Below are positions 1 to 64,000 of a stretch of DNA of 64,000 nt, one piece after another. Source of the stretch: Paraescarpia echinospica (lineage: Eukaryota; Annelida; Polychaeta; Sabellida; Siboglinidae); the NCBI GenBank assembly GCA_020002185.1, contig CM034533.1:36375024-36439023 (forward strand), read 5' to 3'. A model generated the notes under the pieces. It had not been told where the DNA came from. It did no database searches and saw nothing but the letters and a program-made list of their open reading frames with translations. The position numbers and the translations under genes are program-made. Numbering within the stretch: position 1 is the first letter of the stretch; every line of letters starts with the position of its first letter.

Positions 1-435
1 CAGTTGTCCATACACAGCGCCTGCTGAGTTCGCCAGATGTCCACACACACACAGCCTGTCGACGTCGCCAGATGCCCACACACAGCCTGTCGACTTCATC
101 AGATGTCTACATCCAGCCTGTCGACTTCCCTAGATGTCCACACACAGCCTGTTGACTTCACCAGATGTCCACACCCAGCCTGTCGACTTCCCCAGATGAC
201 CATACCCAGCATGTCGTGTTCTCCAGATGTCCACACCGAGCCATTCGACTTCCTCAGATGTCCACACTCAGCCTGTCGACTTCCCCAGATGTCCACACCC
301 AGCCAGACGACTTCCCCAGATGTCCACACAAAGCCTGTTGGCTTCCCCGGATATCCACACCCAGCCTGTCGTGTTCTCCAGATGGTCACACCGAGCCAGT
401 CGACTTCTTCAGATGTCGACGACTTCACTAGATGG
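1..435. repeat. 31-bp minisatellite
   Basis: About 14 degenerate tandem copies of a unit of about 31 bp built around AGATGTCCACAC, CAGCCTGTCGAC and TTCCCC. The array continues past the left edge of the window. Because 31 is not a multiple of 3 the repeat is open in several frames on both strands. Those open frames are an artefact of the repeat and not genes. Confidence 0.9.
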
Positions 436-900
436 AAGATTGCTACTGACATCATTGGCTTATTGCATTGCGCTGCATCAACTTAAAGACCTTGTCTGTT
501 CCGGTTGGCGCAACCATCGTGTCAAGCCACGGGTGGTAACAGTTTAGCAGGAAGTTCGCTGAATCAGTTGTACTTCGCCCCACTTGCGTGCATGATTGTG
601 GAAACTAGACGAACGCGCCGAACATCAACGGGCAATTCAACGAACTCGCGGTTAGTCCCGCCTGCCTGCTAAACAGCTATTATATTTTTTGAATGTTCTG
701 TACACCATTTCTACTTTCCATTGGCATAAACATATTTATTATATAGCATTAACAGAAGTTATAGCTTGTTTTTCATATATTAATTAGTATAATATTCTTA
801 AGACTATACTAACTAACAATAATGCCGAGACGGGCTGAGTTAACAGCAAGACCCTTTGCTGTTCAATAATGTCCCACTTTCCCACGTTCTACACGGCATA
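436..900. other. Non-coding spacer
   Basis: Unique, AT-rich sequence between two tandem arrays. No exon, RNA gene or transposon motif was recognised. Confidence 0.5.
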
Positions 901-1367
901 CTTCCTGTTACAATTACATACTTCCTGTTACAATTACATACTTCCTGTTACAATTACATACTTCCTGTTACAATTACATACTTCCTGTTACAATTACATA
1001 CTTCCTGTTACAATTACATACTTCCTGTTACAATTACATACTTCCTGTTACAATTACATACTTCCTGTTACAATTACATACTTCAATTACATACTTCCTG
1101 TTACAATTACATACTTCCTGTTACAATTACATACTTCCTGTTACAATTACATACTTCCTGTTACAATTACATACGTCCTGTTACAATTACATACTTCCTG
1201 TTACAATTACATACTTCCTGTTACAATTACATACTTCCTGTTACAATTACATACTTCCTGTTACAATTACATACTTCCTGTTACAATTACATACTCCTGT
1301 TACAATTACATACTTCCTGTTACAATTACATACTTCCTGTTACAATTACATACTTCCTGTTACAATT
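901..1367. repeat. 20-bp tandem array
   Basis: About 24 head-to-tail copies of CTTCCTGTTACAATTACATA, nearly all identical. One copy is shortened by 7 bp near 1081 and one lacks a single base near 1293. There are no unique spacers between units, so it is not a CRISPR array. The high identity suggests recent expansion. Confidence 0.97.
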
Positions 1368-4300
1368 ATTATGCTGGTTAACCCCAGGTAGATACACAGA
1401 CTGGCTGCCATTATAACATCACAAGTCTCGTTAGTTCACCAAGTTAGGAAAAACAGACGCGTTTTTTATCGGTTCCAACCGTATGCCACCCACACCAAAA
1501 CGTGGTTTGGAACATGCTTTTTTGAGAGATCAAAAATTACTTGTAAACACAGTCAACGCCGACAGGTTCCAACTGACGTGAGATGGTTGTCAATACATGA
1601 CCCACCGCGCTGCTTCGTTCTTATAGACACAATAATGCCAATATGCTTTAGTGCATGTTCTACTCGACAGGTGGCGCTACTATGTAGATTTTTGTTTTAC
1701 TTTACATTTTACTTTTGCACGGTAAGCCACAACATACATATTCAAGTTCTAAGAGATGTACTCAGCCGCACCACAAGTGTGTAGGAACTGACTGCCGTTA
1801 TTCCAACGCATGTTGGGAGTTAGCAATGGTGGCAGAATGGTTAAAATGGATACTGAACGAGTTTATCAAGAGTTCGAATATTCGTTGAATAGCCCGATTG
1901 AACGTTCACCTATCTACTTTGACAGGGAGATAGACTGGCAGTCTTTGACACATGAATTGTTACAACTGAACCCTTTCGAGGTGGACTTTGTTTTACGCGA
2001 GACGTTGTAATTTGGTAGACGTAATCAAACAATCATGTTAGTATTTGTCACGCTGATTGTGACGGCGTAATTACGTTACGTAAACATCAGGGACCGGTTT
2101 CACGATGCGTACTTAAAGTTACGCAATTACTTAGCGTCACGTGTTTGCGTAAACTCCTAACGTCGCCTATATTTAACAAATCGCGTCATTGATTCAGATA
2201 ATCATCTCAGCGTTAGAGGGATTCTTTGAGAATTTTAATCTCTATAATGCACGCAATTATTAGGTAATCCTGTTAATATGATTATTTCATGTAATTCTAT
2301 GCCTTTATTTCATTATAATTATGTTTTATTAATCACTAATGACCGTGACAATATATCGAAAAAATAACTCTGCGTACGCGGAGTTTCTGCTTTGGGCCCA
2401 CCTTCACGATCCGTATAAGGCATGCTCATGAATATTCGGGACTGTCCGTCAGACTTCGATTAGCTACACCGAGTTAATAGATGCAAGAAATACGTCATCA
2501 ACATGTGTGTATAATGATTAGCCACCGCCATGCGAATGAGTCCTGACCGATAACATTATCAAAATTAAACGTGGACCAGCTGCTGTTTATGTCACAGATT
2601 CAGCAAAGAAAAGAAGGACATTATATGGAATAAACGGAGAATGAACATAGCGACAGTTCATGAAAGGCGGATTGATTTAAAAGAAAAAACACCACCTCTC
2701 CACCACGCTCGAAGCCGTCGTCGTCGATGACGATGTCATATTGAATAATTGGCATTGTTTTTTGTTGGAATATAAAAACTATGGTACCATCATGTTCCTT
2801 TTTCACTAGGTACGTCTGGCTATACATTTTGAAGTGAAGTATTAATGAAACGTTTAGATAACAGAAACTTACCGAAGCCGAGAAACATTCAATGATGAAA
2901 CCATTTTATTTGCACCATAAATCCAGGTGCTATTTCCGTAAGCAATATGAATACATTATACATCACTAAAGTAATTTACATTATTAAACTAGGATAGATG
3001 GTTATGGACGTTCATATCAACATAAGGTTTAATTTTAGTTTGAAAAATGTAGATCTATAAAGAACATGACATTATTGTCGACAAAATATTAAAATATATT
3101 GCATCAGTGTAAAAACATGTATTATTTTGTACTGGGAGTGCAAAAATAATTATTTGTTCTGCCCATCATTTAGAGTAAAAGATATTGAATTTGTTTCTCT
3201 CGAACTCCTGTTTCGATAACAAATAAAATGGCTATTGTAGGATGGAAATAAAGTTATAAAATTACAAAACTTTAAAAGTAACGCATATTTTAAAATACTG
3301 TTTTCAGTCATCATTGGTGCATTTAGCTCAAGAAGATCCTTAAAATATTTTGAATGTTGTGGAACATTTATATTTGATGAATTTTCAAAATTATTGTAAA
3401 AGCAACTTTGTCGACACCTTTTTATACTCTACTCCCAGTATAGTTCACATAACACAAATTTGTTTCAACAAATTTTGAAGAATATGCTGTAGAACACAAT
3501 CCAAACATGATGAGCATAAGAAAGCATACATTTTATTATGTACTCCTACTTTGCAACATAATGACAGGATGATGTGCATTTGGATGCACAAATCGATCGA
3601 TTGCACAAATCCATTTGAAACGTAGTGATGTACTAATGTGGCAGAACAAAGTCAGACATCTTCTTCACTACTGTGTCAGTTAACATATTGTCCTATTAAT
3701 AGCACTGCTATGCATTTTGATACACAAAGCTATCAGATGCACACATCCATTTGAAACTCGAATTGAGGTACACCTTCCCAGTAGATGTCGCACATAACAG
3801 AATGGGGCAGAACAAAGTCAGACATCATCTTATGTCAGGTGACCCATTGTCCAATTAATGGCACTGTTAAGTAGAACTCTTCAATGTCCTCTTTCCATCA
3901 GCTCAGCTATTTCCAATGTTCCTGCAAATAAACAAAGTTGAATTTAAGAAACTCAGCCTAAATATGAGTTAACTAACTCAACACTGTGCAGATTAATTCA
4001 GTTTAGATATTGGATTATGGGACTTATCGCCAAGTATATAGCTGGGTAAATGGAAAAGAAATACAAGAGAACCTTGTTATGTTGATTCAGTCAGACTAAA
4101 ATCCCAAACCATTACTTTGGCCAACTTTTAATTTGCTTCTACATAATTACGTGTATGCACTAGTCATATACAATGCATTCCAAATAATTCGAACTCACAT
4201 AAGTGAATTTTTGCTAAGTTAAGTCAATCTTTTCCTCGGTCCAGGGCAAAGGTCCCAATATGGGGACCTTCTGATAAGTTTCTAATTATCAGAAATTCCA

Positions 4301-6633
4301 TTAATTATTATTTTCATGGGTCCCTGGAAGTTCGACGTTATCCAGAGTGCACTGTATATTTTCCTTTATTCTTGCTCTAATAATTAATGTTGTATATAAT
4401 TATACATATGGGCCATTCTCGTGAAAAGTGTACAGTAACATGTCAAAAATAAATGTTTAATTTGTTTTAAGCGAGTACTATTATTATCAAATGTGCTATT
4501 CACATGAAGCAGCACAATTTGATCTGATCTATTATTATATTTTTAAAATATATTCATGGATAAAAACTTATGTATACTAGAGTGCAGATCTGCTGGAGTC
4601 CAAAATTTGTGCATCGCAAAATTCCGTGGCAACATGGTATTGTGTACTTTTTAACAAACCTAAATCGTTTACATTGAATGATGACATACCAGCCAGGTTT
4701 ACTAACAATCGTAGCTGTATCATTAAAAACAGTCTGTGAACGTGCGAATCTCACATTTTTATGTTTCGATTCAAATAAGTGGGGAAACGGGGACTTTTCA
4801 AAAACGGCTGATTGGAATTTGAAAAGGCAAGACCGGCTGTAGACACACATACCCAAATCCCAGATTTAGGCAAACAAATTACATCCATGACCAGGTTAAT
4901 CCTCTTGCTATGGTTGCATATACTGATATTTTAGTGTGCATTTTCGTTCACTGCATGTCAGATACCGGACAATGCAGCTTTACTAACTAGAAACGCGAGA
5001 CACTTGGCTAAGGCTATGTTATTTACTGTAGTAGAGGCTCGACATACTCAATGGCAGTCCCAGCGGCAGCTGACACCGACTGCAGCCGCCCGCGTCGGCG
5101 GACGTTATAATTCTATTTATTCGAAACGTTACTCGGCTGACGGCATTGGGAAGCAGAATAAATAAACAATGCACGCGCTTCCTACACTTATAAAAATAGC
5201 TGTCAATATACATATGTCTACGAATTGCTTATTTACAATGCCATTGCTTGAAACAACGTACCTCGGAATCTGACATGTTGGCTGTGTGTGTGACGTCAAC
5301 GGTCTATGCGTTGTTCACTGCGCGGACATGAATATTAATTATTCTCGGGCTGCAGAATTAATCACCAACGTGGCAACAAGCTCAAAATGATTCGCGTAAA
5401 CACAATTGTTTATCGGCTTATTGCGCAGATAGCACCCAAATTTTGCATAAACAAGTAAGACATAAGTAGCAGAGAAAGTAATTATGGGAAATGAATGCGT
5501 GTTGATACGGTACACCTCGAATGTATATTAGCTTACAAAGAATCCCTTTAAGAACGTTCTTAGCAGCTTCATGAAACCAGCCCCTGCAGGTCAGCGCGGC
5601 CACGAGTAAACAACACTTTATGCATTCGCGCGAGTGAACGTGACATGGTATTACTGCTAATCTATATACATGAATAGGAAGCCTAATATTAATAGGTCTA
5701 TTTGACGTGAAGCAAGGTCACCCTAATGTTTTCCCCATTGTTGCGTATAATGACTTTGCCGCCGTGGCGTCCACAACGAACACTCGCGTTAGTTTCATTT
5801 GAACCTGCATCCAGACATGATATAGGTATTCCCGCTCCAAATGCGACGCGTAATCATTGCACGAAAATCGTCCTCTGACTTCTATTATCGACAGTTTATG
5901 GAAAGCAAGATATCGGACATTGGCTTCACGTAATCACCTTCATTTCCTATCCATGTATATAGATCAGTAGGATGGATGCAATCTCGGACAGGCTTATGTC
6001 GCATCGAATTACCTCAATTCACCTAACAACCGCAACAACACTGGCACAGAATTCCGCCAACGGCATGCGGTCTTTGCCGGAACAATTACCCACAACCAGC
6101 AAGAAAAGTCTATTGGTAGAGGAAACACTCTGGCCCTAGCTAGCCCACTCACACCGGTTTCAGTTATTCTGCCTACACTTGAGAACAATTTCTCTGCACA
6201 TACTGTCTTTCTGCAAAAGCAGGCCAAGTTGCACAACGGAACAATTAGTTTTGGCCACTGGCACGAACGGTAATGCGGTTACCAACCGACTCCACAGGAG
6301 ATGCAATAGTTATAGTATTGTTATGTTGCGTGTAGGCGCACATATTTGGTTGAACTTGATAGACAGTAACAATATTGGTGCACTTAATTTCTCTGAATTC
6401 AATCGGGTTTACGCGGCCAATATTTTCCATTTAATCACGATGAACACACTTGGGAACGTGGCACATAGAGATGGTTTGAAAAACAATAAACTTTATCTGT
6501 CTTCGTCAACCTAATATTCACCAAGTTCAATAGCCTTGCAGAAATGTGTTAGTGTAAGGTCAAGTTCAATAACCACATGAACGGTGAACTTGTCGGGAAG
6601 TGTTAGTACATCAAAAAGGCAACCACGTTGTTA
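1368..6633. other. Gene-poor intergenic DNA
   Basis: AT-rich sequence with no recognisable protein family. Two short open stretches might be exons but have no support beyond being open. One is 1810-2010 (+), 66 codons with mixed composition. The other is 2621-2827 (-), 68 codons beginning MYSQTYLVKK, with a GT after GGAGAG that could be a donor. I would not annotate either as a gene. Confidence 0.45.
3575..3865. repeat. Imperfect tandem duplication
   Basis: Two adjacent diverged copies of a segment of about 135-160 bp. Each contains TGCATTT..GATRCACAAA, then CACATCCATTTGAAAC or CAAATCCATTTGAAAC, then GCAGAACAAAGTCAGACATC, then a TTGTCC-ATTAAT-GGCACTG block. This may be a fragment of an unidentified dispersed repeat. 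Confidence 0.55.
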
Positions 6634-9600
6634 CTGTAGGGGTTGATTACACGTTCGCTCTAGTTGTTGGTAGGATCATCTGTGTCAGGCCCTTACTGTA
6701 TTAAGGTGAACGTCATGCTGTAGGGGTTGATTACACGTTCGCTCTAGTTGTTGGTAGGATCATCTGTGTCAGGCCCTGACTGTATTAAGGTGAACGTCAT
6801 GCTGTAGGGGTTGATTACACGTTCGCTCTAGTTGTTGGTAGGATCATCTGTGTCAGGCCCTTACTGTATTAAGGTGAACGTCATGCTGTAGGGGTTGATT
6901 ACCTGTTCGCTCTAGTTGTAGGTTGGATCATCTGTGTCAGGCCCTTACTGCATTAAGGTGAACGTCATGCTGTAGGGGTTGATTACACGTTCGCTCTAGT
7001 TGTTGGTAGGATCATCTGTGTCAGGCCCTTACTGTATTAAGGTGAACGTCATGCTGTAGGGGTTGATTACCTGTTCGCTCTAGTTGTAGGTTGGATCGTC
7101 TGTGTCAGGCCCTTACTGCATTAAGGTGAACGTCATGCTGTAGGGGTTGATTACCCGTTCGCTCTAGTAGTAGGTAGGATCATCTGTGTCAAGCCCTTAC
7201 TGCATTAAGGTGAACGTCATGCTGTAGGGGTTGATTACCCGTTCACTCTAGTTGTAGGTTGGATCATCTGTGTCAGGCCCTTACTGCATTAAGGTGAACG
7301 TCATGCTGTAGGGGTTGATTACCCGTTCGCTCTAGTTGTAGGTTGGATCATCTGTGTCAGGCCCTTACTGCATTAAGGTGAACGTCGTGTTGTAGGGGTT
7401 GATTACCCGTTCACTCTAGTTGTAGGTTGGATCATCTGTGTCAGGCCCTTACTGTATTAAGGTGATCGTCATGCTGTAGGGGTTGATTACCCGTTCACTC
7501 TAGTTGTAGGTTGGATCATCTGTGTCAGGCCCTTACTGTATTAAGGTGAACGTCATGCTGTAGGGGTTGATTACCTGTTCGCTCTAGTTGTAGGTTGGAT
7601 CATCTGTGTCAGGCCCTTACTGTATTAAGGTGAACGTCATGCTGTAGGGGTTGATTACACGTTCGCTCTAGTTGTTGGTAGGATCATCTGTGTCAGGCCC
7701 TTACTGTATTAAGGTGAACGTCATGCTGTAGGGGTTGATTACCTGTTCGCTCTAGTTGTAGGTTGGATCATCTGTGTCAGGCCCTTACTGCATTAAGGTG
7801 AACGTCATGCTGTAGGGGTTGATTACCCGTTCGCTCTAGTAGTAGGTAGGATCATCTGTGTCAAGCCCTTACTGCATTAAGGTGAACGTCATGCTGTAGG
7901 GGTTGATTACCCGTTCACTCTAGTTGTAGGTTGGATCATCTGTGTCAGGCCCTTACTGCATTAAGGTGAACGTCATGCTGTAGGGGTTGATTACCCGTTC
8001 GCTCTAGTTGTAGGTTGGATCATCTGTGTCAGGCCCTTACTGCATTAAGGTGAACGTCGTGTTGTAGGGGTTGATTACCCGTTCACTCTAGTTGTAGGTT
8101 GGATCATCTGTGTCAGGCCCTTACTGTATTAAGGTGAACGTCATGCTGTAGGGGTTGATTACCCGTTCACTCTAGTTGTAGGTTGGATCATCTGTGTCAG
8201 GTCCTTACAGTATTAAGGTGAACGTCATGCTGTAGGGTTTGATTACACGTTCGCTCTAGTTGTAGGTTGGATCATCTGTGTCAGGCCCTTACTGCATTAA
8301 GGTGAACGTCGTGTTGTAGGGGTTGATTACCCGTTCACTCTAGTTGTAGGTTGGATCATCTGTGTCAGGCCCTTACTGCATTAAGGTGAACGTCATGCTG
8401 TAGGGGTTGATTACCCGTTCACTCTAGTTGTAGGTTGGATCATCTGTGTCAGGCCCTTACTGCATTAAGGTGAACGTCATGCTGTAGGGGTTGATTACCC
8501 GTTCGCTCTAGTTGTAGGTTGGATCATCTCTGTCAGGCCCTTACTGTATTAAGGTGAACGTCATGCTGTAAGGGTTGATTACCCGTTCACTCTAGTTGTA
8601 GGTTGGATCAACTGTGTCAGGTCCTTACTGTATTAAGGTGAACGTCATGTTGTAGGGGTTGATTACCCGTTCACTCTAGTTGTAGGTTGCATCATCTGTG
8701 TCAGGCCCTTACTGCATTAAGGTGAACGTCATGCTGTAGGGGTTGATTACCCGTTCGCTCTAGTTGTAGGTTGGATCATCTGTGTCAGGCCCTTACTGTA
8801 TTAAGGTGAACGTCATGCTGTAGGGGTTGAGTACCAGTTCGCTCTAGTTGTAGGTAGGATCATCTGTGTCAGGCCCTTACTGTATTAAGGTGAACGTCAT
8901 GCTGTAGGGGTTGACTACCCGTTCGCTCTAGTTGTAGGTTGGATCATCTGTGTCAGGCCCTTATTGCATTAAGGTGAACGTCATGCTGTAGGGGTTGATT
9001 ACCCGTTCGCTCTAGTTGTAGGTTGGATCATCTGTGTCAGGCCCTTACTGCATTAAGGTGAACGTCATGCTGTAGGTGTTGATTACCCGTTCGCTCTAGT
9101 AGTAGGTGGGATCATCTGTGTCAGGCCCTTACTGTATTAAGGTGTACGTCATGCTGTAGGGGTTGATTACCCGTTCGCTCTAGTAGTAGGTAGGATCATC
9201 TGTGTCAGGTCCTTACTGTATTAAGGTGAACGTCATGCTGTAGGGGTTGATTACCCGTTCGCTCTAGTAGTAGGTAGGATCATCTGTGTCAGGTCTTTAC
9301 TGTATTAAGGTGAACGTCATGCTGTAGGGGTTGATTACCCGTTCGCTCTAGTAGTAGGTAGGATCATCTGTGTCAGGTCCTTACTGTATTAAGGTGAACG
9401 TCATGCTGTAGGGGTTGATTACCCGTTCGCTCTAGTTGTAGGTTGGATCATCTGTGTCAGGCCCTTACTGTATTAAGGTGAACGTCATGCTGTAGGGGTT
9501 GATTACCCGTTCGCTCTAGTAGTAGGTAGGATCATCTGTGTCAGGTCCTTACTGTATCAAGGTGAACGTCATGCTGTAGGGGTTGATTACCCGTTCGCTC

Positions 9601-10180
9601 TAGTTGTAGGTTGGATCATATGTGTCAGGTCCTTACTGTATTAAGGTGAACGTCATGCTGTAGGGGTTGATTACCCGTTCGCTCTAGTAGTAGGTACGAT
9701 CATCTGTGTCAGGTCCTTACTGTATTAAGGTGAACGTCATGCTGTAAGGGTTGATTACCCGTTCGCTCTAGTAGTAGGTAGGTTCATCTGTGTCAGGTCC
9801 TTACTGTATTAAGGTGAACGTCATGCTGTAGGGGTTGATTACCCGTTCGCTCTAGTTGTAGGTTGGATCATCTGTGTCAGGTCCTTACTGTATTAAGGTG
9901 AACGTCATGCTGTAGGGGTTGATTACCCGTTCGCTCTAGTAGTAGGTAGGATCATCTGTGTCAGGTCCTTACTGTATTAAGGTGAACGTCATGCTGTAGG
10001 GGTTGATTACCCGTTCGCTCTAGTTGTAGTAGGTTGGATCATCTGTGTCAGGTCCTTACTGTATTAAGGTGAACGTCATGCTGTAGGGGTTGATTACCCG
10101 TTCGCTCTAGTAGTAGGTAGGATCATCTGTGTCAGGCCCTTACTGTATTAAGGTGAACGTCATGCTGTAGGGGTTGATTA
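6634..10180. repeat. 84-bp satellite array, about 42 copies
   Basis: Head-to-tail copies of an 84-bp monomer beginning CTGTAGGGGTTGATTAC and ending AAGGTGAACGTCATG. Diagnostic variants (ACACG, CCTGT or CCCGT after GATTA; TTGTTGG, TTGTAGG or AGTAGG; TGTATT or TGCATT) recur in a fixed order. The same series of eight monomers starts near 6981 and again near 7653, exactly 672 bp apart, so the array has a higher-order unit. The right third is a different subfamily (AGTAGGTAGG with AGGTCC). One monomer near 10,028 has a 3-bp insertion. No coding capacity is apparent. Confidence 0.97.
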
Positions 10181-11447
10181 TACTTACAATTATACTTACT
10201 CTGGAAATAAGGCCTAAACATTCCTTTCGCTCTTAGAAACATTGTGCGTTGTGAGGCACGTGTAAGCGTTTGGTGTTGAAGACGTGATATACGAATCTAT
10301 TTGCACAAACTGCAAGTTGTAATGGCAGCATGGTTTGCAGGAAGGTTAGACGTTTTTGATTTTGAGCGAATGTACGTGGCATGGTGTCTAGCGGAATGGC
10401 AATGGATGAAGTGCAGTCTCATAAATAACATGGTCTCAAACACGAACACAAATAAATGGTGGTCTGTCCATCTTATCTTTTTATCTCTCGCGCGTGCGTG
10501 TGTGTGTGTGTGTGCTTGTGTGCGTGCGTACGAGCATGTGTGTGTGTGTGTGTGTGTGTGTGTCAATGCACGTTTGCATGTGCTTGTGCGTGTGCGTGTG
10601 CGTACATCAGTGCGTGTATACGTGAGTTCGTTCGTTTCTTCGTGCGTTCCTTCGTGCGTGCGTGCGTGCGTTCGTTTGTCCGTGCATGGGTACGCAATAG
10701 GATTTCCACCAACGATATAACTGTTGTGCTAAACCGTTGATGTTGTACGGTCATTGCCAAAGCGAATGACTCGATGATGACTGAGGATTGCCTGTTTCCA
10801 CCTTCATAATCAGTGTCAGTCAGTTTCCGGAGGGGGGCGGATTGAGCTACGTTGAACACCATTACGGCACGAATCTCTTCCTGTTGGCGATGGACTGTAT
10901 CTCTGGCCGGGCGTCAATCCCCGGGCCGATCGAGTGTGTAGCACGACAGCAACGACTCCAGGAAGGATCGACATCACTGTATCCTGTTGTCATACTACAG
11001 TCGCAGCAACTATTGCTATTTGTCGGCTAACGACACAGGAACAGGTAAAAGGTACATTATCCACTTAATGTTGCCAGCGATGAAACACACATTGGAATGG
11101 CGGCTTTCTTTGTGACCGCACCAACTCTTTATAATTAATTCCCTATTATTGTTAGACCAGTAGACAAGATATTAACATTTCGCCATCGTTTGTAGACATG
11201 CATTTGTAAGTTTACGTCTATATTTGTAGCTTTGCATACCTTCTTTCGCTATTTAGCGTATGTTGACAACCGTAACATTTAGCATCGATTCGAAATTGTT
11301 TAATCCTTTATTTGTAACCCGCCTCTAGGATCGGTTTCGAGGATTTTTACCAATTAGAAAACTACGTGTTACGTGGTAAAGGTATATAAGTCGCCGCATT
11401 TGGCGCATTTCCTTTTCTAATTTACGGAAATCTAAACGTCGTCCCCA
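10181..11447. other. Spacer with no recognised gene
   Basis: It contains the GT-rich microsatellite listed separately and a GC-richer stretch at about 10,790-11,030 that is open in one plus frame. That frame matches no family I know and has no clear splice signals. Confidence 0.4.
10493..10685. repeat. GT/GTGC microsatellite
   Basis: Compound (GT)n, (GTGC)n and (GTTC)n tract. The long cysteine/valine-rich open frames through it on both strands are repeat artefacts. Confidence 0.93.
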
Positions 11448-14400
11448 GGGGTCTTATGCATGCACCGAGACAATGAGCGTTGTCTCGGACTATTTGCGAA
11501 CGTCGGGACTTTGACGGGATAATCGCTATGCATGAACGCAGACAACCAGAAGTCTCGGACTTTTCGCTGGACGAAACGACGCGATTTCTAGACCTGCGAT
11601 AACGCTGGCCTAAACGCAGTTGTCTCTGACTATTTCGTAATTAATGGCTGCCATATGATTGGCGTTGTGTTTATGTGATCGGATGAGTTGATGAGACCAA
11701 TTACTGAATTCTAGCGCCACAACAGCAATACATATGTCACAATGAATTCGTTAATCGAACAGAATCAAACCACTTTTCAGGTAAGTGAGGACTCAGAGTA
11801 GTTATTATCGAACTTTACCGTGCATATAGTGTCTGTGAATGTGACAGTAACGACTAGTATTAGTAACGTGTGTCCAATCGGTAAACTTTATCGGGTATCA
11901 CTGGATCTTTCCGGCCAAACGTTATCATGGATTTTCGGACGACGCATTTTACTAGAACATCTATCAGAAAAGGTGGTAGGTCTACTACCGGTACCTCATT
12001 GCCGTCGAGGCAAATCGGTGATAGTGATGAAAGCATATATTTAACCTTTTTGTCCGACTGTTTACGTAGTTGTACTTGACTTGAGTTGTATAGTCATAGG
12101 AAAGACAACGAACGGTCCCGTTGCATCTTTCAAACATACTAGTATAGACCTTTCCATAAATAAAATTTGTCGTCGTGGTTGCAAAGCATGTTTCCGTCGT
12201 TGAACTATCGTATGTCACTCTAAACAACTTTTTTTCAAACACCTTGTTTGCATTTCATCGATGTAATAACACGGCTAGTGATTTAGAATATTGATACTTT
12301 ATGCAAGTGTGCTTAGATTATTTACAAAACAGCATGTCAAACCTAGCATTCGATTCGACAAGCAGTACGGTAGGCTAGCTAGTGCCAGTGCAGTGTAGCT
12401 ATTATTTTTTCAAACAAGGGTCAAGACCATTTTTAATACGAGTAAATAATATTCGAATCACGATAAATTAAAATACGAGTATTCAAGAGCAGGACGTACT
12501 ACGCAATTTTGAGTAACCAATATTTTATTAGATACGTATTGTGAGGTAAACAATGTTTCCATAATTTATCAAACCAAGAATTCAGGGCTAATTACGCTCG
12601 CAAGAGCCCAGCCTTTTAATTAAAAGGAAGAAGAAACCGGCAGGCGTACTTATGTCTTGACCAGTTATGTATATTCAAGGAATTTCATTATACATAAATA
12701 TAATTTATAAATGTTATTGAAACAAAAATAAATTGCCGCATGTTCATAGCATTAATATTGTTTGTCATAACAACTGAGCTACTGGAATATTTACTAGCTC
12801 TGATAACACTGTCTGTAATGTAGGCCAAGTTTCATGTCATTGACATTGACATTGTACCTTTTACAATCACATGTAATTAAAACCTTTTATAATCACATGT
12901 AATTAAATGTAGACAAATACAATGCCATTCTCATCAAACCGCATTTTACTAAATTACAAAACAACCCTGCCATGAACAACTTCAGTTATTCTTTAATTTT
13001 CAGGAAATCTGTGATGCAGATCTGTCCTTCATCAATCCAATGTCATGACCAATATGGCTCCAGTCTAAGAAAATCATCCTTCATCATCAACGTTGAAGGT
13101 ATACATTAAAAATGCTATTTTCAGCAGAATACACAAACAATTGGTGTCTAATTAATGTGTTTAAATATATTTTATTACTTGCGTTAAAAAAATCCAAATG
13201 GTAACAATAGCATAGCTAATATTCAAATAGTTCATTCTGACATACATTCTGACACTTCAGCATTGCAATACAATATCTTCTGTCGTACGCTGGCAGTCAA
13301 GTATATAAATGGTGCATACTAATTGCCTTATTGCCAAAACGGGGTTGACGTAACTTGCTATTGAAACTAAGATTAAAAGGGGTAGTTACATTCTGTCCAT
13401 TTCTCATGCTATGTTTCATTGATGATGCATCCTGGTTGCTTTAATTGTTCTATATTTTTAGCTGTACCATTTCTGTGATTGCACTGTATTTCTTCATTTC
13501 GCTATGCAGCCATTTTAAAAATAGAAAATATTCTACTTCAGAACTGGACACTCTTCATCTGCTATCAAGAGTCAGCCATTCTTTCTTCTTGTCTGCTTGA
13601 TTAAGCCAATCTACTGGCAGTTGCCAATGAACCACTGTGGGAGGAAGGCGGATCACTGGATGTCATGTACCATTACCACTGTATCCCACAGCTGCTTGAG
13701 GACTGTACCCCAGGGACATCTTCAGATACATCATTTAACACACTATGGCCAGCATCTGGAACAATGTTGACGTAACCAGATAAAAACCGTGTGATTGTTA
13801 GATAATTAAAAACAAATGAAGAAGGGTACTAGTATGCATTTAAATATAGCATAGAGTTGGACTTTTATCAGATTTCTTATTAATTTATGTAAAAAGAAAC
13901 CCATTCCTAATTTCCTGTAGTGACCATATGCGATGAGGCCACATACTGATATCATTTGTCCCTCTCGATGTTTTTAACTAACACCTTTATTTTATAATTG
14001 AAATTGTGATCTGTACCATATTAATCGTTCTTTATTCCCACAACTTTTCTTTGGGCTATAAAGTATTTTCCATTTAACTGAATTTAATGGGAATACAATA
14101 TGTAGACACATTATGACCCACATATAATTACGCCCTTTAGACCTTTGTAGATTAGCAACAAATAAGATACCGGTAAATGACAATAATTGTATTATGAACT
14201 GAAGAAGCTGATCAATCAAACATAGTAGGAACTGGTCTCGTCATATTCTTGAATATCTTAGTTTTGTAGATGACATGACTATTTCTCACTAGTGTGTTGC
14301 ACATTACGACTTACCTATAGCACATTATGTTGCTAATCATATGCAGCCTTTCTTGTTCAGGAGTGGGTGATGATGGGACAACCAGTGGTACTACAACATA

Positions 14401-15596
14401 CACCAAATAGATGGGATCAGTCGATGTACACATCCAATAGTGTATCATTGCAAAATACAGACACCAGAAGGGGTTGAGACTCCCACACAACACCGAAATA
14501 CCACTGCCATCAAGTATACACTATATAGCTCTATCTGTAAAAGGCCTACTGATATGCTATGGCAAATTTGACTACTAAAAGCCTCTACAGGCTTATGGTG
14601 TGCCACTGATCTTCAACTGTTACCTTAACTGATTTGACAGAGTAATGCTAGGATTGTCATTGAAACAAGACAAAATATAAATAATTTAAGCATCTTTTTT
14701 TTTTACCTGGGCCACTGTGTGCCCACTGCCACCCACAACATTCACTTTTTGGCAATCATCTGCCAGATCACCTCTGATTGCTAAGACTTAAAAGATTAAT
14801 TCCATTTCGAAAATGAAAAAATTTTCCTTTAATAAAACAACAGTTTCTACAAGAATATTATAATACTCCACTGCATCATGGAAAATGGAATCAAAATATC
14901 GTAATTTACTCAAACACGCGCAGGACTAGGACAAAAATCGTGCGTCCTATCTGCGCTGTGTAAATCGCTCTTTGGCCAGAACGTGTCACTTGAACCATTG
15001 CAAGACCAGAGAGTATATTAAAATAAACAGCGTGAAGAAATTTCAATGACACGTATTTTGACCAGTCACTGTGACTGAATGGAATAGAGAAATCATTTAC
15101 ACTACAGAGGCAGCACCAGCGACAGCGTTCATCTTTTCATGCCTGTATTAATGGGATTAATATCAACCAACATTGCAGCAAAAAGGACACATGGACAGAT
15201 ACCAGAGGAATACGCGAGTCAATGTCTGACTCCCTTCCTTGTTATATCCACGATTACATTGTAAAACATGAGGGTCAACGTAAAATCAGGGTAAATAATA
15301 TGACACTCCTAAGGCTAAGCTCCGTGTTTACAACTCGAATCACACGAATGTTACCCGGAAGGAACTAACGGGAGGCGCCTGCGCTCTTCGCAAAACTATT
15401 CCCGGGATCCCCTCGTCTAAAATTAGCCCAACACCAAACGTCGGGACAATCGCGTTAAAGTCTCAGACTTTATTGTCTCGGTCTAACGTCCGGTCCACGC
15501 ATACCAACTTCGCGACGGCAGAAGTCCCGACGTTTATTGTCTCGGACAATGGCATTGTCTCAGACTATTAGTTGTCTCGGTTCATGCATGAGACCC
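11448..15596. mobile_element. TIR element, possibly PIF/Harbinger-derived
   Basis: The left end starts GGGTCTTATGCATG and then CACCGAGACAA. The right end, read on the other strand, starts GGGTCTCATGCATG and then AACCGAGACAA: 25 bp with two mismatches. Both ends continue for about 200 bp with subterminal TTGTCTCGGAC motifs in both orientations and a shared ACGTCGGGACTT. The flanking trinucleotides are CAG and TAG, compatible with a degraded 3-bp target duplication but not proof of one. The 4.15-kb interior has no intact transposase. One exon-like fragment at 13,004-13,098 resembles PIF/Harbinger. The inverted ends are seen directly; the superfamily is inferred. Confidence 0.5.
13004..13098 (+). 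pseudogene. Harbinger-like transposase exon fragment
   Basis: After an acceptor-like TTTAATTTTCAG the frame reads EICDADLSFINP. This resembles the ICDADLRF-type block of PIF/Harbinger DDE transposases. The frame then hits a TGA, and a neighbouring frame carries a weak continuation before a GAAG/GTATAC donor. It lies inside the inverted-repeat element at 11,448-15,596. The match is short and made by eye, so it is tentative. Confidence 0.3.
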
Positions 15597-15630
15597 TAGA
15601 GCAGTTCAATCCAACATAATCTCAACTTTG

Positions 15631-15793
15631 CCGGAGAGCCCAACCACTGCGCAATAATAAAACTGTACATTTACATAACTACATCACTTGACACGCAGCC
15701 ATTGCCGTATAACCGAGCGGCAATGGCTGCGTGTCAAGTGATGTACTTATGCAAATGTAGTTTTATTATTGCGCAATGGTTGGGTTCTTCGGG
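15631..15793. repeat. Long hairpin palindrome
   Basis: Two inverted arms of about 76 bp (15,631-15,707 and 15,718-15,793) at about 85-90% identity flank a 10-bp loop, TATAACCGAG. The arms include CACTTGACACGCAGCCATTG and its complement. This is a foldback or MITE-like structure immediately outside the 11.4-15.6 kb element. Confidence 0.85.
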
Positions 15794-15805
15794 AAAGTAA
15801 AGTAA

Positions 15806-15806
15806 A

Positions 15807-15899
<93 letters not shown>

Positions 15900-15901
15900 C
15901 A

Positions 15902-15951
<50 letters not shown>
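15806..15951. repeat. (AT)n(GT)n(AT)n(AC)n microsatellite
   Basis: Compound dinucleotide tract. The central GT and AC blocks are mutually inverted, so the tract can also fold on itself. Confidence 0.96.
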
Positions 15952-15953
<2 letters not shown>

Positions 15954-17890
15954 AATATCAGTATTTTTTGACGCGGAAAACGATACATTGCATGTACAAT
16001 TAAAACAGTAAGATATTATATGATCGTCAATATACACTATTATTGTGACTGTGTAGCCGTAGCAGCACAAACATTATTATGTTGTAGAGCGCATTTTCTC
16101 TGGCTAGACGTGGTGCAATTTAACGGAGTCCACCGTGGAGAGATTGATGACATATATTGTTTTCACTAAGTTATGACGAAGGGACATGTGTATTTATCAG
16201 AGCTCACGCGCTGAGCCAAATCGATGTAGGCGTCTTACACTTCATCATAGAGGATCATAAAACATGAAAGACGCAGCCAATAAAGGAATGATGCGTTCGT
16301 AGAGTGCCTTTTATGTTCTCTCGAATCGCGTTATAACCAATTAGCTTGTCAGATGCTGTAATCTCGCGGAGACGTAGGCGTCGCATGGGCTCGGTATTTT
16401 ACCGAATCAAGTCGAACGAAGCAACAAACCGGACGACAGCTCAACAAAACACGGATTAACATATCAAACGGGTGTGTCCTACTCACCGCGTACGACGCGT
16501 CTCTCACACAAACCTAGTGTTCATGCTATCTCGGCAAGTCCGAGGTGTCCTTGGTGAGTGTTGTAGCTCCAAGTGATCCAGTCCGTTCGACAGGGTCGTT
16601 GTTTTACTGCTGTGTTATAAGTTGATATGCCCTGTGGGCCACAGTCTTTATTGTAATATTTTACACTTGTATGAATACGTTGTGTACGCCACAATTACAT
16701 CAAAGAAGTTAACAGTTGTCCAATTCATACTATATACAGTGTTGTATTATATTGTATAATACAACATGATGACTGTGAAACCTACTGGGTAGGTGGAAAC
16801 CCAAACATTGGTCATCAACAACATACTGTCTGACGCAAAAACACCAGAAACAATCACATTTAATGGGTCATATGCTTTCATAATCATACCGTCAAAGCGA
16901 ATTGTGCAACGGTATGTCTACGCTAATTTAATGAGAGAGTCACTTTTGAGGTGATGTAAGACCCTTTAAAGGGTCCAGTATTTCCCTTTCTGAATCTCCC
17001 AGGGACAGGTGACTCCCTCAGTATCACTGGCATATCCACCTAACCAAAGGTAGAGTTATCGGTTGGTAAATTATGCGTTTTGGAGTGATGCCAATCGCAA
17101 TAATACCGTGACTCACGGGGATGGCCGGTTGGGTAATCATGGAACTTTCCTGGAATTGCTCCTTGATGTTTCGCCCGCGCGCCTGGTTTCCATAATAAAA
17201 ACCGACGAAGGCAGCATAATATAAGACAAGATAAGATAAAACAAGACAGTTTATTATCCCTTTTTACGAGGACTTTGTCGTACATTTCATGGACCCTTTA
17301 TGAATTATGCCCGCTCCCCGCTCCATGAATGAACTCGTCATTCGGCTCGTCCCTGCCTTGCATGTGGGACGAAGGAGAATTAATTAAGCGAAGTGTGTAC
17401 GGTATACGCGAGTGGTACGAGTGGTAGTGTATAGTATTGCTGCTCATGGCCCGAGAGGATTCCCTTTCCTGTTGGAACACCGTGCCAACAAGGAACTGGC
17501 AGCGAGCCTGTGCAATCGATCACATAGCAGTCTCCCGGGTGAACGCCGCCTGTCTAGTTGGCGTAGTGGTTGTACACGCAGGAGGTAGAGAGAGGGGGAA
17601 CACGGGCAGTTGGTAGTGTACAGAGGTGCTTAGAGTCGTGGACATGATTAGACAGCTGTTTGAGGTCTGAAGGATATATAACCGTTCTGCTAAATTGCCT
17701 TTATGCCTGTCAGCGTCTGTACCTCGGCCTGAATGTGTGTGCAAGAAAGCTCAGACTTGATATAAGTAAAATACGAATATGAATTGCAATGGTTAAATAA
17801 TAATAATCATTTTAGTTTTCGGTATTTCTGATAATTGTTTGCACTAACATATACACTGAAATCTGTGCAACTCGGCATAACACAAATAAG

Positions 17891-17938
<48 letters not shown>

Positions 17939-18585
17939 ATATAGTATTACTCTGTAGGTCTGTATATCTGTATTGCCCACGTGGTTACGAATCGCCACAT
18001 TGCACCTGTGCACGTAATTGTCACGTTAAAAGACCGCCACGTTAATGACCGACATTCCTGAAAACTCACCCGCATTGCACATATATATAGACAATCCACC
18101 GATTTATTGTCATTTGCAGACTCAATTGATGTTTCCATAGAGACCGGTCAGCTATTTGCAGGTCGTCCCGCTCAGATCGTAATCTAGGCGATATCTCACT
18201 CAATCTGCCTGGCTCTGTTGGGACAGTTAGACTACGAGGTCTGTCCCCATGGCCCTTCATCTCTCTCACCCTCTTACGCATCAACCGCCTCAGTCAGGAA
18301 TTGTTCGGCTCGTTTGTTATAGCTCATTCTGCCGTTTTTACGCTTTTATGCGGTTAAATGCAATATTTTAACCTAACGATCTTCTGTGAGTTGAGCGCAT
18401 TGTATAGCGGTATAAATACTCAGATAGCGTAGCGACATATGTTAGCGTTATGGAGAGAGACCGGAAAAGGGGAAACATTTCAGGATATATTTGCTTGTTT
18501 AATTGTTTTTATTGTTTTTCTAGTAGTCATCAATATATATTACCACAATTAACCCAGGGCATCTCAGCTTTTAATATATCACTAA
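15952..18585. other. Spacer with small repeats, no gene recognised
   Basis: It contains a perfect 11-bp-arm palindrome at 16,741-16,765 (GTTGTATTATA, loop TTG) and an (AT)n tract at about 17,881-17,945. On the minus strand at about 17,215-17,290 there is an AATAAACTGTCTTG segment followed by TTATCTTATCTTG repeats, which looks like a LINE 3' tail (low confidence). Short minus-strand open frames at 17,040-18,284 match no known family. Confidence 0.4.
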
Positions 18586-21500
18586 TATAACCGATTTAAA
18601 TATTGTTAATTCGTGTTCACATTCTCAACGTCTCATTGTAGTGTATTAGCGTAAAGCAGTTCTGGTATATTAACTAATGTCATGGCTGAGTTTATAATAT
18701 CATAACTTGGATAATATAATTATGAAAAGTGAAATAAACTAATAACGTCGACGAACATGTTTGCCACATACCTTGAGACATTTCACTGAAATAACTATGA
18801 CGTGCTCCTGTGACGTTGATCGTCTCAACTCTTGGTATCTAGATATAACAATGAACATGGGTGATGCATGCACTTTACTGTGTACCTTACAATAACATAT
18901 GTCAGGGTGATTTTGATTGCAGGATCCGCTTTGGTCATTGGTGATCAGATCTTTTTCTTCAGACGCTGATATTAAAAGTTCATGGTTCTCAGTTCCAGTA
19001 ATTAGTATTAGAAATTAATTTACAGGGGATATTAATTTTTTTAAATCCTTCTATAACAACCTTGAAATGTCCTTACACTCATGCACTTTGTTAGATAGTT
19101 TATAACAATGACTATAAGAAACATCGAATGCACGTACTATTTCAAGCATCAATGTTTTCTCTTTATAACTTCCTTTTATAATTAGGCCAATTTCATACAG
19201 TTTCGCATAAGCATATTTGTTCCGTAAAAGTATGCATATTTGTCATCGTTAAATTCAATATATTGTTGTTTTCTGTGTAATTTATAAGCCATATGTGCTA
19301 ATTGTCTCCTTTAAATAACACTTGTTATGGACGAGTACCACACCAAGGAACACATCCGTTACGATTTGTTCTAAATATTGGAGAAGACAGCCGATGGGAA
19401 ATGGAATGGATGACTCCTGACAAACGAGGACATTATATTGCCCAAGCGAGCAGCAGAATATTGATGCATGTATCTGCAACGTTTCCATCAAATCGTTAAT
19501 TTAGACAATATCCAACGAGAGGATGCTATTCACGAGGAAATTATAACAGATGATAAAAGACTGGATAGAGATGTTACTCAGTTATATTCCCTGTGGTCCC
19601 GTGTCGATATTAAAGTACGATGCACCCGACTAAGCATGGAAGCGAAGTTGCCCTTTTAAACCAACGGAATCGTTATTTGTCCAGGGCAGTCATTAATTTG
19701 CCAAGCGCGGCTCATTTCACGTTTTGGCAATACCCTTTTCCACATCGTGTCACAACTGCACGTTTCATTCACCGTCATTTGTTCCTTCTGTCTTATCTTT
19801 GAAGTACTGTCGATTTCCAGACATAAACAAAATAGTCGAGATGCCTTGTCGCATGCTAAAGACCTAAAGTGTAAAAATCTGTTGTACTAGAAGTAGAACA
19901 CAATGAACCATTCTAGCTGCGTGCAAAAATTGGTACGGTTAGTTAGGGCAGCACTGTGTTTCCCCTTGGTAAAATAATGGGCGAGGTGGTAGAGGTGGGT
20001 TTTGCGAGCGCCGCAGGAGCGAAACATTTTAGGGAGGGGTCAGTGGGGATGCTCCCCTGGGGATTTTATTTAAACTAGCTTTAAAATGGTGCATTCTGAG
20101 GTACTTTTTAACCTTTACTGTTGAGTATAGAGGGAATATATAAAACAACAAGATATCATGTAAACATGTCTACACCACTTGTAAATGTAGTAATCATGAT
20201 TGATAAATGTCATTAATCATGATTGTGTTATCGTGTTGAGGTGTGGTTTCCACTTTACTACTGGTACTCAGTTGATGTGTGATTTCCACTTGACCACTGT
20301 TACTTGGTTAAGGTGTTGTTTCCACTCGACCACTGGTACTTGGTTGTGGTGATGTTTTTCTTGCCCTAACCCTAGGCCTTGTTAGCACAGTCACAATGGT
20401 ATCGTCTGAAGACTCTTTCCCAATTACCACCTTTAAATGATTATCATATCATAATATTTCGACGTTAAATTGGTGGCTTCTGTTCCAAAAAATGTGCTTT
20501 ATTTGTTGCTATGCGATTAATTAAACAGTCATTTCTGGAAGTCCACAAAATATGTTTCTATTAATCGCAAGAATATTTCTCAAAGTGTGTCCTTTTTATA
20601 AAACAGTGTCAGGTATTTAATATATCCACATTCTGTGCAAACATATCGTTGTCTAGTCCAATAGGCGTCTTTTACGAGATGGTGAACCTGGGTGGTTTAT
20701 ATTCGTAAGTACGTCACTCAGATCAACTTTCCGAAAGTTTGTTTGCACAACTTTATCGGAATATGTATTATACATTTAACACAAAGATATCTTACGAACC
20801 ATATTCCGTATTTTGCTAAAAACGACATAGAACATTAGTTCATCTAATTGTTGAACTTGAGAATACTTCTGCAAGTTGTGGGCACTTGTGAGTTGTTTCG
20901 AATCCGGACCCACCTCGATTTCGTCATTATAACTTTAGTTTTGCCTAACTTTGATACCTGAGTGAGTTAGTTCAGCATTATCGTAGGTATATTTACGTTT
21001 AAGAATATTGCGTGTTAGCGCCCTTTTGAAGCGTGAATAGCGCCCCGGTTTGTATCAACGTACGCTGCTATATCGCTTATTTTACACGCACGGTGAGGTA
21101 ACGCCCGGCTGCAGCGGCGCAGACTAACGCAAAACGGGTCGTTATTTGGGCTTCAAAAGGGTCCGGATTCGATACAAGCGCCGACCAGTGAATTGTACGG
21201 TTATTATTTCGGCTTCAAAAGGGTCCGGATTCGACACAACTTCACAAGTGCCGACTAGTGTCCGTAACTATCCCAGGTGCACATCGGTCTACTTCCTGCT
21301 AAGACAGACTCGCAGTTCTAACCGTTTGAGATGCAGCGCACGCGGGCGTCTCTTACTGTTTACAACCGCTGTATCTGAACGGCGCTAACGAAGGAGATAG
21401 CTGACGGCGGCCTGGTAGTTAGGTTTGTTAAGACACATTTTTGGCCGAATCGTTACTTGGCGGACAAAAGCATGAAAATTGGACCATATATATAAAATTC

Positions 21501-21635
21501 CACGGCGAATCCGATTATGGGGTGGCTCCGCGTCAGATTTTGTGTTATTGACCTTGAAATTCAAGGTAAAATTTTAGTGAACTTGAAATATAACTTCTTT
21601 CAATAGCACCACTGTTTTTGTTTGTATGTATGAAC

Positions 21636-21814
21636 GTATATATTTAATTATGTATGTATGCATGCATGTGTGCATGTATGTATGTCCATGACCTTGAATT
21701 TCAAGGTCAAATATTTTTTTCTTTCAAAAACACGTCTGTTTTTGTATATATGAATATATGTGTGTACTTACGCATGTATGAATTAACGTTTGTATGTATT
21801 TATGTATATATGTT

Positions 21815-21846
<32 letters not shown>

Positions 21847-22321
21847 TGTATGCATGCATGCATGCATGTATGTATGAATGTATGTATGTATGTATGTATG
21901 TATGTGTGAATGTATGTATGTATGTATATTTGTATGTATGTATGTATGTATGTATGTATGTATGTATGTATGTATGTATGTATGTATGTATGTATGTATG
22001 TATGTATGTATATTTGTATGTATGTATGTATGTATGTATGTATGTATGTATGTATGTATGTATGTATGTATGTGTGTATGTATGGATGTATGTATGTATG
22101 CATGTTATTTACCTTAAGTGTCAAGGTCAAATATTACTGAACGTGAAATAAATATATTTATTTCAATAGTGAAATAATATTTTTTTTAACAGCACCCCTC
22201 CCTCCACCCCGTCTTCCGATGTCACTAGTCGAGCTGAAACAGCGGAGAAGTTAGAGTTACGGCGCAGCAGCGAAAAATTGTGTCTTCACCATATGGCCTG
22301 GTATGTATATGTGTGTGTGTT

Positions 22322-22390
<69 letters not shown>
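21636..22390. repeat. (ATGT)n and (GT)n microsatellites of unit 1
   Basis: Long tetranucleotide ATGT array (about 21,636-22,105) and, after a unique spacer, a GT array (about 22,310-22,388). Equivalent, shorter arrays are at about 28,769-29,090 with 29,240-29,297, and at about 35,665-36,015 with 36,163-36,222. The Met-Tyr-Val-Cys open frames here are artefacts. Confidence 0.95.
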
Positions 22391-22440
22391 ACCTTATTAT
22401 TTCATCGTCCATACAAACTATAATCATATAGCTCGTCTTA

Positions 22441-22800
22441 TCATAGAAACACGTCTAAAGGTCCTTGCACGGCCATCTTTACAGCACGTGCAACTCGCTG
22501 CACAAGGCCTTCTACATTTGCATAAACACCAAAGAATCTCCGGCACATACCAATGGTAGCTTCAGGAAGCGTTGACAAAGGAGAATACCACCTCCCATCT
22601 TCGAACTTCCACCCAAAGTTCGTTGGGGACGGTGTGACATTCTCGTAACGACACGATTTAATAATGGAAACATGTTTAATCACAAAGCCAACACCGAATA
22701 CAAAACAGGCAACACACGTCACCACCTCTCGTCGTCCACTCTCCCTCACACCGCTCTCCCGAGCCGGAATCCCGCAATTTGTGCAGACAGGGAGGTCCAT
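22441..22800 (-). CDS. Hypothetical 119-codon ORF, unit 1
   Basis: Open frame starting MDLPVCTNCGIP, with a CxxC pair near the N-terminus and a hydrophobic stretch (VACFVFGVGFVI) around residues 29-40. I do not recognise a family. It is intact in all three units, but the units are so recently duplicated that this is not evidence of selection. It could be an exon, a transposon fragment or chance. Confidence 0.2.
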   Translation of the reverse strand: MDLPVCTNCGIPARESGVRESGRREVVTCVACFVFGVGFVIKHVSIIKSCRYENVTPSPTNFGWKFEDGRWYSPLSTLPEATIGMCRRFFGVYANVEGLVQRVARAVKMAVQGPLDVFL

Positions 22801-23931
22801 GTAATATTTTCCCTCACTTTAACACATTCGCCGCCGAACGAAACTCTGGGATCCTTTCAAGACCACGGTATATAACAAGTATATATGCATTACAATTCGA
22901 GAACGAAAAAAATGGTGATTATGCAACGTCGTTCATAAAATATAAATGTTCATTGTTATCCGGAGAATGTTCGCATACGTAGACTAATTAAGTGTCCGTT
23001 AACTAACATAGATCAAGCATCGTTGATGAAAGTAACTGCACCATATATAGCGAATCGTCTGGGGTGATGGTGGCGATATGAGCAACGTCCAATGTTATTT
23101 TCTCGACGGTAGCTGCACCTTCGCAAACTGTGACGACGCATGTGATATAGGGAATGTGTACCACCATGGCAGTGCATTTTCTGGTACTGGGATGTCTTCA
23201 GTATGGAGACATCTCGCCATGTGTAACAAATTCGAACGTCCTTTCCCCAACATCAGCAATAGTACGAGCGTATATGTGCCAGTTTATCGCCATACATATC
23301 GTCAACAATTTAGTGTCAAGCAGGGCGGATTCTTCCTCCAGATGACTGCTTCGTGCTCTGTCAACAGTTGCTAGTGCAAGTAGGCAACCGTACTAGAAAT
23401 GGCCGTGACACTAAAACAAACTAAAATACATGGCATAGAATTTTTTTCTACAACCAATTCAACAACATGTACACCCACACCATATTTTGCATAGCACTGT
23501 CAACCAAACTTACACACGACAGTAATGTACCAAACAATACTGATACATAGGTTACTGTCTGCCTAGAAACCAATAACACGGAATTCAGCAGGCGGGTGTG
23601 TTTCAAATGTGGAACTGACGAAGCAGAGCACGGTTACTGCATTATCATTATACCATGTTGAGTTCAACAGATTCTTTCAAAACACTCAGGTGACCAAACT
23701 ATGGCGTGAGTAGAAGTTTTCACTGTTGGCGAGTGATGTCAGACTGCGTGCAACTGCTAACAGAAATCTGCATATCCATCATGTCACCCACAGTTTCTGA
23801 TCTAGCCCTCGTTCAAACACAGACACATTTACTTTGTTTCGCCCAAGATTACGAGCATGTACTCAGCGATGTGTTGACCTATAGGTCAAGCAGAGTGGGT
23901 GGGCGACGTGTGTGTAGGCCACGCCGAAGTT

Positions 23932-25558
23932 TTATAGCATCATTGGTAGCCGCCTCTGACCCATCAACATTCCGCATGGGGACACCTTAGTGCTGGTGTG
24001 TACCGAAGCACGGTATGCGCATAGGGCATTCGGAAGATGGTCTTCGCAGTTTTGTGGGTGTAGCCTGGCATACGTGAAGATCATAATTTGGACGGTGCGG
24101 TTAAAACTGTCAACCAATCCGTCTGATTGCGGACGGTATGGTATAGTTAGCGTCTTATCGATTCGCATGATGCAACACACCTCCTGAAGAATGTTATTGT
24201 CACATTCCCTTCCCCGATCGGAATGAAGCTGTCTTGGACAGCAAAATCGACAGAATACCTCTGTGACTAGTTTATCGGCTACTGTGAGTGCTTCTTTGTC
24301 GGGTATGGGGAAGGCTTCGATCCATTTCATTAAATAATCTTCGACAACTAGAACGTATTTATTTCCGCTTACCGAGTTGGCATTGGACCTAATAGGTCCA
24401 TAGCTATACGTTCCCAGGGAGTCAGAGGAGCGCGATGTGGAGCCGACGCCGGTTTGCGCTGTCCAAAGTCTCTACACAGGGGGGTGAGCCGGAGGCAAGT
24501 GGTTTGTTATGGCCAATGGCCCTCAAAGGCAGTCGCAGTGTACCGCCTGGAAAAGTCGCCGTCTCATTAGCGAAGGTACCACATGTTGGATTATCTCGTC
24601 GGTGTCACAACTGGGTTTCTTCTTATGATAGAGAATGCCATCCACAATGGTCATCCTGTCCCACTGTTGCAATAAACACTTGGTCATGTAATCTTGGTTC
24701 CTGATTTGTGCAAATGGTAGTCTCTGGATACGTGTATCCTTGTGAAGGAGCATACAATCACTGCTCTCCTCTTCGCTTTGTTAGCGACGTACGTCACACC
24801 TGGGACCCACTGCACTGCAAGTAATCCCGTTTCCGCGACTTTCTCCGGAGACGGCGAACAGTCGTTAAAGTGGCTGGTTGTACTAGATTTGGAAGATTTG
24901 CAAGAAGTTTGGGTGGATCCACGACTTGTTCAGCAAACTCGTCCTACAAGAGATTGTTATTGGACAGTGCAGGGACAACATCATTGTGATTTTAATTGGG
25001 CTGCTGAAGGGTTGTTGCTGATTGCACGTAATTGGAGTGCAATCCTTGTACTCTGACCGCTTGCATGGTCGTGACACCTTGCGGGAGAGTGCATCAGCAC
25101 TACCCATCGAGCTTCCTGGTCGATGGACAATCTGGAAATCATAGGCACCATGGGTGACGAGCCACCGTGCAACCATTCCTTCAGGTTCTTTAAAATTAAG
25201 TAACCATGTCAGTATCGCATGTTCAGTGATAATCGTGAATAGTCAGTCTCACAGATAGTGGTGGAATTGTTTGAAAAAGGTCACTACGGCCATCTCCCTG
25301 TGTGTTATGCAGTATCGGGTCTGCGTACGAATGAAGGTTTTATATGTATAGGCAATGCCTTTTTCACCACCCGCCTGGCGTTGTGAAAGTATAGTACTCA
25401 TGGCCTCTGCACTGGCATCGGTATACAACACAAACTCGTAATTTCGAGTGGGGTATGCCAAAACAGATGTTTCGCAAAGGACCTGTCGAAGGGCTCGGAA
25501 CGCCTTCTCTTTGGTATCTGACCATGTAAAAGAACGCTTTGCCCTCGTCATGGCCGTC
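23932..25558 (-). pseudogene. Ty3/gypsy pol 3' half (RNase H, integrase), unit 1
   Basis: Read leftward from the Polinton target site. An RNase H start (FTWSDTKEKAF, then VLYTDASAEA, then ITHREMAVV) is followed by FQIVHRPGSSMGSADALSR, an integrase zinc-binding region, and an integrase core with WIEAFP, LHSDRG and DGLVDSFNRT. The frame is interrupted at several points. A deletion of about 33 bp near 24,485, relative to unit 3, removes part of the region before the core. The last catalytic residue is Asp where Ty3/gypsy integrases have Glu (DGLVD instead of DGLVE). This is a decayed retrotransposon fragment with no LTR attached. Confidence 0.92.
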
Positions 25559-25720
25559 AGTAGTAATAGCGGAGGTTCAGCGCGCACCGAATCCGTTTTT
25601 CCGTCGGTGGAGTGGAGGTCAAAGGTCAGGGTCAAGTACCCGGATGTAAGTCAAGATCAAAGGTCAAATACCCGGATGTAGGTAAAGTGGCGTCCACTGA
25701 CGGATAGTTTGTGGACTAAA
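25559..25720. mobile_element. Polinton TIR fragment, unit 1
   Basis: Starts AGTAGTAATAGCGG directly after the GCCGTC target site and ends at GTTTGTGGACTAAA. It matches the first 162 bp of the left TIR of the complete Polinton at 40,912. The tandem-duplication breakpoint lies here, within a short ACTAA microhomology. Confidence 0.95.
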
Positions 25721-28700
25721 TATAACCGATTTAAATATTGTTAATTCGTGTTCACATTCTCAACGTCTCATTGTAGTGTATTAGCGTAAAGCAGTTCTGG
25801 TATATTAACTAATGTCATGGCTGAGTTTATAATATCATAACTTGGATAATATAATTATAAAAAGTGAAATAAACTAATAACGTCGACGAACATGTTTGCC
25901 ACATACCTTGAGGCATTTCACTGAAATAACTATGACGTGCTCCTGTGACGTTGATCGTCTCAACTCTTGGTATCTAGATATAACAATGAACGTGGGTGAT
26001 GCATGCACTTTACTGTGTACCTTACAATAACATATGTCAGGGTGATTTTGATTGCAGGATCCGCTTTGTTCATTGGTGATCAGATCTTTTTCTTCAGACA
26101 CTGATATTAAAAGTTCATGGTTCTCAGTTCCAGTAATTAGTATTAGAAATTAATTTACAGGGGATATTAATTTTTTTAGATCCTTCTATAACAACCTTGA
26201 AATGTCCTTACACTCATGCACTTTGTTAGATAGTTTATAACAATGACTATAAGAAACATCGAATGCACGTACTATTTCAAGCATCAATGTTTTCTCTTTA
26301 TACCTTCCTTTTATAATTAGGCCAATTTCATACAGTTTCGCGTAAGCATATTTGTTCCGTAAAAGTATGCATATTTGTCATCGTTAAATTCAATATATTA
26401 TTGTTTTCTGTGTAATTTATAAGCCATATGTGCTAATTGTCTCCTTTAAATAACACTTGTTATGGACGAGTACCACACCAAGGAACACATCCTTTACGAT
26501 TTGTTCTAAATATTGGAGAAGACAGCCGATGGGAAATGGAATGGATGACTCCTGACAAACGAGGACATTATATTGCCCAAGCGAACAGCAGAATATTGAT
26601 GGATGTATCTGCAACATTTCCATCAAATCGTTAATCTAGACAATATCCAACGAGAGGATGCTATTCACGAGGAAATTATAACACATGATAAAAGACTGGA
26701 TAGATATGTTACTCAGTTCTATTCCCTGTGGTCCCGTGTCGATATTAAAGTACGATGCACCCGACTAAGCATGGAAGCGAAGTTGCCCTTTTATACTAAC
26801 GGAATCGTTATTTGTCCAGGGCAGTCATTAATTTGCCGCGGCTCATTTCACGTTTTGGCAATACCCTTTTCCACATCGTGTCACAACTGCACGTTTCATT
26901 CACCGTCATTTGTTCCTTCTGTCTAATCTTTGAAGTGCTGTCGATTTCCAGACATAAACAAAATAGTCGAGATGTCTTGTCGCATGCTAAAGACCTAAAG
27001 TGTAAAAATCTGTTGTACTAGAAGTAGAACACAATGAACCATTCTAGCTGCGTGCAAAAATTGGTACGGTTAGTTAGTGCAGCACTGTGTTTCCCCTTGG
27101 TAAAATAATGGGCGAGGTGGTAGAGGTGGGTTTTGCGAGCGCCGCAGGAGCGAAACATTTTAGGGAGGGGTCAGTGGGGATGCTCCCCTGGGGATTTTAT
27201 TTAAACTAGCTTTAAAATGGTGCATTCTGAGGTACTTTTTAACCTTTACTGTTGAGTATAGAGGGAATATATAAAACAACAAGATATCATGTAAACATGT
27301 TTACACCACTTGTAAATGTAGTAATCATGATTGATAAATGTCATTAATCATGATTGTGTTATCGTGTTGAGATGTGGTTTCCACTTTACTACTGGTACTC
27401 AGTTGATGTGTGATTTCCACTTGACCACTGTTACTTGGTTAAGGTGTTGTTTCCACTCGACCACTGGTACTTGGTTGTGGTGATGTTTTTCTTGCCCTAA
27501 CCCTAGGCCTTGTTAGCACAGTCACAATGGTATCGTCTGAAGACTCTTTCCCAATCACCACCTTTAAATGATTATCATATCATAATATTTCGACGTTAAA
27601 TTGGTGGCTTCTGTTCCAAAAAATGTGCTTTATTTGTTGCTATGCGATTAATTAAACAGTCATTTCTGGAAGTCCACAAAATATGTTTCTATTAATCGCA
27701 AGAATATTTCTCAAAGTGTGTCCTTTTTATAAAACAGTGTCAGGTATTTAATATATCCACATTCTGTGCAAACATATCGTTGTCTAGTCCAATAGGCGTC
27801 TTTTACGAGATGGTGAACCTGGGTGGTTTATATTCGTAAGTACGTCACTCAGATCAACTTTCCGAAAGTTTGTTTGTACAACTTTATCGGAATATGTATT
27901 ATACATTTAACACAAAGATATCTTACGAACCATATTCCGTATTTTGCTAAAAACGGCATAGAACATTAGTTCATCTAATTGTTGAACTTGAGAATACTTC
28001 TGCAAGTTGTGGGCACTTGTGAGTTGTTTCGAATCCGGACCCACCTCGATTTCGTCATTATAACTTTAGTTTTGCCTAACTTTGATACCTGAGTGAGTTA
28101 GTTCAGCATTATCGTAGGTATATTTACGTTTAAGAATATTGCGTGTTAGCGCCCTTTTGAAGCGTGAATAGCGCCCCGGTTTGTATCAACGTACGCTGCT
28201 ATATCGCTTATTTTACACGCACGGTGAGGTAACGCCCGGCTGCAGCGGCGCAGACTAACGCAAAACGGGTCGTTATTTGGGCTTCAAAAGGGTCCGGATT
28301 CGATACAAGCGCCGACCAGTGAATTGTACGGTTATTATTTCGGCTTCAAAAGGGTCCGGATTCGACACAACTTCACAAGTGCCGACTAGTGTCCGTAACT
28401 ATCCCAGGTGCACATCGGTCTACTTCCTGCTAAGACAGACTCGCAGTTCTAACCGTTTGAGATGCAGCGCACGCGGGCGTCTCTTACTGTTTACAACCGC
28501 TGTATCTGAACGGCGCTAACGAAGGAGATAGCTGACGGCGGCCTGGTAGTTAGGTTTGTTAAGACACATTTTTGGCCGAATCGTTACTTGGCGGACAAAA
28601 GCATGAAAATTGGACCATATATGTAAAATTCCACGGCGAATCCGATTATGGGGTGGCTCCGCGTCAGATTTTGTGTTCTTGACCTTGAAATTCAAGGTAA

Positions 28701-29238
28701 AATGTTAGTGAACTTGAAATATAACTTCTTTCAATAGCACCACTGTTTGTGTTTGTATGTATGAACGTATATATTTAATTATGTATGTATGCATGCATGT
28801 GTGCATGTATGTATGTCCATGACCTTGAATTTCAAGGTCAAATTTTCTTTTCTTTTCAAAAACACGTCTGTTTTTGTATATATGAATATATGTATGAATA
28901 TATGAATTAACGTTTGTATGTATTTATGTATGTATGTATGTATGTATGTATGTTTGTATGTATGTATTTATGTATGCATGCATGCATGCATGCATGTATG
29001 TATGAATGTATGTATGTATGTATGTGTATATGTGTGAATGTATGTATGTATGTATGTATGTATGTATGTATGTGTGTATGTATGGATGTACTTATTTCAA
29101 TAGTGAAATAAATAAAAAAATTAACAGCACCCCTTCCTCCACCCCGTGTTCCGATGTCACTAGTCGAGCTGAAACAGCGGAGAAGCTAGAGTTACGGCGC
29201 AGCAGGGAAAAATTGTGTCTTCACCATTTGGCCTGGTA

Positions 29239-29299
<61 letters not shown>

Positions 29300-29349
29300 A
29301 CCTTATTATTTCATCGTCCATACAAACTATAATCATATAGCTCGTCTTA

Positions 29350-29709
29350 TCATAGAAACACGTCTAAAGGTCCTTGCACGGCCATCTTTACAGCACGTGC
29401 AACTCGCTGCACAAGGCCTTCTACATTTGCATAAACACCAAAGAATCTCCGGCACATACCAATGGTAGCTTCAGGAAGCGTTGACAAAGGAGAATACCAC
29501 CTCCCATCTTCGAACTTCCACCCAAAGTTCGTTGGGGACGGTGTGACATTCTCGTAACGACACGATTTAATAATGGAAACATGTTTAAGCACAAAGCCAA
29601 CACCGAATACAAAACAGGCAACACACGTCACCACCTCTCGTCGTCCACTCTCCCTCACACCGCTCTCCCGAGCCGGAATCCCGCAATTTGTGCAGACAGG
29701 GAGGTCCAT
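29350..29709 (-). CDS. Hypothetical 119-codon ORF, unit 2
   Basis: Copy of the 22,441-22,800 ORF with a single visible residue difference (VLKHV for VIKHV). Confidence 0.2.
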   Translation of the reverse strand: MDLPVCTNCGIPARESGVRESGRREVVTCVACFVFGVGFVLKHVSIIKSCRYENVTPSPTNFGWKFEDGRWYSPLSTLPEATIGMCRRFFGVYANVEGLVQRVARAVKMAVQGPLDVFL

Positions 29710-30840
29710 GTAATATTTTCCCTCACTTTAACACATTCGCCGCCGAACGAAACTCTGGGATCCTTTCAAGACCACGGTATATAACAAGTATATATGCATT
29801 ACAATTCGAGAACGAAAAAAATGGTGATTATGCAACGTCGTTCATAAAATATAAATGTTCATTGTTATCCGGAGAATGTTCGCATACGTAGACTAATTAA
29901 GTGTCCGTTAACTAACATAGATCAAGCATCGTTGATGAAAGTAACTGCACCATATATAGCGAATCGTCTGGGGTGATGGTGGCGATATGAGCAACGTCCA
30001 ATGTTATTTTCTCGACGGTAGCTGCACCTTCGCAAACTGTGACGACGCATGTGATATAGGGAATGTGTACCACCATGGCAGTGCATTTTCTGGTACTGGG
30101 ATGTCTTCAGTATGGAGACATCTCGCCATGTGTAACAAATTCGAACGTCCTTTCCCCAACATCAGCAATAGTACGAGCGTATATGTGCCAGTTTATCGCC
30201 ATACATATCGTCAACAATTTAGTGTCAAGCAGGGCGGATTCTTCCTCCAGATGACTGCTTCGTGCTCTGTCAACAGTTGCTAGTGCAAGTAGGCAACCGT
30301 ACTAGAAATGGCCGTGACACTAAAACAAACTAAAATACATGGCATAGAATTTTTTTCTACAACCAATTCAACAACATGTACACCCACACCATATTTTGCA
30401 TAGCACTGTCAACCAAACTTACACACGACAGTAATGTACCAAACAATACTGATACATAGGTTACTGTCTGCCTAGAAACCAATAACACGGAATTCAGCAG
30501 GCGGGTGTGTTTCAAATGTGGAACTGACGAAGCAGAGCACGGTTACTGCATTATCATTATACCATGTTGAGTTCAACAGATTCTTTCAAAACACTCAGGT
30601 GACCAAACTATGGCGTGAGTAGAAGTTTTCACTGTTGGCGAGTGATGTCAGACTGCGTGCAACTGCTAACAGAAATCTGCATATCCATCATGTCACCCAC
30701 AGTTTCTGATCTAGCCCTCGTTCAAACACAGACACATTTACTTTGTTTCGCCCAAGATTACGAGCATGTACTCAGCGATGTGTTGACCTATAGGTCAAGC
30801 AGAGTGGGTGGGCGACGTGTGTGTAGGCCACGCCGAAGTT

Positions 30841-32467
30841 TTATAGCATCATTGGTAGCCGCCTCTGACCCATCAACATTCCGCATGGGGACACCTTAGT
30901 GCTGGTGTGTACCGAAGCACGGTATGCGCATAGGGCATTCGGAAGATGGTCTTCGCAGTTTTGTGGGTGTAGCCTGGCATACGTGAAGATCATAATTTGG
31001 ACGGTGCAGTTAAAACTGTCAACCAATCCGTCTGATTGCGGACGGTATGGTATAGTTAGCGTCTTATCGATTCGCATGATGCAACACACCTCCTGAAGAA
31101 TGTTATTGTCACATTCCCTTCCCCGATCGGAATGAAGCTGTCTTGGACAGCAAAATCGACAGAATACCTCTGTGACTAGTTTATCGGCTACTGTGAGTGC
31201 TTCTTTGTCGGGTATGGGGAAGGCTTCGATCCATTTCATTAAATAATCTTCGACAACTAGAACGTATTTATTTCCGCTTACCGAGTTGGCATTGGACCTA
31301 ATAGGTCCATAGCTATACGTTCCCAGGGAGTCAGAGGAGCGCGATGTGGAGCCGACGCCGGTTTGCGCTGTCCAAAGTCTCTACACAGGGGGGTGAGCCG
31401 GAGGCAAGTGGTTTGTTATGGCCAATGGCCCTCAAAGGCAGTCGCAGTGTACCGCCTGGAAAAGTCGCCGTCTCATTAGCGAAGGTACCACATGTTGGAT
31501 TATCTCGTCGGTGTCACAACTGGGTTTCTTCTTATGATAGAGAATGCCATCCACAATGGTCATCCTGTCCCACTGTTGCAATAAACACTTGGTCATGTAA
31601 TCTTGGTTCCTGATTTGTGCAAATGGTAGTCTCTGGATACGTGTATCCTTGTGAAGGAGCATACAATCACTGCTCTCCTCTTCGCTTTGTTAGCGACGTA
31701 CGTCACACCTGGGACCCACTGCACTGCAAGTAATCCCGTTTCCGCGACTTTCTCCGGAGACGGCGAACAGTCGTTAAAGTGGCTGGTTGTACTAGATTTG
31801 GAAGATTTGCAAGAAGTTTGGGTGGATCCACGACTTGTTCAGCAAACTCGTCCTACAAGAGATTGTTATTGGACAGTGCAGGGACAACATCATTGTGATT
31901 TTAATTGGGCTGCTGAAGGGTTGTTGCTGATTGCACGTAATTGGAGTGCAATCCTTGTACTCTGACCGCTTGCATGGTCGTGACACCTTGCGGGAGAGTG
32001 CATCAGCACTACCCATCGAGCTTCCTGGTCGATGGACAATCTGGAAATCATAGGCACCATGGGTGACGAGCCACCGTGCAACCATTCCTTCAGGTTCTTT
32101 AAAATTAAGTAACCATGTCAGTATCGCATGTTCAGTGATAATCGTGAATAGTCAGTCTCACAGATAGTGGTGGAATTGTTTGAAAAAGGTCACTACGGCC
32201 ATCTCCCTGTGTGTTATGCAGTATCGGGTCTGCGTACGAATGAAGGTTTTATATGTATAGGCAATGCCTTTTTCACCACCCGCCTGGCGTTGTGAAAGTA
32301 TAGTACTCATGGCCTCTGCACTGGCATCGGTATACAACACAAACTCGTAATTTCGAGTGGGGTATGCCAAAACAGATGTTTCGCAAAGGACCTGTCGAAG
32401 GGCTCGGAACGCCTTCTCTTTGGTATCTGACCATGTAAAAGAACGCTTTGCCCTCGTCATGGCCGTC
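30841..32467 (-). pseudogene. Ty3/gypsy pol 3' half, unit 2
   Basis: Near-identical copy of 23,932-25,558, with one change in the integrase core (DSFNCT for DSFNRT), the same short deletion and the same Asp at the last catalytic position. It abuts GCCGTC (32,462-32,467) and the truncated TIR. Confidence 0.92.
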
Positions 32468-32629
32468 AGTAGTAATAGCGGAGGTTCAGCGCGCACCGAA
32501 TCCGTTTTTCCGTCGGTGGAGTGGAGGTCAAAGGTCAGGGTCAAGTACCCGGATGTAAGTCAAGATCAAAGGTCAAATACCCGGATGTAGGTCAAGTGGC
32601 GTCCACTGACGGATAGTTTGTGGACTAAA
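32468..32629. mobile_element. Polinton TIR fragment, unit 2
   Basis: Same 162-bp TIR start as in unit 1, ending at the same GGACTAAA breakpoint. Confidence 0.95.
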
Positions 32630-35600
32630 TATAACCGATTTAAATATTGTTAATTCGTGTTCACATTCTCAACGTCTCATTGTAGTGTATTAGCGTAAAG
32701 CAGTTCTGGTATATTAACTAATGTCATGGCTGAGTTTATAATATCATAACTTGGATAATATAATTATAAAAAGTGAAATAAACTAATAACGTCGACGAAC
32801 ATGTTTGCCACATACCTTGAGGCATTTCACTGAAATAACTATGACGTGCTCCTGTGACGTTGATCGTCTCAACTCTTGGTATCTAGATATAACAATGAAC
32901 GTGGGTGATGCATGCACTTTACTGTGTACCTTACAATAACATATGTCAGGGTGATTTTGATTGCAGGATCCGCTTTGTTCATTGGTGATCAGATCTTTTT
33001 CTTCAGACGCTGATATTAAAAGTTCATGGTTCTCAGTTCCAGTAATTAGTATTAGAAATTAATTTACAGAGGATATTAATTTTTTTAAATCCTTCTATAA
33101 CAACCTTGAAATGTCCTTACACTCATGCACTTTGTTAGATAGTTTATAACAATCACTATAAGAAACATCGAATGCACGTACTATTTCAAGCATCAATGTT
33201 TTCTCTTTATACCTTCCTTTTATAATTAGGCCAATTTCATACAGTTTCGCGTAAGCATATTTGTTCCGTAAAAGTATGCATATTTGTCATCGTTAAATTC
33301 AATATATTATTGTTTTCTGTGTAATTTATAAGCCATATGTGCTAATTGTCTCCTTTAAATAACACTTGTTATGGACGAGTACCACACCAAGGAACACATC
33401 CTTTACGATTTGTTCTAAATATTGGAGAAGACAGCCGATGGGAAATGGAATGGATGACTCCTGACAAACGAGGACATTATATTGCCCAAGCGAGCAGCAG
33501 AATATTGATGGATGTATCTGCAACGTTTCCATCAAATCGTTAATCTAGACAATATCCAACGAGAGGATGCTATTCACGAGGAAATTATAACACATGATAA
33601 AAGACTGGATAGAGATGTTACTCAGTTCTATTCCCTGTGGTCCCGTGTCGATATTAAAGTACGATGCACCCGACTAAGCATGGAAGCGAAGTTGCCCTTT
33701 TAAACCAACGGAATCGTTATTTGTCCAGGGCAGTCATTAATTTGCCAAGCGCGGCTCATTTCACGTTTTGGCAATACCCTTTTCCACATCGTGTTACAAC
33801 TGCACGTTTCATTCACCGTCATTTGTTCCTTCTGTCTTATCTTTGAAGTACTGTCGATTTCCAGACATAAACAAAATAGTCGAGATGCCTTGTCGCATGC
33901 TAAAGACCTAAAGTGTAAAAATCTGTTGTACTAGAAGTAGAACACAATGAACCATTCTAGCTGCGTGCAAAAATTGGTACGGTTAGTTAGGGCAGCACTG
34001 TGTTTCCCCTTGGTAAAATAATGGGCGAGGTGGTAGAGGTGGGTTTTGCGAGCGCCGCAGGAGCGAAACATTTTAGGGAGGGGTCAGTGGGGATGCTCCC
34101 CTGGGGATTTTATTTAAACTAGCTTTAAAATGGTGCATTCTGAGGTACTTTTTAACCTTTACTGTTGAGTATAGAGGGAATATATAAAACAACAAGATAT
34201 CATGTAAACATGTTTACACCACTTGTAAATGTAGTAATCATGATTGATAAATGTCATTAATCATGATTGTGTTATCGTGTTGAGGTGTGGTTTCCACTTT
34301 ACTACTGGTACTCAGTTGATGTGTGATTTCCACTTGACCACTGTTACTTGGTTAAGGTGTTGTTTCCACTCGACCACTGGTACTTGGTTGTGGTGAAGTT
34401 TTTCTTGCCCTAACCCTAGGCCTTGTTAGCACAGTCACAATGGTATCGTCTGAAGACTCTTTCCCAATCACCAGCTTTAAATGATTATCATATCATAATA
34501 TTTCGACGTTAAATTGGTGGCTTCTGTTCCAAAAAATGTGCTTTATTTGTTGCTATGCGATTAATTAAACAGTCATTTCTGGAAGTCCACAAAATATGTT
34601 TCTATTAATCGCAAGAATATTTCTCAAAGTGTGTCCTTTTTATAAAACAGTGTCAGGTATTTAATATATCCACATTCTGTGCAAACATATCGTTGTCTAG
34701 TCCAATAGGCGTCTTTTACGAGATGGTGAACCTGGGTGGTTTATATTCGTAAGTACGTCACTCAGATCAACTTTCCGAAAGTTTGTTTGCACAACTTTAT
34801 CGGAATATGTATTATACATTTAACACAAAGATATCTTACGAACCATATTCCGTATTTTGCTAAAAACGGCATAGAACATTAGTTCATCTAATTGTTGAAC
34901 TTGAGAATACTTCTGCAAGTTGTGGGCACTTGTGAGTTGTTTCGAATCCGGACCCACCTCGATTTCGTCATTATAACTTTAGTTTTGCCTAACTTTGATA
35001 CCTGAGTGAGTTAGTTCAGCATTATCGTAGGTATATTTACGTTTAAGAATATTGCGTGTTAGCGCCCTTTTGAAGCGTGAATAGCGCCCCGGTTTGTATC
35101 AACGTACGCTGCTATATCGCTTATTTTACACGCACGGTGAGGTAACGCCCGGCTGCAGCGGCGCAGACTAACGCAAAACGGGTCGTTATTTGGGCTTCAA
35201 AAGGGTCCGGATTCGATACAAGCGCCGACCAGTGAATTGTACGGTTATTATTTCGGCTTCAAAAGGGTCCGGATTCGACACAACTTCACAAGTGCCGACT
35301 AGTGTCCGTAACTATCCCAGGTGCACATCGGTCTACTTCCTGCTAAGACAGACTCGCAGTTCTAACCGTTTGAGATGCAGCGCACGCGGGCGTCTCTTAC
35401 TGTTTACAACCGCTGTATCTGAACGGCGCTAACGAAGGAGATAGCTGACGGCGGCCTGGTAGTTAGGTTTGTTAAGACACATTTTTGGCCGAATCGTTAC
35501 TTGGCGGACAAAAGCATGAAAATTGGACCATATATGTAAAATTCCACGGCGAATCCGATTATGGGGTGGCTCCGCGTCAGATTTTGTGTTCTTGACCTTG

Positions 35601-36163
35601 AAATTCAAGGTAAAATGTTAGTGAACTTGAAATATAACTTCTTTCAATAGCACCACTGTTTTTGTTTGTATGTATGAACGTATATATTTAATTATGTATG
35701 TATGCATGCATGTGTGCATGTATGTATGTCCATGACCTTGAATTTCAAGGTCAAATTTTCTTTTCTTTTCAAAAACACGTCTGTTTTTGTATATATGAAT
35801 ATATGTATGAATATATGAATTAACGTTTGTATGTATTTATGTATGTATGTATGTATGTATGTATGTATGTTTGTATGTATGTATTTATGTATGCATGCAT
35901 GCATGCATGCATGTATGTATGAATGTATGTATGTATGTATGTGTGTATGTGTGAATGTATGTATGTATGTATGTATGTATGTATGTATGTATGTATGTGT
36001 GTATGTATGGATGTACTTATTTCAATAGTGAAATAAATAAAAAAATTAACAGCACCCCTCCCTCCACCCCGTGTTCCGATGTCACTAGTCGAGCTGAAAC
36101 AGCGGAGAAGCTAGAGTTACGGCGCAGCAGCGAAAAATTGCGTCTTCACCATTTGGCCTGGTA

Positions 36164-36224
<61 letters not shown>

Positions 36225-36274
36225 ACCTTATTATTTCATCGTCCATACAAACTATAATCATATAGCTCGTCTTA

Positions 36275-36634
36275 TTATAGAAACACGTCTAAAGGTCCTT
36301 GCACGGCCATCTTTACAGCACGTGCAACTCGCTGCACAAGGCCTTCTACATTTGCATAAACACCAAAGAATCTCCGGCACATACCAATGGTAGCTTCAGG
36401 AAGCGTTGACAAAGGAGAATACCACCTCCCATCTTCGAACTTCCACCCAAAGTTCGTTGGGGACGGTGTGACATTCTCATAACGACACGATTTAATAATG
36501 GAAACATGTTTAATCACAAAGCCAACACCGAATACAAAACAGGCAATACACGTCACCACCTCTCGTCGTCCACTCTCCCTCACACCGCTCTCCCGAGCCG
36601 GAATCCCGCAATTTGTGCAGACAGGGAGGTCCAT
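36275..36634 (-). CDS. Hypothetical 119-codon ORF, unit 3
   Basis: Copy of the 22,441-22,800 ORF with one change near residue 30 (CIACF for CVACF). Confidence 0.2.
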   Translation of the reverse strand: MDLPVCTNCGIPARESGVRESGRREVVTCIACFVFGVGFVIKHVSIIKSCRYENVTPSPTNFGWKFEDGRWYSPLSTLPEATIGMCRRFFGVYANVEGLVQRVARAVKMAVQGPLDVFL

Positions 36635-37423
36635 GTAATATTTTCCCTCACTTTAACACATTCGCCGCCGAACGAAACTCTGGGATCCTTTCAAGACCAC
36701 GGTATATAACAAGTATATATGCATTACAATTCGAGAACGAAAAAAATGGTGATTATGCAACGTCGTTCATAAAATATAAATGTTCATTGTTATCCGGAGA
36801 ATGTTCGCATACGTAGACTAATTAAGTGTCCGTTAACTAACATAGATCAAGCATCGTTGATGAAAGTAACTGCACCATATATAGCGAATCGTCTGGGGTG
36901 ATGGTGGCGATATGAGCAACGTCCAATGTTATTTTCTCGACGGTAGCTGCACCTTCGCAAACTGTGACGACGCATGTGATATAGGGAATGTGTACCACCA
37001 TGGCAGTGCATTTTCTGGTACTGGAATGTCTTCAGTATGGAGACATCTCGCCATGTGTAACAAATTCGAACGTCCTTTCTCCAACATCAGCATGAGTACG
37101 AGCGTACATGGGCCAGTTTAACGCCAGACATATCTTCAACAATTTAGTGTCAAGCAGTGGTTCGTGCTCTGTCAACAGTTGCTAGTGCAAGTAAGCAACC
37201 GTACTAGAAATGGCCGTGACACTAAACCAAATTAAAATACATGGCATACATTTTTTTTTCTACAACCAATTCAACAACAAGTACACCCACACCATATTTG
37301 GCATAGCACTGTCAATCAAACTTACACACGAGAGTAATGTACCAAACAATACTGATACATAGGTTACTGTCTGCCTGGAAACCAATAACACGGAATTCAG
37401 CAGGCGAGTGTGTTTCAAATGTG

Positions 37424-38960
37424 TGTCACAAAATCGAGTGTAAGTATTAATAAATTGGCGGTACCCGATTTGACACAGCAAGTTATAGGTTCAGGTGCAC
37501 TAGGATTCGGAGTGAACGAGAGACATAACGTGACATCAGATATGTATGTACGAGAAGCCAACTGGCATTCCCATTTAATACATCTACAATAAACAAAAGC
37601 GGTTCAGTGATAGTTGGCCAACGGTTACTCAGTTGACATTATATTTATAACACCATACATTGTACTCAACGAGTATGCATCCAAATACGAAATAACATGG
37701 GAGACAATTTAAACAGCTGGTCACTTACATGAAGACGGGTATACACCGTTGTAAAGTCTATGAACTGTAACCAATGAATGTCTCGTGATGTGTGAATGTC
37801 AACGTTCGCATCGGTCGGGTTCGGCGAGATGTCAGGACGAAGTCGAAAGTCGCTCGGCGTTCGGCGAACGAATACACGTAGATGAGAGCAGGCGACTCGG
37901 GCGATCAAGTAGATGGTAGATTTGCTTTGTCGATCCCACGCGAATCACCAGGCGACAACACGGAAACGATGTCACGACTTCGGCGATGTCGAGAAGGTCT
38001 GTCACGGAGTCTGTGTTACGACAGCTAGCAAACGAAACGGTGGTGGCCTTGCATTCGAAGATCACATCAAAACAGGAACTGCAGTCGGTTATCGCTCAGT
38101 CTTCTTCAACGCGTGAGAAGTGCAGCGTCTCACAACTAATCAGTACTGTTGAAATCGTAGAAGTATTTACTACAGGCGTTGGGCGGACACACGTTTCAGC
38201 CCAATTCTTGGAGACGAGAGTGCAACTCTTTCTTCTGCTCAAATGTTCGTCTGGCCACGAATGGCCGTCCTGCCCTTATATAGTTTGAATCAGCCTTGAT
38301 GGCCGGAAGTTAGTCTGACCAATTACAACACTTAATACAAATTAAATTCGCTTCAAAAACTGGCTAACGAAACCATTCACACTTCGAAGCAATCCATTCA
38401 ACTCGCTGAGTTTAAAATAGATTTTGCGAGCTAAACGTATGGCTATATAAGTGCTCATTCAATCTTTAACTTACGTGAATTACTTACATAATTAATATCA
38501 ATGAATTCCTTGTATCGAGCCGGATACCACAATATTCATCGTACATTCCAACTCTCATGAATTATTCCATAATTTTAATAAAACACGCACTCTATTCATA
38601 CGCTACGTGTGACCCTAATGTTTTCCACACCTACATTTCTGTAAACAACTTTTATAAGTTCATAATATAATCTTTTTATAACCGCAACATAAGTAGTTTG
38701 ACAGGTCACCATATTACCAGTCATGTTAAATAATTTCTACAGGTACCAAATTTGGTATACTTAACTGTAGAATTAGCGGTGTACGCTACAAATGAAATTA
38801 ATTAAATCTGACTCGTCTGCAGTTAAAACGTTACTCGCCTTAATCGCCAGAGGGCACCAGCGTATACCTCCGCGACAATATATACCAGAGATGGCAGCAC
38901 CATCCCATCAACCATACGTTCTAAAGCCTGATTAAATTCTATACAAACCACTTTGTGACA
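37424..38960. mobile_element. Solo-LTR-like insertion (1,537 bp) with 5-bp TSD
   Basis: Starts TGTCACAAAA and ends CTTTGTGACA (TG...CA with a 9-bp inverted terminus). It is flanked by ATGTG on both sides (37,419-37,423 and 38,961-38,965). Units 1 and 2 preserve the empty site with a single ATGTG (23,608-23,612 and 30,516-30,520). A TATA-like CTTATATAG near 38,276 and AATAAA near 38,577 are placed as in a plus-strand LTR (U3-R-U5). No internal coding region is present. A non-autonomous DNA element is the alternative. Confidence 0.8.
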
Positions 38961-39285
38961 ATGTGGAACTGACGAAGCAGAGCACGGTTACTGCATTATC
39001 ATTATACCATGTTGAGTTCAACAGATTCTTTCAAAACACTCAGGTGACCAAACTATAGCGTGAGTAGATGTTTTTACTGTTGGCGAGTGATGTCATACTG
39101 CGTGCAACTGCTAACAGAAATCTGCATATCCATCATGTCACCCACAGTTTCTGATCCAGCCCTCGTTCAAACACAGACACATTTACTTTGTTTCGCCCAA
39201 TATTACGAGCATGTACTCAGCGATGTGTTGACCTATAGGTCAAGCAGAGTGGGTGGGCGACGTGTGTGTAGGCCACGCCGAAGGT

Positions 39286-40911
39286 TTATAGCACCATTGG
39301 TAGCCGCCTCTGACCCATCAACATTCCGCATGGGGACACCTTAGTGCTGGTGTGTACCGAAGCACGGTATGCGCACAGGGCATTCGGAAGATGGTCTTCG
39401 CAGTTTTGTGGGTGTAGCCTGGCATACGTGAAGATCATAATTTGGACGGTGCGGTTAAAACTGTCAACCAATCCGTCTGATTGCGGACGGTATGGTATAG
39501 TTAGCGTCTTATCGATTCGCATGATGCAACACACCTCCTGAAGAATGTTATTGTCACATTCCCTTCCCCGATCGGAATGAAGCTGTCTTGGACCGCAAAA
39601 TCGACAGAATACCTCTTTGACTAGTTTATCGGCTACTGTGAGTGCTCCTTTGTCGGGTACGGGGAAGGCTTCGATCCATTTCATTAAATAATCTTCGACG
39701 ACTAGAACGTATTTGTTTCCGCTTACCGAGTTGGCATTGGACCTAATAGGTCCATAGCTGTACGTTCCCAGGGAGTCAGAGGAGCGCGATGTGGAGCCGA
39801 CGCCGGTTTGCGTTGTCCAAAAGTCTCTACACAGGGGGGTGAGCCACCGTCTGACGTCCTCTGACATCATGCATGGAGGCAAGTGGTTTGTTATGGCCCA
39901 TGGCCTTCAAAGGCAGTCGCAGTGTACCGCCTGGAAAAGTCGCCGTCTCATTAGCGAAGGTACCTCATGTTGGATTATCTCGTCGGTGTCACAATTGGGT
40001 TTCTTCTTATGATAGAGAATGCCATCCACAATGGTCAACCTGTCCCGCTGTTGCAATAAACACTTGGTCATGTAATCTTGGTTCCTGATTTGTGCAAATG
40101 GTAGTCTCTGGATACGTGTATCCTTGTGAAGGAGCATACAATCACAGCTCTCCTCTTCGCTTTGTTAGCGACGTATGTCCGCTAACGTCACACCTGGGAC
40201 CCACTGCACAGCAAGTAATCCGGTTTCCGCGACTTTCTCCGGAGACGGCGAACAGTCGTTAAAGTGGCTGGTTGAACTAGATTGGGAAGATTGAAGTTTG
40301 GGTGGATCCACGACTTGTTCAGCAATCTCTTCCTACAAGAGATTGTTATTGGACAGTGCAGGGACAACATCATTGTGATTTTAATTGGGCTGCTGAAGGG
40401 TTGTTGCTGATTGCACGTAATTGGAGTGCAATCCTTGTACTCTGACCGCTTGCATGGTCGTGACACCTTGCGGGAGAGTGCATCAGCACTACCCATCGAG
40501 CTTCCTGGTCGATGGACAATCTGGAAATCATAGGCACCATGGGTGACGAGCCACCGTTCAACCATTCCTTCAGGTTCTTTAAAATTAAGTAACCAAGTCA
40601 GTATCGCATGATCAGTGATAATCGTGAATAGTCAGTCTCACAGATAGTGGTGGAATTGTTTGAAAAAGGTCACTACAGCCATCTCCCTGTGTGTTATGCA
40701 GTTATCGAGTCTGCGTACGAATGAAGGTTTTATATGTATAGGCAATGACTCTTTCACCTCTGCACTGGCATCGGTATACAACACAAACTCGTAATTTCGA
40801 GTGGGGTATGCCAAAACAGATGTTTCACAAAGGACCTGTCGAAGGGCTCGGAACGCCTTCTCTTTGGTATCTGACCATGTAAAAGAACGCTTTGCCCTCG
40901 TCATGGCCGTC
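39286..40911 (-). pseudogene. Ty3/gypsy pol 3' half, unit 3 (interrupted by the Polinton)
   Basis: This copy is contiguous with the complete Polinton. Going leftward it holds the RNase H start (SFTWSDTKEKAF), a deletion after YTDASAEV relative to units 1 and 2, the IVHRPGSSMGSADALSR segment, the zinc-binding region (about 39,907-40,137) and the integrase core (SGNKYVLVVEDY, WIEAFP, LHSDRG, DGLVDSFNRT). The stretch that should carry the first catalytic Asp is in a different frame just upstream of SGNKY, so the integrase is frameshifted. The pol frame enters the GCCGTC target site here, and its upstream half resumes at 52,626. Confidence 0.93.
40906..40911. repeat. Left 6-bp target site duplication
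   Basis: GCCGTC directly before the left TIR, matching 52,620-52,625. A 6-bp duplication is characteristic of Polinton/Maverick insertion. Confidence 0.95.
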
Positions 40912-40969
40912 AGTAGTAACAGCGGTGGTTCAGCGCGCACCGAATCCGTTTTTCCGTCGGTGGAATGGA

Positions 40970-41040
40970 GGTCAAAGGTCAGGGTCAAGTACCCGGATGT
41001 AGGTCAAGGTCAAAGGTAAAATACCAGGATGTAGGTCAAA
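40970..41040. promoter_or_regulatory. AGGTCA-motif cluster at left terminus
   Basis: Five or more AGGTCA-like hexamers in about 70 bp, including a perfect direct repeat with 1-bp spacing (AGGTCAAAGGTCA) and AGGTCAAGGTCA. This is the arrangement bound by nuclear receptors of the RXR/HNF4 type. Whether it is a host-factor site or a subterminal transposition repeat cannot be told from sequence. Confidence 0.45.
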
Positions 41041-41400
41041 TAGCGCCCCCTGGCGGATAGTTTGTGGACTAAAATAGCGCCCCTAGCGGATTTTTTTCTG
41101 AACTAAAACGACACAAGTAGCGCCCCTGGCGGATTTTTCGGAACTTAAATAGTACACGTCGCGCCCCCCCAGCGAGTTCTTTCGGAACTTAAAAAGTACA
41201 AGTTGCGCACCGTAGCGGATTTTTTTTCGGAACTATTTTCCCTGGCGGATAAGTCGTGAACTACAACCAACAGTGGTGCCACCTTACGGACAATGTTTGG
41301 ACTAAATATAGGAGTACAGCCTAATTTGGTGCGTCTTATTTATGAAAATCGGCGCCCCCTGGCGAACTGAAAGAGAAGTACAAATAACTCCCCCTAGCGG
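41041..41400. repeat. Subterminal GCGCCCCTAGCGGAT repeats
   Basis: Six to eight degenerate units of about 40-60 bp. Each has a GCGCCCCTRGCGGAT core followed by a T-run, TTCGGAACT or GTGAACTA, and AAATAGTACA. The right TIR has the mirror set at about 52,120-52,490. Repeats just inside the ends of DNA elements often bind the transposase or integrase. Confidence 0.75.
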
Positions 41401-41520
41401 ATTTCAGTGAACCAAATATCGATACTGCTTATGTCCGTGTCTCTTGTTTCTTTTTTCTCTTTTTACTATAAAAATAGGTCAAAGATGTCATTAAATAGGT
41501 CAGTGACGTCGTTAAATAGG

Positions 41521-41540
41521 CCATTGCGCATGCGCAATGG
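41521..41540. promoter_or_regulatory. Perfect 20-bp palindrome with NRF1-type site (left TIR)
   Basis: CCATTGCGCATGCGCAATGG is a perfect inverted repeat containing TGCGCATGCGCA, the consensus for the metazoan factor NRF1. It is retained identically in the right TIR. Confidence 0.6.
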
Positions 41541-42325
41541 TGTCTTTTCTTATGTCCCATAGGTTGTCGACCATTTGTTTAGGTGTAGGCCTCTCCTAGC
41601 CTAGCCTATACATTTACAACGTTAAAATAAGTCCAAACCTGACGAATAAATATAGAGAACTAATAAAATAAGTCAAATTATGGCATATCTGATCACCATA
41701 CAGATCTACGACCTACCCCTCACCATGTTTGTACATTTTTGCCTATCAATTATTACTTGCACACGTCGACTTCTTCCGGTATTATCAAATAGGTGTTTGT
41801 CAATTTGCGTACCCATGTATGTTATTAATGGCAGACGTTAAGTGATTCCTGAACATGTAACATTCTTTGAGACATCTTTATCAACAAAATTGAGGTCTCG
41901 CAATGTTTTAACATTCATCAGTGCTATAGTTTTTAAACAACGCTACAGTTTTACATTTGCACTTACCACAGTTGATTACCCGGATGCAAGCTGGTATGAA
42001 CATGTACATATAGCGGTGGTCTACCTGGGACGGTTGATGCGGCGCGGAGGAAGAGGAATGGAGACCCCTGACTGATAGATCATGAACTACAAACATCATC
42101 CCTGACGGATATCGATGAACCAAATATCGGTACTGCTTAAGTTCGTGTCTCTTGTTTTTGTCAAGTGCTTACTCCTGGTGGATACATCATCATAAACTGA
42201 AAGCACCACTGTTACATAAGTGGTGAACTAAATAACTACTCTTCGGTCCGTGTTTTTGCACTTTCTACTCTGAGGTCCATGCTTTTGATTTTTCAATTCT
42301 TCAGTCGGTGATCTTTCGGCACGCC

Positions 42326-42430
42326 CACGTGACCTTTATGTTCTGTTCCATAATCTTTCGGCACGCCCACGTGACTTTTCGGCACATTCACTAACCATAT
42401 AAGCGCGGTGTTTTGCCAATCGGACAGGCA
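42326..42430 (+). promoter_or_regulatory. Left TIR promoter
   Basis: Two CACGTG E-boxes, each within GGCACGCCCACGTGAC (42,326-42,331 and 42,368-42,373), then TATAAG at 42,398-42,403 and GCCAAT at about 42,415. An inferred start site near 42,430 places the first usable ATG at 42,450 (ACCATGG context). It would drive the NADAR gene rightward. Confidence 0.6.
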
Positions 42431-42449
42431 ATCGTATCACGACGACACC

Positions 42450-42659
42450 ATGGTCAACATCATGTTGAAAACACCGAACTACCACACTCCTGCGGCCTTC
42501 AGCGACAGCGACGTAGACGAACCGTGTTGCCGACCGTTCGAAGCATCTGTCAGCCGACCACAGTCACCGGACCGACCACAGTCACCGGATGTCAACCGAC
42601 CAGTCGTTACGTCAACCTCAACCCGAACCGGATGTTGCTGTGAAACCGAAACGAGTTGA
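42450..42659 (+). other. Disordered leader ORF in left TIR (out of frame with NADAR)
   Basis: From the ATG in ACCATGG the frame reads MVNIMLKTPNYHTP, then an acidic SDSDVDEP stretch and a tandemly duplicated RPQSPD segment, and stops at 42,659. The same leader type (MKKTPYY..., SDEDEP) begins the RPA-like gene at the other end. Aligning the two copies, the left has about 10 extra bases near 42,617, which places this leader one frame away from the NADAR domain that overlaps it from 42,589. Either the leader is a relic and NADAR starts on its own ATG, or the gene is frameshifted in this copy. Confidence 0.5.
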
Positions 42660-43083
42660 ATTTTCAGGGGCCGACTCACCCTTGTCAAACCTTTACCCAT
42701 GCAGGGTCGAAGCATTCGGTCGGGTCTTTAATTCGGTCGAGCATGCCTATCAATACAGGAAGGCATTGTATCACGGCGACGTCGAATGCGCAGAGCGCAT
42801 CAAAGCTGCGAAGCATACGCGATTGGCAAAACGAAAAAGCAAACAGATTGGAGAGACGAGATCTGGTTGGAACGATGTCCGTGTTCAATGGATGCAGCAT
42901 TTGCTCCTCGCAAAGTTCAAGGCTTCAAAGGATTTGCGAGCCGTATTGTTGGCAACCGGAAATGCTGAACTGGTGGAGCGTGAATCATCGAAAGAGGGCT
43001 TTTGGGGACTTGGTCGTGGCTACAAAAATGGACGAAACACTCTCGGCAAACTATTGTGCAGTGTCCGCGAAAATTACTTGTAG
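42589..43083 (+). CDS. NADAR-domain protein (YbiA-like)
   Basis: A 164-residue protein covering a full NADAR domain (Pfam PF08719 type). Visible family blocks are FSGADSPLSNLYP (25-37), FNSVEHAYQ (47-55, with the conserved Glu51), a Trp94-Arg98 helix, GNAELVE (124-130), FWGLGRG (138-144) and NTLGKLLCSVR (150-160). NADAR enzymes cleave N-glycosidic bonds; some remove ADP-ribose from guanine bases and others act on riboflavin intermediates. It is the only plus-strand gene of the Polinton and is driven from the left TIR. Its start is uncertain: ATG 42,589 is the first in-frame Met, whereas the TIR leader ORF is in another frame. A role against host ADP-ribosylation is inference. Confidence 0.88.
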   Translation: MSTDQSLRQPQPEPDVAVKPKRVEFSGADSPLSNLYPCRVEAFGRVFNSVEHAYQYRKALYHGDVECAERIKAAKHTRLAKRKSKQIGETRSGWNDVRVQWMQHLLLAKFKASKDLRAVLLATGNAELVERESSKEGFWGLGRGYKNGRNTLGKLLCSVRENYL

Positions 43084-43210
43084 ACACTGCGTTGTGTAAT
43101 GTCGACACTTCATTGCAAGACTCTGTGTCATAGCAGTGACGAAACATTGTTCAGTCTCTGATTCTTGTAGTTATGGAGTGTGACATGTAAATACGTTTGA
43201 GTAGTACACG

Positions 43211-43216
43211 AATAAA
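43211..43216 (+). terminator. Polyadenylation signal after NADAR
   Basis: AATAAA 128 bp downstream of the NADAR stop codon. Confidence 0.5.
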
Positions 43217-43290
43217 CTGTGCAAACCTCATCTTGGGTCTTTTTCATAGTGTAATGCAAATCATACTCATTGTCTTAAGCCCTCATGTAT

Positions 43291-43550
43291 TCACTCACTC
43301 ACTCACTCACTCAGCCACTCACTCACTCACTCACTCACTCACGCCCTCACTCACTCACTCACTCACTCACTCACTCACTCACTCACTCACTCACTCACTC
43401 ACTCACTCACTCACTCACTCACTCACTCACTCACTCACTCACTCACTCACTCACTCACTCACTCACTCACTCACTCACTCACTCACACAAGCCCTCACGC
43501 ATTCACTCACTCACCCACTCATTCAATCACACAAGCCCTCACTCACTCAC
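43291..43550. repeat. (TCAC)n microsatellite inside the Polinton
   Basis: About 260 bp of near-perfect TCAC tetranucleotide between the convergent 3' ends of the NADAR and protease genes. The Leu-Thr-His-Ser open frames through it are artefacts. Confidence 0.97.
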
Positions 43551-43718
43551 GTCCTCCCTTCGTCGCTTTTCTAACATTTTATCTTTTCTTCATGTTAAAG
43601 GATAGGGAAATATTGAGTGTCTGAATAAAACATTTCACAAACGCACATATGGTGTCGACTTTTGTATTGCTTAATTAAGGTAATACAAGAACGTGCATGC
43701 CAACGTTACATGCAAACC

Positions 43719-44171
43719 TTACATGGCACTCTTAACAAAATCGAAAACACGACAGTCATTGTTCACTAAATCGTTCCCGAAAGTGTTCACAAACGTCTTC
43801 TTGGGTACGCCACGACTTCGGTGCAGCAAGTACACGACACAGTATTGTCTACACACGTTAGACAGCGGGCACTGAAGCGTTCTCTTGTTGAATGTCCAAG
43901 TCACGCAGTTGCTCTGTAGAAAATCCACGAATTCGACGTGTCGAGGTGGCAAACCGTAAGAGTCGAAGTATTCTCCACATCCGTCTTTTGCAATAAACAT
44001 GCAGATCCAATGTTGACCCGGTTCATCGCTCGAATGAGTGTTGCACACGAAAGCTGCCGGATAGGTCGTCATAGGAGTAGTGGGTAACCCGTCTTTAGGT
44101 AGTACGCCTCGAACAACGGTCCTAGTGTAAGCATCCGCCGCAAGGAGTCTTTCTATCTGTGCCGTATCCAT
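43719..44171 (-). CDS. Adenain-type cysteine protease (maturation protease)
   Basis: A 150-residue C5-type protease as found in Polintons and adenoviruses, where it cleaves capsid and core precursors during assembly. The catalytic set is visible in the usual order: His54 in GQHWIC, Asp70 in EYFDSYG, Gln100 in LQCPLSN, and Cys107 in SNVCRQYC, seven residues after the Gln. One oddity is Arg directly after the nucleophile (CRQYC), where the family usually has Gly. Its ATG overlaps the stop of the capsid gene by one base (TGATG), so the two are tightly packed. It is the last gene of the minus-strand block. Confidence 0.93.
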   Translation of the reverse strand: MDTAQIERLLAADAYTRTVVRGVLPKDGLPTTPMTTYPAAFVCNTHSSDEPGQHWICMFIAKDGCGEYFDSYGLPPRHVEFVDFLQSNCVTWTFNKRTLQCPLSNVCRQYCVVYLLHRSRGVPKKTFVNTFGNDLVNNDCRVFDFVKSAM

Positions 44172-45463
44172 CAGTAATCGTAGACGACGTTTCTGTTGCG
44201 GTCTATCTCCAAAACCGTCTCGAATTCTCCGTAGACGACGACGTTGATCGTTTGGTCGAGAGGTTGATTAAAGTGCATCTCGACTCGTAGGTTGCCTTTA
44301 TGTACCAAATTGAAATGGGGACCGTCACAACAATCTGGTGTGATGTCAAACGCAAACAGGGTGTATCCTTTGCCAAACTCGTCCTGACTGATGTTGTTTC
44401 CCTCGTCTTGAAACATATTTCCCGTTCCAGCAAATAGATTACTGTAACTTCTCACGTAGGCGCCATCGTTGAAATTAGACTGGAGTGGTTTAGCGACGTC
44501 GACGTACAATGCAAGAAAGTTCAAGTTGTTGTGCTTTACGTGGAACTGATTCTTGGCGAATGTTCCATTGTAAGCGTCGTTGTCTACACAACACAAGACT
44601 ATTCTCTTGGGTAAGACACCCAAATAAACGTTTTCGTGAGTGTGCGACATGGCACCTCGCGGTATGGAAAATACCTTGCAATCGACTCTTCGCAACGGAT
44701 ACTTGGCCGTTCCCTTTTGTAGCGCTTTGATGTGACCCATCTGTACTGCATGATTCAGTTTGGCTTTTCTTGCAAACAAAATTGCTTCGACCATGCATAC
44801 CTTGTAACCGGCATCATCATCATCAGCAGCCATGAGTGCAAAAGCATCCTTGCTCTGTACTAGTCGAATTTTCACGTCGACGCCGTTCAATAGATAGCGG
44901 TCTTGGAAGAAAAGGTCGACGTGTAGACGACCCATCATGTCGACGATTCGACTACGGGTAATATAGGTCTTTCTGTTTTGCAGACCCTTGTTTGTGTCGT
45001 CTGTGGCATCCATGTGTCCAGTCGTGTCTTTGTACCACAAGGCAGTAGTCAGTTGACTCTTCTTCGCTTCTGCTCCGTGACTCAGTAACGTTTCTATATA
45101 CGCACGATAAGGATAGGTATTCGCTGAAGGTGTGACGAGGGTACCGTTCAAAGACACGTCGACTTGACTAAACAGAGAATGCATCCAGTTGTTTACTAGT
45201 CCAACAGGTGCGGCTTGATGGATGTCGTCCCCGTTTCCTTTGAATACACGTGCTCGCACCAACAGGTAAGTATTGGCCATGTCCAAGTAATCGTCTCCCG
45301 ATCCGGGCAATAAGAATTCGATAGGACCACCCGTACCTATCGAGGCGACAGGTCGATGCTCGATCCATTGTGCGTGTTCGATACTCGTTTGTCTCGTCGG
45401 TAAACTAAACAGGTCCAATTCGCTTTTGACTCCCTCACACGACAACTGGTGGACAAAAGCCAT
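44171..45463 (-). CDS. Major capsid protein (hexon-like, double jelly roll)
   Basis: A 430-residue protein. The N-terminal region (about residues 24-80: TRQTSIEHAQWIEHRPVAS, PIEFLLPGSGDDYLDMANTY) is the conserved block of the Polinton proteins often labelled F54H12.2-like in animal genomes and identified as double-jelly-roll major capsid proteins. The length is normal for the family and the frame is intact. It forms the capsid shell with the penton encoded upstream. It starts 2 bp after the stop of the basic core protein. The assignment rests on family resemblance; the fold is not visible from sequence alone. Confidence 0.88.
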   Translation of the reverse strand: MAFVHQLSCEGVKSELDLFSLPTRQTSIEHAQWIEHRPVASIGTGGPIEFLLPGSGDDYLDMANTYLLVRARVFKGNGDDIHQAAPVGLVNNWMHSLFSQVDVSLNGTLVTPSANTYPYRAYIETLLSHGAEAKKSQLTTALWYKDTTGHMDATDDTNKGLQNRKTYITRSRIVDMMGRLHVDLFFQDRYLLNGVDVKIRLVQSKDAFALMAADDDDAGYKVCMVEAILFARKAKLNHAVQMGHIKALQKGTAKYPLRRVDCKVFSIPRGAMSHTHENVYLGVLPKRIVLCCVDNDAYNGTFAKNQFHVKHNNLNFLALYVDVAKPLQSNFNDGAYVRSYSNLFAGTGNMFQDEGNNISQDEFGKGYTLFAFDITPDCCDGPHFNLVHKGNLRVEMHFNQPLDQTINVVVYGEFETVLEIDRNRNVVYDY

Positions 45464-45465
45464 GT

Positions 45466-45882
45466 CTAGCCGAATATGTCGTCTCGACGCGTCTTCTGTC
45501 GTCTGCGTCTCTTGGCGACACTGGCTAGGGTTCTCGTCGGCTTGCGTTTTATAGTGCGAGGAACGTCGCGTATGCCCGGAGGCCCACTGCTTCCCAAAAC
45601 TCTATCGATCATGTCTTTTCCTGTTTCTTTCACACGCCTCTTTGCAGATTCTTTAATGCTCTGTCCAGACAACACGTCGCCGGCCACGCCCAAACCTGTC
45701 TTTAACGCTCCTTTTCCCAAAGCGAGTGCACCTCTTTTTATGAATGGCATAGCACTTCGAATGAGGCCACCGAACAAACTACCTAGACCGTGACCTCGTT
45801 GCACTCTTGCCCCAACAAACACGGGCAATCCGTCGCCGACTTGTCTGACGTAGTAGTCTTCGTAGGAATGATTACGACTCAT
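45466..45882 (-). CDS. Small basic virion/core protein
   Basis: A 138-residue protein with three parts: a short N-terminus (MSRNHSYEDYYVRQVGDG); a Gly/Leu/Ala-rich amphipathic segment (about 31-72: GLGSLFGGLIRSAMPFIKRG, then ALKTGLGVAGDVLSG); and a strongly basic tail (KRKPTRTLASVAKRRRRQKT) suited to DNA binding. Equivalent small basic proteins sit between penton and capsid genes in animal Polintons and are compared with adenovirus pVI or core proteins. GLG and GGL sites could be protease targets, which is inference. Its ATG overlaps the penton stop by 4 bp (ATGA). Confidence 0.75.
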   Translation of the reverse strand: MSRNHSYEDYYVRQVGDGLPVFVGARVQRGHGLGSLFGGLIRSAMPFIKRGALALGKGALKTGLGVAGDVLSGQSIKESAKRRVKETGKDMIDRVLGSSGPPGIRDVPRTIKRKPTRTLASVAKRRRRQKTRRDDIFG

Positions 45883-46667
45883 GTTTCAAAAAATGATGGT
45901 TTGCGTCGTCGAAAGTGAAGTGTTACCGTCACTCTACCTCGCTCGGATGGTGCGCGAAGTCCCGTGTCGTCTCTTATATCGATCTCGATGGTCGTAAATT
46001 CTTTGTGTAAGACGGGAACGTATTGTACATTATCAAAACTGTTTGACACAACGTCTCCGTGTTTTCCTTCTATGGGTATAACCCTGAACATAGGGACGAC
46101 GGTATCCCCGACCACACGTGGTTCCACAACGTCGGTGTAGACGTACAGCGAGTAAAAACCCTGCGCCATGTCTACCACAGATTCGGCTTTTTTAACGTAA
46201 TAATAATCTGGTCCTTCTTCTTCGGGTGCGGTGTAAACAGCCTGGCTTAAACCTAGCAAACGCTGAAGTTTCAACGAGTACACTGAGAATGAGATGTTTT
46301 CTATCATGTGTATAGTCACTTTTTGTGTGATGTCACTGTAGCTCAGTTTTATTTGCTTTTCTTTTATCGGTGACTTTATGATTCTGTTGATTGCACGAAT
46401 GAGCGCTTGGGGACTCCCGTAGTGGCCTGCCTCGATATTCACCACATAACGCGTACCATCGACATTCACGGCAAAATAAGTGTCCTCTTCTCTCACGTTG
46501 TACCAACTGTGCGGGTATTGAATTTCCACCAGTACGCACTCCCACTGACCGACTAAACTGATGCGTTGCGGCAAAGCCGTGACATAGTGGGTCAACGTGT
46601 TGTCGGGATTTAACTCCACAAACGCGTTGCTGGGCAATGTCAGGTAAAAATCAGACGACATGTTCAC
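45879..46667 (-). CDS. Minor capsid protein (penton, single jelly roll)
   Basis: 262 residues opening SDFYLTLPSNAFVELNPDNT and followed by WECVLVEIQYPHSWYNV. This is the conserved N-terminal signature of the Polinton penton/minor capsid protein, which occupies the capsid vertices. The frame is intact and ends HFRRRKPSFFET. It overlaps the upstream membrane-protein gene by 17 bp and the downstream core gene by 4 bp, consistent with compact co-expression. Confidence 0.88.
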   Translation of the reverse strand: MNMSSDFYLTLPSNAFVELNPDNTLTHYVTALPQRISLVGQWECVLVEIQYPHSWYNVREEDTYFAVNVDGTRYVVNIEAGHYGSPQALIRAINRIIKSPIKEKQIKLSYSDITQKVTIHMIENISFSVYSLKLQRLLGLSQAVYTAPEEEGPDYYYVKKAESVVDMAQGFYSLYVYTDVVEPRVVGDTVVPMFRVIPIEGKHGDVVSNSFDNVQYVPVLHKEFTTIEIDIRDDTGLRAPSERGRVTVTLHFRRRKPSFFET

Positions 46668-46923
46668 CGCGTTTCATAGACGGATTAGGTAACAGGTATC
46701 CCAGGCAACTGCTCAACAAAGCCGTCCACAGATTAGAGTTTCCGTCTATTTTAGTCAGGTTGTAGATACTGACCAATATAACGGTGTACAGTATGACGAT
46801 TTGGCAGAAGAAGACGATTTCCGATTTCGGGCACGTATTTCCAAACAACACCCAACTTTTGCTGTTACTTCCGGTATCTTCGAGCTCTGTGTTTTTGAAT
46901 CGAACGTTCGTCGTATCTTCCAT
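46651..46923 (-). CDS. Small two-helix membrane protein
   Basis: 90 residues. A polar N-terminus is followed by a strong transmembrane segment (about 35-56: IVFFCQIVILYTVILVSIYNL) and a second, weaker hydrophobic segment (about 65-78: LWTALLSSCLGYLL) ending in LPNPSMK. Small membrane proteins of this layout accompany the capsid genes in animal Polintons; their function is unknown to me. It lies between the integrase (27-bp gap) and the penton (17-bp overlap). Confidence 0.72.
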   Translation of the reverse strand: MEDTTNVRFKNTELEDTGSNSKSWVLFGNTCPKSEIVFFCQIVILYTVILVSIYNLTKIDGNSNLWTALLSSCLGYLLPNPSMKRGEHVV

Positions 46924-46952
46924 GACACGAATGACGGCTCGATCGGTGTGTA

Positions 46953-48077
46953 CTAACCTTTATACGCGACGAGCGACGCTTTATCCAACCAGCTGTTGAA
47001 CGAGTCGGGATACCCTACCCACTTGATCAGGACCTGTGTCTTTTTTCCTCGCTTGCGCTGCTGCAACACTTTCTCGATACGATAGAGTTTATCCTCGGCC
47101 ACAACCACTTTCTGTAGTTCTTGTGCGTAAAATGTTCCCTCTATCGGCGAATCTTGATCATCGATCAAACGATAAACAGACGGATCGGAACGATGAACTG
47201 TTTTGACGGTAAATATCTCGTCACTCCAGTTGTGTAAGTAACCTTTTTTGAATTGTCTCTTGACTTTGCTGATATGCACGTGATCGCCCACTTTTAAAAC
47301 CGGTTTGACTTTTCCGTGTCCTTCTTTTCCGTACAACCTTTGCCAAATCTCTTCTTGATTGATCACGTTCACTTCAGACGGCGCCATTCCAATACTTCTA
47401 TGATAACTGTCGTTGTACGAATCGATTAGGTGGTGTAATACGTCCAGGTACATTAACGTCTGGTTTTTCGTGAAATATCTCCACATACGGTTCTTCAGAG
47501 TACGTTTGAAACGTTCCACGATACACGCCTTGGTCTCTTCGTTGTGTGTCGTAAAATGGTGGATACCTTTCTCTTTCAGAAACTCTTGCAGTTGCCTATT
47601 CAGAAACTCTTTTCCTTGATCCGTCTGCAATGACAGTGGGCCATCGTTGTCCTTTAACAACTGACGAAACGCCGTCGCGAGTGACGGCCCCGATTTGTTC
47701 TTCAATGGAACAGACCACGCTTTCTTGGAGAACACGTCTATCACGGTCAAAATGAAAGTGTGACCGTCGTTGTATCTTTTCAAACGTGACATGCCTACCA
47801 GATCGGCCTGCCATTGTTGATTTATACCACCCACTAAGACACGTCTACGCCTGAAACGATATGTCACTGGTTTATGTAGTGTGTAAGTGTCTTGTTCCGA
47901 CAACCACCGTTTCACCTCTTTCGACGATGCACGTGAAGCATGTGAAGCATGTGAAGCACGTGAAGCACGACGCAGGGTATCAACGCCTCCGTAACTTCCG
48001 GTTAGTTTCGTGTCGTAGTAAACACTTTTCAATGCATCGTGTGAACGCTTCGTCTTCTTACTTACGCGAGGAGACAT
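46953..48077 (-). CDS. Polinton integrase (DDE, rve) with chromodomain
   Basis: 374 residues. The N-terminal part includes WLSEQDTYTLHKPVTYRFRR. The DDE core has Asp92 (WQADLVGM), Asp153 (LQTDQGKEF) and Glu188 (CIVERFKRT). The last two are 35 residues apart, the canonical D,D35E spacing. A C-terminal chromodomain-like region (about 330-370) holds YRIEKVLQQRKRG, VLIKWVGYPDSFNSWL. It joins element ends to target DNA, giving the 6-bp duplication seen here; the chromodomain may guide target choice. A SRASHASHASRAS stretch near residue 40 comes from a short tandem repeat in the DNA. All catalytic residues are present and the frame is intact. Confidence 0.95.
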   Translation of the reverse strand: MSPRVSKKTKRSHDALKSVYYDTKLTGSYGGVDTLRRASRASHASHASRASSKEVKRWLSEQDTYTLHKPVTYRFRRRRVLVGGINQQWQADLVGMSRLKRYNDGHTFILTVIDVFSKKAWSVPLKNKSGPSLATAFRQLLKDNDGPLSLQTDQGKEFLNRQLQEFLKEKGIHHFTTHNEETKACIVERFKRTLKNRMWRYFTKNQTLMYLDVLHHLIDSYNDSYHRSIGMAPSEVNVINQEEIWQRLYGKEGHGKVKPVLKVGDHVHISKVKRQFKKGYLHNWSDEIFTVKTVHRSDPSVYRLIDDQDSPIEGTFYAQELQKVVVAEDKLYRIEKVLQQRKRGKKTQVLIKWVGYPDSFNSWLDKASLVAYKG

Positions 48078-48113
48078 GTCGTAATAATGCTGGTGTCGTG
48101 TCGTGCAAAAATA

Positions 48114-48854
48114 TTAATACGGTTCCCAACGGAAGTGTTGCAATGGTGTGGCCGAATGAGCTGCGCGCCGTGGCGACACCGGACGTCTTCGATGCCGATG
48201 ACGAGCCCTGTCAAACGGATTGCTTTTTTCCTTTGATATATCGTCGTCCTCTGACACTGTCTGCATGTAAGTCCAACGATTGGGGTTACCCACTAAATCC
48301 ATGGGCGTGTTCAAATCCTTGAGACTACGAGCGAAGGTTTTCCATCCCACCGGTTCAAACGACTTCCGTTTTATCAACACGTCATTCACAAGGTCCACGA
48401 TATTACTTCCGGGAACCGCCTTGTTTCTGTACATCATCTCGCCGCGATCGTTCCAACTTACGGCACCTTTCATTTTATTGATGAGTCATCGTGCTTTCTG
48501 TTTCATAGCTTTCGGCACGCTGTCGATGATTTCGTTTTCGATGCTCTCCTTTTCGACGACTTCCTTTTCGTTAGCAGGTTGTACTTCGTTTTTGACTTTG
48601 CTGGGAAATTTATCGATGGCTACACGCAGCGGTTCCTGCATACGCTTGTCGGAAAGATCGTTGTATCGACTCAACACCTAGTTATACAACACGACCTTTT
48701 CCCTCTCGTCCATATCGCTTTGTTCTAATATGTAACGCATTTCGGCATCGAGTCGCCGCAAAACGCTCCCTATAGGATTGGTCGAAGGAGGTTGCAGTTG
48801 AACGTTATCCAAAATACGTGGATCGACCAGCGCCATCTTCTTTGTGTGCTCCAT
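48114..48854 (-). pseudogene. Polinton ORF of unknown function, broken by two stops
   Basis: One reading frame runs from ATG 48,854-48,852 (MEHTKKMALVDPRILDN) to the stop after HFRWEPY at 48,114, about 247 codons, but is cut by TAG at codon 59 (48,678-48,680) and TGA at 48,486-48,488. All three pieces stay in one frame and look protein-like throughout (YILEQSDMDEREK; GSNIVDLVNDVLIKRKSF; GWKTFARSLKDLN), so these are point stops and not frameshifts. A related protein occurs between integrase and core genes in animal Polintons as I recall them; its role is unknown to me. The gene is probably inactive in this copy; recoding or sequencing error are less likely alternatives. Confidence 0.75.
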
Positions 48855-48864
48855 AGTCGTGTAG

Positions 48865-49203
48865 TTACGACTGCAACAACGTCGTCACCAACGGGGCTAG
48901 AAGGGACGTAGCCAAGGGAGCTAGTAGGGCCGCAAAGAAACCACCTTTCTGTAGAATACGTTTCTTCTTATGAAGACCGGTTTTCCTGATGACCAAGGTT
49001 CTGAGGTCCTTCTTGTACCGACGCAGTTTAGTCTTGTGACCTTTCTTTAGTGGTACGTTCCCTTTTAATATGTTCTGTGCACACTCGCACAGATTGTGTA
49101 CCAGATCGGGTTTTCCCTTGTCGATGATGGCTCTGGCCAAAGCAGGATCCGCTTTGGCGAGGAGACAAAGGCACTACGCGTTTCTCTTCACTCGCGCCGA
49201 CAT
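48865..49203 (-). pseudogene. pX-like core protein, broken by an early stop
   Basis: From ATG 49,203-49,201 the frame reads MSARVKRNA and then meets TAG (49,174-49,176, codon 10). It then continues without interruption through ALARAIIDKGKPDLVHNLCE, a Lys/Arg-rich region and a hydrophobic end (GGFFAALLAPLATSLLAPLV). Basic plus GG plus hydrophobic tail recalls adenovirus core peptide pX, and such proteins are typical of animal Polintons. There is no Met codon after the stop, so ordinary re-initiation cannot make the conserved part. Its end lies 10 bp before the start of the next ORF. Confidence 0.75.
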
Positions 49204-49235
49204 GACGAATGACGAGTGTCACGGCGTGTTTCTAT

Positions 49236-49871
49236 TTATATCTTCGGAAGGTAGGCATATTGAAATTTGTTTGGTTCCTTAACGATATTAGTACGCAGGC
49301 GCACGTGTTCCGGTGTGTCCTGTTTGAGGTCGACGAACAAATACCCGTGTGGTACGGACGTCGCGTCTCTGAATGCTTCTTGCATGTACTTTATTCGACC
49401 CGGATACATCTGTTTGGCCAAGTTGACCACTTGTGTATTGTCGCGAGGGTTCTTGAAAAGTACCATGTACTGTGCATTTATACTTATAGTGCGACTCTCT
49501 TTCCCTTTGGGAAATACATTTTGTACTAAATATATTACGAACGTGTTGCAATGATGACTCTTCTTCGTAAACAGTTTGGTGAACCTCTCGTCCGTTTCCG
49601 ACATGAGATCGTCGATAATTACCAAGTTTCTCGTTTTAGGATCGAAAGACGACACATCGGGAAGACCTTCGACAAATTCTATGTTCGGATGTATCGTAGA
49701 GAGCGTGAAATACAACGCCTGCCATTCACCGTAACACCACGTGATCTTTTCGGACGGTGATTTTACGAGTGTGGCAGAATGACGTAGTAAAGAGACAACA
49801 AACGTCGTTTTACCACAGCCCGTCGGCCCAGCAACGATACAAGTAAAAGGATGAACTAACCTCGTGTCCAT
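49236..49871 (-). CDS. Genome-packaging ATPase (FtsK/HerA, A32-like)
   Basis: 211 residues. Walker A is GPTGCGKT (15-22), Walker B LVIIDD (83-88), followed by a polar sensor position in IYLVQNVF (113-120). Length and layout match the Polinton packaging ATPase, which pumps element DNA into the capsid. The frame is intact and starts at ATG 49,871, about 190 bp downstream of the small zinc-motif ORF. TATA-like ATAAG motifs just upstream (about 49,910-49,925) suggest it may have its own promoter. Confidence 0.93.
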   Translation of the reverse strand: MDTRLVHPFTCIVAGPTGCGKTTFVVSLLRHSATLVKSPSEKITWCYGEWQALYFTLSTIHPNIEFVEGLPDVSSFDPKTRNLVIIDDLMSETDERFTKLFTKKSHHCNTFVIYLVQNVFPKGKESRTISINAQYMVLFKNPRDNTQVVNLAKQMYPGRIKYMQEAFRDATSVPHGYLFVDLKQDTPEHVRLRTNIVKEPNKFQYAYLPKI

Positions 49872-49959
49872 ACTTTACGCAACTGATGAAAGAGACTAAT
49901 ATGCACGGTACTTATACTACTTATACTTCGAAAAATTACACAATATAAGGTTTGAACAT

Positions 49960-49965
49960 TTTATT
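49960..49965 (-). terminator. Polyadenylation signal between ATPase and upstream gene
   Basis: AATAAA on the minus strand about 96 bp after the stop of the small zinc-motif ORF. A second AATAAA overlaps that stop codon (50,056-50,061). These suggest that the RPA-like/small-ORF pair is transcribed separately from the ATPase-to-protease block. Confidence 0.45.
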
Positions 49966-50060
49966 CGTGAACAACACAAACGTATTTACATGTCACACTC
50001 CATTCACAGCAGTTGAATTAATGTCACCAAAGGTATCATAAAACCACAAGACATATTTAT

Positions 50061-50405
50061 TTACAGATCATCCTCCATTACTGCCAGAACAATTTGCTTT
50101 AATTTGTTTCGCCACTCCTCTGAAAACGGTTCTTGCAACCAACTCCCGATAGCACACAAGTGATCGGACGTCAGGTCGGATAGTTTCAAACCTGCGTCTA
50201 ACAAAACACTCAACCAGTCTTTCATCACTGCAGTTGAATTAATAGCCTCCACAGCCTCGTCAAAGTGCATATAAATTAGAATGTCATCGGGTAACATACA
50301 ATCGTGATGAAATTGACTAGGATCGTCTATCTCGCAAGCGAGACACTGCCGTCTCGATAGTTCAACGACGGCACACGCTATGTGACGTGCAATCGTCTTC
50401 TTCAT
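50061..50405 (-). CDS. Small CxxC...HxC protein, function unknown
   Basis: 114 residues from ATG 50,405. The N-terminus has RRQCLACEIDDPSQFHHDC, a CxxC followed by SQ and HxC that looks like a zinc-binding knuckle. The rest is helical with several Trp and Leu (FDEAVEAIN, GSWLQEPFSEEWRNKLKQIV). Similar small Cys/His-motif ORFs occur in animal Polintons as I recall them, without a known function. The frame is open a further 190 bp upstream (repetitive DVTTSA-type sequence, to a stop near 50,598) but has no ATG there. A CTGTTTCAG acceptor at about 50,570 makes a spliced N-terminus possible. Confidence 0.6.
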   Translation of the reverse strand: MKKTIARHIACAVVELSRRQCLACEIDDPSQFHHDCMLPDDILIYMHFDEAVEAINSTAVMKDWLSVLLDAGLKLSDLTSDHLCAIGSWLQEPFSEEWRNKLKQIVLAVMEDDL

Positions 50406-50625
50406 TTCGATCGCAGGAAACTCAAGCGTAAAGTTCGGACCGGCAGGAGCGGCAGTTGTAACATTGGTTGCGTGAGTAGAAATGGTGACATCGTCAGGAG
50501 CGGAAGTTGTCACATCGGCCGTGTCGGCGGAAGTTGTCACATCGGCAGGAATGGCAGCAGAGAGAGGCTGAAACAGGGTACGGAGCTAAGTGTATCACCT
50601 CCACGCGAGTGACGTTGAAGTTTGT

Positions 50626-51144
50626 TTAAGTATCTCGTCGAGTTTTCTTTATGGTGAGAGACACACGAGTTCCCGTCAGTGAGTTCAGTTTGTAAGTCTG
50701 CATCGTTTCGTCCATACCAGCAAACGTCTCGGCCTTCACGTCTTGGAGAACAGCCATACACTGGTCGAACAAAGTCAGCCATATAGATCGACCCGTCGCT
50801 GTCTCAACAAAGCACATGCGCACCACGAAATGCATGTCAGAGGCAACGTAACCGTGTCGTTCGCATTGCAAATGTCCCCTATCGTCGACAATCATACGCT
50901 TCTTGCAGTATCTGCACCCGTTGTAGAAGGGAGTATGCTGGCGTACTTTGACTATGAGGAGATCTCTGATCTTGATAACGGCGTCGGCCCTTACCGTTGC
51001 TTCTAGAGCCGAGATGTCCACGACGTTTGGTTCCGACGGCACGGCAGGGCGGTTGATCACCGCTATGATGGGTCGGCTCGTCGGCTCGTCCTCGTCGCTC
51101 GAGTCTGCCGCATTGCGAGGTCGGTAGTAGGGTGTCTTCTTCAT
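50626..51144 (-). CDS. RPA70 C-terminal-like zinc OB-fold protein
   Basis: 172 residues from ATG 51,144. A disordered acidic leader (SSDEDEP) encoded in the TIR precedes a domain resembling the C-terminal DNA-binding domain of RPA70: zinc ligands Cys77-x2-Cys80-x13-Cys94-x2-His97 in YNGCRYCKKRM and HLQCERHG, then FVVRMCFV, then RSIWLTLFDQCMAVLQDV, which matches the W-V-T-x-F block of RPA. Cellular RPA coats single-stranded DNA, so a replication or protection role is inferred. The upstream ATG at 51,201 lies 5 bp from the TATA box and is unlikely to be used. This is the first gene from the right TIR. No DNA polymerase accompanies it. Confidence 0.75.
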   Translation of the reverse strand: MKKTPYYRPRNAADSSDEDEPTSRPIIAVINRPAVPSEPNVVDISALEATVRADAVIKIRDLLIVKVRQHTPFYNGCRYCKKRMIVDDRGHLQCERHGYVASDMHFVVRMCFVETATGRSIWLTLFDQCMAVLQDVKAETFAGMDETMQTYKLNSLTGTRVSLTIKKTRRDT

Positions 51145-51179
51145 GATGATGTTAGCCGCGCTGTCGTCGTGATACGAAT

Positions 51180-51241
51180 GACGGTCCGATTGGCAAAACA
51201 CCGCGCTTATATAGTTAGTGAATATGCCGAAAAGTCACGTG
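51180..51241 (-). promoter_or_regulatory. Right TIR promoter
   Basis: Mirror image of the left promoter: an E-box CACGTG (51,236-51,241), TATATAAG (TATAAG at 51,206-51,211) and a CCAAT-type box just inside. The inferred start is near 51,180. It would drive the RPA-like gene leftward. Confidence 0.6.
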
Positions 51242-51948
51242 GGCGTGCCGAAATATCACGAATTGTAGAATAGAAAATTCAAAAGCACGGACCTCAGAGT
51301 AGAAAGTACAAAAGCACGGACTGCAGAGTAGTTATTTAGTTCACCACTTATCTAACAGGGGTGCTTTCAATTTATTATGATGTATCCACCAGGAGTAAGC
51401 ACTTGACAAAAAACAAGAGGCACGAACATAAGCAGTATCGATATTTGGTTCATTGATATCCGTCAGGGATGATGTTTGTAGTTCATGATCTATCCGTCAG
51501 GGGGAGTTTTGGGAATACAAGTTCATACCAGCTTGCATCCGGGTAATCAACTGTGGTAAGTGCAAATGTCCTATATAAAACTGTTGCGTTGTTTAAAAAC
51601 TATAGCACTGATGAATGTTAAAGCATTGCGAGACCTCGATTTTGTTGATAAAGATGTCTCAAAGAATGTTACATGTTCAGGAATCACTTCACGTCTGCCA
51701 TTAATAACATACATAGGTATGCAATATGCAAGTAATAAGAGACATTGATAGGGAAACATTTACAAACAGGGTGATGGGTGGGTCGTAGATATGTATGGTG
51801 ATCAGATATGCCATAATTTGACTTATTTTATTAGTTCTCTCTATCTATTCGTCAGGTTTGGACCTAGGTTAAAGTTGTAAATGTATAGGCTAGGAGAGGC
51901 CTACACCTAAACAAATGGTCGACAACCTATGGGACATAAGAAAAGACA

Positions 51949-51968
51949 CCATTGCGCATGCGCAATGG
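51949..51968. promoter_or_regulatory. Perfect 20-bp palindrome with NRF1-type site (right TIR)
   Basis: Identical to the palindrome at 41,521-41,540, about 650 bp from the element end in both TIRs. Confidence 0.6.
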
Positions 51969-52492
51969 CCTATTTACTACGTCACTGACCTATTTAATGA
52001 CGTCTTTGACCTATTTTTATAGTAAAAAGAGAAAAAAGAAACAAGAGACACGGACTTAAGCAGTATCGATATTTGGTTCACTGAAATCCGTTAGGGGGAG
52101 TTATTTGTACTTCTCTTTCAGTTCGTAACCTATCCGCCAGGGGCGCCGATTTTCATAAATAAGACGCACCAAATTAGGTAGTACTCCTACATTTAGTCCA
52201 AACCTTGTCCGTAAGGTGGTACCACTGTTGTTTGCAGTTCACGACTTATCCGCTAGGGGAAAATAGTCCCGAAAAAATTCGCTAGGGGCGCTAATTGTAC
52301 TTTTTAAGCTCTGAAAAAATCCGATAGGGGGTGCAAGTTGTACTTTTTAGTTCCGAAAAATCCGTTATGGGGCGCCACGTGTACTATTTAAGTTCCGAAA
52401 AATCCGCTAGGGGATGCTACTTTGTACCATTTTTAGGCCCGAAAAAAATCCGCTGTGTTTTAGTTCACAAACTATCCGCCAGGGCGCGCCAC

Positions 52493-52565
52493 TTGACCTA
52501 CTTCCGGGTGTTTGACCTTTGACCTTGACCTACATCCGGGTAATTGACCTGATCTTTGACCTCCA
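52493..52565. promoter_or_regulatory. AGGTCA-motif cluster at right terminus
   Basis: Complement of the left-terminus cluster: TTGACCTA, TTTGACCTTTGACC, TTGACCTA and TTTGACCTCC in about 70 bp. Confidence 0.45.
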
Positions 52566-52619
52566 CTCCACCGACGGAAAAACGGATTCGGTGCGCGCTG
52601 AACCACCGCTATTACTACT

Positions 52620-52625
52620 GCCGTC
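52620..52625. repeat. Right 6-bp target site duplication
   Basis: GCCGTC, identical to 40,906-40,911 in direct orientation. Confidence 0.95.
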
Positions 52626-53340
52626 AAAGGGCTGGCAATGTGAGCAAACGATGGTATAAAGCGCCGATAATAGGATGCTAAGCCTAAAGATTGACGAACT
52701 TCTTTTACCGTAGTAGGCCAGTCTTGCACTGCATATACCTTTTGTGGATCTGTAGCAATCTAGTGTCTGGAGACTGTGGACCTCAGTCTGGAATAGCCTG
52801 CACTTCTTGGCTTTCATCGTCAAGCCAGCAGCTCGAAATATGTCCCGCACAGTAGTGAGATGGTGCAGTGTCTCTTTGAAGGTCTTTCCATAGAAGATAA
52901 CATCGTCAAGATACACCAAACACCTTTTCCAGCACAACCTTCTTAAAACGAGCTCCACCAAACGCTCAAATGTTGCCGGAGCATTGCAAAGACATTACCG
53001 CGTACTGAAGGCGGTCTTCTCGTTATTTCGTTCGTCCACTTCCACTTGCCAATAACCAGATGCCAAATCAAGGGTACAAAACTACTCAGAGCGAGCCAGA
53101 GCATCTAATGTATCCGAAATCAACGGCAGGGGGTATGCATCCTTGCTGGTGACATTATTATTTAATCGACGATAATCTACGCAGAATCGGACTGTACCGT
53201 CTTTTTTCTTTACAAGGATTACCCGACTATTCCATGAACTAGTGCTCGGCTCTATGATATCCTAATCCAGCATGGACTGAACCTCTGTAGCTTCTATCTC
53301 TTGTTGAGCCACCGGAAATAATCTCTCTGAGATAAATTTT
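52626..53340 (-). pseudogene. Ty3/gypsy reverse transcriptase, 5' side of the Polinton insertion
   Basis: Read leftward: the RT fingers/palm segment [10 protein letters not shown] near 53,200, LDLASGYW near 53,060, the active-site motif YLDDVIFY near 52,910, and the thumb/connection YYRRFIPSFAHIASPLT ending at the target site. In-frame stops and frameshifts interrupt it (for example, a stop just before the LDLASGYW block), so no functional RT is encoded. RNase H follows on the far side of the Polinton at 40,911 going left. Confidence 0.92.
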
Positions 53341-53370
53341 GTTCTGATGACAGTTCAGAAGACAATTTGT

Positions 53371-54480
53371 CTAGCGCTGGAGGACGTTGTTCTGGTGTAG
53401 ATTTGGAATACTACTGTCCTGATTCAGCATACCCTTCACAAGGCAATCCTCGTCTGATACATTGAATACCTCAATGCATGGCGCCGATTGTAGCACACCA
53501 ACTATGCCACATTTACGGAGAAATATTGACTCATCCGTATGGCTTAGGAGTTCCACTGGTATGTGCTTGGTGCCACTTGAAACCAAGGATGCACCCATAA
53601 CAACCCCGGTATCAGTCATTAGATGTCAGCAAGACAGTGCTGCCACCAGCATACTGCAGCTAATTTTTAGTTATTCCTGTGACAACTTGTTCCATGGTTG
53701 GCGGAATTTCCACAGATTGCTCTAGGCGAACACGTGCAACTATGTCTTGCTTATGATGTGGGCCCAATCTTCAACAACCCATCCCGCATCGACATTTGCA
53801 CCGTTGTTCACGGAGGAAGTCCAACCCAAGAATTCCACCACGTTCTCGTAGATCAGCTACTACATCTTGTGATGTGTGGAATCCATCAAATGCCAACTCT
53901 AGGGTTGTCTCGCCAAATAAATTCACCTGGCCACCATCTGCTGTGTGTAGCTGAGAGTGCATAGGATGCAACGGAGGGCGATGACTAGCGGGGATACTCA
54001 TGTAAGTTTGATGGTCAATTAATGACACTGCGGCACCTGTGTCCAAAGGTAGGGGACATTCAATGCCATACATGCATGTACGATTCACCCAGCCATCAAC
54101 TGGTTTCACCCTATAAAATCGTGGGTGTACATTAAGATTACTGGTAGGTGGCACATGTTTGTTTACTTTATTTCCCGGATCAATGTTCGGAGAAAGGCTA
54201 TTTTTTTCCGGGTGTATGCTAGCCTGTCAACGTTTGGGGAATCCTGCCGTGTCCCATTATGCGTACGAGGAGTTTTGCTGCGCCACTGTGAGTTAGAAGC
54301 CTTGACCGTCGAACTTGGATCTAAAATAGGTCTGACGACGACGTGGTGCTGTGCAATATCGTGCAATGTGGCCCTGCTGTCCGCAGTTATAGCAGGTGAT
54401 ATGCAATTTTGCGGCTATGATCTGTCTGTCGCGTGCTCGAAGCTGGAGTACCTTGATCATTACTTCTAAGCTGCTAGCGT
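53371..54480 (-). pseudogene. Ty3/gypsy zinc knuckle and aspartic protease
   Basis: A CCHC knuckle, CYNCGQQGHIARYC, lies at about 54,355-54,400. An aspartic protease domain at 53,771-54,154 has the active-site motif LDTGAAVSLID and the later ILGLDFL block. A spacer between protease and RT (53,371-53,619, open) follows. The order NC-PR-RT is normal for Ty3/gypsy. Frame breaks separate the blocks. Confidence 0.88.
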
Positions 54481-54580
54481 GTTTCCAACATGATATTTAG
54501 ATGATATACTAGTGCGTCAATTTCGGCATCATCATTGGCATAAGTGTTATCACAGCTCGCCTCATAACAACTGAGTGTTG

Positions 54581-55270
54581 CTAGAGTATATATACACCGC
54601 CATTGCCTGGTTTAACGGTACACTGGGTAAAGTGTTCACTCCTCTCGGCAATGTGTACGAACCTTTCGAGAGGCGCATTACTCTCAATAGAGAATAGTCT
54701 CTGAGTGAATTTATTCGTCAAGATGGCTATAAACTGCTCTTTGACCAGTGACATACGACAGGCGCATATTGCAGTTCGGATATGCCTTTCGAGCCAGGTC
54801 AAGCAGTTCGTTAATAAAACTCGCAACGGTTCGGTAGGACCCCGTTTGCGTTGCCTAAACCTGCGTAGAGCGACTCCGCTACCAAACTGGCTATACTGCC
54901 ATACCAATGCAGCACTGAGAGAACTGTAGTCGTTTGGCAGGACGGTATGTATCACCAAGCGGTAAGCTTCCCCCACGAGAGCCATCTCCAACTGGAGGGC
55001 ACGTTGATCAGCTGTCCAACCGCAAATATCGGCAATTGTGTCGAAAGGATTAAGAAACTCGTCCACTGTATTGGCGTCTTTACTGCCCGAGAATGTCGGC
55101 AATTTCGGGCATTTTTCCAATCCGGCGTGCCATAGCCGTAACTTTACTTACATGACCGTAGGCGGGCCTCGGCTGTCAGATCTACATCTGTTTCTCTATA
55201 AAAGCACCACGGCTTCCTGGCAAGGCGGCTTTGTTGAGGAATTCTTCCGTTCTCCAGTGGATATCTAGGT
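54581..55270 (-). pseudogene. Ty3/gypsy gag fragment
   Basis: The 54,581-55,120 stretch is open and reads LPTFSGSKDANTVDEFLNPF, then GWTADQRALQLEMALVGEA, the capsid-type block of Ty3/gypsy Gag (FSG...FL..F...GW...L...L.G.A). Upstream sequence to about 55,270 is more degraded. The 5' LTR is not seen; it is either lost or lies in the run of N that starts at 55,501. Confidence 0.82.
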
Positions 55271-55500
55271 GGTTTTTAAATGACTTGATGCATTTACTAC
55301 CTGGTCTGGTAAATTGTTCCACAATTTTGTAACTCTGATTGAAAAACTCTCCTTTCTTGTATTTACATATGAACGTTCTTGGAATAATTTCAAAAAATGA
55401 CCATTTGTTCCTTCCTTTATTTCACAGTCTTTGCATAACATGACAATGTTAGAAGATTAATTAATATCGTACTTCCCTTTTTATAGTTTATGTACTTATA

Positions 55501-56500
55501 NNNNNNNNNNNNNNNNNNNNNNNNNNNNNNNNNNNNNNNNNNNNNNNNNNNNNNNNNNNNNNNNNNNNNNNNNNNNNNNNNNNNNNNNNNNNNNNNNNNN
55601 NNNNNNNNNNNNNNNNNNNNNNNNNNNNNNNNNNNNNNNNNNNNNNNNNNNNNNNNNNNNNNNNNNNNNNNNNNNNNNNNNNNNNNNNNNNNNNNNNNNN
55701 NNNNNNNNNNNNNNNNNNNNNNNNNNNNNNNNNNNNNNNNNNNNNNNNNNNNNNNNNNNNNNNNNNNNNNNNNNNNNNNNNNNNNNNNNNNNNNNNNNNN
55801 NNNNNNNNNNNNNNNNNNNNNNNNNNNNNNNNNNNNNNNNNNNNNNNNNNNNNNNNNNNNNNNNNNNNNNNNNNNNNNNNNNNNNNNNNNNNNNNNNNNN
55901 NNNNNNNNNNNNNNNNNNNNNNNNNNNNNNNNNNNNNNNNNNNNNNNNNNNNNNNNNNNNNNNNNNNNNNNNNNNNNNNNNNNNNNNNNNNNNNNNNNNN
56001 NNNNNNNNNNNNNNNNNNNNNNNNNNNNNNNNNNNNNNNNNNNNNNNNNNNNNNNNNNNNNNNNNNNNNNNNNNNNNNNNNNNNNNNNNNNNNNNNNNNN
56101 NNNNNNNNNNNNNNNNNNNNNNNNNNNNNNNNNNNNNNNNNNNNNNNNNNNNNNNNNNNNNNNNNNNNNNNNNNNNNNNNNNNNNNNNNNNNNNNNNNNN
56201 NNNNNNNNNNNNNNNNNNNNNNNNNNNNNNNNNNNNNNNNNNNNNNNNNNNNNNNNNNNNNNNNNNNNNNNNNNNNNNNNNNNNNNNNNNNNNNNNNNNN
56301 NNNNNNNNNNNNNNNNNNNNNNNNNNNNNNNNNNNNNNNNNNNNNNNNNNNNNNNNNNNNNNNNNNNNNNNNNNNNNNNNNNNNNNNNNNNNNNNNNNNN
56401 NNNNNNNNNNNNNNNNNNNNNNNNNNNNNNNNNNNNNNNNNNNNNNNNNNNNNNNNNNNNNNNNNNNNNNNNNNNNNNNNNNNNNNNNNNNNNNNNNNNN
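55501..56500. other. Assembly gap (1,000 N)
   Basis: Exactly 1,000 unknown bases, probably a fixed-size scaffold gap, so the true distance is unknown. The bases just inside the right edge are CT-rich. Confidence 0.99.
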
Positions 56501-56739
56501 TCGCTCTCTCCCTCTCCCCTCTCTCTCTGTGTATGTTCGCAATTGTTATGGTTGTTATTCTATATTCCGTATTGCACATACATTGTGTGATATTTTCATT
56601 TCGGAAATGGTTTGAAGACATTTAGGTCTGTTTTATTTAAAACACCATCACAAAATATAGTTTTCCGTAATTTTCCAGTAAATGTCTAATAGACCAAAGC
56701 CGTGTCCGCTAGACCTACGCGGCGAAACCTAAAAAAGTA

Positions 56740-57000
56740 AAGATACACTTTACTCCCTGGCAGACCTGTTCAGTTGAACACCATCTCGACTTTTTTGGGA
56801 AGCATCCAGCCACGCTGCAATTAATACGTACAAAATATACACCACTGATTATAACCAGGTACTCGTTCATACAGCTGGGTGATCTTGTGCAACGTAGAGT
56901 GAACGAACTTGCCCAAGGTTCGACACGCAGCATAGGATTCATACCCGGGTTGTCTTGGTCGAAAGTCCGAAGCTCTAGCCACTGCACCATTGCTTTCCAC
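56740..57000 (-). mobile_element. tRNA-derived SINE
   Basis: On the minus strand an A box (TGGTGCAGTGGCTAGAG, about 56,975-56,991) and a B box (GGGTATGAATCC, about 56,936-56,947) are spaced as in a tRNA-type polymerase III promoter. A conserved-looking CCCAGCTGTATGAACGAG, TACCTGGTT segment and a unique tail follow. It does not fold as a functional tRNA by eye. The SINE family is not assigned. Confidence 0.7.
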
Positions 57001-57250
57001 ACTGCAGCTGTCCCCCAACGTCGTGTCTCGGGTTGCCCTCTTGGGAGGCAATTCTATAGACGAGTTTGCAATCAACATAGCGCAATGAATTAATTAATCA
57101 TGTTTTGGTGACATCGCATTGTGTCAGTTGTTATAGGGATTTCGCAGCAACGAGTGTTCCGTGCCATATCGCTGTATCTGTTTAGGATGTTTATACAACA
57201 ACGATTAGCCAAGGCAACACCGCGGAAAATGTTTTAGTCTACACGTCTGT

Positions 57251-58320
57251 TGTAGTTTACAAAACACAGTTGTAGTTTACAAGACACAGTTGTAGTTTAC
57301 AAAACACAGTTGTAGTTTACAAGACACAGTTGTAGTTTACAAAACACAGTTGTAGTTTACAAGACACAGTTGTAGTTTACAAAACACAGTTGTAGTTTAC
57401 AAGTCACAGTTGTAGTTTACAAAACACAGTTGTAGTTTACAAAACACAGTTGTAGTTTACAAAACACAGTTGTAGTTTACAAGACACAGTTGTAGTTTAC
57501 AAAACACAGTTGTAGTTTACAAAACATAGTTGTAGTTTACAAGACACAGTTGTAGTTTACAAGACACAGTTGTAGTTTACAAGACACAGTTGTAGTTTAC
57601 AAGACACAGTTGTAGTTTACAAGACGCAGTTGTAGTTTACAAAACACAGTTGTAGTTTACAAGACACAGTTGTAGTTTACAAGACACAGTTGTAGTTTAC
57701 AAAACACAGTTGTAGTTTACAAGACACAGTTGTAGTTTACAAGACACAGTTGTAGTTTACAAGACACAGTTGTAGTTTACAAGACACAGTTGTAGTTTAC
57801 AAGACACAGTTGTAGTTTACAAGACACAGTTGTAGTTTACAAAACACAGTTGTAGTTTACAAGACACAGTTGTAGTTTACAAGACACAGTTGTAGTTTAC
57901 AAAACACAGTTGTAGTTTACAAGACACAGTTGTAGTTTACAAGACACAGTTGTAGTTTATAAGACACAGTTGTAGTTTACAAAACACAGTTGTAGTTTAC
58001 AAGACTCAGTTGTAGTTTACAATACACAGTTGTAGTTTACAAGACACAGTTGTAGTTTACAAGACACAGTTGTAGTTTACAAGACACAGTTGTAGTTTAC
58101 AAGACACAGTTGTAGTTTACAAAACACAGTTGTAGTTTACAAGACTCAGTTGTAGTTTACAATACACAGTTGTAGTTTACAAGACACAGTTGTAGTTTAC
58201 AAGACACAGTTGTAGTTTACAAGACACAGTTGTAGTTTACAAGACACAGTTGTAGTTTACAAGACACAGTTGTAGTTTACAAGACACAGTTGTAGTTTAC
58301 AAAACACAGTTGTAGTTTAC
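57251..58320. repeat. 20-bp tandem array, about 53 copies
   Basis: TGTAGTTTACAARACACAGT repeated 53.5 times with no insertion or deletion in 1,070 bp; copies differ only by substitutions (mostly AAAACACAG versus AAGACACAG). A rare series (AAAACACAG, AAGACTCAG, AATACACAG) occurs twice, 140 bp apart, showing a seven-unit duplication. Confidence 0.98.
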
Positions 58321-59449
58321 ACAACAACACATCTCTGTAGGTGTTGCAGGATGTTACGAGAACAACTTTGCGTCGTCTGATCACATCAAAAACTGCTCAA
58401 GGCCACAGCTCTGTATCTGTCTCTGTCTCTGATTGACAACAATAAATGTGATCTCTCTGCTCTCTCCAGGCAGTCGTAGGTTTACCTTGTAGAAGAATAA
58501 GTAGCTTCACCATTTTTATACGTTGTTTTTTCATTAAATAGTATGATGTGGTTGCTCTTCAGATGTTGGCCAGGGTAGCACAAGACACTCTTTATGAGCA
58601 CGTACAAAACGGTTGTTTATATATGTCTTACCTAATTAAAAGGATTGACTCGCAGAGATATAACCCTGTCATATGACGACACCGAGTATCCAATGTCGTA
58701 GGTCTTATCGCTGAAAAGTGCGGTGGTACCCCAAGGTCACACCGTTAGAAATTGCATTACAACGTGTGAAACGTGATACCTAAAAGGATAGCTGAAAATA
58801 TAATATGTTTAATACATCAGAAACACTAACTAATGTAAAAATAAACGCTAGTTGTGTCAAAGGCGTGTGACAATCTCATTGATTTCATGACCAGAAATCT
58901 TTTTATTCCCAGCTTTGCCTTTGGGCGACATCGTGTAATTCCCGCTGTGTGTTGGTGACGGTTAATGATTGATTAGGACTTCTCTGTTGTTGTTTACTGG
59001 CATAACGTCAACCTGCACTGCGGTCGGCAACTAAAGGCCGACGGCAGTCATCGTCAAATATTAATACACGCCTGACACAAATATCTGCCGGCTTGCGGGC
59101 GAATACACAGGGACAATAAGAAAAAATGTCTAGCACGAAACATCGCTCACGCCTACAATAAGACCGCGTTTCCTAACACCCATACCATACCGTGTGGGTG
59201 TAGCCGGGTGAATATATTTCATCTACCTCCACTGAGAGAAAATGCGAACTGTTCCATTTGCTGAGTCTGCTCACGATGAATATTCACGAAAGAAGAGTTC
59301 TTCAGCGGAAGCGGGCGATAATTGCTGACACACTCAACTTCTCGCCTCGCGCGCAAAAGATCTATCGGCGACATGGCTTGCTGAATGACGTCATGACGGG
59401 AAAGATAATGGTAAGTCTGGTGGTCAAATAACCACTATATATTTCATAT
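58321..59449. other. Spacer with no recognised gene
   Basis: Unique sequence between two repeat blocks. No coding or transposon motif was recognised. Confidence 0.5.
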
Positions 59450-59743
59450 ACACACGTACACACATACATACGTACGTACGTACATACACGTGTACGTGCG
59501 TACGTACATACGTACATATATACACTCGTACACACATACGTGCCTACATACATGCATATATACGTACGTAAATACATACATACATACATACATTCATACA
59601 TACATACATACATACATACATACATAAAAACATACATACATACATACATGCATGCATACATCTATGCGTACATACGTACGTACAAACATACACATACATA
59701 CATACATACATACATACATACATACATACATACATACATACAC

Positions 59744-59798
<55 letters not shown>

Positions 59799-60060
59799 GA
59801 GAGAGAGAGAGAGACACACACACACAAACAGACGGACAAAGACAGGCAGACAGGCAGACAGGCAGACAGGCAGACAGGCAGACAGGCAGACAGGCAGACA
59901 GGCAGACAGGCAGACAGGCAAACAGGCAGACAGGCAGACAGGCATGTACGTATGTGTGTATGTGAGTATGTGTGTACGTGTATAAGTGAGTGTATGCATA
60001 TATGTGTGTAGGTACGTATATAAGTGTATACATATGTGTGTGTATGTGTACATATATTTT
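59450..60060. repeat. Compound microsatellite
   Basis: Successive (TACG)n/(CATA)n, (GA)n, (CAGGCAGA)n and (TGTG)n-type tracts. The many long open frames across it are low-complexity artefacts. Confidence 0.95.
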
Positions 60061-60246
60061 TACAAGTGTACCTGTGTGGAAGTGCGGGTGTGTACATGTA
60101 TGGATATCATATTAATCTCATTGACTCTTTTGTCGAAATAATTGTATAGATCTCAATATTTGACGTGAAAATTTGGTGTAAAAGTGTCGTCAATAGTTAA
60201 ATGGGCTCTAATAATCGTATTATTTCGTAACGTTTCTTGTCGCCAG

Positions 60247-60531
60247 GTGGAGCCGACCGACTTCGGGCGGATGCTCAAGTTTCTGGAGATCCTGGGCGAG
60301 AGGATTGGACGGTACTGCGACACAATATCGCAGATTCTCGTTGATCAAGGTCACGCGTGGTTGGCGGACGAGATTCACGCCGAAGTACTGGCGGAACGAG
60401 GCCGGTTGCCGATCGAAGAGTACGTGGCTCGCGAGGCGGGTTTGTTCGTTCGTCAGCACCTCGGCCCCCCTACGCTCTTGTCGGAGATGGACAAGAAACG
60501 AATCCAGTACCTGATCGCTCTCCGCTTTCAG
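60247..60531 (+). CDS. Host gene exon, product not recognised
   Basis: An acceptor TTTCTTGTCGCCAG precedes a 285-bp exon (95 codons, VEPTDFGRMLKFLEILGERI at the start) that ends CGCTTTCAG before GTTCGT. It is in phase 0 at both ends. The base composition is more GC-rich and the protein less repetitive than its surroundings. The sequence is predicted helical (LADEIHAEVLAERGRL; DKKRIQYLIALRFQ). An alternative reading begins at ATG 60,184 as a signal-peptide-like start, but this would read through the acceptor. I do not recognise a family. Confidence 0.6.
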
Positions 60532-60984
60532 GTTCGTTGATGGTGAATTTTTTATACGTGAGAGGGTAACCGGTTTTGGGGAATATACATCCCATCTGTT
60601 TTGAGGTCAAGCTCCCAGTTCTAAGCCGTTGTTACGTTCGTGCTCCAACTTTCTGTCACACCTACACAATTTATCCGTAGTTGATATTATATATTCCGAA
60701 CTGTAACTATCATCTACTACATGTATTGAATCAGTCGAGTGTTATACACAACTTTGCCATGTTGTCTAAAGAGAAACGCCTGGAAAGAAAAGGCAATTTA
60801 TGTTTTAAAAGGCTCAGTATGAACAATAACAACAGGCGACATTAAGCCGTAAACAAGCCAGCTGTATTCCCATATACACTGTACAGATCAACAATATACG
60901 GTTTCATTACACACCATTGCAATACGTGCTGTGCGATCTCCACCAAGCTTTACCTTTGCAATCATTGTTTACCCTGCTAAAAAA

Positions 60985-61290
60985 ATACTACGGTTTACTA
61001 AAGTAAATTGACTATAGTTTACTATAGTAAACACAATAGTAAACTACAGTGTTTTTGCGAAATATTTTACCATGTTTTACCATAGTAAATATATGGTTTA
61101 CTATAGTAAATACTTCATTTTACTATGATGAATATCACGTTTTACCCTGGTTTATTACAATAAATACCATATTTTACAATGATTTACTATGGTGAAAGCA
61201 TGGTAAAATGCAATATACTATGGTTTACTATAATTCACCATGGTTTACTATGGATGTATCATGGTTTACCATAATAAACTGTAGTACATT
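60985..61290. repeat. TTTACTATAGTAAA palindromic cluster
   Basis: About 300 bp of degenerate, closely spaced TTTACYATAGTAAA-type units (GTTTACTATAGTAAAC, TTTACCATAGTAAA, GGTTTACTATGG). Each is itself palindromic or nearly so. It lies in the intron between the first and second host exons. Confidence 0.85.
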
Positions 61291-61589
61291 TTGTGTATAC
61301 AACGGTTATATCCGTGAATTGTATTACTACTGCTGCATGACATTTCATAAATCAGTCATCCCTGCATACAGGTGTCATTCTAAAGTTTTTTTGTCATAAA
61401 GAAACACTTTTGTGGCCAGAATTTCAAAAAAATACATAACGTAATGCATGAACGCGCCACGTGTTTGGCATCCATTATTTGATGGCTCGACATAGCTTTT
61501 GTTAGACAACAGGTCACGTGATGGATAGGCCAATTATGACGGATACAATTTTGTGACGTCTTAGCAAATAATATCTTCCATTAATTTAG

Positions 61590-62010
61590 TCCTTTGTGAA
61601 AAAAATTGGAACTTTCCTATATCTAATCTACACTGCTCCTTTACTAAAGTAATTTCATGTCCTCTAGTTCTTGTATTTTTTTAATTGAGAAAAAAATATT
61701 TCTATCAATATTTTCATAACCATCTATCTGACCTCTTCTCAATCTCCTGGTCTCTAGTGTTATCAAACCGCATTCGATTAGGCGTATTTCGTAACTAAAA
61801 TCCCTCAGTTGTTGTATAATTTTAGTCGCTATCCTCTATTCTCTTTCTAGCATTATCTATGTCCTCCGCGTTTGAATACAATATTCTAAATGAGGCCTAA
61901 CTACTGTTTTGTACAGTGGTATTATTAGTTCTTTTTCCTTATACGCTGTATTTCGTGTAATTAATCCAAGATGTTATTTCCCTTTGAAGAAATTGTTTTA
62001 CATCCGCATA
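61590..62010 (-). pseudogene. Non-LTR retrotransposon RT 3' remnant
   Basis: On the minus strand the sequence resembles the C-terminal part of CR1/L2/jockey-type reverse transcriptases: a LEYCIQTRRT block, RIATKIIQQLRD, IRLIECGLITLETRRLR, then GYENIDRNIFF. Several stops and frame changes break it. It is a 3' fragment only, with no endonuclease or intact RT. Confidence 0.7.
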
Positions 62011-62328
62011 ACATCACATTTTGGCGATAGATAACTTGGTGCCCGACACTGTGTTTGCGCTGGCTAAATTCAGTTATTGACAGTGTGAAGTAAATATCAA
62101 ATGGCACCTTTGCGACCTGCATTCCACTGTAATCGTATTCGATGGTCTTGTTACTACGCCACCGTCTCGTACAACTATATCTGTATGCATTTTTTTCAAA
62201 AGTATAATTTCATATAATAACTAAATAATATATGTAATGTATACATTTTTAAATAGTTACATTGTTTATTACAATCCATGATGCATCTAAACAAAAGTGA
62301 GACAAACGTTTTTGCAATGTCACGTCAG

Positions 62329-62605
62329 ACAGCGAAAGAAGCTTATCGTCTGGGACAAGAGCGTCACCTTGCGGAACTCGAGCACAAAGAGGAATCTGAG
62401 CATGCGCTAAGAAATAGAATTGACGAGCTACTGTCTACGATTACCGCCTTCTTGAAGGTGAAAGCGCCAGAGAACACTGTTAACAATCGACTGTTAACAA
62501 TAACGACAAAGGGAGTCGTGAAAGCGCCAGAGGACAATGTTAACAATCGACTGTTAACAATAACGACGCGGGATGGTGATAACCGCCGTGCGTCTGTCTC
62601 GTCTT
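62329..62605 (+). CDS. Host gene exon with 60-bp internal duplication
   Basis: A charged helical segment (KEAYRLGQERHLAELEHKEE, then LRNRIDELLSTITAFLKVKAP) ends at a strong donor, TCTT/GTGAGTAC. The exon ends in phase 1, matching the next exon. An exact-phase 60-bp tandem duplication (62,458-62,517 and 62,518-62,577) encodes two copies of a 20-residue unit with VNNRLLTITT. The acceptor at CACGTCAG (62,328) gives phase 0, consistent with the previous exon, but its pyrimidine tract is weak. The true 5' boundary could differ. Confidence 0.55.
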
Positions 62606-62789
62606 GTGAGTACATAGCATAATGGTTGGTGTCTTTAAATATACTTAATATGACACGTTACCATGCGATTATGACAAACGATTGTATAATATTAATTACA
62701 TTACCTGTAACAACAGCCACATCGTGAATACATAGGTCACGTCTGTATGTTCTGCATATGGACATATATCGGCAATTCGCAATCTGTCT

Positions 62790-62970
62790 ATCTGTCTATT
62801 TGTCTGTCTCTCTCTGTCTCTCTGTCTCTCCCTCCATCTTTCTCTTCTCTCACGTCTCCTCTCTATCTCCCCCCTCTCTCTCCACCCCCTTTTCTCCCCT
62901 CTCTCTTCCTCTCTCTCCCCTATCTCCCTCCTTCTATCCCCGTGTTCTCCCTCTCCCGTCCCCCGTTCTC
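62790..62970. repeat. CT-rich low-complexity tract
   Basis: Polypyrimidine (TCTC/CCCTCT) tract in the intron before the last exon. The Ser/Leu/Pro-rich open frames here are artefacts. Confidence 0.9.
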
Positions 62971-63256
62971 GCCACTGTGTTGATCTTGTTATTTGTCTAC
63001 GTATATGTTGATGCAATGTCCTATGGCCGTGGCTGTTCGTAAGCATGTATTTGTCTATGCCATATTTCCCCTCCATCCATGTCTCGATCCAGCCTTCCGC
63101 CATCCCTTCAACCCTTCACTTTCGCTAACTTTCTCACCTTATTCCAGAAATATTTAGCACAAATATGTTGCTTAAGACATCATGCAATATTACAATTATT
63201 ATTCCGACACATTTATTATGACTTATAAAATTATTTTATTATTGTTTGAACTTCAG

Positions 63257-63615
63257 ACGGGACCACTTCTGGCGCAGTCGACGCTTCGACCTCTAGTCAA
63301 GACGACCGCCAGCTTTCTTCCATCCACTGCCTGCAGACGGCCGTTGAAGATCTTATGGGGATTATCTCGGAGACAACGACCGAGAAAGAGAGCCTCATGA
63401 CGGAACGTAAGCGCGTCTGTCACCTGCTCAACATCAACAAACCGGTCGTTAACATGGACGTCGTTGTGAAGGACGCCGTGGACCAAGCATCGGAAGATCT
63501 CGCGACACATGTACGAGAGTTAACACTGCATGACAAGATGGCGCGTTCGCTGGAGTCCCGGGTGAAGTCGGTGAAGTGTGGTGCAGACCGTCATGTGGCA
63601 GTACTGCAGAAACAG
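63257..63615 (+). CDS. Host gene exon, coiled-coil-like
   Basis: Begins after TTGAACTTCAG with two bases that complete a codon from the preceding exon (phase 1), then reads DGTTSGAVDASTSSQDDRQ, then a long helical stretch (LQTAVEDLMGIISETTTEK, SEDLATHVRELTLHDKMAR, DRHVAVLQKQ) to a donor CAG/GTGAGG. The phase agreement with the 62,329-62,605 exon supports one plus-strand gene. The product is not recognised, and the gene continues beyond the window or into further exons. Confidence 0.62.
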
Positions 63616-64000
63616 GTGAGGCGAGCGTAAACAAACAGAGCTCGAATATTAATATTCGTAAAAACAAAATGACCACGAAGAGTACGTCGACTCTTTCCAT
63701 AATCCATACACATATCACACATACAAAGACACACATATGATTTGAGCAACTGTCACATGACCACTATAGCTAGACTGTATTTACGAAATTATTAAACTAG
63801 AACATTTAATTAGTCACAATTCAGTACATGTGAATGTGCATAAACTGCACCATTTTGCTAAAGGGTAGGTGAAACTATGTATTGGACACCAGCCAAATGA
63901 TCCATGCATAGAACATTGACAGCTGACTTTCAAACGGAATTAAAGCAATACATTAATTTAATATTGTGGTATAATGACTATTTCCTCATATTTTCGCAAT
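63616..64000. other. Intron or intergenic end of window
   Basis: AT-rich sequence after the last donor; nothing recognised. Confidence 0.4.

What the first reader, a model, noticed from the sequence alone, without database searches (positions are those of the whole stretch)
40912..52619. Compact Polinton without DNA polymerase B
The element has intact ends, a 6-bp target duplication and the full morphogenesis and integration set. Every stretch large enough for a gene is already occupied by another gene, so the protein-primed PolB typical of Polintons is absent and not merely unrecognised. At 11.7 kb it is shorter than canonical elements. Either it is a deletion derivative that replicates in trans, or it belongs to a lineage using host replication, perhaps helped by the RPA-like protein.
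Basis: partly seen in the sequence, partly recalled or inferred. Interest (0 to 1): 0.88.

Follow-up and report, generated by a model that had tools for sequence, protein, structure and literature searches.

The report
Two-part Polinton split between elements
This virus-like element, in a genome that is likely a deep-sea tubeworm's, has the shell and integration genes of a Polinton but no DNA polymerase, while separate companion elements in the same genome carry the polymerase and, where read, no shell genes, so the two likely serve as halves of one split virus-like genome.

Summary
An 11,708-bp insertion with ~1.5-kb inverted ends and a 6-bp target duplication interrupts a Gypsy reverse-transcriptase frame and has no PolB. 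Two small genes carry in-frame stops, so the set is not fully intact. RPA-p159-ATPase without PolB recurs at other sites, so it is a lineage. A related, decayed copy has PolB in the same slot, so PolB was likely replaced. Recent members of the family come in two complementary kinds, each seen with its own ends and 6-bp duplications. One has ATPase, integrase, capsid, protease and NADAR genes and no PolB. The other has an open 1389-1390-aa PolB and, where read, none of those genes. They share one arm at about 98-99% DNA identity. PolB lies within 15 kb of 5 of 98 scored capsid genes; the four in the expected order have PolB matches with stops or in a broken frame. Best reading: a Polinton genome split into a polymerase segment and a capsid segment that likely complement each other in trans. 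Trans-replication is inferred, census lists are partial, no recent capsid element was read end to end, and an unsampled unsplit master copy is not excluded.

The parts
40906..40911 (.). target duplication GCCGTC, left copy
40912..42469 (+). left terminal inverted repeat
42408..42659 (+). leader frame that begins in the TIR and resembles the N-terminus of the RPA-like gene of the other arm
   Evidence: the same leader before NADAR in sibling L044
42589..43083 (+). NADAR-domain protein
   Evidence: PF08719 E 1.7e-28
43173..43244 (+). short repeat shared by both arms (inner arm border)
   Evidence: I11; a similar stretch before ATPase in the PolB-bearing sibling L050
43291..43550 (.). TCAC microsatellite; similar repeats in several sibling arms
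43719..44171 (-). protease-like gene (adenain/Ulp1 type, weak match)
   Evidence: PF00770 E 0.0025, below its cut-off
44171..45463 (-). major capsid protein, double jelly roll
45466..45882 (-). p138, conserved small protein of the family
   Evidence: no Pfam match
45879..46667 (-). predicted minor capsid (penton-like) protein; label recalled, no Pfam match
46651..46923 (-). TM90, small conserved protein (membrane-spanning by inspection only)
46953..48077 (-). retroviral-type integrase with chromodomain
   Evidence: PF00665 E 9.5e-16, PF00385 E 4.4e-7
48114..48854 (-). p48 gene, two in-frame stops in this copy
48865..49203 (-). p91 gene, one in-frame stop near its start in this copy
49236..49871 (-). 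packaging ATPase (A32-like)
   Evidence: PF04665 E 3.5e-5, above its cut-off
49932..50003 (-). short repeat before ATPase: likely junction where the RPA-p159 arm replaced the PolB arm
50061..50540 (-). p159, conserved C-x2-C / H-D-C protein of unknown function
50626..51201 (-). RPA C-terminal-domain-like protein
   Evidence: PF08646 E 2.1e-6 (28.0 bits, cut-off 28.5); PF08646 precomputed for 13 of 27 relatives
51140..52619 (-). right terminal inverted repeat
52620..52625 (.). target duplication GCCGTC, right copy

Best explanation
The element carries the capsid and integrase genes of a Polinton family whose PolB gene is found on separate companion elements, and it likely replicates with PolB that those companions supply in trans. 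Shown: companions ('P' elements) have inverted ends, 6-bp target duplications, an open PolB frame, p48, p159 and RPA-like genes, and no ATPase, integrase, MCP or protease coding match in the stretches read. Shown, by putting together reads of different copies: recent capsid elements ('C') have NADAR, ATPase, p91, integrase, TM90, penton-like, p138, MCP and protease genes, an RPA-like and p48 arm (with whole p159 read in one such locus, L027/L042), and no PolB; the window copy has this gene set with the two arms exchanged. Shown: a decayed copy (L050) has PolB before ATPase with the arm-border repeat between them; replacement of the PolB arm by a copy of the RPA-p159 arm at that repeat would explain the window arrangement. 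Inferred: C would supply capsid, packaging ATPase and integrase, P would supply PolB for protein-primed copying of both from their similar ends, and RPA-like/p159 would handle single strands; the two lineages are predicted to persist because they complement each other. The window copy itself is older and probably no longer functional in p48 and p91.
For: Both ends read for two P elements (C4, 13,849 bp, AACATA on both sides; C10, 12,515 bp, GTCGTG on both sides) and one C element (C8, 13,499 bp by its end coordinates, CACTTA on both sides). PolB in L045/L046 is open for 1389/1390 aa; L046's has DANALYLW, K..GNSGYG and DTDS motifs (motif roles recalled); dN/dS between the two is 0.30. 34 of 121 PolB matches lie in a frame of at least 1360 aa, 31 of them with no stop inside the match (recount). 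32 of 121 PolB matches have RPA on the opposite strand 3.5-5.0 kb downstream, too short for the capsid block; 18 of 98 MCP matches have RPA at 2.0-3.7 kb downstream; PolB is within 15 kb of 5 of 98 MCP matches. P element L045 and 4 of 4 C loci compared share the p48 arm at 99.1-99.5% over 661-927 bp; one P and one C share the RPA stretch at 98% over 742 bp. Probes: 7 of 8 further long-frame PolB copies have p48 (3 of the 7 only its C-terminal part) where L045 has it; 4 of 4 further MCP copies (501-bp probes) match the C right arm and show no PolB. L054-L056: NADAR, ATPase, p91 and integrase matches with 0 stops in 3 of 3. L050: PolB - repeat - ATPase. One score is shared by 21 of 121 PolB rows and another by 18 of 98 MCP rows, which suggests recent spread of both.
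Against: No expression, particle or extrachromosomal DNA data. Match lists are partial: 98 of 4558 MCP, 121 of 3886 PolB and 150 of 3704 RPA first-look candidates were scored, so an intact unsplit copy could be missed; a census by end sequence and by ATPase was asked many times and never answered. For most of the 98 MCP and 121 PolB matches neither partner was located. No C element was read end to end: the inner 5.4 kb of the C8 element and 2.4 kb of the C4 P element were not read. 1 of 8 PolB probes (L063) showed nothing. In L055 and probes L070 and L071 the NADAR match changes frame near its C-terminus, L044 has lost a block, and one of the two penton-like genes has a stop in L055, L056 and L057. 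TIRs of P and C align at about 75-86%; within elements they are 98-99% in C8 and C10, but in the C4 P element the outer ~450 bp align at only 74%. P elements carry no integrase where read, so they too depend on something in trans. A second Polinton family with PolB and capsid in one element lives in the same genome (63 scored PolB copies) and could be the helper. Window copy: stops in p48 and p91, and RPA dN/dS against siblings of 0.36-2.56.
Confidence: 0.7

Rival explanations
1. P and C elements are two kinds of ordinary non-autonomous deletion derivatives, each moved by an intact unsplit master Polinton, either an unsampled member of this family or the second family (Escarpia type) in the same genome; they do not depend on each other.
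For: Unsplit relatives existed: L050, and 4 of 98 MCP matches with PolB upstream. The Escarpia-type family has PolB and capsid together on one contig (L001) and 63 scored PolB copies here at 93-94% identity.
Against: None of the 4 linked copies of this family has an undamaged PolB: three PolB matches carry stops and the fourth, L050, has stops and frameshifts over the gene. P and C keep open genes with dN/dS mostly below 1, unlike typical internally deleted derivatives. The Escarpia-type PolB is only 39-54% identical to this family's PolB; 30 of its 63 scored copies were tested and none had a scored RPA or MCP of this family within 15 kb. L001 shows no match to the window TIR, but L001 holds no inverted ends of its own, so that test is weak.
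Confidence: 0.2
2. The window element belongs to a PolB-free lineage that is copied by the host replication machinery with help from the RPA-like protein.
For: RPA-p159-ATPase without PolB recurs and the element encodes an RPA C-terminal-like protein.
Against: A PolB-bearing sibling has PolB in the same slot (L050); the RPA-p159 pair is also on the PolB elements, so it is not a substitute for PolB.
Confidence: 0.05
3. Assembly artefact: one long Polinton was broken or collapsed into two shorter models.
For: The assembly has gaps (1000 N at 55501-56500; gaps inside L043, L044 and L057).
Against: P and C elements have both ends and matching 6-bp duplications at different sites on chromosome-size contigs; the longest stretches read of these three elements contain no N (L045 and L046, L056; N not counted for L058-L061).
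Confidence: 0.02

Closest known systems
Polinton/Maverick (self-synthesizing transposon / polintovirus)
   Same: Inverted ends, 6-bp duplication, RVE integrase, A32-like ATPase, DJR capsid protein, and the order of the morphogenesis block shared with a PolB-bearing Polinton contig (L001).
   Different: No PolB in the element; PolB of the family is found on separate elements that lack the capsid block where read.
Polinton-like viruses (PLVs)
   Same: PMC11071308 (passages read) says that PLVs mostly lack pPolB.
   Different: The same passage says that they mostly lack the RVE integrase too and carry other replication proteins; here RVE integrase is present and PolB exists on companion elements.
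Bidnaviridae (bipartite, PolB-bearing ssDNA viruses)
   Same: Two linear segments with a conserved terminal structure and a Polinton-derived PolB (PMC4061559, passages read).
   Different: That paper speaks of a main segment encoding both capsid protein and PolB, and of a parvovirus-type capsid; here PolB and the DJR capsid are on different integrated elements.
Acheta domesticus segmented densovirus
   Same: A bipartite genome in a DNA virus family defined as monopartite (PMC10267136, start of abstract in the listing).
   Different: A parvovirus, not an integrating dsDNA element.

Membership tests
Polinton/Maverick | RVE-type integrase | tested here: met
   PF00665 E 9.5e-16
Polinton/Maverick | protein-primed PolB in the element | tested here: not met
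   no match inside the element at E<=1 with two PolB proteins; so the element is described as a PolB-less derivative of the family, not as a canonical Polinton
Polinton/Maverick | terminal inverted repeats | tested here: met
Polinton/Maverick | 6-bp target duplication | tested here: met
   GCCGTC; empty site
Polinton/Maverick | double jelly-roll major capsid protein | tested here: met
Polinton/Maverick | A32-type packaging ATPase | tested here: met
   PF04665 23.8 bits over cut-off 22.8
Polinton/Maverick | adenain/Ulp1 protease | tested here: inconclusive
   PF00770 18 bits, cut-off 21.3
Polinton-like viruses | lack of pPolB and of RVE integrase, with another replication protein instead | tested here: inconclusive
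   RVE integrase present and PolB of the family on companions speak against; but the source says 'mostly' and names a PLV variant, Tlr1, with RVE integrase
Multipartite (segmented) virus | complementary gene sets on separate molecules with common ends | tested here: met
   P and C elements; tips shared as AGTAGTAA, TIR bodies about 75-86% alike; as integrated copies, molecules not seen
Multipartite (segmented) virus | segments need each other for replication or packaging | not testable with these tools
   needs expression or mobilisation data

The most novel reading that the evidence does not exclude
A Polinton with a segmented genome: one integrating segment carries the polymerase, another carries capsid, packaging and integrase, both share one arm, and recent copies of both have spread through the same animal genome, next to the decayed unsplit ancestor from which they came by arm exchange.
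Probability: 0.55. Interest if true: 0.93.

Novelty: new variant of a known kind. Interest (0 to 1): 0.86.

Why it matters
Polintons are taken to be self-synthesizing: one element, one polymerase, one capsid. If the split is functional, it is a case of genome segmentation in a dsDNA, capsid-encoding integrating element, with an unsplit relative, the likely exchange junction and both halves preserved in one genome. That would make the old question of how multipartite genomes arise from monopartite ones directly readable from sequence, and it would offer a route by which PolB-less Polinton relatives could arise. I found no report of it in the papers held (searches; I saw listings, and passages of four papers).

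Tried and rejected
Rejected: assembly dropout at the TCAC microsatellite (siblings show what lies there). Rejected: C10:16085000 as an independent insertion; its right flank is 99.4% identical to the window's over 2.5 kb and only its left end differs, so it shares the right part of this locus. Led nowhere: MCP and p159 searches in viral contigs found no relatives; PDB sequence search with the MCP profile found none; RPA against PDB gave four weak rows, E 0.048-0.71, the last being Replication factor A protein 1; in PHROGs the NADAR protein matched a family of unknown function (8.9e-36), the integrase matched transposase families, and the rest had weak or no matches. First idea that the recent capsid elements lack integrase (from L044) was wrong: L044 has lost that part, L054-L056 have it. 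Unresolved: PolB-like fragments beside RPA in L031 and L037. L041 held no capsid or PolB match, only a p48 piece. Only 30 of 63 Escarpia-type PolB rows were put into the co-location script. The dN/dS table left out L002 and L010 (the window itself) and matches covering under 90% of a gene. Of the 30 RPA loci, 14 show neither ATPase nor NADAR after RPA.
Full report
What was claimed.

A PolB-bearing relative. Contig L001, filed under a bacterial symbiont of the tubeworm Escarpia laminata but carrying Polinton genes, has the same order from ATPase to protease at 39-64% protein identity, with a PolB frame just before ATPase (1409 aa, open at the contig start; PF03175 E 2.9e-9) and no RPA, p159 or NADAR match. 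The contig starts inside PolB, so what lies beyond is unknown. A piece of L001's PolB is 93-94% identical to 63 scored copies in the window's own genome. So the host is likely a vestimentiferan tubeworm (inference).

The host genome. The window lies in a 1.08-Gb genome. Scored matches: MCP 98 of 4558 candidates, RPA 150 of 3704, PolB of this family 121 of 3886. These lists are lower bounds.

Window-type siblings. Of 30 RPA loci read, 12 (including the window and its C10 near-copy) have RPA, p159 and ATPase in a row without PolB; 4 have RPA followed by NADAR. Of five stretches then read, four show the window order without PolB: L047 and L049 from RPA, L048 from p159 (its p48 mostly missing), L051 from ATPase (its RPA and p159 are in L011), each on through integrase, TM90 and penton-like to p138. 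MCP follows within L051 and, by position, in the other three. L051 is not independent: its right flank is 99.4% identical to the window's. Four other RPA loci whose tips were printed (L012, L014, L025, L036) sit in different flanks. So this is a lineage. Several of these copies are damaged: L047 and L049 have broken integrase matches and L048 one stop in it.

PolB was there and was likely replaced. The fifth stretch, L050, has PolB, a protease-like fragment, the arm-border repeat, then ATPase, p91, p48 and integrase. Its PolB carries many stops and frameshifts. The stretch before its ATPase is 91% identical to window 49849-49996 and 82% to window 43164-43254. In the window a repeat sits at the inner border of both arms (I11). 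The simplest reading is recombination at this repeat that replaced the PolB arm with a copy of the RPA-p159 arm (inference).

Recent capsid elements. Three right arms (L054, L055, L056) have TIR, RPA-like leader, NADAR, ATPase, p91, a p48 fragment, full integrase and TM90 onward; NADAR, ATPase, p91 and integrase matches have 0 stops in 3 of 3, but in L055 the NADAR match changes frame near its end. The other arm, seen in L005-L009, has protease and then p48 on the opposite strand, with RPA beyond at 2.0-3.7 kb from MCP in 18 of 98 copies. p159 was read whole on such an arm once (L027 with L042) and as fragments in L017. Of six right arms fetched, three are complete, one (L044) has lost a block, and two end in assembly gaps (L043, L057). 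Four further 501-bp probes all match this arm, three showing NADAR and one the leader.

Polymerase elements. L045 has an open PolB of 1389 aa, then p48 and p159 on the other strand, with RPA beyond. L046 has RPA and p159 before an open PolB of 1390 aa; RPA lies on the other strand beyond, and the 2.4 kb between were not read. Neither has an ATPase, integrase, MCP or protease coding match. L040 is a third, with a broken PolB. Seven of eight more long-frame PolB copies have p48, in three only its C-terminal part, at the position it has in L045; one shows nothing. Both ends were read for two P elements and one C element, and all three have matching 6-bp duplications.

Shared arm. The p48 arm of P element L045 is 99.1-99.5% identical to that of 4 of 4 C loci, up to one point, after which a 134-bp piece appears inverted. 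The RPA stretches of a P and a C element are 98% identical over 742 bp. TIR bodies are 98-99% alike within the C8 and C10 elements; in the C4 element the outer ~450 bp align at 74% and the inner 1.4 kb at 94%. Between classes they align at about 75-86%.

Linkage. PolB lies within 15 kb of 5 of 98 MCP matches, 4 of them upstream on the same strand as an unsplit element would have it. Of these four PolB matches, three contain stops; the fourth (L050) has no stop inside the 332-aa match but a broken frame over the gene. By contrast 34 of 121 PolB matches sit in a frame of at least 1360 aa, 31 of them without a stop in the match.

Selection. dN/dS against the window copy: MCP 0.24-0.57 (7 loci), p159 0.08-0.43 (23), ATPase 0.16-0.99 (15), penton-like 0-0.55 (9), protease 0.28-1.05 (9), integrase 0.56 (one of two loci; the other has no synonymous change), RPA 0.36-2.56 (31 of 32; one has no synonymous change), with a mean-pairwise ratio of 0.36 for RPA. 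P-class PolB pair: 0.30. So most genes have been under constraint; the window's RPA branch is an exception that I cannot explain.

Reading. The family looks like one Polinton genome that has become two elements. C would supply capsid, packaging and integrase; P would supply PolB; both carry RPA-like genes. Mutual complementation is inferred. The main rival is that both are passengers of an intact unsplit master, of this family or the second family. The partial census cannot exclude it.

Known comparisons. Polintons are described by PolB and RVE integrase (PMC6431247 and PMC11071308, passages read). The window element fails the PolB criterion by itself, so I file it as a PolB-less derivative of a Polinton family. 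Bidnaviruses are bipartite with a Polinton PolB, but are described with capsid and PolB on one main segment (PMC4061559, passages).

Noticed in passing
window 25559-25720 and 32468-32629: Two lone copies of the first 162 bp of the TIR (92%), same direction, 6.9 kb apart; no other Polinton gene match outside the element in the window apart from a weak integrase match at 39328-39720.
   Followed up: partly
L001 (QGON01000029.1): A Polinton contig with PolB and capsid genes is filed in a bacterial symbiont MAG of Escarpia laminata: likely host contamination.
   Followed up: yes
whole genome: A second Polinton family (Escarpia type) with 63 scored near-identical PolB copies, many in open frames over 1400 aa.
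   Followed up: partly
42408-42659 and 51140-51201: The TIR contains the start and leader of a coding frame, so genes at opposite ends (before NADAR, and RPA-like) begin with a similar peptide.
   Followed up: partly
L005, L006, L007, L009, L043, L044, L048, L055, L056, L057: Many capsid elements carry two penton-like genes in a row, one diverged to about 50-62% identity where read; one of them has a stop in L043, L055, L056 and L057.
   Followed up: no
L045 / L005, L007-L009: A 134-bp piece from downstream of the protease gene is inverted just where polymerase and capsid elements diverge.
   Followed up: no
C10:16080500-16097600: A near-copy of this locus whose right half and Gypsy flank match the window at about 97-100% (MCP with a disrupted middle), but whose left end and flank do not.
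   Followed up: partly
50626-51201: The window's RPA-like gene shows dN/dS above 1 against some siblings (up to 2.56).
   Followed up: no
55501-56500: Assembly gap of 1000 N.
   Followed up: no
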